Shown here: piece by piece, positions 1-64,000 of the stretch
Layout of the letters: each line of letters begins with the position of its first letter
Position numbering within the stretch: the first letter of the stretch is position 1
Source: Cymbomonas tetramitiformis
Lineage: Eukaryota; Chlorophyta; Pyramimonadophyceae; Pyramimonadales; Pyramimonadaceae
Assembly (NCBI GenBank): GCA_001247695.2
Contig: LGRX02035415.1
Coordinates: forward strand, 1 to 64,000
Direction: 5' to 3'
DNA: 64,000 bases
Notes under the pieces: model-generated
Databases searched by the model: none
Seen by the model: the letters and a program-made list of their open reading frames with translations, nothing else
Told to the model about the DNA's origin: nothing
Made by a program: the position numbers and the translations under genes

Positions 1-80
1 TTCTGCAAAAGACCCCAACTGAAGAGCTCTGTTTCTGCAAAAGACCCCAACTTAACAGCTCTGTTTCTGCAAAAGACCCC
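1..80. repeat. 32-bp tandem repeat, 2.5 copies
   Basis: The segment TTCTGCAAAAGACCCC restarts at positions 1, 33 and 65, so the period is 32 bp. The copies differ at a few bases. The array runs off the left edge of the window, so its true length is unknown. I see no coding potential in it. Confidence 0.85.
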
Positions 81-440
81 GTTACGAGGTTCCGAGGACC
101 AGTGATTGTCAAAATCATAGGTGGTTCAATAATGCCACCACTGTGAAGGACCCATGAATACAATTAGTTAAAACGGCCTTAAAATTTGCATAATTTTATT
201 GTATACATTTCTTCGAAAAAAGTATTATAAAAAGTATTATATTAAATTTAATATATATTTTTATGAGACTCCCTTGATATTTCATTCAGTTTGAGTACGG
301 TATGACTTTCCTATGTGAAAGGTACTACTTGTTTAAGGCAAACCGAGGCCTGCACCAAGACTCTTGGTCAGGGCTGTCGGTGTAATGGGCCAGCTTACAG
401 CATAATTACAAAAGACAAACCAAGTTTGGCAATTTTTGCA
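81..440. other. AT-rich intergenic stretch
   Basis: I see no open frame, hairpin or repeat relationship worth naming here. A mostly A/T block lies at about 185-270. Confidence 0.5.
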
Positions 441-566
441 CCTCAATACTAACGCAGCGGAGCTGCCCCTTCTCGACTCGCGCAAAACTTTCCTCAGGCA
501 ATTCTCACACCTCAATACTAAGGCAGCGGAGCTGCCCCTTCTCGACTCGCGTAAGACTTTCCCGTT
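441..566. repeat. 69-bp tandem duplication
   Basis: The segment CCTCAATACTAA(C/G)GCAGCG begins at 441 and again at 510, and similarity continues to about 566. On the minus strand the two units each encode a C-x-x-C pair in an open stretch of about 60 codons (333-515). This looks zinc-ribbon-like but is too short and repetitive to call a gene. Confidence 0.75.
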
Positions 567-683
567 AGGCTTCTATTCTACATCGGCTGTTGGCTAAGTC
601 GTGCTGCGGCAAAAACTGAGTCTTACAGCTCTTCATCCTTTGGGACCTTCCCGCTTACACGTGCCCAAATTAGCAAGAAGGTC

Positions 684-1217
684 CTAAGGCGCCTCGTACT
701 TGCGGAGGACATACTCCGCATCACCCTCCACCATCTTTTGCAGGGCGCTGCTCAGGTGGAAAACGGCTGACAAAAAGTTCGTCTGTTTCTGCTCGTATCC
801 AAGGAAGCAGCGTCCCTTGCGTAGGGCCGCTACCCCCGCGCTGCCGGACCCCATGAATGGGTCCATCACCACCTGCCCACCAGAAGAAGTGTACCTTTCC
901 ACCAAGAACTCACCCAATTCCACACTCTTCTGTCCCACCACCAGGGTCTTCCCAAGCTCCTGGCAGGGTCCTTTCAACGCGGCACGTCCAGCAATGTGAC
1001 AGTTGTGCTTGAATGTGCCGGTAGAATGCAAGGCCTGGAAGGGAAGGGCGTATTCCTGGAACTCATCCATGGCGTCGTCACAAATGGATTTCACCGCATC
1101 AGAAGTCTTCTTGCTGGGTCTTCTTGCTTGGGACAGTGGAGGGGGAGGGTGGGCCGGCGCACGGCTACATTTCAACAAGCACCTACCGGTGAAGGAACGG
1201 CGTGCGGTAACCATCAC
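684..1217 (-). pseudogene. DNA N6-adenine/N4-cytosine methyltransferase, C-terminal fragment
   Basis: The C-terminal 140 residues look like the tail half of an N6/N4-type DNA methyltransferase (SAM-dependent amino-methylation of DNA). I see the AdoMet-binding motif VMDPFMGSGSAGVAAL, then GRCFLGYEQ and a terminal helix. The catalytic (D/N/S)PP(Y/F/W) motif, which should lie upstream in this order of motifs, is absent. The first 35 or so residues are low-complexity. A pyrimidine-rich tract ending in AAG near 1118 on the minus strand could be a 3' splice site, so an upstream exon may have been lost or displaced where the Penelope-like element now lies. It is either a fragment or the last exon of a gene. 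The frame is open to 1217, but only 684 to about 1115 is convincing. Confidence 0.6.
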
Positions 1218-1811
1218 GGACGAGGAGGGCGAGGAGATCGAGAAGGACTGTGAGCTTCATGTGGCGAAGGCAGTGGGTGTGCACTGCAAGTGGCTAACCG
1301 ACGATTTCGAGGAAGACCAGTTCATTCGCCTGGTCTACGCCTGGCTGCACGCGCTAGCCCCACGGAAGGTATTGGTCCCCTGTAAAACCTTCATCAACCT
1401 GCTTTTAGCTCGCCAACCCTGACGTGTCTTGGTGTTGAGCAGGTGATGGACAGTCGTAAAGCGTTGGTCTTGTTCATCGAGCAACAGTCTCGGAAGGACG
1501 TGGAGGACAACTTGACCCAGTTCATGGCCTTCTACGAACGTGAAGCACAACGATGCATGCACTTCTTCAAGAACAAGGGCGCAAACCTGGCCGAGCCTTT
1601 AATTGGACGTGACAAGAAGATTTTCGGGGAGATTGTCTCAATGTCGGAGTTCTTTTCGGTGACGTGTGTTAGCTTCATCCAATAGAGTCACAAGCTGCAG
1701 TACATGCTGGAAGGTGGTCACGAGTCAAGGGAACACGGGCGTACAGGTACACTGTACCAAGAGCGCCGGGAACAGTTCGAAGCTGCTCGTAGGGGACGCC
1801 ACTTCAGCTAG
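1181..1811 (+). pseudogene. Coding-like segments upstream of the Penelope-like RT
   Basis: Three open segments on the same strand read as normal mixed-composition protein: about 1181-1368, 1443-1652 and about 1690-1808. Between the first two lies a 74-bp interval that begins GTATTG and ends GAGCAG (1369-1442). Removing it leaves the frame unbroken (phase 0), so it may be a spliceosomal intron. The gap between the second and third segments (about 35 bp) is too short for an ordinary intron, so an indel is likelier. I recognise no domain. Position and strand suggest the 5' coding part of the element at 1832-5384, but this is inference. Confidence 0.35.
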
Positions 1812-1831
1812 ATTGCAACGCAGGGGAGAAG

Positions 1832-3688
1832 ATGCTGATCCGTGCTACTCAACACCACGCGACAACACTGAACACCATGGGGGTGAGACCGAAGGGTGTG
1901 ACGGCGGCGCGAAGGAGGAGGAGCCAGCGAGTACGCAATGAGCGCCCACGCAGAAGAATGGCAGAGAGGACTGCTGGGGCGAGACGGACGAGATGCTCGA
2001 CGAGGAACTGCAGCGGGAAGAATTTTTCCGTGGTCAAGGCGGGCGAGTACGTGGGCTCGGACCTTCGAATTTGGCTGCAGGCGAGAGCAACGGACGAGGA
2101 AGTGGAGAACGTGGTAGACGTGAAGCCGGGACTGCTGGAATCGACGTCGTGGAAGGTGGTAAAACTCCTGTTTGGGCACAACAAGGTGTCAGCTACGGTG
2201 CACGATGAGGAGGGGGAGACCAGCCTTGCAGGGAAGCTGAGGGATGTGCTCAACGAGGTGAAGAGGAGAGCAGTGGTGCTGAAGTTTGAGAAGGGTGTCA
2301 CAGCGGTGTGGGATGTCTGGGCGAGCGAACTGGTGCTGAAACTGGTGAGGACTCCGGAGGCGACCGTGGAGCTTTACAGGTGCTTTTTGGTGCAACTAGT
2401 GAGAATCTTTGAGGCAGTGAGGGCTGACTTGCCGTGGAAAGACAGGGCGAAGGTGCGCAGGCATATTACGCTCGCGGCGAAGAAGGTGCACAATTTTACA
2501 CTGAAGGGGGCGTACCCGCTGAAGTTACCTCCTGCAGATGCCTGGAAGAGCTATGGGGTACGGAAGGTGACGGAGGAGATGGTGAAGGACCTCCATGTCC
2601 CGAAGATGGTCGAGAACTTTGTGAGGCGCAGGACTATGCCCGTGATGACGAGCGCGGTGAAGCTACGGGATTTTTTCTGCAACTTCAAGGAGCTCACGTT
2701 GCTGAAGAAGAGACCGGAGTGTCTGTGCCATATGGCGTCTGAAGACTTTCCCCGAGTTGACGGACACGTCTGTGCACGTACGACCCAACTACGTTCTGGA
2801 CCGCTGGCAGTGCTGAACAGGAACTTGAAGGACACGCCGGTGATGAAGGTGAACTTCGGCGAGAGCATGGAGAAGGCCTTCACGGAGTACGCTGTACAGT
2901 TTGCGGGAGCTGCGTCACGTGTACAAACCGAAGCTGTCCTGCAACTACTGCCTGTGACTCTGACTGTGGACGACCGCAGGCTGTGTATGTGGCATACGGT
3001 GACGCGTACGGCTGGAGTACTGCAACACTGGGTAGAGCTGAGGGACGAGAACGTGAAACTCATCTTCAGAGTGAAGTTCGAGAGGTTCAACCGCTTGCTG
3101 CTCAGACTGGTGGTATGGGGCGAGGTCGAGGAAAAAAGCACACTTCTGGAACTATGCGAGGCTGTGGCGAAGCGTATGCTGTTCTGGGTGGAGCGTATAA
3201 CCCGCGACTACTGGATCACGCCATACCCGGACCAGGATGTGCTGCGGGAGGCCCTGGCCCTGACCGACGAGATGTTCGCAACACCGTTCGACATGAATGT
3301 CAACGCGGCTGCTTTCTTTACCCCGTACCAGGAAGACAGTATTTTCGGAGCGGGCGTGGACACGGTTGCTCACTGGTGGTTCACGATGGGCTTGGCGAAC
3401 CCGATCTACACACTGGAGAGGATCGTGCAGACACTGGAGCACGCGGTGAGCTCAGCGAAGATGGCGAAGGTACCTATGAGGATCGCGGTGATCTGCCCTG
3501 CATGCGTGGAGATACTGGGCAGCTATGGAGGGTGTTCGCAAGTTGATGCAGTTTGCCAGGCACCGCTTCAAGTTCATGGCCCCGCAGTCCGCGTTGGGGT
3601 ATGTGGACAAGTCCACCGGTGCGAGGTTCGATGTGGACGTGCTGCTGATCCAGAACACCAAGGCAGCGAGGAAATTTCCGGTGACTGA
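1832..3688 (+). CDS. Penelope-like element, N-terminal part (first frame)
   Basis: This open frame of 618 codons starts at an ATG followed by an Arg-rich basic N-terminus. The body has a cysteine/histidine cluster around residue 300 (CLCHMASEDFPRVDGHVCAR), possibly zinc-binding. I recognise no catalytic domain here. The last 60 or so residues, after about 3516, look like out-of-frame sequence, while the overlapping frame from 3525 picks up well-formed protein. The two frames therefore look like one original protein of about 1,180 residues, broken by a frameshift near 3516-3530. A programmed shift is possible but no classic slippery site is evident. The reverse transcriptase follows directly, so this is probably the N-terminal extension of that enzyme. 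Confidence 0.6.
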   Translation: MLIRATQHHATTLNTMGVRPKGVTAARRRRSQRVRNERPRRRMAERTAGARRTRCSTRNCSGKNFSVVKAGEYVGSDLRIWLQARATDEEVENVVDVKPGLLESTSWKVVKLLFGHNKVSATVHDEEGETSLAGKLRDVLNEVKRRAVVLKFEKGVTAVWDVWASELVLKLVRTPEATVELYRCFLVQLVRIFEAVRADLPWKDRAKVRRHITLAAKKVHNFTLKGAYPLKLPPADAWKSYGVRKVTEEMVKDLHVPKMVENFVRRRTMPVMTSAVKLRDFFCNFKELTLLKKRPECLCHMASEDFPRVDGHVCARTTQLRSGPLAVLNRNLKDTPVMKVNFGESMEKAFTEYAVQFAGAASRVQTEAVLQLLPVTLTVDDRRLCMWHTVTRTAGVLQHWVELRDENVKLIFRVKFERFNRLLLRLVVWGEVEEKSTLLELCEAVAKRMLFWVERITRDYWITPYPDQDVLREALALTDEMFATPFDMNVNAAAFFTPYQEDSIFGAGVDTVAHWWFTMGLANPIYTLERIVQTLEHAVSSAKMAKVPMRIAVICPACVEILGSYGGCSQVDAVCQAPLQVHGPAVRVGVCGQVHRCEVRCGRAADPEHQGSEEISGD

Positions 3689-5384
3689 CGCCCACCTGGA
3701 CAAGTTCCGCAAGCACTTCAAGGGGAGGCTGTCAGTGGACCCTGAGTACTCTGAAGACTGGCACATTCAGTACGATGAGAACTTTCGGAGGACACGACTG
3801 CAGACCCCGGGGGTGGTGGAGATGCCGAAGAAGCTGCGGGAGCTCAAGGACACGCTTAAGGGCATTGCAGCGCTGCGATGGAAGCAGAAGGTGAAGCTGG
3901 AGAAGTGGCGAAGAGAACACGGTGTTCCAGAGGGGCCTGTGACCGTGGATGAACGTGTGGGCGTGGTCGATGCGGGCGAGTATTGCAGAGTGCTGGAGAG
4001 GTATTGTGCGGGTACCGCGAGGCTTTACCTGGACAGGAATGCAGGTGTGGGCGCTATTATCTGTCAGCAGAGGTATTTTGACTTGCTTGTGAATGAGCGG
4101 GTAAACAGTGCAGCACAGTTTGAAGAAGTGAAGATGACCCCCGCGGAGCTGGTACGCGACTTGGAGGTGAAGTTTAACCGCGCGATGTTGGGGACGGTGA
4201 CGAAGTTCGTGAAAACCGGGGTGTTCGGAGCTACTTACGCACTGCTCAAGGACAAGGACGATGAGCTACAGAAGTACCGCCCAGTGCAGCCCAACAACCG
4301 AGCACCGCTCGCGCCTTTGCAGAACGTGGCGGGCAGAGCGATCGAGTTTGTCGTGCAGGAGGCGGGTGGCAGTATGACACTGGGTGGCACACAGCGATTG
4401 AAGCACGTGGTGGAGAAGTTCAACGCGGTGTCCAAGGCGGCGCAGGGTGTTTACGCGTACACGTTCGACGTGAAGGATCAGTTCTCCAACCTGGAGCATA
4501 AAGTGACGGAGAAGGCCATACACGTGATGGTGTCGGTGGCTTTCGACAATGCCGGGGAGACCTCGCTTCTGGTGACGGTGCGGGGAGCGAAGGGTGTGCA
4601 ATGGTACAAGAAGGGCGTGCCTCGGGTGACAGCAGTGCGGGTGACACGATCGAAGCTGGTGCGTGCGCTGATTTTGTCTCTGAGCCACAACTATATGTGG
4701 ATTGCCGGGAAGTTAGTCAGGCAGACTCGTGGAGTAGGAATGGGTGGACGCGACAGCCCGGGTACAGCTTCCTGTGTTTGCGCATATGGGGAGAGAGAAT
4801 TCACGATGAGCTTGGGCGCGGACAACCTGTTTATTCACTTCTGGCGACAGGCGGACGATGCTATTGCACTGGTTTGGACTCTCACAGGCACGAGACGGGA
4901 ATGGAGGCGGCTACGGAGCAGACTGCGCGGGTACAGAGACGATTGCTATGCAAGCGGTATGCGCGTGCTAATGACGGGTGCGGCAGGCAGTGATGAAGAG
5001 TTACCGGAGGCGGTGGAGTACTGCGGTATGGAGGTCCGGGTGATGGACAAGCTCGTGACCTTCCGGCAGTTGATGCAGAACGAGAAGCGTGGGTGTATGG
5101 CAATGGAAGACCCCGTGAGAGCATTCCCGTTTGTGCACTGGTTGTCGGCGTGTCCGGAGAGCCGCAAGGCAGCGACACTTGTTTCCGTACTCTCGAGACT
5201 GCGGGCACACTCCACAGATTTTCGGCTACCCGAGACTCTTATGCACTTATGGCGAGAGCTGCACCGGCAAGGCTATCCTGAGGGGTGGCTGAGCCGGGTA
5301 TTAACATATATGAGCAGCAGAGATCCAGTGGGGTTCTGGAGACAACTGCGGGTCAAGCTATTCTGGGAATCGAGACCTTTGTGA
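3525..5384 (+). CDS. Penelope-like reverse transcriptase (no GIY-YIG seen)
   Basis: This would copy the element's RNA into DNA. RT motifs appear in order: a finger motif KYRPVQPNNRAPLAP (about residue 247), motif A YTFDVKDQFSNLEH (about 312), motif B GVGMGGRDSPGTAS (about 405) and motif C FWRQADDAIALVW (about 440, the ADD pair replacing the usual YxDD). A thumb-like stretch follows (FPFVHWLSACPESRKAATLVSVLSRLR). The finger spacing, the D-V-K-x-x-F-x-x-L motif A and the MG-x-x-x-S/P motif B fit Penelope-like elements, which are relatives of telomerase RT. The frame ends at 5384 without a GIY-YIG endonuclease, as in endonuclease-lacking Penelope-like elements. The first ATG may be artificial: see the frameshift noted for the preceding frame. 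Confidence 0.7.
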   Translation: MEGVRKLMQFARHRFKFMAPQSALGYVDKSTGARFDVDVLLIQNTKAARKFPVTDAHLDKFRKHFKGRLSVDPEYSEDWHIQYDENFRRTRLQTPGVVEMPKKLRELKDTLKGIAALRWKQKVKLEKWRREHGVPEGPVTVDERVGVVDAGEYCRVLERYCAGTARLYLDRNAGVGAIICQQRYFDLLVNERVNSAAQFEEVKMTPAELVRDLEVKFNRAMLGTVTKFVKTGVFGATYALLKDKDDELQKYRPVQPNNRAPLAPLQNVAGRAIEFVVQEAGGSMTLGGTQRLKHVVEKFNAVSKAAQGVYAYTFDVKDQFSNLEHKVTEKAIHVMVSVAFDNAGETSLLVTVRGAKGVQWYKKGVPRVTAVRVTRSKLVRALILSLSHNYMWIAGKLVRQTRGVGMGGRDSPGTASCVCAYGEREFTMSLGADNLFIHFWRQADDAIALVWTLTGTRREWRRLRSRLRGYRDDCYASGMRVLMTGAAGSDEELPEAVEYCGMEVRVMDKLVTFRQLMQNEKRGCMAMEDPVRAFPFVHWLSACPESRKAATLVSVLSRLRAHSTDFRLPETLMHLWRELHRQGYPEGWLSRVLTYMSSRDPVGFWRQLRVKLFWESRPL

Positions 5385-5792
5385 CGATGCGCACACTGAG
5401 TACAGGCAGTTGTGCAATTTGCAGCGTTGGTTGAAGTGATCTTTGTAGTTTGCAAGTGGTTGGGACCACTGGTGGGGGGATAGTACCCAATTTGCTCTGA
5501 CTTTTGCATAGGTCACTCGTAGTTTGAACGTCACCAGCATGACAACTTCACCATTGAGCACACAGTGATTTGGCGCCTGCTTATTGAGAATTTGAAACTG
5601 TGACATGTTTAGGACCGTTAAGTGACGGAGGGGTCACGGGAGAAATCCTTTTATTCGGAAAGCTCACTGACGAGACTCTTGGCAAGAGTCGAAACGCGTA
5701 TGGGCAGCCTCAACAAGACACAGTATATTTTGTAGCAATTTATTACCTGTGGCTCTGTTTCATTAATCGTTATACGATTATTATCAAAGTGA
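5385..5792. other. 3' flank of Penelope-like element
   Basis: This is non-coding sequence between two convergent coding regions. I see no poly-A tract, terminal repeat or target duplication, so the 3' end of the element is undefined. Confidence 0.4.
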
Positions 5793-6687
5793 TTATAACT
5801 TAATCAACGCTGGTCCCGGTGGTTCTTTAATGGCCCGCGCGTCCAAACTCGCCGCATTTTTCGAAGTAAGGTTCAGCATCACATTGCCGCGGTTCTTGTC
5901 GAAGTCGTTCAGCCACTGCTGCAACACTTCGTCCGCCACCACATCATCCGCTGCCTGGTACACTCTGTCCTCCACAAACTGCAGCTCTGCACGCAGAGCA
6001 CCCGCGCCTCCACGCTGTGAAGAACTCGGCTCCTGCTCAAGCTGTTTGCGCAGCTCTAGCATTGTCCACCGGTTGCACAGCATCGCGTACACGCCGTGCA
6101 CCGAGTTGGTCACCGTGTGTAAGCGTTTTTGCAGCTCGTCGTACAACAGCTCGCCGTCCTCTGATGCGTCCAACGTTGCGTTGCATTCGCCAACCACGTC
6201 GTTCAGGTAAGACAGCGCCGGTGCCAGCACCAAGCACTCGTACTTCATTGAAGAGTTATACTTCTTGGATAGGTTGTCGTACGTCTTGTTCCCGTTGCGG
6301 CATTCTCGTCGTCAGCGTTGCCGTCCGCGGAGGGAACGGATTGATGGAGGCCTCCGGCACGTATGCCAGTTTTCTACATCTTACCAGAAGTTGTTCAGCA
6401 GTTTTTGCAACGCCCTCAGAGTCCGATGTCCCTGATTTTGCTGTGACCTTCGCCTCCGACGCCACCTTGATTTCCGCTTGTCGATGAAGTTGTTCACGCA
6501 GCAAACGATGCTCCTCTGCCTGCTGCCTCCGAATTTCACCTTGCTGCTTCTGCATCTCCAGAATTTGCTGCAACAAGGCTTCCTGCGTCGTCGGTTTCGC
6601 AGGGGAGGGAGAAGCCCGTCCGTCGCCGTGCTTCTCCGGGAGGGGAGGGAAATACTCAGGATTCTTGCTCTTCGAGCTTCCCGTCAT
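5793..6687 (-). pseudogene. Gag-like coiled-coil protein, frameshifted (probably DIRS-type)
   Basis: Two adjacent minus-strand frames (6687-6256 and 6248-5793) look like one gene broken by a frameshift near 6250-6310; the second frame can be read upstream of its ATG in good coding sequence. The first part is Pro/Ser/Lys-rich, then has a Gln/Glu/Arg-rich heptad-like coiled coil (LLQQILEMQKQQGEIRRQQA). The second part is helical and acidic. No zinc knuckle is present. Just upstream on the minus strand (6936-7108) lies a repeat that also follows the tyrosine recombinase at 10.6 kb. In DIRS-like elements the gag gene sits next to such a repeat, so I infer a DIRS gag from a second, truncated copy. 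Confidence 0.5.
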
Positions 6688-6935
6688 TCCACTCTTCTCA
6701 GGCAGTTACAGTGAAGTAAAATTTACTGTCTTCGCCGATGGGAAGTTGCAGGTAAAAGTGTAAATGTCGTTCCCGCGACTTCACTGAAAGATCTCCCGTA
6801 GCCGTCGATCGCCGTCGTACAGCCTAGTGGTTTAGTCACAAGCTACTCTACTGTTTACAAGGGAAACAAGTGAAAAATATTTTACAAAATCTGATTTGCA
6901 GTGTGCCTCACAGAGTACCATAGGTTCCTGTGAAG

Positions 6936-7110
6936 TTCCTGTTGCAAGAGCAAAAGGAACAGAGCTGAACAGGCGTGTCGCTTCGTGGCTACTTATACAT
7001 CCTGTTTGTGTCACGGAGCTACATGTGGCAATTGGCTATACTGCAGCAGGAGTCACGGATTCTGAGAGTCTAACACCACAAAAATTTCTGTTGCACTCCG
7101 GTTTGAACAT
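6936..7110 (-). repeat. DIRS-type direct repeat, copy A1
   Basis: This is roughly 90% identical by eye to 10388-10556 in the same orientation. Both contain GAGCAAAAGGAACAGAGCTG and CAGGAGTCACGGATTCTG. It lies upstream of the gag-like frame on the minus strand. Confidence 0.75.
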
Positions 7111-7419
7111 TTTAGTTATCCAACTACAGTACTCTGTGTACTTATCACATTTGCAGTGAATTATAATCGGAAGCAAAAAGTTATCATACAGTTGGTTTGA
7201 ATTATTACCATATATATTTATATAGTATTCACTCTGGCTTTATATTATTATCTCTTTGGATTTAATTTCTGACATATTTATCAAACGAGAAATGTATTCT
7301 CTGCTGTTATCTACACCATTACTTTTTACACCAAAAAATACTGTAGTAGTACATGACCATGCGTCATCACGCTGACTTTAGACTGCTGCTGCGGTGTTTT
7401 GTTACTTTTGTCACACCAG

Positions 7420-7656
7420 GTGCTCCACGTGGCAAGGTCCGTAAATGTAAACGTCGGCTCAAACAATGAGCTGCTGACAAACATGCCTTTGGAGTTGCTG
7501 AGCAATATGCGTACTCGAGATTCTGTGCGTGCCGAGTATATTTGCTGCATTGAGGGGGTGCTGAACGATGAGCGGTGGGAGAAGCTGCCAAGCTGCCTCC
7601 AAAATATTCAACATGAAATCTTGGAGCTTCGCACTGCCCTCTCTCAGATGACAGCG
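7420..7656 (+). CDS. Host gene exon A (N-terminal part of kinase-like gene)
   Basis: This is a candidate internal exon of 237 nt (79 codons, phase 0 at both ends). It is preceded by a T/C-rich tract ending CACACCAG and followed by the donor GTGAGT. The translation is ordinary mixed sequence with a helical C-terminal half (residues CLQNIQHEILELRTALSQM). I recognise no domain. It is grouped with the downstream exons because strand, phase and splice sites match and because the later exons continue a helical, coiled-coil protein. Exons further upstream are not visible. Confidence 0.5.
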
Positions 7657-9000
7657 GTGAGTCTGGGCTCTGGGGGCGCATGTTGCAGCACATATAATAT
7701 ATTGTAGTCTTGCTGCGGTAAGCATCCGTTGCTTCCATTTAAATCTCAAAGAATGCTGTTGATCAAATATGTATAGGGACACTGTACATTTGCTAGTGGG
7801 TTTTGTACAAAGCCTAGTGGGTTTCACATCAGTATCGTGGCTCTCCTCCACAGTATTGTGGGGGAAAACAACAATACTGTGGAGGGAAACCACTATATGA
7901 GGTGAGGTGAGCCGAGGTGAGCGTGAGGCTGAGGATGTGACTTATGTCCGATGATATATGACATATGACATGTCATGTGCATGACTGTATGTCATTTTTA
8001 TATCACTCCAAAAACACCATCACGTCACTACATACAAATGTTTTTCATCTTGATAATTTCAGACTCTAACAGTGGCTTCCCTGAACTATACTGTGGCTTC
8101 CCTCCGCTATCTTGTGGCTCCCCTCAACTGTAATATTGTGGATTCTCTCCACTATCTTGTGGCTCCAAATTGCAATCCACAATATTGTCAGCCTCCAATC
8201 CACAATACCGTGTACAAGGTTCACTAGGTTGTGTACCAATTAAGTCTCACTTGGCGTTTCGTCCTGCCTCCCAAATATGTAGTGGTGATAGTGGCAAGCT
8301 ATATCTACAACACTACTTTCTGATCGAGACGAAAATTCACTCAGCTAGGTCGTGGCCACCCGAACGTTGTGTCACAGCACCGTCTGTGTCACATGTTATT
8401 GTGTTAACAGTGTGCAGCGGCATGTGTCGGCCAATTTCGGCCATTTTTTGGCAGCAACTATGAGCATGAGACAACAGAATCTGAAACAGTCTGGATCAAA
8501 CTGAGGACGCAGGATAAAATGAAAATTAATCTTACGGCGAAGGTAATTACTAGGAATGTTTAAAATTCATTTCATTGCCTATTTCGTGATGATGGATTCC
8601 TTTAATGTGAGTAGTGCTATTGGCAAGTAGAGGTCTGAAATATCAGACGTCCGACATGTCTGTCGATGTGGCGCAATAAACTATCGTTTCTGACTATCAG
8701 TATAACGCTATCTAAATTGATCCATTTTAACTGTCAACTAAAATCATTATAATGTCCAATTCAATCCTGCGTACAGTAATAAAGTGATTTCAGGTTGCGT
8801 ATGCTGCATTTGGTATGGAATGGCATTTATACAAACTTTTCGGGTCAAGTAAGATGCGTACCCTCGTAACCTCGTTACTTTAGTTTGGTGCCGAACACAG
8901 CATAACTTTGCATACGCATTCTAATTAGTGTTAGGAACAACATATTTTTTGCGCGAGCAACATCTGTCCAGTAATCAGGATGCTGGACGGATCTTATGAG
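7657..9000. other. Intron-like non-coding DNA with short TG/GTGG-rich repeats
   Basis: I see no credible gene. Between about 7840 and 8215 the motif CTTGTGGCTCCC/CACAATATTGTGG recurs in both orientations as short degenerate inverted repeats. A GTGAGGTGAGCCGAGGTGAGC micro-repeat lies at about 7900. Confidence 0.45.
7837..7893. repeat. Hairpin with 15-bp perfect arms
   Basis: CCTCCACAGTATTGT (7845-7859) is the exact reverse complement of 7871-7885, with an 11-nt loop. Short GTGG/CCAC steps extend the stem outwards. Confidence 0.75.
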
Positions 9001-9011
9001 GGGGGGGTAAT

Positions 9012-9047
9012 GGGCGTGAGTCGAGCCAGCCATCTCGACTCACGCCC
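9012..9047. repeat. GC-rich hairpin, 14-bp perfect stem
   Basis: GGGCGTGAGTCGAG (9012-9025) pairs perfectly with 9034-9047 across an 8-nt loop. It has no U-tract and no flanking gene, so it is probably a repeat end or structured RNA rather than a terminator. Confidence 0.8.
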
Positions 9048-9107
9048 AGCAGAGACGCATACAGCACTGCACAGCATATCACATACATCGCATACAGTTT
9101 TTTTAAA

Positions 9108-9275
9108 AATTACACTCTGGCTTACTACCAAGCGACTGGCATGCACCAAGCAACAGAGGCATCCGATATTACACGGACCGCGACTTACATGTACACCGGG
9201 CGATACCACCGGCACACATACGCGACGCTTTACCCGGCGCGGGCGGGGCATGCAAGGCTGCAATGACGATTTACG
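9108..9275 (-). repeat. SINE-like core/tail copy
   Basis: This is a diverged copy of the dispersed repeat that carries CTGGCTTAC, AACAGAGGCATCCGAT and CCCGGCGCG in that order. The full-length member is at 47460-47879. It has an internal insertion around the ACCGGCACACATACGCG part. Confidence 0.65.
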
Positions 9276-9370
9276 GATGCGAAGTTGTATGGCACTGAGA
9301 TTAATGTATGCGTACAATAATGTACGCAACGTGAAATTGCGGTGACGAGGCGCACCAGGTTTCAGTATAT

Positions 9371-9401
9371 TTCTCTTTTGCTCGAATCCTCATTTGCCAA
9401 A
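9371..9401 (-). repeat. DIRS-type split repeat, copy B2
   Basis: The roughly 30-bp segment TTTCTCTTTTGCTCGAATCC and the following CTCATTTGCCA recurs at 10553-10583 in the same orientation. With the A copy at 10388-10556 this gives the order B1-A2-B2 downstream of the recombinase, as in PAT/DIRS-like split direct repeats. Confidence 0.65.
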
Positions 9402-9446
9402 GGCAGGCACTGCAATACATTTCATTAAAATGATTTTGTAAAGTGT

Positions 9447-10276
9447 TTAACCCCTATGGAACGGATGGAACTTTTTGCCAGAAGCACTAGTTTCACAAAT
9501 GTGCCGTTTTCACGGTATATGGTACCTTGGTAAGTGTGGGTGATTCGTTACATGTTCCATAACTCCTATAAAGTGATTTTGATCTATAAAATACATGATC
9601 GCATTATATATACAACGATATATCGGTGATATACAAGCCAAAAAACACGTTTTCCAGGAATCAAAAGTGTCAAAAATCAGTTCTCACAACCGTTTATTCG
9701 AGTATTAGGTCGCCCCTCGACCATAAAACAATCGCCTTTACTAATGCCTTGAAATTGGTAATGGTGGCTGTAGTTAAACGCACCAATACATCGAAATATT
9801 CCAGCAATAAGGTGAAAAAAACACCAAAAAACAACGAAAAAACATCATTTGTCAAATGTTTTCCATACTTAAGGCCATATTGTGTGTTTTCGGGGGAAAT
9901 CGACTGTTGGGAAAGTAAGTATTGCCCATATGAGGTGCATGGTCATTTTATATGATAGTGGTCACTGAACCAACAAATCCTTGTCGATGAATGGCATCTA
10001 CACCTCGATTTTGAACACTTTAAGATACTTTTGACCCAAATTTCATGCCTAGAAATAAGCAACTTTGGGGATTTTACTACAACAAAATTGCCCTTCCGTG
10101 AGATACTAAGTATATGTGTAGAATAAATTGTTGAGTATTAGATATACCTATTGCAACGGGTGTGCGAAGCTTGAATGGCCGTTTCCGACAAGTGCTATCG
10201 GGCTGAGAAATGAATCCAAGCTTAGAGTTTGAAGTGGTTGTACCGTATACGGTACAAACCGCTCCATAGGGGTTAA
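9447..10276. mobile_element. piggyBac-type MITE (822 bp) with TTAA duplication
   Basis: The element (9451-10272) is bounded by TTAA on both sides (9447-9450 and 10273-10276). Its ends are inverted repeats: CCCCTATGGAACGG at the left and CCGCTCCATAGGGG at the right. TTAA target duplication with C-run termini is the hallmark of piggyBac-superfamily transposons. No transposase is encoded, so it is a non-autonomous derivative. A near-palindrome, ACCGTATACGGTAC, lies just inside the right end and recurs in the second copy at 23.0-23.6 kb. It is inserted in the A2 repeat region of the DIRS element. Confidence 0.85.
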
Positions 10277-10387
10277 ATTGCATAAAGTGCTTTTTGAATG
10301 CTTTCTAAATTATAGTTTTGATGAGATGTCCAAACTGTCTGTGCCAGTCACCAAAAGGAAACCGAGTCCTCTGGGTCGGGAGTGGTG

Positions 10388-10556
10388 GGAAGAGCAAAAG
10401 GAACAGAGCTGAACAGGCGTGTCGCTTCGTGGCTACTTGTACATCCTGTTTGTGTCACGGAGCTACATGTGTCATTCGGCTTTACTGCAGCAGGAGTCAC
10501 GGATTCTGAAAGTCTGAAACCACAAAAATTCTGTTGCACTCCAATTTGAACATTTC
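10388..10556 (-). repeat. DIRS-type repeat, copy A2
   Basis: This is the partner of 6936-7110, lying directly 3' of the recombinase on the minus strand. Confidence 0.75.
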
Positions 10557-10583
10557 TCTTTTGCTCGAATCCTCATTTGCCAT
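10553..10583 (-). repeat. DIRS-type split repeat, copy B1
   Basis: This is the partner of 9371-9401. It is placed between the recombinase stop and A2. Confidence 0.65.
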
Positions 10584-10631
10584 GAAACCAAAGATGAAAC
10601 TGTGAGGCACACAAAAGAAATCTGATCTCTG

Positions 10632-12001
10632 TCACTGTGACCATGTTAACCAAGCGAAGTAGTAGTCCATGTCTGTGTCCCTCAGAGCTGTCGGGTCGAT
10701 GTAGTGCTGCACTGCCGAAGAGAACTGTGACCAGCCTCCGAAGAAGCACACTTTCTCCATTGCAACACCCACAGCTCGAGCACACGTCGTGGCACCCTTC
10801 CGGGTGCTGTGTGCAGAAAAGTGACCTCCTTCCGGGGGTCTGCAGTCCAGTTCGCTGAGAGCCAGACCAATCCAGTCATTTGCCACGGAAGCCTTGAAGT
10901 TCTTCGGGTCCTCGGGTAGCAGCCAGTAGGCGTCAGGTTGAGTTTTCTCAGAACTGTTCCAAGCCGTGTCACGGTGGAACTCCCAGTGCTCGATCAGCTC
11001 CTTCAAAAGAGCCACCCCCTTCCAGGGGATGCACAGGCGTCTCTTCACCAGGTGATGCCGCCGTCCTTTCTCTTTTAGCAGCACCACCGAGAACTCACTG
11101 TCGCCACAATGAACGTGCTGCCGTGACAACGAAGTCCCCGTGTCCGGTCTGCCGAAGGTCACGAAGGCAACAACCACGTAGGCGAAGGCTCGTAGTAGCC
11201 GCAGCTCCTCAGGAGATCTCGGAGTCAACTTCAGCGCTGCTTCGTGCACACGTCGTACGTGTGCCGCTGGCAGCCACGTCCGCTGGGTCTCGATGTTCTC
11301 CTCCTGCACCGCCAGCTCCGCCTGGATGGTCGCCATCCCCTTCACAGCTCGGGTCACAGAACGCCCCTTCGCTGGTCCAGGAAAACGTAGGTCCTCGTGG
11401 TAGTTGTTGATGGCAGACAGGTACGGCTGCAAGGAGGCCGACTTGATGCCCCCGTCCTTCAACAGAGAGGCGATGTACAGCAACACCGTCGCCTCCGATG
11501 CTGGCAGCCACGGCCGTTGGTGCTGCTCACAAAATAAAATGAAGCGCCGCGCCTTCGGTCCGTAGTTGCTCATCGTCGTGTCCAGCAGTGCTTTTCTCTG
11601 CATTGTCACTGCCAGTTCCGTGAGCCGGGAAGGTCCCAACTCACTCCTCCACCGCTCACAGAGTGAGCGCGTGAGGAAGTTTTGTACAGCACCACCGCGC
11701 TTGTACTCTTCGTAGTCGTCTCCGCTGTTCTCGATGTTCTCGCCGTCCGCGTCCGCTGCCTCATCCGTCAACTCCGACACGCTGTTAATGATTTTGAAGT
11801 TCTCCTCGGACAAGTCCAGTGTCTCCTCGTCGCCGTCGTCGTACAGCACGTGCGCCTTCCCGTCCTCGTTGAACTCCTTCACCACACCCGGGTAGAAGCA
11901 GTCATCATCCTTCCAGAACACCTCGATTTTAGAGCCCACGGTCACCTCGGCTGCTGTCGTACACGAAGCAGAGCTCCTTCGTACTTCAGCAGCGTAGTAA
12001 C
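10632..12001 (-). CDS. Tyrosine recombinase with N-terminal Tudor-like domain (DIRS)
   Basis: The recombinase would insert the element's circular DNA. The C-terminal catalytic residues are visible: an arm-1 region with FVTFGRPDTGTSLSRQ, the H-x-x-R box HSTRKGATTCA, and FGGWSQ...HYIDPTAL carrying the presumed nucleophilic Tyr. Upstream is an Agenet/Tudor-like segment (VGSKIEVFWKDDDCFYPG ... YDDGDEETLDL) at about 11945-11790, then an acidic linker and a helical SAM-like core-binding domain. The frame stays open to 12467, but sequence before about 12001 is a shadow of RNase H. There is no good Met at the true N-terminus, so it was probably expressed by frameshift or as part of a polyprotein. This is the best preserved gene of the element. 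Confidence 0.75.
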
Positions 12002-12765
12002 TCACGGGCGCGCCTCGATGAAGAACATCACAGCGTCCCACTTTGAGGGCCCGAGCAGCTCGGACCCTCCCAGCCTGCTCGGAGTGAACAGGTCCCTGCG
12101 CCGTGGCATGATCACCACCTCGGTGGCCAGGGCCTCCAGCTCCCTGAACCAGGACTGTCCCGGCCAGTACGGAGCCACCCCCGTAGCAGCGGCCCCCTCC
12201 TCCCGCAGCTTGTGCGCCACCTCGTCCAGCAGCGCCCACGGGGGTTTCACCCAATTGTTCTCCCCCCGCCAGTCGTACGTCAGAGAGTCCACACCTTCGC
12301 ACCTCGGGTCCTTTCACGCAGCGTAGTACCAAGGAAGCTGCGCAGAGATCTCGGAAGCGAACCGGTCGACTGTGTAGGGGCCCCACTGCTTGTTGGCCCA
12401 CACGAACCAGTCTTGATTGAGTCTCCAGTCGTCCAAATCCTCGCAGCGAGAAAGGTTGTCGGCCCACACGTTGGCCTCGCTGCGGATGTAACGAGCCTGC
12501 AACTCGATGTCGTGCAGATCCAGCAGCAGCCAGAGCCTCCTCATTCTCCTCATCAGGTCCGGGTTTCTGGAGGTGAAGTGCGAGAGCATTGCCACCACCG
12601 CCTGGTTGTCGCAGTAGAGCCGTACGACCTTGCCCTCCAGCACCTTCAGGAACGCCTGCACGGTCTTGTACACGGCCTCAAGCTCCAGGTGTGTGATGTG
12701 CTAGTTGCGCATCTCGTCTGACCAGAAACTTCTCGCCGGGAACTTCAGGTTCAGCACTCCTCCCC
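12002..12765 (-). pseudogene. DIRS RNase H domain, two in-frame stops
   Basis: This would remove the RNA template during reverse transcription. Visible motifs are TAWGGVLNLKFPARSFWSDE, LYCDNQAVVAMLSHF (catalytic Asp) and ARYIRSEANVWADNLSR (final Asp). They are followed by the DRFAS...P-x-Y and PPWALLDEV features typical of the DIRS/Ngaro RNase H tail. The frame is interrupted by TAG at 12701-12703 and TGA at 12314-12316. On both sides of each stop the protein continues sensibly in the same frame, so these are point nonsense changes. It is separated from the RT frame by a frameshift near 12775. Confidence 0.75.
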
Positions 12766-12774
12766 AGGCCGTCA

Positions 12775-13845
12775 TCAAAGAGTCTGAAAGAGTCTGTGTG
12801 CACCTTCGCTCTCGTTGGGGATCTCCAGATCTTGCGCCCGTTCCACCTCCTCATCACAGGCAGCCTGGACCACCATTCTAAGTCCCCCCCGAGCTGTGCG
12901 AGAGATCTTTACCTTTGCTCCCCAGCTGTGTTTCTCTGCCAGCACGAAGTAGAGCTCCCGTAGGTAGAGCCGCGCCGCTGGTACTGCCAAGTACACGGAT
13001 TGGCAGAGTCCTGTGAAGGAAGCCAGTCTCCTGGCAGGAATCCACCTCCGATTTCTCGCTGCGTCGCACAGGATCTCCTTCGCCCTGACGTGGATTTTGT
13101 GTACCCGTCGTTCTGTTACACGGAATTGTCCCAGCTTCAGGTCCACCTCCAAACCGAGGTGCTCCACCACCTGTGTAGGCTCCCATTGGCCTTTCTTCTC
13201 GTTCCGCCGTAGGCCAAGTCGATGAAGCACCAGTTGAACTTTTTCTCGACGCAGAAAGCCTTCTCTCTGAGAGTCGATCAGCACCAGAAAATTGTCCATG
13301 TACGGTAGTACTCGCATTCCGCTGTGACGGTTCGCGTTCTCGCCAGCACCACCTGCTCTGTGACGGACTGACCATCGCTGTCGTACTGCGGAACCGTCCC
13401 GCAGCCTCCTGATTTCTCTGCGATCTTCCGCTGCCTGTGGAGAACGTAGAGCTTCCACCATCACGCGTACGAACTTGCAGAACACCCACGGAGCGTCGTT
13501 CCACCCGAACGGCACCGCTGAACATTGAAGCAGGTCCCCTTGCAGGTCGAACTACTGCATGAAGCGTTGAAAGTCCGGGTGGATCCCCAGCGCATGAAAA
13601 CCGTCCTGGAGGTCGAAGCTGAAGCACCAGTCGCCCGGTTTCGCCAGTCTCCTTAAGTTTCTTCAGCGTCTCCATCTTCACGCGATTCTTCACACACCAC
13701 TGGTTCAGCCATCGGAAGTCCACCACCAGTCTCCACTTGTTCGTACCCGGTTTCGGCACTAAAAAAGCGCGAGAAACATGAGATCTTCTCGTCGCTCTCG
13801 TCCAGTATTTGCGCCACCGCATGAGTTGCAACACGCAACGGTATT
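12775..13845 (-). pseudogene. DIRS reverse transcriptase, degenerate
   Basis: RT blocks are recognisable: FLVPKPGTNKWRLVVDFRWLN (first fingers, about 13750-13690), FSFDLQDGFHALGIH (motif A, about 13605), VPFGWNDAPWVF (motif B, about 13510) and LPYMDNFLVL (motif C, about 13300). The usual second catalytic Asp of YMDD is Asn. There is at least one frameshift between the fingers and motif A, another between AVAQILDESDEKISCFSR and the fingers, and an in-frame TAG at 13552-13554. Downstream thumb sequence (TQVVEHLGLEVDLKLGQF) is intact to 12775. Activity is not expected. Confidence 0.8.
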
Positions 13846-13900
13846 GAACATATTTTCTGCTGAATTCCGAAGTATACCTGGACAAGAAATAATTCCGACC

Positions 13901-14869
13901 ATGTGTGACCTGGGTTTTAATCCAACGGAGCATTTCACACATAAGTTCATTCTGGAATTCTACTGCAATATACGAGTGAGTACCACTTGGTTGCGTGATG
14001 TGATGAATGATGATTGTCGTTCAATTGCACATACGCGAATGCAGGCCATGGGTGACGCGGCGCTTGGGCATTCAAGCGTCTTATCGGAATATGTGGGAGA
14101 AATGTTGCTGCGACAGTCGAGCTTCACATATAATGGCAAAGGAGCCGATGTGTCGACTAGTGGGGCGCAGAAATGCTATTGTGAAAGTGCTCACAAGGCG
14201 TGGAGTATCGCCAATGAATGCAGAATAGATGCATGTTTTTACTTCGTTAGCAAAATGCTAGAATGTGAACAGTTCAACATCGGCAATTGTTGTAATATTA
14301 TAGAACAAGTGTACACATTCATCAGGACACGCCCTGAGGTCATAAATGCTTTTGATAAATGCATGTCACCAAAGACACACATGAAACCTACTCGCATTCT
14401 GAGATACACGCATGCCGGTGATCGGATGAGCTTCAATGCTCTCCATCCGAATTGGAATCACTTTGCAGGCATGTGTGCCCGTGCGGAAACATCCGACAAG
14501 TATTCATGGGATGTCGTTGGCGACAGGGCATTCGGAGGGTTGTATTGCCCATCACTATATGCTCACCATGGCAGGGATGCTATTGGTTTCACTATTTTTG
14601 ACATGGCAGTGCATAAGATTTTGGGTCCGAAGCCTGGTTCACCAGATTCTGCCATGAGTCGTGTATGGGTGCTCGATAGAACGAATACGTTCCTGCACTA
14701 CACGTTATGCAATATGTCTTGGAAGACCCCTGCAAATAATGCGGCCAATAAGAAAAATATGAAAAGAGAGAGTCAACACCTTCAGCTATTGCGCCTTAGG
14801 CGGTGGAAGCGTAATAAACGTTTTCAGAGATTTAGGAAGAGACTGAATACTTCCAGTACGATTACCTAA
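13901..14869 (+). CDS. Orphan ORF, 322 codons, unknown function
   Basis: I chose the first ATG (13901) that lies beyond the DIRS-derived sequence; the frame is open further upstream to 13778. The protein is Cys/His-rich in the middle (CESAHKAWSIANECRIDACF, then two further Cys clusters). It has a Trp/Asp-rich block (SDKYSWDVVGDRAFGG) and ends in a strongly basic helix (about residues 285-315). I recognise no catalytic domain. A diverged relative of its last 70 residues is at 15893-16109, sharing the LHYT-x-CNM motif. The DNA of that relative runs into the 1.6-kb repeat family, so this may be a protein of the autonomous parent of that family. It could also be a host gene. Confidence 0.55.
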   Translation: MCDLGFNPTEHFTHKFILEFYCNIRVSTTWLRDVMNDDCRSIAHTRMQAMGDAALGHSSVLSEYVGEMLLRQSSFTYNGKGADVSTSGAQKCYCESAHKAWSIANECRIDACFYFVSKMLECEQFNIGNCCNIIEQVYTFIRTRPEVINAFDKCMSPKTHMKPTRILRYTHAGDRMSFNALHPNWNHFAGMCARAETSDKYSWDVVGDRAFGGLYCPSLYAHHGRDAIGFTIFDMAVHKILGPKPGSPDSAMSRVWVLDRTNTFLHYTLCNMSWKTPANNAANKKNMKRESQHLQLLRLRRWKRNKRFQRFRKRLNTSSTIT

Positions 14870-15136
14870 TAAAGTTCCATCAATAACGAATGGTGTCACT
14901 GTAGCATACGGTGGCAGTCCTGATACGTGATGGCACACGACGGTTGAGATGATACATGCATGATATGATTGCAACCCTTGGTCATGAACTGTATGACACG
15001 CTACTCTAGGATGGGTACGTGATGGTGTATTGCAACAACGTGTTGCGAAGATACCGGGTTGATTATCTACATGCATTGCATCCGGAAGATCCGAAATCCT
15101 GTATGAAGTCGGTAATTATATATATGGGATAAGTTT
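14870..15136. other. Non-coding spacer
   Basis: This lies between the orphan ORF stop and the foldback element. Nothing else is recognised. Confidence 0.4.
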
Positions 15137-15842
15137 ACATCGGGGGCTGACATTTCATTTTAATCCACATCGGGGGCAGACATCTCATTTTGATCTACAT
15201 CGGGGGCGACATTTGATTTTAATCCACATCGGGGGCTGACATTGCATAGCATGCGTAAACAGAAGACACACGCAACGATATAATGTAAACGAAACATAAC
15301 TACGCAAATCCAGCCGGTAGATGTGTAACTCGTATTACGATGAGCATATCTACCGGTTGGATTTGCGAAATAATGTTTTTTGGTGCCGCAAACGATGAAC
15401 GACTGTCTTGTTTGGCGAAATGAAACAGTTTTTCACTGCTGGGCACTCCAAAAAACATTATTTCGCGAATCCAACCGGTAGATATTTTCATCGCGATATG
15501 ATTTACATATCTACCGGTTGGATTTGCATAATTATGTTTCGTTTACATTATATGCTTACGTTGAAGGTAATGCATACCCCCGATGTGGATTAAAATGAGA
15601 TGTCTACACCCGATGTGGATTAAAATGAGATGTCGGCCCCCGATGTAGATTAAAACGAGGTGTCGGCCCCCAATGTAGATTAAAATGACATGTCTACCCC
15701 CGATGTGATTAAACTGAAGCAGTCTCGCCCGATGGGATTAAACAAGGTCTCCGCCCGATGTGGGTTAAAATGAAGCGTCTGCCCCCGATGTGGATTAAAA
15801 CGAGATGTCGGCCCCCGATGGATTTAAATGAAATGTCGGTTC
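15137..15842. mobile_element. Foldback-type palindrome with terminal 30-bp repeat arrays
   Basis: The left side has about 4 direct copies of a 30-bp unit containing ACATCGGGGGCTGACATTT. The right side has about 9 copies in reverse (CCCCCGATGTGGATTAAAAT). Inside these lie nested inverted arms carrying ATCTACCGGTTGGATTTGC four times. The innermost pair (15345-15386 with 15440-15486) is nearly perfect over about 40 bp around a loop of about 55 nt. Long inverted ends built of tandem repeats are the signature of foldback transposons. No ORF is present. I could not assign target duplications. Confidence 0.7.
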
Positions 15843-15863
15843 CTCTGGACAGAGACGATCCCT

Positions 15864-15884
15864 ATATATATATATATATATATA
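15864..15884. repeat. (TA)n microsatellite
   Basis: About ten TA units lie between the foldback repeats and the gene fragment. Confidence 0.9.
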
Positions 15885-15892
15885 CAAGACAA

Positions 15893-16109
15893 GGACAATT
15901 CAGCATGGTGCATTGATCGTTTTGACACTACTTTACATTACACTATTTGCAATATGAGATTGCTGTCTTTGGAACAGAATACTGCCAATAGATTGAATAC
16001 TTTATCATATGCTCAACAGCAACAATGTGAACGTGAGCATAAACGAGCTCGTAAAAGGGCATTACGCAGATTTAGAATTGTTAAGGCAAGGGTTAAGTCT
16101 TTTAAATGA
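15893..16109 (+). pseudogene. Paralogous C-terminal fragment of the orphan ORF
   Basis: This is an open segment of about 70 codons. The block FDTTLHYTICNM matches TNTFLHYTLCNM near the C-terminus of the ORF at 13901-14869. Both then have a basic, Arg/Lys-rich helical tail of similar length before the stop. The last 25 or so codons coincide with the start of the 1.6-kb repeat sequence (plus-strand sense), where other repeat copies have diverged. I see no start codon or upstream part, so it is a fragment. Confidence 0.5.
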
Positions 16110-16990
16110 TTATGAGTCTCTTGATTCGTGACTTGACTAAGCCTCATATCCTTCTTACCATCGTCTTTAGTACGATTGAGAGCATGTTTGAACCGTGAGG
16201 GCGGAACTTTAGTTTTATATGGGCACTTATAGTTGCACTCGATGATAAAAGCTTTTATCATATATTGATTTTGTACACCACATTCTAAGTATTTATTATG
16301 CCTACCCCACCCCAATATATTTTGTTGGGTGGGTGGGTTTGGGTTTTTTATATTTCGACTTGTATCATTGTTCTATTTTACAATATGGCAGTCACCATGG
16401 ATGGGTCATACTTGGTCACTATGTGACATTGATTTCATATGACTTCAAACATTTCTAATATGTTTTGATGACTGATGACTTGGTCACATGTCATTTACCA
16501 TGGATTGGTCATACTTGGTCACTAGATGACTTGATGACTAATGACGTCAAAACTAATTACTTTAAGACTGAATCTTATCCGAAATTCGTCAGCAATGATT
16601 GTCGACTGAATGATACTTTAACTTAGAAGGGCGTGGTGAACGTTATTATTTCCAAAACCGTTCCGTAAGCGTACCACCAGTGTCCCAAGTGCTGGTCAGT
16701 GTGCATGCTTTAATATATGATATAATATTAGATTAAGCTTATCGACTACTACTTGTTCTACGACAAGACTCGAGTGCACGACATAAGGATTGAGGTGTGC
16801 CCACTTTTCACTTATCTTGAGATTGTGAGAGACATAATCAATCCTGCATCTGATCGGAATATTATATAGTTTTCTTCCCTTCGCGGTGGTTGATACCGTC
16901 CTGAAGTCTTCCAGGGCCCGCTGTTTTAGCGGGTGCCTCTGTATTACACAACGTGATCTCTTACACGCGGTGTGGCAGAGAGTATACAAA
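16085..16990 (+). repeat. 1.6-kb repeat family, deleted copy (forward)
   Basis: This matches 52100-52680 followed by 51675-52000, so it lacks about 0.7 kb of the unit (junction near 16664). It contains the GATGACTGATGAC/TGGTCAC block at 16390-16560, and on the minus strand the 98-codon frame ending in KLNLILYHI (16696-17004). Confidence 0.8.
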
Positions 16991-17213
16991 AAAAAAATAC
17001 ACAAGACAAGACAGGAGGCTTAACAACGGCACGTCGTACGAAACGTTTGCAATATTCGATACGACGTGTACAGCCATGGCGTATGAGCTATATATTCTTC
17101 CATCAATGCATACAACCCAGTATCATCCGCGTGTGTAAACGAGCAAGCTGCATCCAAAGCTCAGCTCAGGACGACACGGATATAATACACCAACCATACA
17201 CGAAGTCACGAAG

Positions 17214-17625
17214 TGTTTGTTAGTGGTCAGTGCGACTATTGCTAGCATATTGCAAGTATAGTATATACATACGCACGTGCGGCGAACGATCCGTTCCTAA
17301 CGACCACGCACAAGTTCGGCTTCGAGACGATATAATCCAAGGGTACGCGTTATCGACACAGTTGCCTACATGCATGTGTTCATAACGCGGCATGCATTAC
17401 TATACGTGTAGAGATAATCACGTGGTGCATGCTAATATAGTCTGTGTATGCAGCGACCTTCGCTCATACCTGCAGTATGTGTGTTTCACGCTGTGAATCG
17501 CTTCGTGTGTAGCCTTGTTTGCCCCGTCACGCCGGGACAACGCGTCGTGATTATCACGGTCTGATTTGACAATCGGCACATATCGCACAATGCGTGGTGG
17601 TAAGCCAGAGTGAATACTATATATC
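17214..17625 (+). repeat. SINE-like element, near full length
   Basis: This is almost identical to 47460-47879 except for a 17-bp internal deletion after CAATCGG (near 17577). It ends GGTAAGCCAGAGTGAATACTATAT. No obvious target duplication is left. Confidence 0.8.
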
Positions 17626-18930
17626 AAGGTATATATTATGTGCACACACTTGCCTGAAATATTGGTAATTTTTTTCATCTCCTCGCTCTCCTCTGCATAT
17701 CTTCACATCCAATAAAATAAAGCTCCTACGAGGCTGTGCGAGTTGATTATACACGATTTTGCATGGGGCTGTAGTTGTCATTTGCTTCATGAAGTATCGA
17801 ATTGGATCCCCAATCACTGACATTTGTTATGTGGTGTGCTGTATGTCGGCCAAGGCTAAGCACGCAAGCCATGATAATGAAGATGCGATATTATGGCCTC
17901 CTGGTACCACTCAAATGCACTTTCACTCTACTCATATCACATTCTATATTCATCAATGCATAGTATAACATAACACACTACTGTGTTTTTTCCTCAATCA
18001 AGCAAGTTGCATTCTGTGTGATAAGCCAGAGTGTAATTAACGTCATTATGATTTTTTGGGTGCAATTCACAGCCTGATGCATTGTTAACCTTAGTGCCAC
18101 TATACAAACTTGTCTACAGCATTTGCATTAGCCAACGTGTTGTTAAAGTGTGATTTGAACAAGGCATGCATTTTGTCTATAGGAATCACCCCACGTTACT
18201 AGGTGAACCCAGCTTCAAGTCCTTCTAACATGACACTCGTTTAGTATGCAAATTTGGACCGCATGCCAAACCCATGTTTGTGGACACCATTATTTGCTAC
18301 GAGACTGTGATAATGCCGGATAGTGTCATTTTAGAGTAGATAAGTGACAATCCTAGGACAAAATCTGCTTAAGTTGCAAACTTATAATGAATTTGAGAAT
18401 GGAAACTGGCCACCCGCTATCATAGAAATTTCGACGTGATGAGTTCAGAATGAAGAGAGAGATGTTTTGTTGTTGTTAAATTGTGGCATCCACATTCTTA
18501 GATTCTAGAGATGGCTACTTTTTGATTCTGACATTCTCTCTGAGTTTCAGACTTGAAGGTTTTTGTTCTAGGATTGTCGTTGTTCTATTCTAGATATCCC
18601 GAATAACAGTGCCATGATTGTGTGCCGGGGATAGCCTGCCTAGGAAGCATGATACTCTCAAGACATCCCAACTACACGGAAGGGACTAGCAATATGAAAT
18701 GTTATGAAATGATATCCCATATTTCATTCAGAATGAATATTGTTACTAGCTGCTAGAAGGATGTTTCGAGTATACTACTGGTCGAACGCATGGCTGTTTG
18801 ACTTCCTCTGGGAAATCTGCAACCATACGATGCTTTTCGGCATGATGGCGATCACTGGACCATTGCGGGCTAACCAGACCAACCAAGTCGTACTGCTAAG
18901 AGAAATCTTCAAGTTGTGTGATGATATTAT
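17626..18930. other. Non-coding DNA
   Basis: No convincing gene, repeat or splice-bounded exon was seen in this 1.3-kb stretch. It is moderately AT-rich. Confidence 0.4.
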
Positions 18931-19085
18931 TCACTCTGGCTTACCACCACGCATTGTGTGATTTGTACCAAGCAGCAGAGGCATCCGATGATTAAATCAG
19001 ACAGTGATAATCACGACGCGTGTCCCGGCGCGACAGGGCAGACAAGGCCACACAGGAAGAGATGCACAGTGTGAAACACACACCA
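18931..19085 (-). repeat. SINE-like tail/core copy
   Basis: TATTCACTCTGGCTTACCAC followed by CAGAGGCATCCGATGATT and CGTGTCCCGGCGCGAC marks a minus-oriented copy of the family. A (TA)n tract lies just beyond, at about 19108-19126. Confidence 0.8.
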
Positions 19086-19555
19086 GTATGCGCGAAGGTT
19101 GCTGCATATATATATATATATATAGATTATATTATCATGCATTATGCGATGATTCATACACGCAAAAAATAAATGTCGTCGTGTTTTGGATACATCAAGT
19201 TGTGTGATGAGCTCTTTGGGACGCCCGTCAACAGAAATCTTGACACCCTCCATCTTCTTCTTCACAGCATAGAAGAACCTGCAGAAGACACTGTGGTTCA
19301 CAGAATGGGCGGCCTCGCGGCACATACAACACCCGTTATACACCGCCGCCTCACGGAATCATCATGTGTGTGTGTGTGCTTATCCTTTGACGGACTCCTT
19401 TGGCACGCCTTGGACCGACTCCTTTGGCACACAGTAGCCGCAGAAGACCGGCTGCACTATGTACTCACGCCGGGGATCAAAGGATTCAGCACACACTTCG
19501 GGACACTCATCCGGATTCTCCAGAGCTCACTAGTGAAGAATGGGACCCCTTAAGC

Positions 19556-19850
19556 CTCGCTGAGCCACTAGAGCCCCTCTGCATCTGTACCGCCAGCGCA
19601 CTGCCACCTTGTGCCTGAAGCCGGTTCATCCCTGCCCCCCGAGCTGCGCGAGCCATATCTCCACCACCAAGCCCACGCGCAAGACCACCCCTCTGCTCCC
19701 TGCGCCTCACTGGGCCACCTGAGCCCCTCTGCGGCTGTCCTGCCGGCGCACTGCTGCTGTGTCTCTGGAGCCGGCTCACCTCCGCCAATCGAGCCACCCC
19801 TTCACCACCAAGCCCACATCCCACATCACCCCGCTGCCCCCTACAGCCTG
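19556..19850. repeat. Diverged tandem duplication of about 149 bp
   Basis: GAGCCCCTCTGC, GCCGGCTCA/GCCGGTTCA and CACCACCAAGCCCAC each recur about 149 bp apart. Open frames on both strands here are by-products of GC-rich repeat sequence. Confidence 0.65.
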
Positions 19851-19853
19851 ATA

Positions 19854-20908
19854 TCAAGAGAGCTTGCCCACCCACGCCACGGCCAGAATGCCCAAGCGCT
19901 GTCCCAAGGGGCTGAGAATGATAAACTGGGTTGCCCTCATCCAAACTTGCGCATCCGCCACCGACTTGCGCCTGTAGCCCTCTACCCCCAGCACCAACTC
20001 CCCGTGACTGGAGCCCTTGCGCTGATTGCCTTGCGAGGTGGCCGCGAACTTGAGCAATGCGCTCCACACTTGCGCTGTAACTGTCACGCCGCACTGTTCC
20101 TACTTGGGGTCCCATCCCCACAGTTGCCTGTGTGTCTCAAGCCCTCCCGGTGGCCGATAGTTCACCACCCAGTCGTCGCCTTCCCGACAGCTGCTCACTG
20201 TTAGTTCCGGCACGGCCAGCAACCTCGCCCGATGGGCACGGAAGCTGATGAGATGCCGTATGCTGCCGTGCAACCTGTTGTAAGTGGTCATCGCTGCCGG
20301 GATGGGCCCCCGGGCTCTGAGGGGCCCGGCGTGTGTCATCTCCACCCGCGGACCTCCCCACATCTCCCCCGTCATCCTCATCAGTTTCCCCCAATGCCAT
20401 CAACCCCCCCAAGAAGGCTGGCCACCCGCCTGCTTGCCCCCATCAAGGTGGCCACCCCTCCCTCAGCCAAGGCCATTGCTTGCTCCGGCGAGGCCCCACT
20501 CTGCTCCTGAGTCCAGACCCCACTCCTCGGGCCCGGCGACAAAAGGTCATCCCACTCATTCAAGATATCCTCGACACTTGACGCCGCCTGGCTGAGCCCG
20601 CCTATGCCTGCCCGTGCCCCTCCAGATCGCGCCTCGGCGGTGCCCCCTCCTTGACCCTCCACAGTGCCCAGATGCTCCACCTCCCGCCGCACGTCCTCCA
20701 TGCTCTCCAAAAGCCTCGATGCCATCGCACCTGCCTCGCCTGCCCCACCGGAAGCCTGCCCAGACTGCTCATGCTGCGTTCCCCCAGATTCCTGCGTTCC
20801 ACCACCAAATCTATCCTGTGTGGCATAGTCTGTCTCCTCGAATGCGTCCTCCCACGTCATGTCCATGTGTGTGTGTAGCTGTGTAATGGCAAGAATCGAG
20901 CAGACCAT
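19854..20908 (-). pseudogene. Degenerate protein-coding region, unknown
   Basis: Consecutive minus-strand frames carry protein-like sequence: an acidic Gly/Ser/Gln-rich N-terminal part (from 20908, or from the internal Met at about 20862), and then, in other frames, a denser region (about 20300-19860) with SSCREGDDWVVNYRPPGG and VTVTAQVWSALLKFAATS. The second region is split by a TAG just after GWDPK (near 20100). Frameshifts near 20400 are needed to join the parts. I do not recognise the family; the layout (disordered N-terminus, compact C-terminus) would fit a Gag or nucleocapsid-like protein, but this is a guess. Confidence 0.35.
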
Positions 20909-21079
20909 GCCAAAAGCCTTTCAAGTGGTCATTGGCCCGTTGACTACCTCTAGGCACGTAGAACCAGCTTTTTCTAGAAAAGTGACGGGCAGGTCTGCGT
21001 ATTATAGCATGGCTGAGATTGCTGGGGATGGTGTTTTAGTTAGTTAGGGGTTTACACCGTTATCGTAGTTTACGCTGCT

Positions 21080-21290
21080 CACTCATATCTTGGCTGTCTG
21101 GACAACACGGCAAACGTGGCGCAGCTTACAACAGTGGCTGAGAGAACGTGGACGACGTGGCGCTGGAGGGACTTGGGATGAACGACTGGACTTGTTGGTA
21201 TAGACCGGTGCGTTGAGGGCGTCAAGAGCATCACCGTCGCCAGCTTCAACGAGGTTGCGGATGAGCTGGTAGTGAAGCATGGCTGGTCCT
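21080..21290 (+). repeat. Multi-copy gene fragment R3, partial copy
   Basis: This is similar to 22385-22540: both contain a GACGACTGG-like core, then GTGCGT(C/T)GAGGGCGTC and, further on, GTGAAGCA(C/T)GG. See 22310-22955 for the best copy. Confidence 0.55.
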
Positions 21291-21519
21291 TGGATTACCG
21301 CTTGAAATATTTTTGCATGAAATAAACGACACTCCGCACGAGCACGACCTTGACGTGCTGCTTGCTATCCATGGAACGCCATCCCGCACAGCACCGACAC
21401 ATGTTGTACCTCCGTCCCTATGCCCTGAACGTGCTGGCCAAACCCTTTATTTAACACATGGATGTCTACGGTCCTGAATGCGGTGATCAATCACTTTACT
21501 GCATGGATATTATAGTATT

Positions 21520-21625
21520 CACTCTGGCTTACCACCACGCATTGTGCGATTTGTACAAAGTACCAGAGGCATCCGATAGTCAAATCAGACCATGATAATC
21601 ACGACGCGTGTCCCGGCGTTGTCTA
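21520..21625 (-). repeat. SINE-like tail/core copy
   Basis: This is a minus-oriented copy, from TATAGTATTCACTCTGGCTT through CGCGTGTCCCGGCG. It is truncated there. Confidence 0.8.
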
Positions 21626-21639
21626 GTTTTTGAACATAA

Positions 21640-21960
21640 AGCCGAAGTGATCACAAAGCGGAGCTGTCAATAATCCTAGCTCACTGCATTCTACTTGTGA
21701 AAAGTAACGTTTAATGTGTTTACCACCACAATTCATGGCACAAGTCATACGAACTAAGTATGATCTCCCTGTGTGCCTGCTGTCTCAGTGCTGCTGTGTC
21801 GGTTGCGCGTGCTGTTGTAATTCCCAGGTCAACCTCCTCGAATACCGCCAGCTGCACAGCATTCTGAATCAAACTTGAGAACATAGCATACTTACTTCAT
21901 TTTTGGGCTCCAATTCCTTTGTCACTCCGCTGTAGAGGGTGAACTTCCTTGGGGAGCGAG
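21640..21960 (-). repeat. Multi-copy gene fragment R3, 3' part
   Basis: This corresponds to 24945-25260 in the same orientation (TGAAAAGTAA, CCACAATTCATGGCACA and GCATACTTACTTCATT are shared). On the minus strand the last motif is a consensus 5' splice site, AGTAAGTATGC. Confidence 0.6.
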
Positions 21961-22309
21961 GGCTCTACTGGCGTTTGGCCTCCTTCCTCCCGAGCCCCGT
22001 GTGTGATACCAGCGCACATTTTGTGTATTCGTATAATTGTACCGGCCCAGTGACGCCAAACATTATCGGATGTGGGAATACGGTGTAACTCCTTTTGGGC
22101 GTTAGCCACCGGGCTCTCAGTGTTTGAGTCGGAGGCTTGTGTTTGTTGAGAATCCTCATGCTCACTAGCATACAGTAATACCGCCTATTTTAGAGAAAAG
22201 GAATTCGGCTCCAGTGTTGGTCTTTATAGAATTTTTAAGTATGGGTGCTATGTATTTAATCATACGGGAATATCGTGCTGGGGGATAGTAGTTAGGGTTG
22301 CCGCTCGCG

Positions 22310-22955
22310 TGGGCGGTGTCGCGCGTTCGTTCTTTCGACTGTCTAGACGACGTGACGAACGCGACGCATTTTTTACTATGGCTGGTGGGACGACGACGAC
22401 GCTGGTGCTTGGGAGACTTGGGGTCGACGACTGGTTTTGGTAGTATAGAGTGGTGCGTCGAGGGCGTCGAGGACACGAGCGCCGTCCACCTCTGCAATCT
22501 CGGGAGCAAGCCGGTGGTGAAGCACGGTGTGCTACTGAAATTACTGAGGTGTTGTTATTCTACCTGCAGGTAATTAATTCGTGGCGTTTACCTACTTGTG
22601 ATTTTTGTTGGTCTATTTTTTCCGCTTCACCGCTGGCAATTCCCGGCTTCCCTTGACGTGACGGCTGGCGTCAACGAGATGAGCTGCGGCGAGGTGACGA
22701 AGGGAATGGAGCTCAAAGAGGAAGTAAGTATGCTACGTTTGTCTGGAAATTTCTTGAGTTTGACTGAGGATGCTGTGGAGCCGGCAGTTTTCAAGGAGGT
22801 TGACTTGGGAGAAGCGAAAGCACGCACGATCGACGACGTTCCACGGAGGCGGCAGGCACACAGGAGGTTCATAGTTAGATCATATGACCTGTGCCATGAA
22901 TTGTGGTTGGTAGCACGTTAAAACTACTACTCACTAGTATGAATTGAAGTAAGCT
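22310..22955 (+). repeat. Multi-copy gene fragment R3, best copy
   Basis: This resembles a piece of a split gene. A coding-like block has WCVEGVEDTSAVHLCNLG and KPVVKHGVLLKLLR, ends CTGCAG, and is followed by GTAATTAATT. After about 85 bp a second block (GVNEMSCGEVTKGMELKE) ends at GAG followed by GTAAGTATG. The same two blocks, with amino-acid substitutions but the same frame, occur on the minus strand at 24945-25700. I recognise no domain. The first block is in a different frame from the upstream ATG frame, so the copy is broken. Confidence 0.5.
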
Positions 22956-23049
22956 AGGATTATGAAGATCTCTGCTATGTGATGACTTGGGATATGTTGT
23001 CCGAATTGCGAAAGAAGAACTAGACAGGGCTGGCTGTACGGCGCATATC

Positions 23050-23601
23050 TTAACCCCTAACAAGCGGATGGAATCTTTAAGGTTTGAGAATCCGCATATA
23101 TTTCGCGATAACTCAAGCATCGGATAACCAAATTTACTTTTGAACACAGCTACGGAAACGTCTACTCATGGCGGATTGTATAAGCTTGTCTAAAATGCCA
23201 TTCCTAGAATATTCGTCAAATTATATTTGATAGACTTGATAGCAAAATTTACTCTTTAACCTAGAAAAAAACCCTGATGCCGACCCTAGTATAGTAAGTG
23301 TGCATCATGCCTAATGCTCAATATCAATAATGTGTTATATATCCACGTTAGGGCGCATGTAACGCTCGTTACATGTGTGCCCTATGATTGCCATACTCAT
23401 GATATGCAAAAATTTAGGTTTAAACCGCAACCCTCGAAAGAGTGTGTCTGATTTGACTATCTTTAAATACATAGTTGCATGCAGCTTGCCGAGAGGTTTT
23501 CAGAACTGTCTTCAAAAGTGAATTTGACATTCTTACGGCTTCACAGTGCAGAATTGAGTGATCCTTCCGTATACGGTACAAACCGCTCCTTAGGGGTTTA
23601 A
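23050..23601. mobile_element. piggyBac-type MITE, second copy (about 540 bp)
   Basis: The element starts after TTAA (23050-23053) with CCCCTAACAAGCGGATGGAA. It ends CCGCTCCTTAGGGG, followed by TTTAA (23597-23601). The inner right end has CCGTATACGGTACAAACCGC, identical to the copy at 9451-10272. It is shorter and diverged inside, and encodes nothing. Confidence 0.8.
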
Positions 23602-23837
23602 TGTGAGGTATTGCTGTAGAGTGCTGGGAGATGGTCGTGGGGGTGGTGGGGGTTGCTCTGAGATGCCTTGTGGAGGAGAGTTGGAGAATGAAAAGATGGG
23701 TGGTGTTAGACAACACACTCTGGGCATAGCGAGATAATATTCTTGCAGGTGCTGGGGGATGCCCGGAGCGGGGTTTACGTTGTTGGGGGAGGTCTAGTTG
23801 GGGGATGTGGCATACTGGCGGTGCCTAACGGTGCGCG
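23602..23837. other. G-rich non-coding stretch
   Basis: Purine- and G-rich (GGTGGTGGGGG-type) sequence; no gene seen. Confidence 0.4.
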
Positions 23838-24037
23838 CTTCGACGCAGGGATACATCTTGCACATGCATCATATGTTAGTCACACGACGGTGTACCGCAT
23901 TCCACAAGCCTCGTAGGCCCCACCGCGCCTGGATAAGCGTCGTGTTTGTCACGGTCTGGGTGATCCTGGATGCCTCTGATATACGGTGTCATATCAATAC
24001 ATTTGTATTCGATGTGGTGGTGTTTTTAGAGTGATAT
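23838..24037 (+). repeat. SINE-like element, type 2 (different head and tail)
   Basis: The head GGTGCGCGCTTCGACG is followed by the shared core (CGCGCCTGGATAAGCGTCG ... GGATGCCTCTG). The tail CATATCAATACATTTGTATT ends TTTTTAGAGTGATATAATAT. The same head and core are at 46796-46960, and the same tail is at 37585-37628 and 33868-33945. Confidence 0.7.
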
Positions 24038-24129
24038 AATATGGCATATTGGCAAATGCTAACAAAGGCCTTCAACACTCGCTATTATCCCTGTCGTGAA
24101 TACTTGTGTGCACATGTGCACACCCGTAC

Positions 24130-24195
24130 TATCAGTATTCAATCTGGCTTACCATCATGTATTGTGCAATTTGCACCAAGTAACACCCGCACTAT
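24130..24195 (-). repeat. SINE-like tail fragment
   Basis: CAGTATTCAATCTGGCTTAC, then CAATTTGCACCAAG; this is a diverged 3' end only. Confidence 0.6.
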
Positions 24196-24392
24196 CAAAC
24201 AGATGCTGGATGGAATGGTGCCATTATCATAATTTGATCATCATTGCTGATGCACTTATTATGCCACGTGGGTGCATGTGCCATGCAGCAGTCTCAGTCA
24301 GCAATGGGCTGGAAGCCTATCACGATTGGGAAGCACGCCATTCAGGGCGAAAGGTAATGGAGAATACAGTGCGTGCATCATCAAATCTACAG

Positions 24393-24509
24393 GATTACAT
24401 ACATTCAATGTCACTGTTCAACTTGACGGGTGCTAAGACCAGCAACACCGCAGTCGTCAGGAACGAGCTCAACGCAAATTCTAATATCTTGGAAATTCTT
24501 GCAGCGCAG
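24393..24509 (+). CDS. Host gene exon B
   Basis: This is a candidate 117-nt exon (39 codons, phase 0 at both ends), preceded by TCATCAAATCTACAG and followed by GTTTGA. The translation begins DYIHSMSLFNLTGAKTSN and ends in a helix (NSNILEILAAQ). The same frame is open back to 24288, so a longer exon is possible. It is placed between exons A and C on the basis of strand and phase. I recognise no domain. Confidence 0.4.
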
Positions 24510-24944
24510 GTTTGAATCTCTCACACCTAGATGCCAACAGCATGCCATACACCTGCGACAAATCCCAAGTCTGATCTGTGGCCCATGCATGTCTAACCCA
24601 ACTTGGACGAGTTGCAGCGGACAGAAAAATTTTGACTACCCAAACGAGGTGACTTGTTTACACAGTTGTATTCTATACACACCTCGCCAGGCCATGCACG
24701 GGATCACCACACTCAAACAAACAGGGGCAGCTACCTGAGAGTAGGCCTTCCAAAATTGAAGTCTCCCTGAAGGTATCTTCGTTCATTCAGCGTCCCAAGT
24801 TCTGAATGGAAGCACAAAAAAAAGAAAAAAAACCCTTTTCGGGGTGTGGAGCTTTAATTAAGTCCCCATGACGAATGGATGCACATGATATCTTTGTGCT
24901 ACAGCATCAGCTATGTTCAAATGTGTACATCTGAACAATGTTCT
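24510..24944. other. Non-coding DNA
   Basis: Nothing is supported beyond short open frames. Confidence 0.4.
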
Positions 24945-25700
24945 GATTGATCACAAAGCAGAGATCTCCGTAACTCTAGCTCACATCAATTCATACTCGT
25001 GAAAAGTAATTTTTTTCTTGCTACCAACCACAAATCGTGGCACAGACCATACTACCTAGCTAACTATGCTCCTCCTGGGTGCCTGCCACCTCAGTCGCGC
25101 TGTGTCGATTGTTCGTGCTTCCACAAATCCCGGCTCGTCCTCCTTGAATACTGCCAGCTTCATAGCATTCTCAGCCGAGCCTTAAGAAATTCCAGAAAAA
25201 ACGTAGCATACTTACTTCATTTGGCGGACCTAAATTCCTTCGTCACCTCGCCGTAGCGCATCGCGTTGACGCCAGCCGTCACGTCAAGGGAAGCTGAGAA
25301 TTGCCAGCGGTAAAGCGGGAAACATAAAAGACCAACACAATCGCAAGTAGGTAAAAACGCCACAAATTAATTACCTGCAGTGGAACAACAACACTTCAGC
25401 AATTTCAGGAGTACACCGTGCTTCACCACCGGCATGCTCCCGAGACTGCCAAAGTGGACAGCGTTCGTGCTCTTGACGTCCTCGACGCACTAATCCATAC
25501 CACCAGATCCAGTCGTACACACAAGGTCTCCCAAGCACCAGCGCCGTCATTGTCCCACCAGCTGCAGTAATAAATTCGTCGCGTTCGCCACGTCGTCTAG
25601 AGAGTCGAAAGAACGAACGCGCGACACCGCGCACCAAAACGGCAACCCTAACTAAACACCATCCCCGGCAAACAACAAGGGCCTGTGCGGCCTCAAAGCA
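24945..25700 (-). repeat. Multi-copy gene fragment R3, inverted copy
   Basis: This is the reverse-oriented relative of 22310-22955, with conserved CVEDVKSTNAVHFGSLG and MPVVKHGVLLKLLK blocks and CTGCAG followed by GTAATTAATT. The second block reads through a TGA before the AGTAAGTATG site, so it is also broken. Confidence 0.55.
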
Positions 25701-25721
25701 CCACCAAACATAATAAACATC

Positions 25722-25726
25722 GACAA
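25722..25726. repeat. Target-site duplication GACAA, left
   Basis: This matches GACAA at 32583-32587, directly after the 3' LTR. Confidence 0.9.
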
Positions 25727-26189
25727 TGTGCCAGGGGGCACGATAGACTGCCAATTACCCCTACGGAAGGGGGATCCGATTCAGATTACCGGCATATTGG
25801 GAGAAATAATGATAGGGAATCTGAGATCGTGGATGAAGAATGCAAAATCAGTAAATGTTATCTCTCTGGCAGAATCGTGAACGATAGTAATATTATTAGG
25901 AACGATTATGACAGAATCAACGGTGTCAGTACAATACCGTGACAGATGACGATAGAGATGACATTTATGGCGGCGCAGGTTGGGGAAAAACAGGGATTCC
26001 TGTGACGAGAAAAACTAACCGAACAGTCTGTGCTATATAGTGATGAAACACGATTCCCTTGGGAGCTTAGTTACAGAATAAAAACATTCTCGTAACACGG
26101 GCTGTATTGAATAATCACCGGTTGGAATATATATCGATTCATATCCGATTACTCTGAAACTTTGTATATGCATTTGTATGCCCGTGACA
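25727..26189 (+). repeat. 5' LTR
   Basis: Starts TGTGCCAGGGGGCACG and ends CCCGTGACA. It is the same length as the 3' LTR (463 bp). Confidence 0.95.
26034..26082 (+). promoter_or_regulatory. LTR TATA-like box and polyadenylation signal
   Basis: TATATA at 26034-26039 and AATAAA at 26077-26082 lie about 40 bp apart in the 5' LTR, and both are repeated in the 3' LTR. They would set the start of the transcript and, in the 3' copy, its poly-A site. Confidence 0.45.
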
Positions 26190-26191
26190 AA

Positions 26192-26202
26192 TTGGTATCA
26201 GA
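26192..26202 (+). other. Primer-binding site (initiator tRNA-Met type)
   Basis: TTGGTATCAGA lies two bases after the 5' LTR. It fits the TGGTATCAGA complement of the initiator tRNA-Met 3' end used by many LTR retrotransposons. Confidence 0.75.
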
Positions 26203-26614
26203 TGTGGCGAGTGCTGCCTTCAATTATGCTATTCGCGCGGGATAACAGCACTCGGCTTTCTTCAGCGTAAGCGACTTCCATGCGCACAGTATGTTCTGGG
26301 GGGGAGATGAGCTCTTAGTCATTATTTTCCGTTTGTATATGTCAAACTTATCCATGGAAAAGTATTTTTGACGATTACGAGCCTCTAGAGATCATATATC
26401 GTTCAGGACGTTCGGTGCTTATTTTCACACGACTGCAACGGTCAAACATGTCGTTCATCGGGTTTTGAAAAATATGCTCAGATCGGCAATATAGCCCTGC
26501 AACGACGTTTACTTATACCTGGACAATATGTATATTGACGGAAATTATCTGGAATGCACGGAAACTCACGGTAGTATGCAGTATGTCGTCTCCTTCAGCT
26601 CTTAACACTCAGGG

Positions 26615-26946
26615 TACGGTATTCGTACGGTGACGTCTAGCAAACGTAAACGGCTTTTCTGGACACAGAATATCATTCTAGTATAGTATTCTTAGCGGTC
26701 GGAAACGAAAAACAGCTTCGTGTGTGGCGCACACAAACCCATCCTGCACGGGTCGGGGCTGTTTTCAACGTTAACGACAACACGGTATTCGTACGGTGAC
26801 GTCTAGCAAACGTAAACGGCTTTTCTGGACACAGAATATCATTCTAGTATAGTGTTCTTAGTGGTCGGAAACGAAAAACAGCTTCGTGTGTGGCGCACAC
26901 AAACCCATCCTGCACGGGTCGGGGCAGTTTTCAACGTTAACGACAA
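26615..26946 (+). repeat. 166-bp tandem duplication in the element leader
   Basis: ACGGTATTCGTACGGTGACG starts at 26616 and again at 26782. The two units are nearly identical and lie in the untranslated leader before the first ORF. Confidence 0.9.
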
Positions 26947-27005
26947 CCTACTGGGTGGACTGTTCTGTGGATAGTTGACGTTGTATATATATCTGGACTC
27001 TGGCT

Positions 27006-29411
27006 ATGAGTGGCACAGACGTATACACGTATAATACGTCGGGTGGAATATTCAGGGGCACACCACAGACTAATCCCGAGTATCAAGCTAATGCCGAGCT
27101 ACCATATCTCGGTTATGGTGCGCCCTCAGGAGCACACTATATGCAACACGGGCAGCAGTACACCTCAGCCGTCGGTTCGTCAGCAACAGTACAGCACACA
27201 TACGTGCAGGGAGGGCCTGTACAATACCAAGTCTCACCTGCAGCTGCTGACACACCAGGGTATGCACAACCGTCAGCAGCAGTACCGTACACACACGTGC
27301 AGGATGTGCAATATCCTCCCCCTCCAACTTCGACAGCAGTGACAGGAGTACCGGGAACCTACACCGGACTGCAGCACACACCCCAAGTAGCAGCAACTCA
27401 GTATTCACACCCAGCTGCAGCTTATTCTCCAATGTACGGAATGGCACACACATCCGCAGCGTATTCATTCCCTACAGTACAGAATGGAGCATATCAGGGG
27501 CCAACACTGCAGGGGTACCCACAGGCAGCAGATCAGTCAGTACAGCAACTCCAATTCGTTACACCAACTGCTGCGCCAATGAGTATGGCAGCACCTTTAC
27601 CTCTGCATACCTGGACGGGACATTACCCTTTCAGGAACGTGCAGTACCCTACTCCGTACCAGCTGGCAGGAGGGTACACACAGGAACTTAGCAGAAGACC
27701 AATATATGGAGCTCCCATTCCTATGTCCGCAGGATGGGCTCACTCGCCTATGCCAGGGCCTAGTCGTGTGGTGGAAGAGGCGGCGACTATGCGTGTGCGT
27801 GTGGGCACACTGGATGGAGTGCGCAAACCAGCCGACGAGACACACACTACGGAGGCTATGCGTGTGGACGCTTTAGAGACAGTGCGCAGTCAGGAGGCCA
27901 TGCGTATTAATGCGTCAGAGATAATAATGGCGGAGACTATGTGTGCGCACACGCAGGGAAGCATGCATACTGTCACCACCGAGGAGATGATCGATGCAGG
28001 AGGCGTGCGTGTAGACATCCTGGAGAATGCGCGTACCGTGGATGCTGGTCAACTCCCTGTTGTGGAAGAATTGCCTACCAATGTACAGATGGGCGTTGCG
28101 GGTATGCGCATAAATACTGGTGATATATCGAAGGTGCCGGGTGCGCGCATTAACGCACAGGCGACGGCGACTACGCATACCAACGAGGCAACGACATCCG
28201 CATTGACGCAGTCTTCTACGGAACCGAGCAATGTATCAGGGGTATTTATGGTCTCTTCGACTGTATCTGCAGTATCTGAAGCAATTACTTCCCCTACGTA
28301 TTCATCTCCTATATCTGATGGTGCTCCTCCGTCTCCGACTGAGACAGAGTTAGAGGGCGAGACAGGGAAGTTGGGATGCACTGTGGTGATTAACGCCACG
28401 CAATATCCTGATAACGACAGCAAAGAGTCATACGCTCGAGGTCGTGAAGACGGTCAGCCGCCATCCCGAAGGGTAAGAGACATTAGAACACGCATTTCCT
28501 CCGGGCCATATACTTGGGCTCGACATATTCTGCCATACCGGCACGACTCAAACTCACCTGGGAGTTCTTCTTTTGGTGAATCAGACAGATCCCGAGCAAG
28601 GAAAGATTCGAAGGCGAGAAAGCGCAGGCTGGCGGAACGCGCAGGTTCGGGCTCGGGCAGTGGTCACAGTGTGGCTGGGTCACAGGGGTTGGCGGACCTT
28701 ACCCAGACCATCAGCGACGCAGTGGTTGCTAAGTTGCAGCAGCTACAATCTGAAAACGCTGGTGGAGAACCTTCTGCTGAAGTATCTCTGGGTCAGGCGC
28801 CAGGAGCGACGCAGAGCTCGCAATCCTTATCCTTACCCGCAGTGGTTGCTAAGACGCAGCAGCTACAGCCTGGAAACGCTGGTGGAGAACCTTCTGCTGA
28901 AGTATCTCTGGGTCAGACGCCAGGAGCGACGCGGATGTCGCAACCACCACCCTCACCTGAGGATCGCTTGTCGCAGATCGCCCGAGTTGAGGAGGCCAGG
29001 CGCAAGTCCTCTGAGGGGCTCACGATAGAGGAGGCGATCAAGCTGGGCTTCCTAACAGTGGAGTTCCCCCCGATGAAGGATGCCATGAGCAAGTCCCCTG
29101 AGGGGCTCACGATGGAGGAGGCGACCAAGCTGGGTTTCCTAAGCGAGTCGCACCACTCGGCTGTGGTAACTGAGATGGTGGGAGCCTCGACTCAGGTGTG
29201 TGACTCGACTAACCCTGAATCGGGGACGCAGCGGGCGGAAGAATATGTGGCCAAGGTCTCGTTCGAATTGGACAACCATGCAGAGCCTCCTCCTAGTAGA
29301 AGACCTTACCAGATGTCGGTGGAGGAACTTCGACAACTACGAGAGAGTATTGACCCTGTACATCCTGGAGATCCCTGTTCAGGCGGGCGGGAATGCGTAT
29401 TGAGGAGGTGA
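27006..29411 (+). CDS. Gag-position low-complexity protein of LTR element
   Basis: This is a frame of 801 codons from ATG at 27006. Residues 1-260 are rich in Gln, Pro, Tyr, Ala and Thr. Residues 260-400 hold imperfect MRV-x-x-LE-type repeats. The region after residue 490 is basic, then comes an exact-looking 41-residue tandem repeat (VVAK(L/T)QQLQ ... GATQ/GATR, about residues 575-655) and a second pair (EGLT(I/M)EEA(I/T)KLGFL). I see no CCHC knuckle, capsid major-homology region or protease DT/SG motif. The C-terminal 30 residues (SVEELRQLRESIDPVHPG) may be what remains of the deleted Gag-Pol junction. The stop overlaps the next frame by 19 nt (-1). Confidence 0.7.
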   Translation: MSGTDVYTYNTSGGIFRGTPQTNPEYQANAELPYLGYGAPSGAHYMQHGQQYTSAVGSSATVQHTYVQGGPVQYQVSPAAADTPGYAQPSAAVPYTHVQDVQYPPPPTSTAVTGVPGTYTGLQHTPQVAATQYSHPAAAYSPMYGMAHTSAAYSFPTVQNGAYQGPTLQGYPQAADQSVQQLQFVTPTAAPMSMAAPLPLHTWTGHYPFRNVQYPTPYQLAGGYTQELSRRPIYGAPIPMSAGWAHSPMPGPSRVVEEAATMRVRVGTLDGVRKPADETHTTEAMRVDALETVRSQEAMRINASEIIMAETMCAHTQGSMHTVTTEEMIDAGGVRVDILENARTVDAGQLPVVEELPTNVQMGVAGMRINTGDISKVPGARINAQATATTHTNEATTSALTQSSTEPSNVSGVFMVSSTVSAVSEAITSPTYSSPISDGAPPSPTETELEGETGKLGCTVVINATQYPDNDSKESYARGREDGQPPSRRVRDIRTRISSGPYTWARHILPYRHDSNSPGSSSFGESDRSRARKDSKARKRRLAERAGSGSGSGHSVAGSQGLADLTQTISDAVVAKLQQLQSENAGGEPSAEVSLGQAPGATQSSQSLSLPAVVAKTQQLQPGNAGGEPSAEVSLGQTPGATRMSQPPPSPEDRLSQIARVEEARRKSSEGLTIEEAIKLGFLTVEFPPMKDAMSKSPEGLTMEEATKLGFLSESHHSAVVTEMVGASTQVCDSTNPESGTQRAEEYVAKVSFELDNHAEPPPSRRPYQMSVEELRQLRESIDPVHPGDPCSGGRECVLRR

Positions 29412-31057
29412 TTCCCACGCATGATGCGCAAGGTGAACCAGTGCAATTGATGGAAGGTTCCAATGGGAAACTAGTGGATTTACAGCAGCCTATGCTGGTG
29501 GTGTATGCGCCTCCATCGAAGCAGCGGGTACAAAGAGTACGTCAACCCAGAGGGCGAGTACCTATAATACACGCAGGCAAAGCAGCCAAGTTGCGTGACT
29601 CTCAAGAAGGAGCGTCTGATGCTGCTTTCTTGGAGGCCTTGAAGTCCGAGTATACTAGAGATGGACCTCTCAATGATGAGCTACGCACTAAGGTAAAGTG
29701 CGCTCCTCACAGCCGCACCAAAGAATTCTGTCTGGTGGGTGAGGTACTGTGGAGAACTGCATCGGGAAGATTTCAGTTGGTGCTGGGAGAGGACTCTCCG
29801 CTGAGAGAGATTATTATGCGCGAAGCGCATGAATCAGCGACAGCTGGCCATACTGGCAGAGATAAAACGCTGGAGCGTGTTCTGCGAAGGTTCTGGTGGA
29901 GGAATGCACACCAAGATGTGGGAGACTGGGTTGCCTCCTGTTCAGTTTGTCAGGCGGTGAAGCCCCGATCATCTTTCCCAGATGGATTGCTGAACCCGCA
30001 TTCTATTCCAACTCGGGTATGGCAGGATGTGGGAGTGGATTTCGTCACAGGCCTACCTTTAACTGAGCAAGGCAATGACGCGTTTGTGGCATTTACGTGC
30101 AAACTGTCTAAAATGGTACATGTGGTTCCTATGAATTTTGGGAACAGCTCCGCTGCTACCGTGGCCCGTATCTACTTTGACACGGTGTGGAGACAACATG
30201 GAGCTCCGATGAAAATAGTCAGTGACCGTGATCCACGCTTCCAGGATGCCTTCTGGAAGGAGTTGATGAGATTGATGGGGGTGAAGGTGGCGATGACTAC
30301 GCCCTACAACCCTCGCTCTGATGGTCAAGCAGAGCACACTAACAGGGTGGTGGAGGACATGTTAAGATCGTTTGTGGAGGACAATCCAGAGTCCTGGGAC
30401 TTATACGCTACAAACGTAGAGTTCGCAATCAACGATTCGCGTAATGATGTTACAGGCTTCACCCCATTTGAATTATGTTGTGGTGTGTCGCCCATGTCGC
30501 AGCTTGACATCTTCCTGGAGGCCGCTCAGTTGCACAGCGGGCGACGAAAAGGAGGGGTAGGGACTGCACATGAATGGGCGTCGAGATTTTCGTCGCAGTT
30601 GCGGGACGCACGCAGCAAACTTGAGCTAGCACAACGCAGGCAGCGGGACGCTTTTGATCAGCGACACACGCAGCGGGAGTATGCGGTAGGTGACTTGGTC
30701 TGGATTGAGGCTAAACATCTCACAGAGAAGTTGATGGACAGAGCCTTGTGCCGCAAGCTGAGCAAGCGGTGGCATGGTCCAGTTGCAGTTACGGAACGCT
30801 TTTACAGCGATCTGCAGGCGGAGATGCCCGAGGCAGACAGAGGGGCGCCAGTGGCGTATAGACTGAAGTTGCCCCCACATTGGAGAGTACATGACGTGTT
30901 CGCGCAGCACAGATTGAAACCCTACACAGGTGGGGAGGACACTTTCGCTCTGCGACAGCAGACAGTGACACCCGAAGCAGTGGTGGTGGACGGACAGAAG
31001 GAGGCTCATGTAGAGAAAATCCTGAGCCGACGCGTACGCGTGAGCAGGGGCAAATAA
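29393..31057 (+). CDS. Ty3/Gypsy-type integrase with GPY/F and split chromodomain
   Basis: The enzyme joins the LTR DNA to the chromosome. The HHCC zinc region (EAHESATAGHTG ... ASCSVCQ) is at about residues 140-190. The catalytic D,D35E triad is in WQDVGVDFVTG, IVSDRDPRF and DGQAEHTNRVVEDM (about 215, 275, 312). A GPY/F-like module (KLSKRWHGPVAV ... WRVHDVFAQHRLKPY) follows. The C-terminal residues (HVEKILSRRVRVSRGK) are the start of a chromodomain whose remainder lies after a single in-frame TAA (31055-31057), at the head of the methyltransferase frame. Chromodomains steer integration to marked chromatin. Start: ATG at 29393, -1 relative to the preceding frame. Confidence 0.88.
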   Translation: MRIEEVIPTHDAQGEPVQLMEGSNGKLVDLQQPMLVVYAPPSKQRVQRVRQPRGRVPIIHAGKAAKLRDSQEGASDAAFLEALKSEYTRDGPLNDELRTKVKCAPHSRTKEFCLVGEVLWRTASGRFQLVLGEDSPLREIIMREAHESATAGHTGRDKTLERVLRRFWWRNAHQDVGDWVASCSVCQAVKPRSSFPDGLLNPHSIPTRVWQDVGVDFVTGLPLTEQGNDAFVAFTCKLSKMVHVVPMNFGNSSAATVARIYFDTVWRQHGAPMKIVSDRDPRFQDAFWKELMRLMGVKVAMTTPYNPRSDGQAEHTNRVVEDMLRSFVEDNPESWDLYATNVEFAINDSRNDVTGFTPFELCCGVSPMSQLDIFLEAAQLHSGRRKGGVGTAHEWASRFSSQLRDARSKLELAQRRQRDAFDQRHTQREYAVGDLVWIEAKHLTEKLMDRALCRKLSKRWHGPVAVTERFYSDLQAEMPEADRGAPVAYRLKLPPHWRVHDVFAQHRLKPYTGGEDTFALRQQTVTPEAVVVDGQKEAHVEKILSRRVRVSRGK

Positions 31058-31072
31058 ATAGAGGAATGGAAG

Positions 31073-32107
31073 GTGCGATGGACCGGGTTCTCTAAAGCCC
31101 ATGATCAGTGGAGAACGCGTGATAAGTTAGAGCGCGGTGCCCCATTACAACAGTTGCGGGATTTTGAAGAGAGACGCCTAGCAATGGAGCAGCAGGTCAG
31201 AGATTCAGCTGCGCGGAGAAGAGAACATCGACGACATCAGGATGCTGCGTTGATGATGACAGCGGGCAGAGGAACCTTGGTGCAGCAATTATCAGCGCAA
31301 TTCTGGGGTATGTCTAACAGCTCTGCGAGTGCGTGTCTTCCATGGGAAGAACAACACTTTACCGATTCTGGAGAAGTGGCGTATGTGACTGAGTTATCAC
31401 CAGTTTCAGTAAAACCTATCAGAATACTGGTACTCTTCAGTGGCACTGGCTCAGTTCAAAGAACCTTCTCAGAATGCTTCCCTCAGGCACAGATAGTATC
31501 TTTAGATTCTGATAAGTTCTGGCGATCTACGCATGTCACCAGAATTGAAGATTGGGAATATTGGAGCTATTACCCTCCTGGATATTTTGATGTAATATGG
31601 GCGAGTCCACCGTGTACCCAATATAGTCAAGCGCGAACTACTGGAGGACCACCAGATTTAGTATCTGCAGACGCTTGTGTAGAACGCACCCTTGATATCA
31701 TCGAATATCTCAGACCGCGCTATTGGTTTCTGGAAAATCCAAAAGGGCGATATCCCAATGCTTTGCGATTCAGACCGGTAGTGGATCAATTACCTACCCC
31801 CCTGTCTTGTTCATATTGTATGTACGGGGAAAAGTATAAGAAATCTACTTGTATCTGGACTAATGCGCCGCCTAGCGTACCACTGCGGGAATGTACCTCG
31901 CAGACTCCGTGTCCATGTAAATGGGCAACTGGAGTGCACCCCCTTACCGCTCAACTAGGACCTCATCCAGATCAGCAGGGGATGCAGAAATCTCACGCAG
32001 TATATCCTATACCTGCTAAGTTACTGAGAACTTTATTTCAGCGGTTATTTCCCAGGAATACAGGTGATGAAGATGCTGGGGTGACATCAGGAGAAAGCCG
32101 CCCCTAA
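31073..32107 (+). CDS. C5 cytosine DNA methyltransferase of LTR element
   Basis: This is predicted to methylate cytosine in DNA using SAM. It starts with the second half of a chromodomain (VRWTGFSKAHDQWRTRDKL), then a charged linker. The methyltransferase has motif I RILVLFSGTGSVQRTF (about residue 116), motif IV VIWASPPCTQYSQA with the catalytic Cys (about 180), and motif VI FLENPKGRYP (about 221, ENP in place of ENV). A C-terminal target-recognition/VIII-like region (YCMYGEKYKKSTCIWTN) follows. All key residues are present and there is no internal stop. It is in the same frame as the integrase, separated by one TAA; readthrough would give one polyprotein. Confidence 0.85.
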   Translation: MRWTGFSKAHDQWRTRDKLERGAPLQQLRDFEERRLAMEQQVRDSAARRREHRRHQDAALMMTAGRGTLVQQLSAQFWGMSNSSASACLPWEEQHFTDSGEVAYVTELSPVSVKPIRILVLFSGTGSVQRTFSECFPQAQIVSLDSDKFWRSTHVTRIEDWEYWSYYPPGYFDVIWASPPCTQYSQARTTGGPPDLVSADACVERTLDIIEYLRPRYWFLENPKGRYPNALRFRPVVDQLPTPLSCSYCMYGEKYKKSTCIWTNAPPSVPLRECTSQTPCPCKWATGVHPLTAQLGPHPDQQGMQKSHAVYPIPAKLLRTLFQRLFPRNTGDEDAGVTSGESRP

Positions 32108-32119
32108 GGGGGGGAGAGT
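32106..32119 (+). other. Polypurine tract
   Basis: AAGGGGGGGAGAGT abuts the 3' LTR. The related element at 53.7-59.4 kb has AAGGGGGGGGGAGT in the same place. Confidence 0.85.
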
Positions 32120-32582
32120 TGTGCCAGGGGGCACGATAGACTGCCAATTACCCCTACGGAAGGGGGATCCGATTCAGATTACCGGCATATTGGGAGAAAT
32201 AATGATAGGGAATCTGAGATCGTGGATGAAGAATGCAAAATCAGTAAATGTTATCTCTCTGGCAGAATCGTGTACGATAGTAATATTATTAGGAACGATT
32301 ATGACAGAATCAACGGTGTCAGTACAATACCGTGACAGATGACGATAGAGATGACATTTATGGCGGCGCAGGTTGGGGAAAAACAGGGATTCCTGTGACG
32401 AGAGAAACTAGCCGAACAGTCTGTGCTATATAGTGATGAAACACGATTCCCTTGGGAGCTTAGTTACAGAATAAAAATATTCTCGTAACACGGGCTGTAT
32501 TGAATAATCACCGGTTGGAATATATATCGATTCATATCCGATTACTCTGAAACTTTGTATATGCATTTGTATGCCCGTGACA
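32120..32582 (+). repeat. 3' LTR
   Basis: 463 bp; four substitutions relative to the 5' LTR (one in GTGAACG/GTGTACG, two in the GAGAAAAACTAACC region, one in AAAAACATT). Confidence 0.95.
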
Positions 32583-33361
32583 GACAAGCATCGCCAACCG
32601 TGTCGCAAGGTAGTATTTACATTAAAATTCCTCTGGGCGTAAATATTCTGATGGTTCGCCCGGCGTGCCACGCTCCCTTCAATATGCCAACCCACAACTG
32701 CAATCTCCAAAAGTGCTTTAAGCCTCTTCAAGGCATATCACAGCATAATTTACCGGAGTTCAACATCGGCACAAAACTCATAATTCCTAGATCTTGAGAT
32801 GTATGCGTTTTATGTTGGTGCTAAAGTATGGTTAAGCATGGAAGATTGTGGAGTGGTATCGACCATAAGTATTGGTTCAAACTATGCGCACATTATGATT
32901 GTGTACGTCGGAACTCAATTTGGACCCGGCGGGGGAGCATCACAGCGAAACCCTTGGACTGGACATGTGGCAATACTGTACTTGATGTACAACCGGATCT
33001 CGGTACCTTGGTACATTCTGCTAGGGCAGGTGGATTGCGCCCAGACGCTGGGGACGTGAACGCATCACAGCTCACATGACCAGCAAATCTCATGCTCTGC
33101 TGATCTGACACCTCCCCTATCCCCCCATGCGGTAAGGCAGTGGGCCTGCCATGCACAATTCTTTGACACATGTAATGAATATATTTTCAATGGGTGAAAC
33201 GATATCCAAGCAAAATATTGTTTCAAATGGGGTTCGTGTAACACATATCTGGCTATACCTCATTGCCTGACCTGAGTATTAATACACATGCAATATATCA
33301 TATACTGGAATGGCATGTTTGTATTCTCATGACGTAGACCATTCCTTCATTTGGACTTCAG
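32583..33361. other. Intron-like DNA with small open frames
   Basis: Two short frames (to 32797 and 32799-33059) read as protein-like but have no recognised domain or clear splice sites. They may be old gene fragments. The LTR element was inserted just upstream, at ACATCGACAA. Confidence 0.35.
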
Positions 33362-33529
33362 GCTTACCTGGCTTTCGACCAAGAGGACTTGTTTTGGGGA
33401 TCCCAGTACGACGAGCCCCCCCCGATGGCACTGTACTTGGCCGGCAAGACAACCCTCAAGTCACTGCAGTGGGAGGAGGGGCGCCTGAGACGCACCAGCC
33501 ACCAGCTGAGCATCATGCAATCAGAAAAG
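33362..33529 (+). CDS. Host gene exon C (start of coiled coil)
   Basis: This 168-nt candidate exon (56 codons, phase 0 at both ends) follows TTTGGACTTCAG and precedes GTTCCT. The translation runs AYLAFDQEDLFWGSQYDE and ends TSHQLSIMQSEK. It flows directly into exon D, whose first residues (IELEKAKNDKQQ) continue the same heptad-like helix. That continuity across a removed 3.4-kb intron is the main support. The frame also runs on through the 27-bp minisatellite, which I take to be intronic. Confidence 0.6.
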
Positions 33530-33607
33530 GTTCCTCCGCCCTCATTCATTGCATGCCAGTGTTCATTCCACGGCGCCCATCCGTCTTCAGCCTTGCTGCC
33601 ACACATA

Positions 33608-33796
33608 CCATGGTCTAAATCAAGTAATATTATGCCATGGTCTAAATCAGGTAACATTATGCCATGGTCTAAATCAGGTAACATTATGCCATGGTCTAAA
33701 TCAAGTAATATTATGCCATGGTCTAAATCAGGTAACATTATGCCATGGTCTAAATCAAGTAACATTATGCCATGGTCTAAATCAAGCAACTTGGTG
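33608..33796. repeat. 27-bp minisatellite, 7 copies
   Basis: CCATGGTCTAAATCA(A/G)GTAA begins at 33608, 33635, 33662, 33689, 33716, 33743 and 33770. The period is divisible by three, so frames are open on both strands. I do not call them genes. Confidence 0.95.
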
Positions 33797-33867
33797 GCAT
33801 TTATAGTAGTATAGATGAGAATGAAGCGCGGAAACATGGATTGCAATAAATGCTTAAATATGCCTAT

Positions 33868-33945
33868 CCTGGATGCCTCTAATATATGGTGTCATATCAA
33901 TACATTTGTATTCGACATGGTGGTATTTTTAGAGTGATATAATAT
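33868..33945 (+). repeat. SINE-like type 2 tail
   Basis: GGATGCCTCTAATATATGGT then CATATCAATACATTTGTATT, ending AGAGTGATATAATAT. It is followed at once by a fragment of the 1.6-kb repeat. Confidence 0.7.
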
Positions 33946-34090
33946 TTTTTGTATACTCTCTGCCACACCGTGTGTAAGAGATCACAATGTGTAATACAGA
34001 GGCACCCGCTAAAACAGCAGGCCCTGGAAGACTTCAGGACGGTATCAACCACCGCGAAGGGAAGAAAACTATATGATATTCCGATCAGTA
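33946..34090 (-). repeat. 1.6-kb repeat fragment (reverse)
   Basis: This matches the start of the units at 59946, 61583 and 63220 (TTTTTTGTATACTCTCTGCC). It holds the first 45 codons of the small frame CHTVCKRSQCVIQRHPLKQQ, after which similarity stops. Confidence 0.8.
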
Positions 34091-34489
34091 TTATGGGTAA
34101 TACTAGCATTCGCGTGATAACAGGGAGTATTCCGAGCGTCCATTCTTGCCTGGATTTCATTGTACCATGGAACATAACTTGTTTATACTATGTAATTTGT
34201 CAGAAAATTCACAATTGCATGATATGGTCGAAGATTTTGCACTACGACATCGAACCCGAACCTTCACCAAAGATAATCGTCCTCTGCAGGCCTCCTGGAA
34301 ACCATGCATCACATTGATTGTGGTGATAAAGGCACAAATATATATCGACAATGCATATAATGTTATATTTTGACAATTAGTAGTATTTTTGAAGATATTA
34401 TAACATCATATGAGGTTTTGCATGCGAGTTGAGTGGTTTGCGCCATCGACGCGTAAGGAGTACGGTGGTGTAAGGTAGCAAAATGACTT

Positions 34490-34892
34490 AGTCTTTCCCA
34501 TAATACTAGCGATATACGGGCCTCGTACCCGGTGTATCGATGGAAATCCATCAAACAATCAAGTATAATACCCCTTCGGACTCACATGTGCAAGATACAT
34601 ATGGGTTATATGCCATACATTGGTCTGGGGCTTGTATAAATGCGCGTAGGCTCGGAAACCCTATGATTTTTGCTCATTCGCCAAAATACCGAATTTTAGT
34701 ACACTTCGGGCACCTCTATAAAGTGCGCGCGCGATCATATTAACCTTGACCGTAGCTCGAAATCCGGCTCCCAGTCTTTCAACCAAACCAAAGGCTCAAA
34801 AACCCCCTAGGTGCGCGATCGTCAATCGGTCATCATCTCGGCATTTTGGGGCACCGTTGGAGGGTCAAAAAGTTAGTATTATGGGAAAGACT
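34490..34892. mobile_element. 403-bp element with 21-bp terminal inverted repeats
   Basis: AGTCTTTCCCATAATACTA at 34490 is the inverse of TAGTATTATGGGAAAGACT ending at 34892, with only one mismatch over 21 bp. No target duplication is obvious. A second inverted pair (TCGACGCGTA at about 34446, TACGCGTCGA at 34892) lies outside the ends. It is non-coding, so it is a MITE candidate of unknown superfamily. Confidence 0.55.
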
Positions 34893-35584
34893 ACGCGTCG
34901 ACGAATAGAGATTAACTCCTATGCTGGCATGACATTTAGTACTTCCGCACCATGCATGCCTAGGTTTCAACTTTTGAAGTGTGTATATTCAGACATATGG
35001 GAATGTGGTGGGAACCAAATTATTCATGACATCGTCAGGCACAATTTAAGCTGTCGAATGCTCTGCGTAGGGGTGTCTAAGGGGTCCAAACCGGCGGTTA
35101 TTGGGGGTAAATCGACATTAATCTTACTGCAAAAACGAAGTAAAAGCCAGTATAGGAGTTAAGCACACACCCTGTGGCAGTGATGATTCATATCTAAGAA
35201 CAATACCCCGGGCATCCCTGGTGCGTTTCTTTCTTCATCCATCTTTGTCTTCATCATCTTCCTCCTCCTCTCTCTCTCTCTGTGGTGAACTTGGCATGGG
35301 CGCACCCATCCTGGTTTGTGAGTCCACCATTTTTACTACGGCGGAGGTCTAGCTTCGGCTGGTGTGCTCCATGAATGCCCTTCACTCGCTGTGCACAGCA
35401 TACTGTACTATAGCGTTTGGGAGTCACACATCCATATGCATGGGTGACAGGACATGAGCTGATAAGTTTTAACATTACAAAATGCTATAGTGGTACACTG
35501 GTGCACTATATAGTGTGACGTGGCTTTCTATTTAATGGAACTGCTGCTGGTACGATGTATAGTGCACAGGCAGGGGTTTTAAAA
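34893..35584. other. Non-coding DNA
   Basis: A (CT)n run lies at about 35269-35281. Open frames here are short and unsupported. Confidence 0.4.
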
Positions 35585-35735
35585 ATCAATCCTGGCTTAC
35601 CACAACGCACTTACCGCGTGTGCCAAACTCAGAGGCATCCAATAGTCGACATGGACTGCGACTTAATACGCGACGCTTCTCCCGGCGCGAACGGAACATA
35701 CAAGGCTACACTGGCAATTCACGACAGTGAAAATA
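35585..35735 (-). repeat. SINE-like copy
   Basis: AATCCTGGCTTACCACAACG, CAGAGGCATCCAATAGT and CTTCTCCCGGCGCGAAC appear in family order. It is closest to the copies at 48.9 and 49.4 kb. Confidence 0.75.
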
Positions 35736-35913
35736 CACGAAATGTTTTATAGTGAGGGGTTTGGCAAACGGGGTGGGAGCGCAGGAGCAGTGGAGGGTGT
35801 AAGAAGCGGAAGGCGGAGGAGGATGCAGGGGGCGGGGCGGGGAAGGCGGGCGTTTTGGATAGGGCAGGGGCGGCAGGAGGACGGATGGGAGAGATAGAGG
35901 GGAACGTAGTCAA

Positions 35914-35998
35914 ATACACTCTGGCTTACCACAAATATCGCACTCACATGTGCCAAGCAACAGAGATAGTAACACTGCCCCTGACTTACATGATTGTA
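35914..35998 (-). repeat. SINE-like fragment
   Basis: ATACACTCTGGCTTACCACA then GTGCCAAGCAACAGAG; a short, diverged copy. Confidence 0.6.
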
Positions 35999-36024
35999 CA
36001 ATTCATTACTAACACGTCATACAC

Positions 36025-36200
36025 TTTGTGAATACTCTCTGCCACATCGCGTGTGTAAGGAATCGCAATGTGTAACACAGAGCGGGACCCACTAAATCAG
36101 CAGGCCTTGGAAGACTTCAGGACGGTATCACCCATCCACTGCGAAGGAGATAAAATTATATATTCCGATAAGATGCAGGATTGATTATGTCCCTAACAAT
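36025..36200 (-). repeat. 1.6-kb repeat fragment, diverged
   Basis: This is similar to 59955-60125 but with several indels (TACTCTCTGCCACATCGCGT, GGCCTTGGAAGACTTCAGGA). Confidence 0.7.
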
Positions 36201-36277
36201 CTTAAGAACTGCAACAAATGGGCAGACCTCAATCCCTGCGCGTAGCTTGCGCACTATATACAAATGTCATAATTATA

Positions 36278-36410
36278 TATATAGTATTCACTCTGGCTTA
36301 CCACCACGCATTGTGCGATATGTGCCAAGCAACAGAGTCATAATTATACATACACGATACTTTTCCCGGCGCGAGCTGGGCATACAAGGCCGCAGTGGTG
36401 ATTCATGAAC
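36278..36410 (-). repeat. SINE-like copy
   Basis: TATAGTATTCACTCTGGCTT followed by CACGCATTGTGCGATATGTG and TTTTCCCGGCGCGAGC. Confidence 0.8.
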
Positions 36411-36961
36411 GCAATTGTACAGCACTGGGAACAATTCATGCGCAATCCTATCAACCATGTATGGAATGCCATTATATGACAGAGGGGGTCGCATTAAGCA
36501 ATTTCCCCAAAAGGTAACACACACACAAACACTTGCAACACACATTCCAGGTTACTATGCAAAATTCTACCTTCTCTGAAGGGTGCCTCATTTTTGGGAA
36601 AATATAATTCCAGGAGCAAATGTGACGAGTGACTTTGCATTTCCCCCCGTAGCAGCACTGACTTGTAGTTTCAGAAATAAGTTAAAAAAAGTAGGTATTT
36701 CCAGAGCAACAATGACTTGTGTCCCGGACACAGGTAACAACATTGCTTCTTTCCGGAGCGCAAAATCGCCTTATTCCAGGAGCAAAGTTTCCAGAGGGTT
36801 GGTGGGTCCTAGCCCCGGAGGGCTGCTTCCTGACATTATAGTCAAATTTGCTCCGGGAAACGATAATAAAACCTCTCATTTTCTCTTCTTTTCGTTAGAA
36901 GAGTTGCTTGTGGCATGTCTTCATGGTTGTCATCTGACCGCATTGGGGCACTTTTGATCAG

Positions 36962-37384
36962 ATTGAGCTGGAGAAAGCTAAGAACGACAAGCAGCAGGGT
37001 CATATCAATGCACTTACCGCAGAGCTGTTAATGGCAGACTCTGAGTTGCAGCAGGAACGCTTCCGACTGGATCACTATCGAAAAGAGGTGATGGCACTGG
37101 TCAACTCGCCGCTCCAGGATGATACAAGCGTAACTCGGGTAAGGGTGCAGGAGGCACGCGACAAGGCGCTCAAGGGGCTGGCAGAAGCACAGTCACGGCT
37201 ACAGGCTGCAATGAGGGAGGCCGTGCGCCAAATCAGCTACGGCCTGAAGTTTCCGGAGCTCATGCATTGCATGCGCCACAAGGTGCCCCCTATCTTACTT
37301 GACCTGTGGCGTTCCGACCTCGCCTGCGAGGACTTCGTGATCTTGGAGTCACTGCCGCTGCCAGGGCGCCACAAGACTTTCAAG
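36962..37384 (+). CDS. Host gene exon D: coiled coil leading into kinase domain
   Basis: This 423-nt exon (141 codons, phase 0 at both ends) has the acceptor TTTTGATCAG and the donor GTAACA. The first 90 residues are a clear coiled coil (IELEKAKNDKQQ; LQQERFRLDHYRKEVMAL; ARDKALKGLAEAQSRLQAAM). It then passes to a globular segment (LACEDFVILESLPLPGRHKTFK) in the position of a kinase N-terminal lobe strand. Exon E continues without a break in sense. It probably encodes a scaffold or signalling protein with a coiled coil and a C-terminal kinase-like domain. The glycine-rich loop is not recognisable. Confidence 0.7.
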
Positions 37385-37489
37385 GTAACATTTCGAGTCT
37401 GCATTTTTTATTGTTCGCAGTACTTTAATACCACTCGTCCGTCAAACAGTGCCTCACTCCACTGCCACAATCATCCCAGCAATTTAATT

Positions 37490-37586
37490 ACAATCTGGCT
37501 TGCTACAAAGCGATTGGCATGTACCAAACAACAGAGGCATCCAATAGTAAACACGGACCGCAGCTTACATATACATGACTTATTAT
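37490..37586 (-). repeat. SINE-like copy (type 1 tail)
   Basis: ACAATCTGGCTTGCTACAAA, ACAACAGAGGCATCCAATAG; adjoins the type 2 tail that flanks the LINE. Confidence 0.7.
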
Positions 37587-37628
37587 ATCGCTCTAAAAAC
37601 ACCACCACATTGAATACAAATGTATTGA
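37585..37628 (-). repeat. SINE-like type 2 tail, 3' flank of LINE
   Basis: TATATCGCTCTAAAAACACC ... CAAATGTATTGA is the reverse of the tail at 23988-24037. The matching head and core lie on the other side of the LINE (46795-46960), so the LINE split one element. Confidence 0.8.
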
Positions 37629-37726
37629 GAAAGAAAAAGAAAAAGAAAAAAATGTGACTCTTCCTACTGGAAGCGTGATATTTGAAGGTGCTCAGCTGTT
37701 ACGCCTGCCCCTAGTCACATGCACTA

Positions 37727-39919
37727 TCAAGGCGGCTTCTTGCTGTTTTTCAGAGCCTTCTCCTTCTCCGATCTGCTGTGTGAAATCAACATCTTGGCAG
37801 CCCATTCCACCGCGATGCTACTGATTTTCTTGAGGAGGGCCTCCGCTTCCTTCTTGTTGAAGCCGAGGTGTTGCGTGAGAGCCCTTGCGTTGTGTTCGTA
37901 TACTGACCCCGTGGTTCCGAAAACCATCGGGTGAAAGAATACTTTATAGCCTTTGGATCTGAGTAGCTCCATAAGGGGCTCATACTTGTTGAGCTTGTCG
38001 TGAAGGGACACATACCAGCGCGTGTCCCACGTGAAGGCCACCTCTATGAGGTGGATTTCCCCCACGTCCTCCCTTCGGGTGTTCTCCGGCCTGCCTGGGG
38101 GGGCGTCCCTGACGTCCTCTGCACCCTTGATCATGACAATATCCACGAAGTGTGGTATGTCGTCTGGGGGGTCCTTCGCCCCCGGGTGGTCCCTTCCGTC
38201 CCTACGGCACTGACCCCTTTTGAGTATGAAGTCTGGTATCGGGCGCGTGCATCTGTTAGTCCCGTCGAGTCCAGCGTGGTGCGCGATCCAGATCGGACTG
38301 GCACCCGTTCGACCCTTCCTGATTGCTTCGTAAAGGGTCCTTGCCACTTCGTTGTGCCTGGCTGTGGCCATGTTCATGCTGGTCTCGTCTTTGCATCCCG
38401 CCAGCCTGTGTGCCGGGGTGTCCCTTTTCCCGCAGAGGGCGCAGTCCGGGTCCGGGTATTTGCCCGGCCATATGAGGTGCTTTCTGGCAGCCGTCATGAG
38501 GACCCCAAACCGGCATCTTAGGATCAGGGACCTGAATGTCAGTGGAGTAACCTTCCAGAAATGATTGGATATTCCTGGTATCGACTTGTCTTGGAGAATT
38601 TCCCGCGGGGGCTCCTCCACTCTTCTTCCCATGTGTGCCTCGACCGCGGCAGCGTCTGCGTGGCTTGTGGCGGCCCTGTCTCCGTTTCCCCGGTGCATGG
38701 CCTCCCGGTCCCTGTTCCTCTTTCTTCTTCTTGCTGGGGCTGTCTCCTGGTAGGCGTCTATCGCTTGTTGCGGGACGTCCGTCAGGTTTTGGAGTTTCGA
38801 CTCTCCCAGGTCCATCCCCATCATCGAGCGGCACAGTCCGTCTATTGGGTCCGCACATTCTGCCTCCTCTATCGCCTGCATCATCTCCCTGTCTGGCGAG
38901 TTCATGGCCTCCTCCTCGCCCATGTCCCTTATTTGGGTGGCCTCCAGCATTATTCCAGCCTCATCGAATTCCCAGAGTAGGTCCCACTCGTCCTGAGTGG
39001 TCACTTGTTCCCGCGGGTGTACCTGTTCCTGGTCGCCCGGCTCCCGTCGCATCGGCGGGCCGCCCTGGCTCCAGGGAGCGTGCTGCAATTCCTCCAGGAG
39101 CATCAGTTCCTGGAGAGTCTCCCCTGGTGTCTCCATTTCCGCGTCCTGTTGGCCCCGGTCGGGGTCTTGGGCCGGCCCGGGGGCGCCGGTCGTGGGATTC
39201 GCCGTTATAGAGCCCTCGACCGAGAGAGCTCCTTCCCGATTTCCCCTGCCGGGTGTCCCCCATTCTTCCCACGGGCTGCTCGGGGGTTGTAGCCATTTCC
39301 TCACCGATTTGCGCTGTGTCGCTTTTAGGGCAATCCTTTCTGCCACATACCTTTCCACCGCCCCCTCCCCTTGTAGGGGCCTCATCGATTCTCCATCTCG
39401 GGCATTGGCCGTGAGCGTGTACATGGTCCTGTTGTCCCATGGTTCAATTTGGGTGGTTCCCTCCATGTTTTCTGCTGCCTGTTTGGCCGCCTCATCTGCC
39501 TTGTCGTTGCCCTTCACCCCCGTGTGGCTTTTGACTTTCCTGAGTGAGACCCCTGTTCCCTTGCTGTTATGCTGTTCGACCAGGGAGAGTATATCCTCAA
39601 GCAAATCCCTGTGTCTATGGCATTCCATCGTGTGGGGTCTGGACAGCATGTTGAGAATTTGGTACATACTGCAGAGGCTGTCCGTGCAGATTGCTATCTC
39701 GCTTAGTGTTGAGCGTTCCCTGGCCCTGAGTGCCGCGTGGATCGCCAGGAGTTCCGCTCTGTTGATGGTGAGGTGTCCACCCGTCGACCACGTACCTCTC
39801 CAGGTTCTGGGGCTTTCATCCCCTCTGGGGTCCCAGTAGGCCGCCCCCACTCTATGTAACCCCCCTTCTTCCTCTGGGTCCAGTCGCGACCCGTCCGTAT
39901 AGAGGAACGAGGTCGCGTC
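37727..39919 (-). CDS. LINE RNase H domain and C-terminal CCHC-type zinc motif
   Basis: RNase H would degrade RNA in the hybrid. The first catalytic Asp lies in LYTDGSR (39885-39903), upstream of the first ATG at 39850, directly after an in-frame TAG (39920-39922). Then come INRAELLAIHAAL (Glu), IAICTDSLCSMYQI (Asp) and KVKSHTGVKGNDKADEAAKQAA (Asp). A long charged linker of about 280 residues follows. The C-terminal LINE domain has FRSLILRCRFGVL and the zinc-binding CALCGKRDTPAHRLAGC with RHNE. The sequence ends at 37727. It is in the same frame as 39920-40258, so one suppressed or mutated stop separates it from the rest of the polyprotein. Confidence 0.85.
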   Translation of the reverse strand, partial: DATSFLYTDGSRLDPEEEGGLHRVGAAYWDPRGDESPRTWRGTWSTGGHLTINRAELLAIHAALRARERSTLSEIAICTDSLCSMYQILNMLSRPHTMECHRHRDLLEDILSLVEQHNSKGTGVSLRKVKSHTGVKGNDKADEAAKQAAENMEGTTQIEPWDNRTMYTLTANARDGESMRPLQGEGAVERYVAERIALKATQRKSVRKWLQPPSSPWEEWGTPGRGNREGALSVEGSITANPTTGAPGPAQDPDRGQQDAEMETPGETLQELMLLEELQHAPWSQGGPPMRREPGDQEQVHPREQVTTQDEWDLLWEFDEAGIMLEATQIRDMGEEEAMNSPDREMMQAIEEAECADPIDGLCRSMMGMDLGESKLQNLTDVPQQAIDAYQETAPARRRKRNRDREAMHRGNGDRAATSHADAAAVEAHMGRRVEEPPREILQDKSIPGISNHFWKVTPLTFRSLILRCRFGVLMTAARKHLIWPGKYPDPDCALCGKRDTPAHRLAGCKDETSMNMATARHNEVARTLYEAIRKGRTGASPIWIAHHAGLDGTNRCTRPIPDFILKRGQCRRDGRDHPGAKDPPDDIPHFVDIVMIKGAEDVRDAPPGRPENTRREDVGEIHLIEVAFTWDTRWYVSLHDKLNKYEPLMELLRSKGYKVFFHPMVFGTTGSVYEHNARALTQHLGFNKKEAEALLKKISSIAVEWAAKMLISHSRSEKEKALKNSKKPP

Positions 39920-40258
39920 CTAGGCTTTGTTGATTTTCCCTAGGGTTCTGGAAAGTCTGGTTTTGTGCTTAATGGGACACGTGGGGAACCGCTCCCTCAC
40001 TTCCGTATGTCCCCTGTCCCTGTCTTGTCTGCTGAAGAGCATGGGAGTGCGTTCCATGGCCTTTAGCCATCTGGCCCTCGAGTCCTCTTTGATCTTGTCC
40101 AGAGGCCATGCAGTGTTCGCCGCATGGTACTCCGTGATCGTGACTTCGGTGAGTCCTCTGTCGCGCCATGTTTGTCTCATGGCCCTCGCTGCCTCCGGGG
40201 TGCGGTCTTCCTTGGGGACCTCGCCCCCTTCGTTCCCCCACCCCTGTCTGCGCGACAT
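39920..40258 (-). CDS. LINE linker frame between PCIF1-like and RNase H regions
   Basis: A 112-codon frame overlapping the end of the preceding ORF by about 80 nt. It is basic and Trp/Arg-rich (QTWRDRGLTEVTITEY; RARWLKAMERTP) and ends LSRTLGKINKA at a TAG. Sequence in the same frame beyond the TAG continues into RNase H. It has no domain of its own. Confidence 0.6.
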   Translation of the reverse strand: MSRRQGWGNEGGEVPKEDRTPEAARAMRQTWRDRGLTEVTITEYHAANTAWPLDKIKEDSRARWLKAMERTPMLFSRQDRDRGHTEVRERFPTCPIKHKTRLSRTLGKINKA

Positions 40259-43200
40259 GCTCGGTATTTTCTCATCGGGTGGGGGTCGAAGATCATGTCG
40301 TATTGACTAGCGTTCTCCATCGCGTTTTTAACCGCTGCCATGTCGGACACGGCCTCCGAGGTGTGGACCCTCGGGTTGGCCGGCCTGAGATTCCGAAGCG
40401 TGTGGTATTTACGGACCGTGCAGTACGTACCGTGCTGCAGGGCTTTCCCGACGAGTTCCGCTGCCCCTTCTGGGTCCGGGCAGAATTTTTTCCATCCCTC
40501 TGCGTTGGCAACAACTAGGATCCTAACTCCCCAGTTGCTGTAGTCCTTCTTCGTGACACCTGATACTGTGGTGCCTCCCCAGTGGTCTGGGGGAAGGAAC
40601 GTAAAGCTTTTTCTTGGGATTACCCCAAATTCATGTATCCTAGTATCTCCATATCTCCTGCAGTATGCCTTGGCTGGTGTTCTCGTCCAGGCCGGGTAAA
40701 TTCCTACCCCCAGTACCGGGGTTTTCGCCATGGTGGACATCAGAGCCTCCTGAAGCGCTTTGTCCAGGTCTGCCGCTGTGTACTCCGGATTGAACTCGAA
40801 GGCGCCCAGCTCTCCCCAGTGAGTGTCCCATGCAGACCCTTTGGATCCAAAAATCTTGTCCCTGTCGAACTTGGAGCAGTATGTCGCCGTGTGGCTGTGT
40901 ACGTTGAGCGGCGACGCGAATACCTCCGCCTGGATTCCGAAGGCCTCCTGGAGCGCCTGCATAATTTCCGGAGGGAGCGTCCAGTGATTCTGCAGTGCAG
41001 TTTTCTTGACTTCCTCTTCCTCCTCGCAGGAATATCTTTTGAGCAGGAGGACCACTTCTGTGGCGAACCCGTGGACCGTGCCCAGCTGTGGCTCCCGCTC
41101 CTCGAAGGACCGCCGTCGCTCCTCCCCCTCCCTTGTGTGGGTCTGATCTGCGCTGTTCGTGCCCGTCGCGGCCACATATCTGTCGTAGAGCCTGTCGAGT
41201 ACCTCCTCTTTGAGGGCACCCACCATCTTACCCCGCTCGTCGTGTGCGAACACGTGGTGCCTGCCTGTCTCCGTCGTGAGCGTGCACTTGCCTGAGGGTG
41301 CTGCGTCCCAGTCTGGGTTAAAGGGTTCGGTGTCTATGTTGAGCTTGGTGACCCCCGGCCAGTAGTGGGCATGCCTCGTGGGAGTCCCTGACAGTGGTTC
41401 TCTTTCTGTGGGGCTCCGAGCCTGCTGATCTTCCCGCTCCTTGTTGTGAAACATGTCGGTCTCTCGTTCGGCCTGGCTCGGGTTCATCCCCGCAATTCCT
41501 CCTGTCAGCAGGGTGTCCTCTTCAACCCATGCCTCCCCTTGCGGGCGAATTGGCCCGAGCAGGTATTCCCTGCTTCCCCAGTGCGTCCTAACCGCCAGGA
41601 TTGTGGTGCTCTCGGACGCCTCAACGGCCTGGGGTTCCTCCTCCGTTTCTTCGAGCACTTCCGGATCACTGGCAGCCGTTGGGCCAGCGCCTACCGAGAG
41701 CTCCATGGTGTCGATCCTCCACCACTTGTTTCTGCTCCGGTAGTCGTTGACAGGGGGGTGCGTTGCCCATACGACCTGTTCGCTGCTTATGAGGTGCGTG
41801 GTCATCAGCCTAACCGCATCTCTTGAGAATCCGATTTTGGCTGCATGCTGGAACAGCTCCCCCGTCCTGACATCCCCTTTGGCTACTTGAGCGAGGACCC
41901 ATGTCCTCAGCATCATGATTTGCGCCTTGGTCCCTTTCCACTTCGTGCCTCTGCCGTCGTCCAGGCTAACCTTTGCGATCGGGCAGGGGCTTGTTTCCCC
42001 CTGAAGTGCCTGTGCGGGAGGGTTCGGCCTGGGTCTGATCTCCTCCCTCTCCGCCGTGGCCTGGGGGCTTCGTAGGGTCTGCCTGGTCCTTTTCGCTCCG
42101 ACCTTCGGGAGTTCCTGGGCGTGCCCGGGGATCTTTGGCATCGTGTCTGTCTGGGTCTGCCTGGTCGGGCTCTTCTCGACTTGCATTTGTCCTGCGTCGG
42201 CCTCTTCTTGGATTTCGTCATCCCCCTCCTCGAAGGAGATTGGGTCATGAGTCTCTCCCTCCCCGTGGAACACGTGGTGGCGTTCCCGTTGTTCCAACTC
42301 TCCTATGCGCGCCATGATTGGGCCTCTCATGGCCTCCCGGTACCTCCTGGAGGTCGTCGCCTCTCCGCCCTCTGGGGGCCCATGCAGCCCGATCCAGGAC
42401 TCCCATGTCGCTCCCGTGGTGGACCTATTCCATTCCTGCCACTTGTCAATCATGTAGCACACCCAGACTCCACATTGGTACCCGTCCCGCTGGTGTGTGA
42501 CCCCCATGCTGGAAGCCGTTATGTTGACCGGCGGCCATCCCGGCGGTCCTGCCCATTGTCTCAGTGCCGTCAGTAGGCGCGCGTCCTCCCCCCCCATCGG
42601 GTCATAGAGGTAGACTGAGACGCTGGTGTCCTCATTTCTCCCGAAGAGGAGCACGTTCCAGTGGCTGCCGTCGCAAGTCAGGACGAAGGAAAATCCCCCG
42701 TCCCGAACCGTTTCCATCGTGTTGCGCATCTGCGCGTCGTATTGGTCAGACTGCTCGAACGTGATTCCGTTGAGGGCATCCGCGAGTTTCGTCTGGTGCA
42801 TCGACACCGTGGCCACGTCCGTTGTACAGAGGCTGTGGGTTTCCACTTGTATGGAGCTGAGCCACGCCTCCCTGCCCCTGGTGTCCGAGAAGACTCCTTC
42901 CGTCCTGTGCCTGGGGGGGCCCTCCCTCCGGGGTGCAGGTCCGCTTCTTCCTCCCCCCTTCAGGAGGCTGTCCGCATGGGACCCTTCAGTGCGGTTTCCC
43001 CGCATTGCCCTCCTGCAGTCCATCGCCTCCTTCTCGGTGAGTCTTGCTCCGGCTCTGGCTGCGTGTCGCAGGTCTGAGAGGGTTTTTTCCGCCTTGGGTC
43101 TTACACCCACGGAGTCCATTACCATGACCCTTCCCCCCGGGTCCTCTAGCAGGGTGGGTCTGACTCCAATATCGTGGCATTTAAAGGCGTCCTCGTGGTC

Positions 43201-44112
43201 TTCTTCATCCTTGGCGCAATAGCCTGTCGCCAATCGTTTTAAGGCGTTCCTGGCTTGCATGGAGGTCGTGGGGGGTCCTCTTCTTCCCGCGTGCCACAGC
43301 GATCGCGGGCCCCATTTGGATTGAGTGAGGTGGAAGCCCGCTTCCCAAGTGGTTGGTTCTTCCTCGTTGACGGCCTGGGGTTCTGCCATTTTTTGGAATC
43401 CCAGAGCGTTGTGTGCCTCCTGGGAAGGTATAAATTGAGGTTTGAGGGCAAGGTTCCTCGGGTTGTCCCAGAATTGCGCATCGTTGGGCTTGTCAGCAAG
43501 CGCTTCGCATATATATGGGTATAGCATGAGCATGAAGGTTCGCATGCGCCCTTGAAGCCTGGCAGGGACTTTCGCTTTTGCTTCTCTGAGGCTGCACGCA
43601 CGGGTGCCCCCCTGCGCCACATAGAATCCCTCCTCCACGAAAGGGAGCAGGGACAGCAGCGTAGTCAGACTAAGCGGGATCTCCTCTTGGTCCTTGACTG
43701 AGTAAATCTGCATGCTCTCTTCCCCCGTGTCCTTGTTCATGTCCGTTCTGTGTCTGCCTTCGAGTGCACTCGGGAAGGGCTTCCGAACCGCATTCGCTAA
43801 CTTGGAGATAACCCTGTGCTGGGTGATGATCAGGTCCGCCAGTAGCGGTCCAGATCCTGTGAGTAAGACTTGGTGCTCACGTAACACCGCAAGTTGCCGG
43901 GCTGTGCAGCACCTGTCGAGTTGCCCAGTTCTGACTGTACCGTCCACCTGTCCCTGTCTGCGGTTGTAGTGGTACCTGACCAGCCCCCTCGTGGTGGCGC
44001 TAAGTTGAGGTCTGTTTGACGTGAAAGGCCTCATTTTCTCTGAACACTTCTCTCGGCCTCTCTCGAAGGTCCTCCCTGGTGGCGGTGGCCATCTGCAGGG
44101 CGCTCGCCACAC
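40177..44112 (-). CDS. LINE middle ORF: Ulp1-type protease and PCIF1-like methyltransferase domain
   Basis: A frame of 1,311 codons. Residues of about 415-590 form a Ulp1/C48 cysteine-protease domain: catalytic His in CDGSHWNVLLF (about 482), Asp in VYLYDPMGG, the oxyanion Gln and catalytic Cys in HQRDGYQCGVWVCYM. This could process the polyprotein or remove SUMO-like tags. Around residues 735-810 is a winged-helix-like stretch. From about 1000, TEVVLLLKRYSC, EVFASPLN, YCSKFDRDKIFGSKGS and GAFEFNPEY match the layout of PCIF1-type mRNA cap m6A methyltransferases, but the catalytic NPPF is NPEY. Real coding begins upstream, up to about 44270 in another frame: the stated start is an artefact of frameshifts near 44030-44060 and 44275-44285. 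Confidence 0.8.
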   Translation of the reverse strand: MWRAPCRWPPPPGRTFERGREKCSEKMRPFTSNRPQLSATTRGLVRYHYNRRQGQVDGTVRTGQLDRCCTARQLAVLREHQVLLTGSGPLLADLIITQHRVISKLANAVRKPFPSALEGRHRTDMNKDTGEESMQIYSVKDQEEIPLSLTTLLSLLPFVEEGFYVAQGGTRACSLREAKAKVPARLQGRMRTFMLMLYPYICEALADKPNDAQFWDNPRNLALKPQFIPSQEAHNALGFQKMAEPQAVNEEEPTTWEAGFHLTQSKWGPRSLWHAGRRGPPTTSMQARNALKRLATGYCAKDEEDHEDAFKCHDIGVRPTLLEDPGGRVMVMDSVGVRPKAEKTLSDLRHAARAGARLTEKEAMDCRRAMRGNRTEGSHADSLLKGGGRSGPAPRREGPPRHRTEGVFSDTRGREAWLSSIQVETHSLCTTDVATVSMHQTKLADALNGITFEQSDQYDAQMRNTMETVRDGGFSFVLTCDGSHWNVLLFGRNEDTSVSVYLYDPMGGEDARLLTALRQWAGPPGWPPVNITASSMGVTHQRDGYQCGVWVCYMIDKWQEWNRSTTGATWESWIGLHGPPEGGEATTSRRYREAMRGPIMARIGELEQRERHHVFHGEGETHDPISFEEGDDEIQEEADAGQMQVEKSPTRQTQTDTMPKIPGHAQELPKVGAKRTRQTLRSPQATAEREEIRPRPNPPAQALQGETSPCPIAKVSLDDGRGTKWKGTKAQIMMLRTWVLAQVAKGDVRTGELFQHAAKIGFSRDAVRLMTTHLISSEQVVWATHPPVNDYRSRNKWWRIDTMELSVGAGPTAASDPEVLEETEEEPQAVEASESTTILAVRTHWGSREYLLGPIRPQGEAWVEEDTLLTGGIAGMNPSQAERETDMFHNKEREDQQARSPTEREPLSGTPTRHAHYWPGVTKLNIDTEPFNPDWDAAPSGKCTLTTETGRHHVFAHDERGKMVGALKEEVLDRLYDRYVAATGTNSADQTHTREGEERRRSFEEREPQLGTVHGFATEVVLLLKRYSCEEEEEVKKTALQNHWTLPPEIMQALQEAFGIQAEVFASPLNVHSHTATYCSKFDRDKIFGSKGSAWDTHWGELGAFEFNPEYTAADLDKALQEALMSTMAKTPVLGVGIYPAWTRTPAKAYCRRYGDTRIHEFGVIPRKSFTFLPPDHWGGTTVSGVTKKDYSNWGVRILVVANAEGWKKFCPDPEGAAELVGKALQHGTYCTVRKYHTLRNLRPANPRVHTSEAVSDMAAVKNAMENASQYDMIFDPHPMRKYRACRADRGGGTKGARSPRKTAPRRQRGP

Positions 44113-44241
44113 TTTGTGCGTACGTGGCCATCAGCGGCGTGTGTCCAAGCCCGTAGGAGGTTTTCGGGAGTGCCGTGTAGCAGTTAGCGGTGCCTCTTGG
44201 CAGTCCATTAAGGAGCTTGTACGCCCCGCCGATAATCGCGT

Positions 44242-46794
44242 CTAGGTCCTCGATTTCCTTGGTAGAAAAATCCCTAAGGGGAGGGCATACCTAAGCTGTC
44301 CTATAACTGCAGAGCGAAGGACCTCCTCCTGCTGCCCGCTCGTTAAAGGGGAGTGGAGGAGCGCCTGTATCCTTTCCCTTGCCTGCAGAAAGGAGGCTTG
44401 CTTCTGGACCGTCCAGTCTCCCGAGAGGGCGACCTGCATTCCAAGGTACTTGTATGGGTCATCCGGGTGGAGGTACGGGAATCCGTGCCTGCCTACACCT
44501 GGGGTGTGCATGGTGACATCCTCGTATGTCTCCTCAAGGATCGGGGATCCCTTTTCGTCCGTTCCCGTAATTCCGCATTTAGCCTTGTTGATTCGAAGTC
44601 CACTCCAGTTGGAGTAGAGCTCCAGCTTCCTGACCTGCACCGCCAGCTGCGTTGCCGACTCTGCGACTAGGGCAAGGTCGTCAACATATGCCGCCGAGGA
44701 AGTGCGAATTTGTTTGTCCGAATCCGTGAGGCGGTGCAGATACCCCTTGTTGCCCGCTTTGAGCCAGCGTAGAAGGGGTTCCAAGTAGAGAATAAAGAGT
44801 AGGGGGCTCAGCGAGTCTCCCTGCACTAGTCCCCTTTTGACCATAAGGGGTTCCGAGCTGTGGTGCTCTATCTTCGAGGCCATCCTAAAAGGTGACCTGT
44901 GGGCCTCCCCCCCGTAGAGGTCTGCCACCACTTTGACCGCGTCCTCCGGGATCCCCAGGTACTTCATAGTGTGCTGGAGTCTGTCATGCTCCACCGACCC
45001 GTAGGCGTTCTCGAAGTCTACGTAGAGAACATGCAGTTGGCTGCGGGACAGTTTGCTGTCCTCGATAACATGTTGCAGCCGTAGGAGCTGGTTGATTGTG
45101 CTTCTGTGTTTCCTAGAACCTATTTGCTCTTGGCTGTGGATACTGTTTACCTCGCAGAACGTGGATAGAACTTCCGTGACCATCGACGTGTAAAGCTTGA
45201 GAATTGTGCGGAGAAGCCCTATGGGCCTGTAATTGGAAAACACAGAGGTGTCCCCCTTCTTATGCAGGTAAATAAAGGTGCCAAGCTTCCACGTGCCTGG
45301 GGTTATCCCCGCTTTCCACATCGCCCTCATGAGTGAGAAGAGAACTTCGTGGAATTCCTCCGGCATGGCTTTGAGGATTTCGTTTGGTACCGCATCCGGG
45401 CCGGCCGCCTTCCCGTTGGGGAGCCGTTTGACAATTTGTCTGTAGAGTTCAATAGTGAGTCTGCTCCCAAGCTCCGTTTTCTTCGGTCTTTGCCCCGGCT
45501 TTATTCTATCCGGGGCTTCTGCCGCCAGCCATGGTATCTCTTCGTCCAGCCGGTCCGTCCTGGGGTGTTCGAAACAGTACAGGTCCGAGTGGGCCATGTG
45601 CCCCGAGAAGGCCTCCGCAGTGGCCACCGCCCCAACTGCCATTTTGCGATTTCTGTCCCATATCCCCAAGGTTCTTCCTTTCGGGAGTGCATTGCGGTCT
45701 CGAAAGACGAACCTGTGGGCTGATTTCTTCATTCGATAATAGTTGCTGCGGAATTTTTGGACAAATGTCTCCCAGGTTTCGGCTTTGTGGTCTTTGATAA
45801 CAGATTTAGCTTCCTGTCTGAACCTGCGCATCTCAGACTCCGCCCACCAGTGGGGGTCTTCCGGTTCCGCACATGTGTCGGGTAGGCCCTGCGCCGTGTC
45901 TTGTTGTTCCGCCATGGCCTCTTCCAGCAGTGCCGCGCTGGGGGCCTCTCCTGTCGCCCTTTCTATCGCCAGCATCTCCTGTAGGACTGCCGCCGCTTTC
46001 AGCGCTTTGTCTCGCTTCCTGAATTTAGCTTTCGGTAATCGGACCCCTGTGTTGGGGTCCCTGGTGACCTTGGGCCTGCACCTGACGGTTCCCAGGGGGA
46101 TCTCCACGGCCTGCATGGCTTGTTGAAGGACCCCGTCAATCGCCTTCCCGGCCTCATCAATTCTTTCCCTGGCGTCCGGGCTCCCCCTTTCCGCCGCATC
46201 GACCGCGTTTTCGATCACTGTCTTGAATTCATCCTCCCTGAGACTCGGTTGGAGCGCCGAATCTATTGCCGCCGTCATCGTGCGTTGTAAGGCTTTGGAG
46301 ATTGGGAATTGATATTTCGTGACCGGGTCGGGTTTCGCCTGCTCTTCCACAGCCGGTGTGGTCGTGTGCAGCCTCCACAGCGGCACCGCCGCTACTGCCG
46401 CTTGGTGGTCGCTGCAGTGTCTGTGTGCCCTAGTGTCGATCGGGTGCCGTACGTCAGCGATCTGCTGAAGTTCCTCTGACGCCAGCCACCCATCGATTTT
46501 GTGGTCCCCAAACGTGGGCCCTTGCGGGCAGCTGATCTCCGCAAGGCCTGCCCGTTCAGACATCGCTCTCCATGCACGCTGTTCCTTCCCATCTTGCTCC
46601 CGGGGGGTCTCCGCGACATTGAAGTCTCCCCCCACTACCATGTGCTCCCCCTTCCTGGAAGCCACTGCAGCCTCCCGGGCTATGTATTCTCGGATACACG
46701 TCCTGACCACCTCTTCTTCAGGGTGGGGGGGGTTGTAGACACCGAGCACGTGCACCTTTATGCCGCTCGGTAGCGTGATAACCACGTGCTGTAG
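44242..46794 (-). CDS. LINE endonuclease (partial) and reverse transcriptase
   Basis: The endonuclease would nick target DNA and the RT copy RNA at the nick. The C-terminal half of an AP-type endonuclease is present: LGVYNPPH, VVGGDFNVA (about residue 75) and CSDHQAAVA (about 146). The N-terminal half with its Asn and Glu sites is missing. The RT core has GPDAVPNEILKAMP, SNYRPIGLLRTILKLY, LYVDFENAYGSVEHDRL (motif A), GLVQGDSLSPLLFILYL (motif B) and AAYVDDLALVAES (motif C, about 722). The frame is open to 46848, but the first 18 codons belong to the flanking SINE-like repeat. It ends by frameshift near 44280; the protein continues downstream. Confidence 0.9.
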   Translation of the reverse strand, partial: LQHVVITLPSGIKVHVLGVYNPPHPEEEVVRTCIREYIAREAAVASRKGEHMVVGGDFNVAETPREQDGKEQRAWRAMSERAGLAEISCPQGPTFGDHKIDGWLASEELQQIADVRHPIDTRAHRHCSDHQAAVAAVPLWRLHTTTPAVEEQAKPDPVTKYQFPISKALQRTMTAAIDSALQPSLREDEFKTVIENAVDAAERGSPDARERIDEAGKAIDGVLQQAMQAVEIPLGTVRCRPKVTRDPNTGVRLPKAKFRKRDKALKAAAVLQEMLAIERATGEAPSAALLEEAMAEQQDTAQGLPDTCAEPEDPHWWAESEMRRFRQEAKSVIKDHKAETWETFVQKFRSNYYRMKKSAHRFVFRDRNALPKGRTLGIWDRNRKMAVGAVATAEAFSGHMAHSDLYCFEHPRTDRLDEEIPWLAAEAPDRIKPGQRPKKTELGSRLTIELYRQIVKRLPNGKAAGPDAVPNEILKAMPEEFHEVLFSLMRAMWKAGITPGTWKLGTFIYLHKKGDTSVFSNYRPIGLLRTILKLYTSMVTEVLSTFCEVNSIHSQEQIGSRKHRSTINQLLRLQHVIEDSKLSRSQLHVLYVDFENAYGSVEHDRLQHTMKYLGIPEDAVKVVADLYGGEAHRSPFRMASKIEHHSSEPLMVKRGLVQGDSLSPLLFILYLEPLLRWLKAGNKGYLHRLTDSDKQIRTSSAAYVDDLALVAESATQLAVQVRKLELYSNWSGLRINKAKCGITGTDEKGSPILEETYEDVTMHTPGVGRHGFPYLHPDDPYKYLGMQVALSGDWTVQKQASFLQARERIQALLHSPLTSGQQEEVLRSAVIGQLRYALPLGIFLPRKSRT

Positions 46795-46795
46795 G

Positions 46796-46960
46796 ATATG
46801 ACACTGTATATCAGAGGCATCCAGGATCACCCGGACCGTGACAAACACGACGCTTATCCCGGCGCGACGGGGCCTACGAGACTTGTGGAATGCGGTACAT
46901 CATCGTATGACTAACATATGATGCATGTGTGAGATGTATCACTACGTCGAAGCGCGCACC
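46796..46960 (-). repeat. SINE-like type 2 head and core, 5' flank of LINE
   Basis: Matches 23838-23995 (GGTGCGCGCTTCGACG, CATGCATCATATGTTAGTCA, CCGCATTCCACAAG). The remainder of the element is at 37585-37628. Confidence 0.8.
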
Positions 46961-47444
46961 GTGAACAAATGTAATCCTCAGCCTACGTTGCACACCGTAG
47001 CGATATAATATATGCAGGGTCGTCGTACCACAACCCTTCTTGCACAGTGACCAGCCATGCTATATAACAGGCCGAAAAGGGTATACAACAATGTTACGAT
47101 TTGATCCTGAGTGGGGCTTTGGAACCCACTCACTCCTTTCCACACTACGATAATGAGATAACACGCTTGTGCCAAGCCTGTTACATGACTTATAATTAGC
47201 CCAGCAATATTCCAGTTTGACCAGTACAGTCTTAGATCTTCATCAAAACCCGCCACATTGGCCTCTAGTACCTCCTAATCATCGCCGTGCCTGCGAGCCA
47301 TATCTATTTGGGCCACTCCTTCACACTCTCCCTTCTAGTACGCACCATTAGCAGAGCGTGTCAGCTTGAATAGAACATCTTTGAGTACTGACTTCATGTC
47401 TGCTTCTATGCTCCGTGCAAATTCTCTCCTGCCATAAGTATGCA
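46961..47444. other. Non-coding DNA
   Basis: No gene or repeat recognised beyond short frames. Confidence 0.4.
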
Positions 47445-47894
47445 CAGACACACAGTGTTTGTTAGTGGTCAGTGCGACTATTGCTAGCATATTGCAAGTA
47501 TAGTATATACATACGCACGTGCGGCGAACGATACGTTCCTAACGACCACGCACAAGTTCGGCTTCGAGACGATATAATCCAAGGGTACGCGTTATCGACA
47601 CAGTTGCCTACATGCATGTGTTCATAACGCAGCATGCATTACTATACGTGTAGAGATAATCACGTGGTGCATGCTAATATAGTCTGTGTATGCAGCGACC
47701 TTCGCTCATACCTGCAGTATGTGTGTTTCACGCTGTGAATCGCTTCGTGTGTAGCCTTGTTTGCCCCGTCACGCCGGGACACGCGTCGTGATTATCACGG
47801 TCTGATTTGACAATCGGATGCCTCTGTTGCTTGGCACATATTGCACAATGCGTGGTGGTAAGCCAGAGTGAATACTATACAGACACACAGTGTT
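47445..47894 (+). repeat. Full-length SINE-like element with 15-bp target duplication
   Basis: The element is 47460-47879 (420 bp), from TGTTAGTGGTCAGTGCGAC to GCCAGAGTGAATACTATA. The 15-bp CAGACACACAGTGTT occurs directly before (47445-47459) and after (47880-47894), proving retroposition of an RNA rather than DNA transposition. The core (CCCCGTCACGCCGGGACACG to CGGATGCCTCTGTTGCTTGG) is shared with all the other copies in the window. There is no open frame, and polymerase III boxes are not clear. Confidence 0.88.
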
Positions 47895-47978
47895 ACACGG
47901 GGACGACTGTCACACTCACCCATGTTAACTGTTAACTCCTCGTGTCTGTTTCACAAATTTACGAGCGTTCCGTCACAC

Positions 47979-47999
47979 ACACACACACACACACACACA
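47979..47999. repeat. (CA)n microsatellite
   Basis: About ten CA units. Confidence 0.9.
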
Positions 48000-48508
48000 A
48001 TAATTCTGTGTCGGAGATAGAATCATGACAGACACACAGCATGGCAGCAGTGCGCATGTGTGGGCCAATCACACACCACCGCAGGCCACCCTCGTCCAAC
48101 TGCCATGCACCGTCACTAGTATAGAATAATGTTCACTCATTTTTCTTTTTTACAAGCCGTCTCCACAATCATTGTTCGACTGCGCGGTCGTAATTGGAAT
48201 GTTCAGTATTTGAACTTTGCTATTTGCACAAAGGCTGCAAATGTATATCTCGTTTGCACCCAACACTGAACGCCTCTGCCACGTACACCAGTCTTGCTGT
48301 GTGTTCCATCGAGCATCAACAATCCTTTCGCCTGTGTCACCATCAGTTGAATTCCCCTCACTGCCAGGTTTTGTAATAATGGTGCAATTGATCCACAAGT
48401 TTGGTTGTACTGGCCGATGCGTCTTCACATGGTGTCTTCAACTCTAAGCACTTGTGCTTCATCCACCAATGACTTCTCCACAAATGTGAGGAGGTCCGCT
48501 GCATGCAG
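48000..48508. other. Intronic DNA before exon E
   Basis: No gene supported. Confidence 0.4.
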
Positions 48509-48802
48509 GTGAGAGATATGCACCGAGCAGAGTATATGCTGAAAGAATACCACATTACCTGGATGGAAGAGCATGACCACCAGAGCAAGCTTGCGGCCTT
48601 CTGGGAGGAGATTCAGCTGCTTCAACGCATCTGCCATCCAAATATTGTGCCAGTTGTGGGGATCTTCTTTTCGCGGCGCGACGATGCGACCAGCTCGTAT
48701 GTGTACGGATTGCTGATGCCAAATTACCCTGGCTTGTCTCTAATGAATCTGCAGCTTCAAGGCACATCAGAAATCAGCACCCTCCCTCATATCATGCTGC
48801 AG
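48509..48802 (+). CDS. Host gene exon E: kinase N-lobe
   Basis: This 294-nt exon (98 codons, phase 0 at both ends) follows GCTGCATGCAG and is followed by GTAGTG. It reads as a protein-kinase N-lobe: AEYMLKEYHI holds the presumed ATP-anchoring Lys, FWEEIQLLQRICHPNIVPVVGIFF spans the alpha-C Glu and the HPNIV signature, and YGLLMPNYPGLSLMNL is the hinge. The end STLPHIMLQ is the start of helix E, which exon F continues. Exon D supplies the preceding residues. It is clearly coding; the family is Ser/Thr or Tyr-like kinase, not further resolved. Confidence 0.8.
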
Positions 48803-48867
48803 GTAGTGCACATACAAGAGCCCTACGTACACTGCCTAAGTAATGCAGTACACAAGCTTTGACACAA

Positions 48868-49175
48868 ATCAACCCTGGCTTACCACATCACACCTACCGC
48901 CTGTGCCAAACACAGAGGCATCCGATAGTAGACACAAACTGCGACTTGATACGCGACACTTCTCCCGGCGCGATCAGGGCATACAAGGTTGCATTGCCGA
49001 TTCACGGCAGCCGATAGATATTTCAGAAATGATAGCGACAATAAGTCCACTGTACAAGTAAGTCAGGTCAATCCTTTCAAATGCCGGGGAAATTGCTCCC
49101 GACAGGACTCGAACCTGTGACATATCGCTCACTAGTGCGATTGCTCTATTCCACTGAGCTACAGGAGCAACTTGA
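48868..49175 (-). repeat. SINE copy with tRNA-like head
   Basis: Read on the minus strand, a tRNA-like head (49168-49094) is followed by a linker, then the SINE core (CGCGCCGGGAGAAGTGTCGC, CGGATGCCTCTGTG) and the tail GGTAAGCCAGGGTTGATTTG. Together with 49390-49700 this is a two-copy local duplication. It shows that some members of the family have a tRNA-derived 5' end. Confidence 0.65.
49094..49168 (-). tRNA. tRNA-like sequence, anticodon AGT (Thr-like), 8-nt anticodon loop
   Basis: A full cloverleaf can be drawn: 7-bp acceptor stem (GCTCCTG with CGGGAGC), D arm GCTC/GAGC with GG in the loop, and T arm ACAGG/CCTGT with loop TTCGAGT. The anticodon stem ATCGC/GCGAT closes an 8-nt loop (ACTAGTGA) instead of 7. 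This, and its place at the head of a SINE, make a functional tRNA doubtful; a retroposed or degenerate tRNA-Thr is likelier. Confidence 0.45.
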
Positions 49176-49389
49176 TGCTCTGAAGCGCACTCAATGGCAT
49201 CCCTGTACAGTGTGCAGGGAATCGAATTGCGCGATGACATATGCGTCATCGACTTCATCATCGATGGTATGCGGCATTATTATGCAACCCGCAACTGCCC
49301 GCATGACACGATTTACTACCGATTTATATTATATTCTATAATGACGTCCACCCGTGTCGCGAGCCTCGAAGACTGATAATACTGATGGT

Positions 49390-49700
49390 ATGACATGCAA
49401 ATTAAACAACAACCCTGGCTTACCACAGCGCACTTACCGCGTGTGCCAAACACATAGGCATCTGATAGTAGACACAGACCGCAACTTAATACGCGACACT
49501 TCTCCCGGCGCGATCGGGGCATACAAGGCTGCATTGAAGATTCACGGCAGTCGATAGATATTTCATACATGGTAGTGACGAATCCACTGTACAAGTCAGG
49601 TCAATCCTTTCAAATGCCGGGGGGAAATACCCCCGACATGACTCGAACCTGTGACATATTGCTCACTAATCATTACTATTGTGCCATGCGAGTCCCGACA
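49390..49700 (-). repeat. SINE copy with degenerate tRNA-like head
   Basis: This is the second copy of the 48868-49175 arrangement. The T arm (ACAGGTTCGAGTCATGT) is kept, but the 5' half no longer pairs with the acceptor end. The core and tail are at about 49410-49555. Confidence 0.6.
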
Positions 49701-49946
49701 ATAAGAAATTATGCGGAGGAGTATAAATTATGGGCCGGCTCCAAACTTTTGATTGATGGAAGTGACAGTGCTGGAAAAGGCTTCCTTTATGTCACATATT
49801 CAACAACAACATGCATCGACAATCAGAAGGCATACCCTGTATTTCGAAAATACAAAACATTACAATATAGTTTGGACGTGCGCACCAAACCTAGATCAGT
49901 GTCACATTGTTACTTTAATATGTGCGCCAATGCCGCATTATGCCAG

Positions 49947-50036
49947 ACCCTTGATCATATGGCTGTCCTACCAAATGCTTCTGTTGAAGCTGAGCTGGCT
50001 GCGTTGTCACGTGGTGGATATCGTGCAGACCTACAG
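49947..50036 (+). CDS. Possible small exon (30 codons)
   Basis: Bounded by CATTATGCCAG and GTGATT, phase 0 at both ends, reading TLDHMAVLPNASVEAELA then ALSRGGYRADLQ. The frame is open upstream to 49700. It could be an extra kinase-insert exon between E and F, or an alternative exon. Joining E directly to F gives a more typical helix E, so I rate this low. Confidence 0.25.
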
Positions 50037-50282
50037 GTGATTTGAATGATTCCAGAGTCTTTTGGCTAATCTTCTCAGGGTTCTCAGGGCAAGAAGGGGC
50101 GAGCTACGACAATCTTGTAGCTATAAACCATAATAGCTATAATTTTATCCTTATTGCAGTCAGATGAAGTATGAAGTATCGATGGGTGCCAGGGTAGGGT
50201 TGTCGTTTATATGCTATTGTTAGCTGGTATAACCTGGCATTAAATGGCCAGCTTGATTGTGAGGCCTCGTGTCCACCTCCAG

Positions 50283-50484
50283 GTGCTTCAGGCAATCTCA
50301 CACCTCCACATACAGCATGTACTGCATGGCAACATATGTGCTGCTCGCATCATGTTGGACGCTGCGGGGAATCCCCACCTGATGGATAGCGACACCGTTA
50401 TGGGAGACAGCGCTTTGGCCGCAGCAGCTGGAGGCGATGACGCCGTGATGTCGGGACAAGCCTCAAGCCCAGCGGGCCTTACTG
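50283..50484 (+). CDS. Host gene exon F: kinase catalytic loop
   Basis: It follows GTCCACCTCCAG and reads VLQAISHLHIQHVLHGNI, then CAARIMLDAAGNPHLMDSD. This is helix E, the catalytic loop and the metal-binding loop of a kinase. The catalytic HRD Asp is Asn (HGN), the loop Asn is Arg, and DFG is DSD, so a pseudokinase is likely. The 3' end is uncertain: GTACGT at 50485 is the best donor (it would leave phase 1), and the frame stays open to 50588. Later exons must lie beyond the satellite and LTR sequence, possibly outside the window. Confidence 0.7.
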
Positions 50485-50755
50485 GTACGTGCTGGGAGTG
50501 TCTTCAGACATTCCTTGCTGCAGAACAATGCAATGGCGGTAGCTGGGAACTGTACTCACGGTTATTATTAGTTGATCACCCATGTTAAAAAATCAGTATT
50601 GTGGTATGATGTTATATGTGCATGATGGTTCAGCAGGATATGCTAATAACTGCGTTGTCAAATAATGCGTGGTGGTAAGCCAGAGTGAATACTATATATA
50701 TGCTAATAACTGCGTTGTCAAACCGACTGGCTACATGCATGTATTCATAACACGG
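50485..50755. other. Spacer with SINE 3' tail
   Basis: A 35-bp tail only (GGTGGTAAGCCAGAGTGAAT, 50672-50691), flanked by a direct repeat ATGCTAATAACTGCGTTGTC (50639 and 50699) that could be its target duplication. Confidence 0.5.
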
Positions 50756-52380
50756 CATTTTTTATATTTCGACATATATCATTGTTCTATTTTACAATGT
50801 GGCAGTCACCATGGATGGGTCATACTTGGTCACTATGTGACATTGATTTCATATGACTTCAAACATTTCTTATGTGTTTTGATGACTGATGACTTGGTCA
50901 CATGTCATTTACCATGGATGGGTCATACTTGGTCACTAGATGACTTGATGACTGATGACTTCAGAACTAATTACTTTAAGACTAAATCTTATCCGAAATT
51001 TGTCAGCAATGATTGTCGATTGAATGATACTTTAACTTAGAAGGGCGTGGTGAACGTTATTATTTCCAGGGCCGTTCCGTTTTCCCATAATTGATGACAG
51101 TGAGTCTCATAGTTTATGACATTTTTTTTTGCCCTCCTTTATTTGTTTTATTGGTCCGTTTCCTGTCGGCATCTTCATATTAGAAGGTATATCTGGACCG
51201 TGAGGGCAAAACTCTTTTTAATGTTGGGCACATTTTGTGGCACTCAGTACGCAAATTCCTCGGAGTTTTGTGGGCGTACATTCAGGATCCCAAGTTCTGA
51301 ACAGATATACATTTACTTACTTTGGCATGTAGCTTGGACAACTCTGTAGCATGATGTCGTAATTTTCTTTTTTGGTATATTTTGGCAGTATTTCTTTCGC
51401 ATTTTCTAGTTTTCATTATCATCTGTTTTTTTTTATCTCTTTTGTCTCTTTCCTTTTCTTTTCACTTTATATATATATTCCCCTTTTCTCAGTTTTTTCT
51501 TTTGTTCTTTCTTTCTTTCTTTACGGCATGATGCAACATATTTTGTCCGCTACCGTTGTTCAGCTAACTTTGATGGGTATAATTTGTGAGTGTGATTTGA
51601 GGATGCTTTGAAGTGTGCCCATATGTCATGCTTTTGAGACTGGCTTTTGGTCACATTTGTGGAAATGAAGCGTACCACCAGTGTCCCAAGTGCTGGTCAG
51701 TGTGCACGCTTTGATATATGATATAATATTGGATTAAGCTTATCAACTACTACTTGTTCTACGTCAAGATTCGAGCGCATGACATAATAAGGTTTGAGGT
51801 GTGCCCACTTTTCACTTATCTTGAGATTGTAAGAGACATAATCAATCCTGCATCTGATCGGAATATTATATAGTTTTCTTCCCTTCGCGGTGGTTGATAC
51901 CGTCCTGAAGTCTTCCAGGGCCTGCTGTTTTAGCGGGTGCCTCTGTATTACACATTGTGATCTCTTACACACGGTGTGGCAGAGAGTATACAAAAAATAT
52001 ATACTGTCATATTCGCTTTTAGTTGATTCCGATTTGTTTGTTTTAGGATGTTTTTGATACTAGCTACTTGCCGATTTGCGGTTTTCTTTACTTCTTTTAT
52101 TACGCAAATTTAGAATTGTTAAGGCAAGGGTTAAGTCTTTTAAATGATTATGAGTCTCTTGATTCGTGACTTGACTAATCCTCATATCCTTCTTACCATC
52201 GTCTTTAGTACGATTGAGAGCATGTTTGAACCGTGAAGGCGGAACTTTAGTTTTATATGGGCACTTATAATTGCACTCGATGATAAATACTTTCATCATA
52301 TATTGATTTTGTACACCACATTCTAAGTATTTATTATGCCTACCCCACCCCAATATATTTTGTTGGGTGGGTGGGTTTGG
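50756..52380 (+). repeat. 1.6-kb repeat, full unit (forward)
   Basis: The unit starts with CATTTTTTATATTTCGACAT and the GATGACTGATGACTTGGTCA block. It passes through CGTTCACC/GTTCCGT-type sequence, poly-T and CTTT tracts, the minus-strand frame ending at 51697 and the second minus-strand frame (52060-52398), and ends in GGGTGGGTGGGTTTGG. The next unit begins at once. Confidence 0.85.
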
Positions 52381-53260
52381 ATTTTTATATTTCGACATAT
52401 ATCATTGTTCTATTTTACAATGTGGCAGTCACCATGGATGGGTCATACTTGGTCACTATGTGACATTGATTTCATATGACTTCAAGCATTTCTTATATGT
52501 TTTGATGACTGATGACTTGGTCACATGTCATTTACCATGGATGGGTCATACTTGGTCACTAGAGGACTTGATGACTGATGACTTCAGAACTAATTACTTT
52601 AAGACTAAATCTTATCCGAAATTCGTCAGCAATGATTGTCGATTGAATGATACTTTAACTTAGATGGGCGTGGTGAACGTTATTATTTCCAGGGCCGTTC
52701 CGTTTTCCCATAATTGATGACAGTGAGTCTCATAGTTTATGACATTTTTTTTGCCCTCCTTTATTTATTTTATTGGTCCGTTTCCTGTCGGCATCTTCAT
52801 CTTTAACTTAGATGGGCGTGGTGAACGTTATTATTTCCAGGGCCGTTCCGCTTTCCCATGATTGATGGCGGTGGGTCTCATGGTTTATGACATTTTTTTT
52901 TGCCCTCCTTTATTTATTTTATTGGTCCGTTTCCTGTCGGCATCTTCATATTAGAGGGTATATCTGGACCGTGAGGGCAAAACTCCTTTTAATGTTGGGC
53001 ACATTTTGTGGCGCTCAGTGTGCGGATTCCTCGGAGTTTTGTGGGCGTACATTCGGGATCCCAAGTTCTGAACAGATATACATTTACTTACTTTGGCATG
53101 TGGCTTGGACGGCTCTGTGGCATGATGTCTTGTTTTTTTTTTTGGGTATATTTTGGCAGTATTTCTTTCGCATTTTCTAGTTTTCATTATCATCTGTTTT
53201 TTAATATTTTATATCTTTTGTCTCTTGTCCACTTGCATTTCTTATATGTTTTGATGACTG
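52381..53260 (+). repeat. 1.6-kb repeat, second forward unit, rearranged
   Basis: It begins like 50756, but a segment of about 110 bp (TTAACTTAGATGGGCGTGGT to GGCATCTTCAT) is duplicated at 52660-52800 and 52803-52950, and the unit stops near 53215. Confidence 0.8.
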
Positions 53261-53707
53261 ATGACTTGGTCACATGTCATTTACCATGGATGATGGGCCA
53301 TACTTGGTCACTAGATGACTTGATGACTGATGACAATCATTGCTGACGAATTTCGGATAAGATTCAGTCTTAAAGTAATTAGTTCTGAAGTCATCAGTCA
53401 TCGAGTCATCTAGTGACCAAGAATGACCCATCCATGGTAAATGACATGTGACCAAGTCATCAGTCATCAGTCATCAAAACACATAAGAAATGTTGGAAGT
53501 CATATGAAATCAATGTCACATATTGACCAAGTATGACCCATCCATGGTGACTGCCACATTGTAAAATAGAACAATGATATATGTCGAAATATAAAATATA
53601 TATATATATATTTTTCTTATACTCCCTGTCGCGCCGCGCACGGGTACACAACGCGAAACAGGGGCACCCACTGTAAAGGGCCCTGGAAAACCTCAGGAAG
53701 GTATCAA
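53250..53707. repeat. Inverted junction of 1.6-kb repeats (foldback)
   Basis: The block at 53250-53340 is repeated in reverse at 53385-53475, giving a hairpin with arms of about 85 bp around about 45 nt. Beyond it the sequence continues in reverse orientation to 53707, where the LTR element has been inserted. Confidence 0.8.
53703..53707. repeat. Target-site duplication ATCAA, left
   Basis: Matches ATCAA at 59433-59437. The restored target GGTATCAACCACCG is the usual sequence of the 1.6-kb repeat at that point. Confidence 0.9.
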
Positions 53708-54134
53708 TGTAGGAGTCTACACCTTGACTTCTTCTCTTCTTTACGGTTTCGGACTTATACTATCTACACTTATTAAACGACCGCACGAGGTATGATTACG
53801 CTTGGTCAACTAAAAGACTTCGGTTTCGTAAATCTTATTAGTCATGCTTTTGCTTTCAAGTGCATGCTTTCAATACACAATATACAGCAGTTACGGCTCT
53901 TACTTTTTATGTTACAATTCACAGTTCAGTTCATCTCCCCGAAACGGGTTACACTTAGAGTTCTTATGCATTCAGAAACTCTTTCCATAACTCAACTGTA
54001 CTGAGTACTCCGTACAACAGTCTAGGCACCTCACATCAACATCATTCTGATCGGTCCTACTGTACTCCGTACTGAGTACTCCTGCGTTTTATACTTAGCC
54101 GTTTTTCTTGCTCTTGTGCTTGCCTCCTAGCACA
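53708..54134 (-). repeat. 3' LTR of second LTR element
   Basis: 427 bp. The polypurine tract (AAGGGGGGGGGAGT on the minus strand, 54135-54148) adjoins it. Confidence 0.93.
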
Positions 54135-54439
54135 ACTCCCCCCCCCTTAGGGAAGGTCACGTCCACGCTGACCACGTCGGACCAGTAAAGTTTTTATACA
54201 GATCTTCTACTGTTGCTCTGAATGATTATACAGGTCTCAGCCGCCTGTTGTCTGGGATGACATTACACTTCCCAAGACACACCGCAATAAGGAGATCGAC
54301 CTCTTAAGCACAAGGGTCGGCCTCTCACCGGTCTGCCATCTGCACTACCAGGCTCCCCCAAGGCTCAAGGTCTCACATCCATTACCACGCTCAAGGTTTT
54401 AAACCTCCCAACACGGTACACTTACAGCCTCCTCGGAGT

Positions 54440-54765
54440 GCTAGAGCTTTTACCCAGATCTCCAACTGCTGCCCGGTCGTGCCAGGTCCGGAGCCAATGC
54501 TCTCGTGAAATGGATTATACAGATTTCCACCTGTTGCCTGGTCGCGCCGAGGCTAGAGCCACTGCTCGCTTGGATAGATTACCCAGGTTCTCACCTGCCG
54601 CTTGGTCATACCAAGGCTTAGAGCCAGCTCAAATGGATTATACAGATTTCCACCTGTTGCCTGGCTGTGCCGAGGCTAGAGCCACTGCTCTCTCGGATGG
54701 ATTACCCAGGTTCTCACCTGCCGCCTGGTCTCGCCAAGGCTGGAGCCACCGCTCTTCCCGACGCT
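54440..54765 (-). repeat. Tandem repeats of about 61 bp in the element 3' region
   Basis: Two alternating unit types, GGATTATACAGATTTCCACC and GATTACCCAGGTTCTCACCT, form a higher-order repeat of about 122 bp. The second pair is 90% or more identical to the first. Confidence 0.8.
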
Positions 54766-54776
54766 TCCCAACGCTC

Positions 54777-55710
54777 TCAATCGCTAAGACCACTCGCGTC
54801 AGATTCCCATCCGCCCTCAGGTATGATCGTCACCTCAGCTCGCACTCCCGCTAACGCTATCGGTTCCGGCTCAAACTCGGGCGGGTCACTCTCAACAACA
54901 GCTGACTGGACTAAAACGCTCATCTCGCTCAGATCCTCCCTGACAAGCAGTTCAGACAGGAACGCATGCACCTCTTCATGTAGGGTCAGGTTGTGGAAAA
55001 GCTGTTTTAACAGTGCTGACGGAATCCCATACAAATTCTCTCGCGCTCCCATGCCCTTCGCGAACACACCTCCGGCTCTCATCGCGCGCCCTCCTTGCGC
55101 TACTTTCTCGTGCCTACCGTGCTGCCGGAAGAACTCGCAAGGCGTATCGGAATCGCACACTCGCAAGGGTGTGCGCAACGGAACGTTGGTCCAGATGTGC
55201 GTGGGCTTCCTGTATGCGGTCCCGTATTTGCAGTACGTGACGAGGTGCGGAGCTGGTAGATTGCTCATGCAGCGACGCGTGTGCAACCCGTGGGGCTCTC
55301 TTCCCTCGGGTTCTCAATGAAGTATGCTTCGGGCCTCAAGTACCGGATGATCTCCAATGTCCTACGAACTCGCCTGTCCGCAGCACGCAAATCTCGGATG
55401 CCTACCGTCTTCGCTTGGCTGTACTCTGTGCAAGGTGGGCTAGCCCAGACTACGTCGAAGTGTCCTGGTCTGAACTGTCGGTAGTCCCATCGCATGATAT
55501 CCTCGCAATGTGTGGGGCCCCACTTGGGCTGAATGTCTACGCAACTACTTCGCTGTTGGGAAATTGCTTAGTGAACTGCCTCTCGACTGACCCGGTCCCA
55601 CAAAACAATACAAGAATCTTAGACTGGCCGACTGGCTCCTTCTCAAGTGCTGCGGCTCCGTTGACTGGCGGCAGGGTGCTCTGAGCAGATACTCTCGCGA
55701 AAGTTCCTAC
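54777..55710 (-). pseudogene. C5 cytosine methyltransferase of second LTR element, frameshifted
   Basis: The pieces are in three frames: ILVLFCGTGSVERQF (motif I, end of the frame 56454-55537), then FDVVWASPPCTEYSQAKT with the catalytic Cys and YFIENPREE (55495-55265), then TYCKYGTAYRKPTHIWTN and the C-terminal part (55286-54777). Two frameshifts (near 55537-55495 and 55275) break the gene. Motifs and spacing match the intact enzyme at 31073-32107, with extra C-terminal sequence. Confidence 0.82.
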
Positions 55711-56584
55711 TTCCTCATCAAACCTCTCCTCTGGCACCCATGGCATTGCTCCGTCTACCTTGAGCTCCTCCGATAGCGTGGTCCATACCGCTCCTGCGGA
55801 CTCGTCGCGTCTCTTACGGACCCTAAGCTTCTCTCGCTCCACTCTCTTAGCCTCGATCCTCTCAAACTCCAACAACGCTCGGTTGGGAACACCGGGCCTG
55901 CCGGCTCCGTCCCACTCCAGATCCTCTCGGGTCTTCCACTCGTTCTCACCGCGGGGCATTCCTGTCCACTTGACCAGGTACTCTGTCCACCTCCTGCCCT
56001 GGCGCTGGCGCGTGCGCGAACGCTCCACCCTCTCGACGTGGGTTTCCTTGCGCCCGCTGACGTCCAACGGAGGAGGGGGAATCTCCTTAGCTCTCTCAAC
56101 GAAGCGGCTGCCCGACTCTACTGGCGAAAGCCGGTCCACGGTAAACACATCGTGCACTTTCCACTGCTTAGGCGTCTGCAACCTATAGGCCGACGGTGCG
56201 CCTCTATCGCTCGCGGGAAGGGCCATCTGCCTGTCGCTGTGAAAGACTTCCAGCACCCGAAGGGGCCCAAGGCGCTTCTTAAGCAATTTCTTGTGCAACC
56301 CGCGGTCGCCCGGCTGGGTGAGGTGCGTGGCATCCACCCAAACCTCATCGCCTACTGCGTAACTCCTGGACCTGTGACGCGCGTCGTACTGGGCGATCTG
56401 TTGCTGCTGAGCTAAGAGCAGCTTTCTCCCTAGCGAGCTGCAACTGGCGAACAAACTGGCGGGCTGTCTCGTGGGCTGTACCCTTTTTTACTGCTGCGCC
56501 CCTCCCCCCCTTAGCTCGGCCTCTCCGTGATGCAAGTGCTGCCTCCACGAAGAAGTCCAAGCTGAGAGGCCGGAGCGTGACCAT
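55537..56584 (-). pseudogene. Integrase C-terminus and chromodomain of second LTR element
   Basis: The frame changes near 56560 and 56450. The recognisable parts are SYAVGDEVWVDATHL, KKLLKKRLGPLRVLEVF and WKVHDVFTVDRLSPV (GPY/F-like module), then an unbroken chromodomain (HVERVERSRTRQRQGRRW, TEYLVKWTGMPRGENEWK). This shows what the chromodomain of the first element looked like before its TAA. Confidence 0.8.
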
Positions 56585-58211
56585 ACGTCAGTTCAAAAGG
56601 GGTGAATCCCGTGACGGCGGAACGAGAGTCATTAATGGCGTACTCGACCGGGGTACACCATAAATCCCAATCGTGCTGGTTGGCGTCGACGTACGCGCGC
56701 AACATGCGTTCGACCGTGTGGTTTGTGTGCTCTGCCTGCCCATCACCTTGTGGGTGGTACGGCGTGGTAGAGGCAACCTGGACTCCCATCAACCGATGTA
56801 GCTCGAGATGCATCTCATCCCTGAAGCGGGAGTCCCGATCACAGACGATCTTCATGGGAGCGCCGTGCAAACGCCACACTTGGTCGAAATACATGCGCGC
56901 GATCTGTGCAGCTGAGCTGTCAGCGTAAAGCATGGGGACTACGTGCACCATCTTGGACAACTTGTCCGTGAAGGTAGCAAACGCGTCGTACCCTAGACAC
57001 CTCCTGCCCATCTGGGTCATCCGGTGTCTCCGGGCTCCAACCCACCAGGTGCTCCTCTCCTTGGCGAGCATCGTCTGCTGGTGCCATGCCATGAAGACAG
57101 CTCCAGCTTGACGTCTGCCTCTGCGCCACAGACCCTGTGTCTGGACGACATGCTGGCGCCATGCTGCGAAAGCGGACTCGACCCGGCGCCGACTGCCTTT
57201 GTCAAACAGGCCTTGAAGTTGGGCGACCTGTTGGGTGACGTCATTCCACGCTTGGAATGCCAGGCGCTGGAGCTCGCGCTGATGCGCTGACTGGTCCGTC
57301 CTGGCCCTCCATGCGACCCACGCAAGCCGCGCTGTTGCGCGCTGACGAGATGGCAGGGAGACTCTCGCACGTCGTTGCGCTGAATTCAGCGCCCAGGTGC
57401 TCCATTGACGGAGGGCCAATGCGAGCATGGATTGACGTCGCTCTCCTCGCCAAGCCGGATTGGGCCGGATGCGAGACTCGCGCCCCCGTGACTGGACGAC
57501 GTCTAGCCGCTCTGGGCGCCGGACATCATCAGACTCCCCTTCTGCCGGGGGGCTCCAGTCACTGGCTCGGTAAATCTCAAAGCGCCCTGGGGCACTGATG
57601 AGATTCCCTTGCTCGCTCCCCACGAGGGAAGAGAGGGAGGACGCTGCCGGTCCCGACGTCGGTTCCCGACGGACGACCCTACTACTCGCACTCCTGCTGG
57701 ACGCAGGGAGTGGGGAGAAGGGAGCTGCCGAGGGGTTCAACCCCTTAGCAGAGCGGTCCGAGTCCGACCCGGAGCCGGCGCCTGCCGCCGGCGGTGCCGG
57801 AGCCTCGGGCGACGCACGCTTCCGGCGCGCCGGCTGCCGTAGCGCCGAGCTCAATGCGAGCTCGGACACTGGCTCAGCTCCACTGACCCTCGCTGGTGAA
57901 GGGGCTTTTGGTGGCGAGGCCCTGGGGGGCCCACCAGACAACCCTGGAGGGGCTCTCAGGGGCGTGCGCGCCGGTGTAACCTCGAGGGCTTCACCGCCGT
58001 ATTGGCGCGCAAGCGCACGCCGCACTCCCTCCCCCCTCTCACGGGAGCGCCAATCCCGGCTGTCTGACCCGCCGCTGCGCCCCAGAACTCCCCAGAGCCT
58101 GGGCCGGCCGACAGGCCCGCAGCGCGAGACCCCGACCGACCGGACCCCACGGCTGAGCCGGGGGCGGCGCCGGCCCGACCCCCCCCACGCCGGCCCGACC
58201 GACCGAGGCAT
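56511..58211 (-). CDS. Gag-position protein with Sfi1-like repeats fused to integrase core
   Basis: A 566-codon frame. Residues 1-250 are Arg/Ser/Pro/Gly-rich and disordered-looking; a C8 run at about 58178 may shift the frame, and two alternative frames also have ATGs here. Residues of about 255-380 hold five helical repeats with a Trp core: LALRQWSTWA, LAWVAWRART, LAFQAWNDVT, SAFAAWRQHV and VFMAWHQQT. These resemble the AW-x-x-W repeats of Sfi1-type centrin-binding proteins. At about residue 395 it joins the integrase (GYDAFATFTDKLSKMVHVVP), keeping VCDRDSRF and DGQAEHTNHTVERM but lacking the zinc region and first Asp. It is an in-frame deletion fusion. Confidence 0.7.
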   Translation of the reverse strand: MPRSVGPAWGGSGRRRPRLSRGVRSVGVSRCGPVGRPRLWGVLGRSGGSDSRDWRSRERGEGVRRALARQYGGEALEVTPARTPLRAPPGLSGGPPRASPPKAPSPARVSGAEPVSELALSSALRQPARRKRASPEAPAPPAAGAGSGSDSDRSAKGLNPSAAPFSPLPASSRSASSRVVRREPTSGPAASSLSSLVGSEQGNLISAPGRFEIYRASDWSPPAEGESDDVRRPERLDVVQSRGRESRIRPNPAWRGERRQSMLALALRQWSTWALNSAQRRARVSLPSRQRATARLAWVAWRARTDQSAHQRELQRLAFQAWNDVTQQVAQLQGLFDKGSRRRVESAFAAWRQHVVQTQGLWRRGRRQAGAVFMAWHQQTMLAKERSTWWVGARRHRMTQMGRRCLGYDAFATFTDKLSKMVHVVPMLYADSSAAQIARMYFDQVWRLHGAPMKIVCDRDSRFRDEMHLELHRLMGVQVASTTPYHPQGDGQAEHTNHTVERMLRAYVDANQHDWDLWCTPVEYAINDSRSAVTGFTPFELTYGHAPASQLGLLRGGSTCITERPS

Positions 58212-58298
58212 TCCTCTTCATCTGAATACATGGGCATAGTATGCGTGCTATGCGTGAGACCTAATTTAGCTAAAGCCGAAAGTGTACACGACACACGT

Positions 58299-58575
58299 GG
58301 CAACTAGCACCCGCCGATCTAGAAATTTACCACTTGCGCCCGAGCACAAGTGGCTACACCGGCCGAGGCGCGGAGATTTCCGGAAAGGAAGATCCTAGAA
58401 AGCTAAAGCCCCATGGGGGACATCAAACGTTGCACGCCCGCAAATTAACCAATCGAAAAGCGGTTGGTGTGGCAACTAGTACCCGATCCCAGGAATACGC
58501 CACTTGCGCGCGAGCACAAGTAAGCACACCGGCCGAAGCGCGGAGATTCCCGAATAGGGGGGACTAGAAGGCTAA
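58299..58575 (-). repeat. 172-bp tandem duplication in the leader of the second LTR element
   Basis: GGCAACTAG(C/T)ACCCG recurs 172 bp apart (about 58299 and 58471). CACTTGCGC, CGAGCACAAGT and ACACCGGCCGA follow in both. Confidence 0.8.
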
Positions 58576-59005
58576 ATTAAAGGTAGGGGAAATCCCGAAC
58601 CAACCCCGAATTTCAGCAAAGGCTTACGCAAAATTGAAAAATTTGCGCAGCGCTTCCGCCGCGAAGGGTCGGAATTGCCGAAAAACGGAGACGATTTGGT
58701 TTTCCCGCACCTGCGAGTCCAAAAGCACGGATATGCGTGCTATGCGTGTGTGCGTGCTAGGACTAAGGCAACGCGCGCACCTTAAAAGATTGTCGTCGGG
58801 CTAGATTCCTCCACACCGACGCGGCTCCAAGCAACCTGGAACCCTCAATCCCACACACCACCGCGCAACAAGAACGAGAGCACAGGCATTCTCGATTTCG
58901 TAGTGCAAGTACTCGCTAGCTAATCGCACAAGGCGGGGCGGGTTGATCAGAATTTGCGCAAGAAAGACAAGGAAGCAACGTGAAAACACGAACTAATTAC
59001 CATTT

Positions 59006-59432
59006 TGTAGGAGTCTACACCTTGACTTCTTCTCTTCTTTACGGTTTCGGACTTATACTATCTACACTTATTAAACGACCGCACGAGGTATGATTACGCT
59101 TGGTCAACTAAAAGACTTCGGTTTCGTAAATCTTATTAGTTATGCTTTTGCTTTCAAGTGCATGCTTTCAATACACAATATACAGCAGTTACGGCTCTTA
59201 CTTTTTATGTTACAATTCACAGTTCAGTTCATCTCCCCGAAACGGGTTACACTTAGAGTTCTTATACATTCAGGAACTCTTTCCATAACTCAACTGTACT
59301 GAGTACTCCGTACAACAGTCTAGGCACCTCACATCAACATCATTCTGATCGGTCCTACTGTACTCCGTACTGAGTACTCCTGCGTTTTATACTTAGCCGT
59401 TTTTCTTGCTCTTGTGCTTGCCTCCTAGCACA
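59006..59432 (-). repeat. 5' LTR of second LTR element
   Basis: 427 bp. It differs from the other LTR at three positions (in TTAGTTATG, TTATACATT and TCAGGAACT). A possible primer site (TGGTAATTAG on the minus strand) lies next to it at about 58993-59002. Confidence 0.93.
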
Positions 59433-59640
59433 ATCAACCACCGCGGGGGGATTGTGTCAACTCAATATACTGAGCAAGACAGTGCCCCGATTAATTCCAC
59501 AAATGTGATAAGTGGGCACACCTTAGAGCCTTGGAGTTACACTTTTGAGGAACAAAAGTGTACTTTACTAATAAAGTACACCTCCTTGTCCTTACAAACA
59601 CGTTATAAAATATATCCAATATAAAATACAAATCTGCTCA
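59433..59640. other. Spacer after the LTR element
   Basis: Begins with the target duplication and a short remnant of the 1.6-kb repeat (CCACCGCG), then unrecognised sequence. Confidence 0.45.
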
Positions 59641-59945
59641 AAACTTGGGACTTTCTATTAATTATATAATTATATAATTAATATTATTATTATTATTATA
59701 TTAATTTTAATTAATTATAAATCAATTATATAATAATATCATATAATTATATAATTATAATTATATTATATATAATTATATATATTATAATTATAAGATA
59801 TAATTATATTATAATATATTATAATTAAATATGTTATATAATTAAAATATAATTATATTATAATATAATTATATTATGATATAATTATATTATGTTTTAT
59901 ATTAATATTTTATATATTAATATAAAATATATTATATATATATAT
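59640..59945. repeat. 300-bp A/T-only tract
   Basis: Nearly pure A and T with ATTATA/TATAAT motifs, ending in (TA)n directly before the 1.6-kb array. It is a likely unwinding or fragile site. Confidence 0.9.
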
Positions 59946-61227
59946 GTTTTTTGTATACTCTCTGCCACACCGTGTGTAAGAGATCACGTTGTGTAATACA
60001 GAGGCACCCGCTAAAACAGCAGGCCCTGGAAGACTTCAGGACGGTATCAACCACCGCGAAGGGAAGAAAACTATAAAATATTCCGATCAGATGCAGGATT
60101 GATTATGTCTCTTACAATCTCAAGATAAGTGAAAAGTGGGCACACCTCAAACCTTATTATGTCATGCGCTCGAATCTTGACGTAGAACAAGTAGTAGTTG
60201 ATAAGCTTAATCCAATATTATATCATATATTAAAGCATGCACACTGACCAGCACTTGGGACACTGGTGGTACGCTTCATTTCCACAAATGTGACTAAAAG
60301 CCAGTCTCAAAAGCATGACATATGGGCACATTTCAAAGTATCCTCAAATCACACTCACAAATTATACCCATCAAAATTAACTGAACAACGGTAGCGGACA
60401 AAAGATGTTGCATCATGCCGTAAAGAAAGAAAGAACAAAAGAAAAGACTGAGAAAAGGGGAATATATATATAAAGTGAAAAGAAAAGGAAAGAGACAAAA
60501 GATATAAAATAAAATAAAAAACAGATGATAATGAAAACTAGAAAATGTAAAGGAAATACTGCCAAAACATACCCAAAAAAGAAAATTACGACATCATGCT
60601 ACAGAGTTGTCCAAGCTACATGCCAAAGTAAGTAAATGTATATCTGTTCAGAACTTGGGATCCTGAATGTACGCTTACAAAACTCCGAGGAATTTGCGTA
60701 CTGAGTGCCACAAAATGTGCCCAATATTAAAAGGAGTTTTGCCCTCACGGTCCAGATATACCTTCTAATATGAAGCCGACAAGAAACGGACCAATAAAAT
60801 AAATAAAGGAGGGCCAAAAAAAAAAAAATGTCATAAACTATGAGACTCACTGTCATCAATTATGGGAAAACGGAACGGTTTTGGAAATAATAACGTTCAC
60901 CACGCCCATCTAAGTTAAAGTATCATTCAATTGACAATCATTGCTGACGAATTTCGGATAAGATTCAGTCTTAAAGTAATTAGTTCTGAAGTCATCAGTC
61001 ATCAAGTCATCTAGTGACCAAGTATGACCCATCCATGGTAAATGACATGTGACCAAGTTATCAGTCATCAGTCATCAAAACACATAAGAAATGTTTGAAG
61101 TCAAATGAAATCAATGTCACATAGTGACCAAGTATGACCCATCCATGGTGACTGCCACATTGCAAAATAGAACAATGATATATGTCGAAATATATAAAAT
61201 CCAAACCCACCCACCCAACTAAATATA

Positions 61228-61521
61228 TTGGGGTGGGGTAGGCATAATAAATACTTAGAATGTGGTGCACAAAATCAATATATGATGAAAGTATTTATCA
61301 TCGAGTGCAATTATAAGTGCCCATACAAAACTAAAGTTCCGCTCTCGCGGTTCAAACATGCTCCCAATCGTACTAAAGACGATGGTAAGAAGGATATGAG
61401 GACTAGTCAAGTCACGAATCAAGAGACTCATAATCATTTAAAAGACTTAACCCTTGCCTTAACAATTCTAAATTTGCGTAATAAAATAAGTAAAGAAAAT
61501 CGCAAATTGGCAAGTAGCTAA
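61228..61521 (+). other. Small conserved frame in the 1.6-kb repeat (97 codons)
   Basis: Starts MGWGRHNKYLECGAQNQ and contains a KCPYKTKV segment and a Lys-rich C-terminus. Diverged versions of the same frame exist at 16013-16315 and 52060-52398 (both minus), and an almost identical one at 62865-63158. A companion frame, CHTVCKRS...QALEDFRTVS, is open at 16696-17004 and 51697-51993 but has a TAA in the end array (KL then stop). These may be relics of a transposon gene. Confidence 0.4.
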
Positions 61522-62864
61522 TATCGAAAACATCCTAAAACAAACAAATCGGAATCAACCAAAGGCGAATATGACAATATATGTTTTTTGTATACTCTCT
61601 GCCACACCGTGTGTAAGAGACCACGTTGTGTAATACAGAGGCACCCGCTAAAACAGCAGGCCCTGGAAGACTTCAGGACGGTATCAACCACCGCGAAGGG
61701 AAGAAAACTATAAAATATTCCGATCAGATGCAGGATTGATTATGTCTCTTACAATCTCAAGATAAGTGAAAAGTGGGCACACCTCAAACCTTATTATGTC
61801 ATGCGCTCGAATCTTGACGTAGAACAAGTAGTAGTTGATAAGCTTAATCCAATATTATATCATATATTAAAGCATGCACACTGACCAGCACTTGGGACAC
61901 TGGTGGTACGCTTCATTTCCACAAATGTGACTAAAAGCCAGTCTCAAAAGCATGACATATGGGCACATTTCAAAGTATCCTCAAATCACACTCACAAATT
62001 ATACCCATCAAAATTAACTGAACAACGGTAGCGGACAAAAGATGTTGCATCATGCCGTAAAGAAAGAAAGAACAAAAGAAAAGACTGAGAAAAGGGGAAT
62101 ATATATATAAAGTGAAAAGAAAAGGAAAGAGACAAAAGATATAAAATAAAATAAAAAACAGATGATAATGAAAACTAGAAAATGTAAAGGAAATACTGCC
62201 AAAACATACCCAAAAAAGAAAATTACGACATCATGCTACAGAGTTGTCCAAGCTACATGCCAAAGTAAGTAAATGTATATCTGTTCAGAACTTGGGATCC
62301 TGAATGTACGCTTACAAAACTCCGAGGAATTTGCGTACTGAGTGCCACAAAATGTGCCCAATATTAAAAGGAGTTTTGCCCTCACGGTCCAGATATACCT
62401 TCTAATATGAAGCCGACAAGAAACGGACCAATAAAATAAATAAAGGAGGGCCAAAAAAAAAAAAATGTCATAAACTATGAGACTCACTGTCATCAATTAT
62501 GGGAAAACGGAACGGTTTTGGAAATAATAACGTTCACCACGCCCATCTAAGTTAAAGTATCATTCAATCGACAATCATTGCTGACGAATTTCGGATAAGA
62601 TTCAGTCTTAAAGTAATTAGTTCTGAAGTCATCAGTCATCAAGTCATCTAGTGACCAAGTATGACCCATCCATGGTAAATGACATGTGACCAAGTCATCA
62701 GTCATCAGTCATCAAAACACATAAGAATTGTTTGAAGTCAAATGAAATCAATGTCACATAGTGACCAAGTATGACCCATCCATGGTGACTGCCACATTGT
62801 AAAATAGAACAATGATATATGTCGAAATATAAAAAATCCAAACCCACCCACCCAACAAAATATA

Positions 62865-63158
62865 TTGGGGTGGGGTAGGCATAATAAATACTTAGAATGT
62901 GGTGCACAAAATCAATATATGATGAAAGTATTTATCATCGAGTGCAATTATAAGTGCCCATACAAAACTAAAGTTCCGCTCTCGCGGTTCAAACATGCTC
63001 CCAATCGTACTAAAGACGATGGTAAGAAGGATATGAGGACTAGTCAAGTCACGAATCAAGAGACTCATAATCATTTAAAAGACTTAACCCTTGCCTTAAC
63101 AATTCTAAATTTGCGTAATAAAATAAGTAAAGAAAATCGCAAATTGGCAAGTAGCTAA
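62865..63158 (+). other. Second copy of the 97-codon frame
   Basis: Identical in predicted protein to 61228-61521, one unit (1637 nt) further on. Confidence 0.4.
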
Positions 63159-64000
63159 TATCGAAAACATCCTAAAACAAACAAATCGGAATCAACCAAA
63201 GGCGAATATGACAGTATATGTTTTTGTATACTCTCTGCCACACCGTGTGTAAGAGATCACGTTGTGTAATACAGAGGCACCCGCTAAAACAGCAGGCCCT
63301 GGAAGACTTCAGGACGGTATCAACCACCGCGAAGGGAAGAAAACTATAAAATATTCCGATCAGATGCAGGATTGATTATGTCTCTTACAATCTCAAGATA
63401 AGTGAAAAGTGGGCACACCTCAAACCTTATTATGTCATGCGCTCGAATCTTGACGTAGAACAAGTAGTAGTTGATAAGCTTAATCCAATATTATATCATA
63501 TATTAAAGCATGCACACTGACCAGCACTTGGGACACTGGTGGTACGCTTCATTTCCACAAATGTGACTAAAAGCCAGTCTCAAAAGCATGACATATGGGC
63601 ACATTTCAAAGTATCCTCAAATCACACTCACAAATTATACCCATCAAAATTAACTGAACAACGGTAGCGGACAAAAGATGTTGCATCATGCCGTAAAGAA
63701 AGAAAGAAAGAAAAAAAGAAAAGGGGAATAAATATATAAAGTGAAAAGAAAAGGAAAGAGACAAAAGATATAAAATAAAATAAAAAAACAGATGATAATG
63801 AAAACTAGAAAATGTAAAAGAAATATTGCCAAAACATACCCAAAAAAGAAAATTACGACATCATGCTACAGAGTTGTCCAAGCTACATGCCAAAGTAAGT
63901 AAATGTATATCTGTTCAGAACTTGGGATCCTGAATGTACGCTTACAAAACTCCGAGGAATTTGCGTACTGAGTGCCACAAAATGTGCCCAATATTAAAAG

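Follow-up and report, generated by a model that had tools for sequence, protein, structure and literature searches.

A PCIF1-like methyltransferase-fold domain between the reverse transcriptase and RNase H of a LINE from Cymbomonas tetramitiformis

In 2005, Kojima and Fujiwara reportedly described a cysteine protease in the LINE Dualen. This element, Dualen/RandI of Chlamydomonas, combines an APE-type endonuclease, a restriction-like endonuclease (RLE), a reverse transcriptase (RT) and an RNase H in one element (PMC4640811); the same source, whose main text does not contain the word "methyltransferase", places an Ulp1-like protease in the NeSL and Utopia LINEs, the domain being N-terminal in the nematode families. 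A methyltransferase (MT) occurs in DIRS1 elements, whose pol has the order RT-RNase H-MT; the function of this MT was unknown in 2011 (PMC3266345), and it has been described as Dam-like (PMC5890265). The helical domain of the cellular enzyme PCIF1 binds the m7G cap, and a review reports that the enzyme is also active on RNA/DNA hybrids, single-stranded DNA and double-stranded DNA (PMC10544176).

The element examined here, present as a broken copy in a 64-kb stretch of C. tetramitiformis DNA (the window), is similar to Dualen/RandI in its domain content, with an APE, an RT, an RNase H, a cysteine protease and a probable RLE, but differs from it in that a PCIF1-like domain stands between its RT and its RNase H, in that there are two CE-clan domains and in its length of ca. 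18 kb. Compared by description, it has, as DIRS1 does, an adenine-methyltransferase-like domain next to RT and RNase H, although in DIRS1 the MT follows RNase H, whereas here the PCIF1-like domain precedes it. SymbioLINE-Dnmt is likewise a LINE with a methyltransferase under purifying selection, but there the enzyme is a cytosine DNMT, encoded in a frame upstream of that of RT (PMC5890265). The likeness to NeSL and Utopia lies in the LINE-borne Ulp1-like domain, and the combination that an earlier note on this DNA had considered new is therefore new only in its PCIF1-like part. In the open-licence literature, which leaves most subscription papers outside, no description of a PCIF1 domain in a retroelement was found among the titles and beginnings of abstracts listed. 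The Pfam name of the domain already stands in the UniRef and NCBI entries for these proteins; the domain is thus annotated but, as far as we have seen, not discussed.

Three minus-strand open frames of the window are the parts of a single LINE copy, with the frame interrupted between them (Table 1). The copy is considered 5′-truncated because its homology to the intact copies spans only positions 46798 to 37626; the truncation has removed the first CE-clan domain and the N-terminal part of the APE. Comparison of the 3′ ends of copies showed that it terminates in a T/C-rich tail, and no target-site duplication was found in the flanks examined. The nearest named protein is CYMTET_25594 of C. tetramitiformis (P0001), with 96% identity over the region searched.

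Table 1. Features of the LINE copy in the window.
Feature	Position	Strand	Basis or content
LINE copy, 5′-truncated	37626..46798	-	92% identity to intact copies, blastn against C647 and C323
Frame 1	46899..44242	-	End of APE endonuclease, reverse transcriptase
APE-type endonuclease, C-terminal part (GGDFN, SDHQ)	46399..46752	-	Exo_endo_phos_2, E 1.9e-4, under Pfam cut-off
Reverse transcriptase	44431..45261	-	RVT_1, E 1e-30
Frame 2	44130..40177	-	CE-clan domain 2, PCIF1-like domain
CE-clan/Ulp1-like cysteine protease domain 2	42313..42930	-	Fold, catalytic His/Asp/Gln/Cys, profile
PCIF1/CAPAM-like methyltransferase-fold domain	40435..41295	-	PF12237, structure model, fold matches, conserved sites
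ASPLN motif, aligned with human PCIF1 residues 513-517	40903..40917	-	Alignment
NPEY tetrapeptide at position of PCIF1 catalytic NPPF	40780..40791	-	Alignment
Frame 3	39919..37727	-	RNase H, CCHC knuckle, probable RLE
RNase H	39473..39907	-	PF00075, E 1.5e-17
CCHC zinc knuckle, C-x2-C-x7-H-x4-C	38393..38443	-	Motif
Probable restriction-like endonuclease (RLE)	37800..38280 (borders approximate)	-	Motifs PDF at 38239, IEVAF at 38047

A search of the Cymbomonas genome with PF12237, in which 150 of 2,094 first-look candidates were scored, gave at least 151 matches, and every match listed exceeded the cut-off. Among the copies read, ORF2 is a single open frame of 3,530 codons in four (C647, C323, C8199 and C16968). 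In C647 it encodes, in this order, CE-clan domain 1, APE, RT, CE-clan domain 2, PCIF1-like domain, RNase H, and CCHC and RLE motifs, with Pfam matches to the PCIF1-like domain, RT and RNase H at E 3.4e-20, 8e-30 and 5.7e-16, respectively. A chance resemblance to PCIF1 was rejected on the strength of the profile match, and a host gene adjoining the LINE on that of the recurrence of the same order within one 3,530-codon frame in the four copies; the latter reading is also contradicted by the presence of RT and PCIF1 within one protein in relatives. Some copies are 97-99% identical to one another, suggesting that the LINE was active recently. The flanks read showed candidate target-site duplications of 9 bp for C323 and 12 bp for C6230, with 20 bases at the 5′ end of the latter left unaligned.

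Upstream of ORF2, the four copies with the 3,530-codon frame have another frame that overlaps ORF2 in a different phase, and in C5516, C23413, C2483 and C6230 the ORF2 frame continues into an ORF1-like region, reaching 4,789-6,021 codons from stop to stop; this difference between the two sets of four copies reflects either a frameshift or an assembly error. The ORF1-like frame (L022:1475-4543, 1,023 codons) had no Pfam match at E up to 1, and base composition is coding-like in the matching part of C23413. Direct repeats of roughly 120-470 bp occur in the long 5′ region of C23413, C5516 and C6230.

The earlier note had proposed an Ulp1-type protease with its catalytic residues in place, followed in the same polyprotein by a PCIF1-like domain, and both were found in that order. 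CE-clan domain 2 has the expected fold and the His, Asp, Gln and Cys in sequence, the Gln being situated six residues before the Cys, and the domain after it matches PF12237. CE-clan domain 1, which the truncation had hidden from the earlier note, precedes the APE at the N-terminal end of ORF2 in C647 (L022:940-1542) and in seven other copies, and has 29% identity to domain 2 of the window. The motifs of C647 are CDGEHW...QCGVW for domain 1 and CDGSHW...QCGVW for domain 2, and the catalytic pattern is conserved in both domains of all eight copies long enough to show them. Protease 1 shows little sign of constraint, its dN/dS ranging from 0.29 to 1.52 in the seven near-identical copies compared, noisy values based on few changes; the value obtained for the window copy arose from a cross-match to protease 2 and was set aside.

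In the protein database, the protease 2 region matched only P0001 and P0002 at E up to 0.1; its profile, run against 41 proteins, matched the same two and, weakly, P0005 (E 5.8e-4), with no other below E 0.5. Protease and PCIF1-like domain do not generally occur together in related LINEs: none of the ten relatives spanning RT to PCIF1 matched the profile at E<0.5, a search that a diverged protease could escape. RT, PCIF1 and RNase H thus form the constant part, to which the protease seems to be a local addition. Some of the relatives have a PHD finger in that place: a scan of 11 relatives (E up to 0.01) detected it in five, where it follows RT and precedes PCIF1 or, in fragmentary sequences, simply precedes PCIF1. 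The match exceeds the Pfam cut-off for P0033 and P0035 and is under it for P0024, P0027 and P0034. Pfam reported no chromodomain in relatives of the P0005 type, where one had been suspected.

In intact copies, the APE gave a Pfam match to Exo_endo_phos in C647 (E 5.5e-16) and an ExoIII match in C323 (E 1.2e-5). The closest solved RTs to that of the window are R2 (E 3.8e-25) and then others including LINE-1 (E 1.7e-14), and the family profile also matches the C-terminal part of the R2 protein 9nl2 (E 2.9e-9). The RLE motifs are present in many relatives, and the RLE domain alone gave no significant match to solved structures in the PDB.

Both by sequence and by fold, the closest family to the domain between RT and RNase H is PCIF1/CAPAM. 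The methyltransferase fold on which the earlier note had made its reading depend is present in the predicted model, which corresponds to the PCIF1-family fold over human residues 416-668 only. At 23 positions the human residue is also the one found in 85% or more of the aligned members; E510, ASPLN 513-517, Y523, D531, FG 534-535, P554 and P586 are the same in human PCIF1 and in all 32 aligned members, and these positions fall within the stretch that corresponds to the methyltransferase domain. The differences from human PCIF1 include an NHW-x-TPP loop in place of GSLP and the tetrapeptide NPEY in place of NPPF: NPEY occurs in 37 of 41 related proteins and NPPF in none. In N6-adenine methyltransferases, the Asn, the Pro next to it and the aromatic residue hold and stack the target base, and the proline that is replaced in NPEY occurs in active motifs. 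NPEY retains these three residues, with Glu in the third position, and 31 of the 32 aligned members have the Asn and the aromatic residue. Catalysis may have been lost, since that proline is replaced, and judging from these residues the domain has about an even chance of being an active methyltransferase.

The dN/dS values between the window copy and C647 were 0.07 for PCIF1, 0.08 for RLE, 0.12 for RT and for APE, 0.15 for RNase H, 0.17 for protease 2 and 0.21-0.28 for the linkers, and those of the PCIF1-like domain were 0.02-0.05 against ten further loci (dS 0.39-0.57), which were found by this domain itself; most copies were chosen by their PF12237 score, which biases the PCIF1 values low, less so for the window copy. 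The PCIF1-like domain is under strong purifying selection, no weaker than that acting on RT. Tree distances of RT and PCIF1 are correlated among 12 elements (Mantel r 0.93, p 1e-4), also without the two Cymbomonas sequences (r 0.88, p 2e-4, n = 10), and a late capture by one subfamily was rejected on this ground. The two trees differ in branching, as in the position of P0025, which is poorly supported in the RT tree, and the identities of RT, PCIF1, RNase H and RLE drop roughly in step across relatives. The PCIF1-like domain is a core part of the element, with a fixed place, and has been inherited together with RT.

The reading that we tentatively favour, with a probability falling just short of even, is that of a Dualen-like LINE whose PCIF1-like domain, long held between RT and RNase H, acts on adenines of the element's own RNA or cDNA and not on the cap. 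The CE-clan domains would cut the polyprotein after translation, or strip SUMO or ubiquitin, and the element would insert by target-primed reverse transcription. Its conservation suggests that the methyltransferase-fold domain retains the cofactor pocket and uses S-adenosylmethionine; it would modify, or at least grip, adenines of the RNA template or of the new cDNA, beside RT and RNase H. The arrangement would be the LINE counterpart of RT-RNase H-MT in DIRS elements. The little constraint on CE-clan domain 1, which has a part in this scheme, speaks against it. To our knowledge, the function of the DIRS MT has received no later answer, and a second retroelement clade with an adenine-methyltransferase-fold domain by RNase H makes this question testable by comparison. 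It is possible, if doubtful, that the domain is instead a catalytically dead PCIF1 relative, a binding module by which RNA, an RNA/DNA hybrid or RNA polymerase II is held close to RT. The alteration of the catalytic motif in nearly the whole clade is consistent with this, but the Asn and aromatic residue kept in all but one of the aligned members, together with ten further core positions shared with the human enzyme, are more than a mere binder seems to need.

Action on the adenines of the element's RNA or cDNA could go further, although we consider this unlikely: the LINE clade would encode an N6-adenine methyltransferase with a new NPEY site, marking the RNA template or the fresh cDNA during target-primed reverse transcription. 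If so, each new insertion would bear a self-made mark, and in the relatives with a PHD finger a single protein would both read chromatin and write adenine methylation.

The earlier note had suggested a role for the domain at the mRNA cap; in favour of such a role, as a methyltransferase of the cap-adjacent adenosine of the element's own mRNA, the cap-specific enzyme is the closest family. This role is weakened and now seems improbable: NPEY replaces NPPF, nothing corresponding to the helical domain that binds the cap, located before human residue 416, was seen in a model that leaves out the residues upstream of the domain, and Pfam reported no match to a WW family (E up to 1), either in the window frames or in the intact ORF2 of C647. 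Unlike PCIF1/CAPAM, the domain is part of a retroelement polyprotein. Cap specificity is rated low because no helical counterpart was seen. Bee PCIF1, with NPPY, is also without detected m6Am, and the motif alone is therefore not decisive. The LINE is a natural source of a PCIF1 relative whose catalytic motif is altered and in which a cap-binding domain is not visible. It is very improbable that the domain writes 6mA in DNA so that new insertions are marked as permissive chromatin under the guidance of chromatin readers. The PHD fingers of P0033 and P0035 could be adduced for this, as could the association, in several protists and algae, of 6mA with H3K4me3 at active start sites (PMC12695648), but the sole DNA-methyltransferase family match was weak (E 0.045 in P0041, one of five proteins scanned), Pfam assigned PCIF1_WW alone to the domain, and robust 6mA is reported only where AMT1 is encoded (PMC12695648).

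As to the origin of the domain, a human PCIF1 segment compared with the genome gave matches of 30-32% identity among the 150 scored of 1,511 first-look candidates, and the contigs read were LINE copies; a cellular PCIF1 of the Cymbomonas genome was rejected as the source, in a comparison that could miss an intron-split gene. Two pattern searches for viral relatives in IMG/VR gave no matches and 16 matches, respectively, and one for prokaryotic relatives in GTDB genomes gave 13; none was confirmed using the window domain as reference, a procedure that would miss distant relatives.

The window also contains parts of LTR elements: positions 29354-31057 encode the integrase of a Gypsy-type element (H2C2, rve and SH3_Tf2-1), and a chromodomain with a Tf2-1-like SH3 at 55537-56487, on the minus strand, is the end of another.
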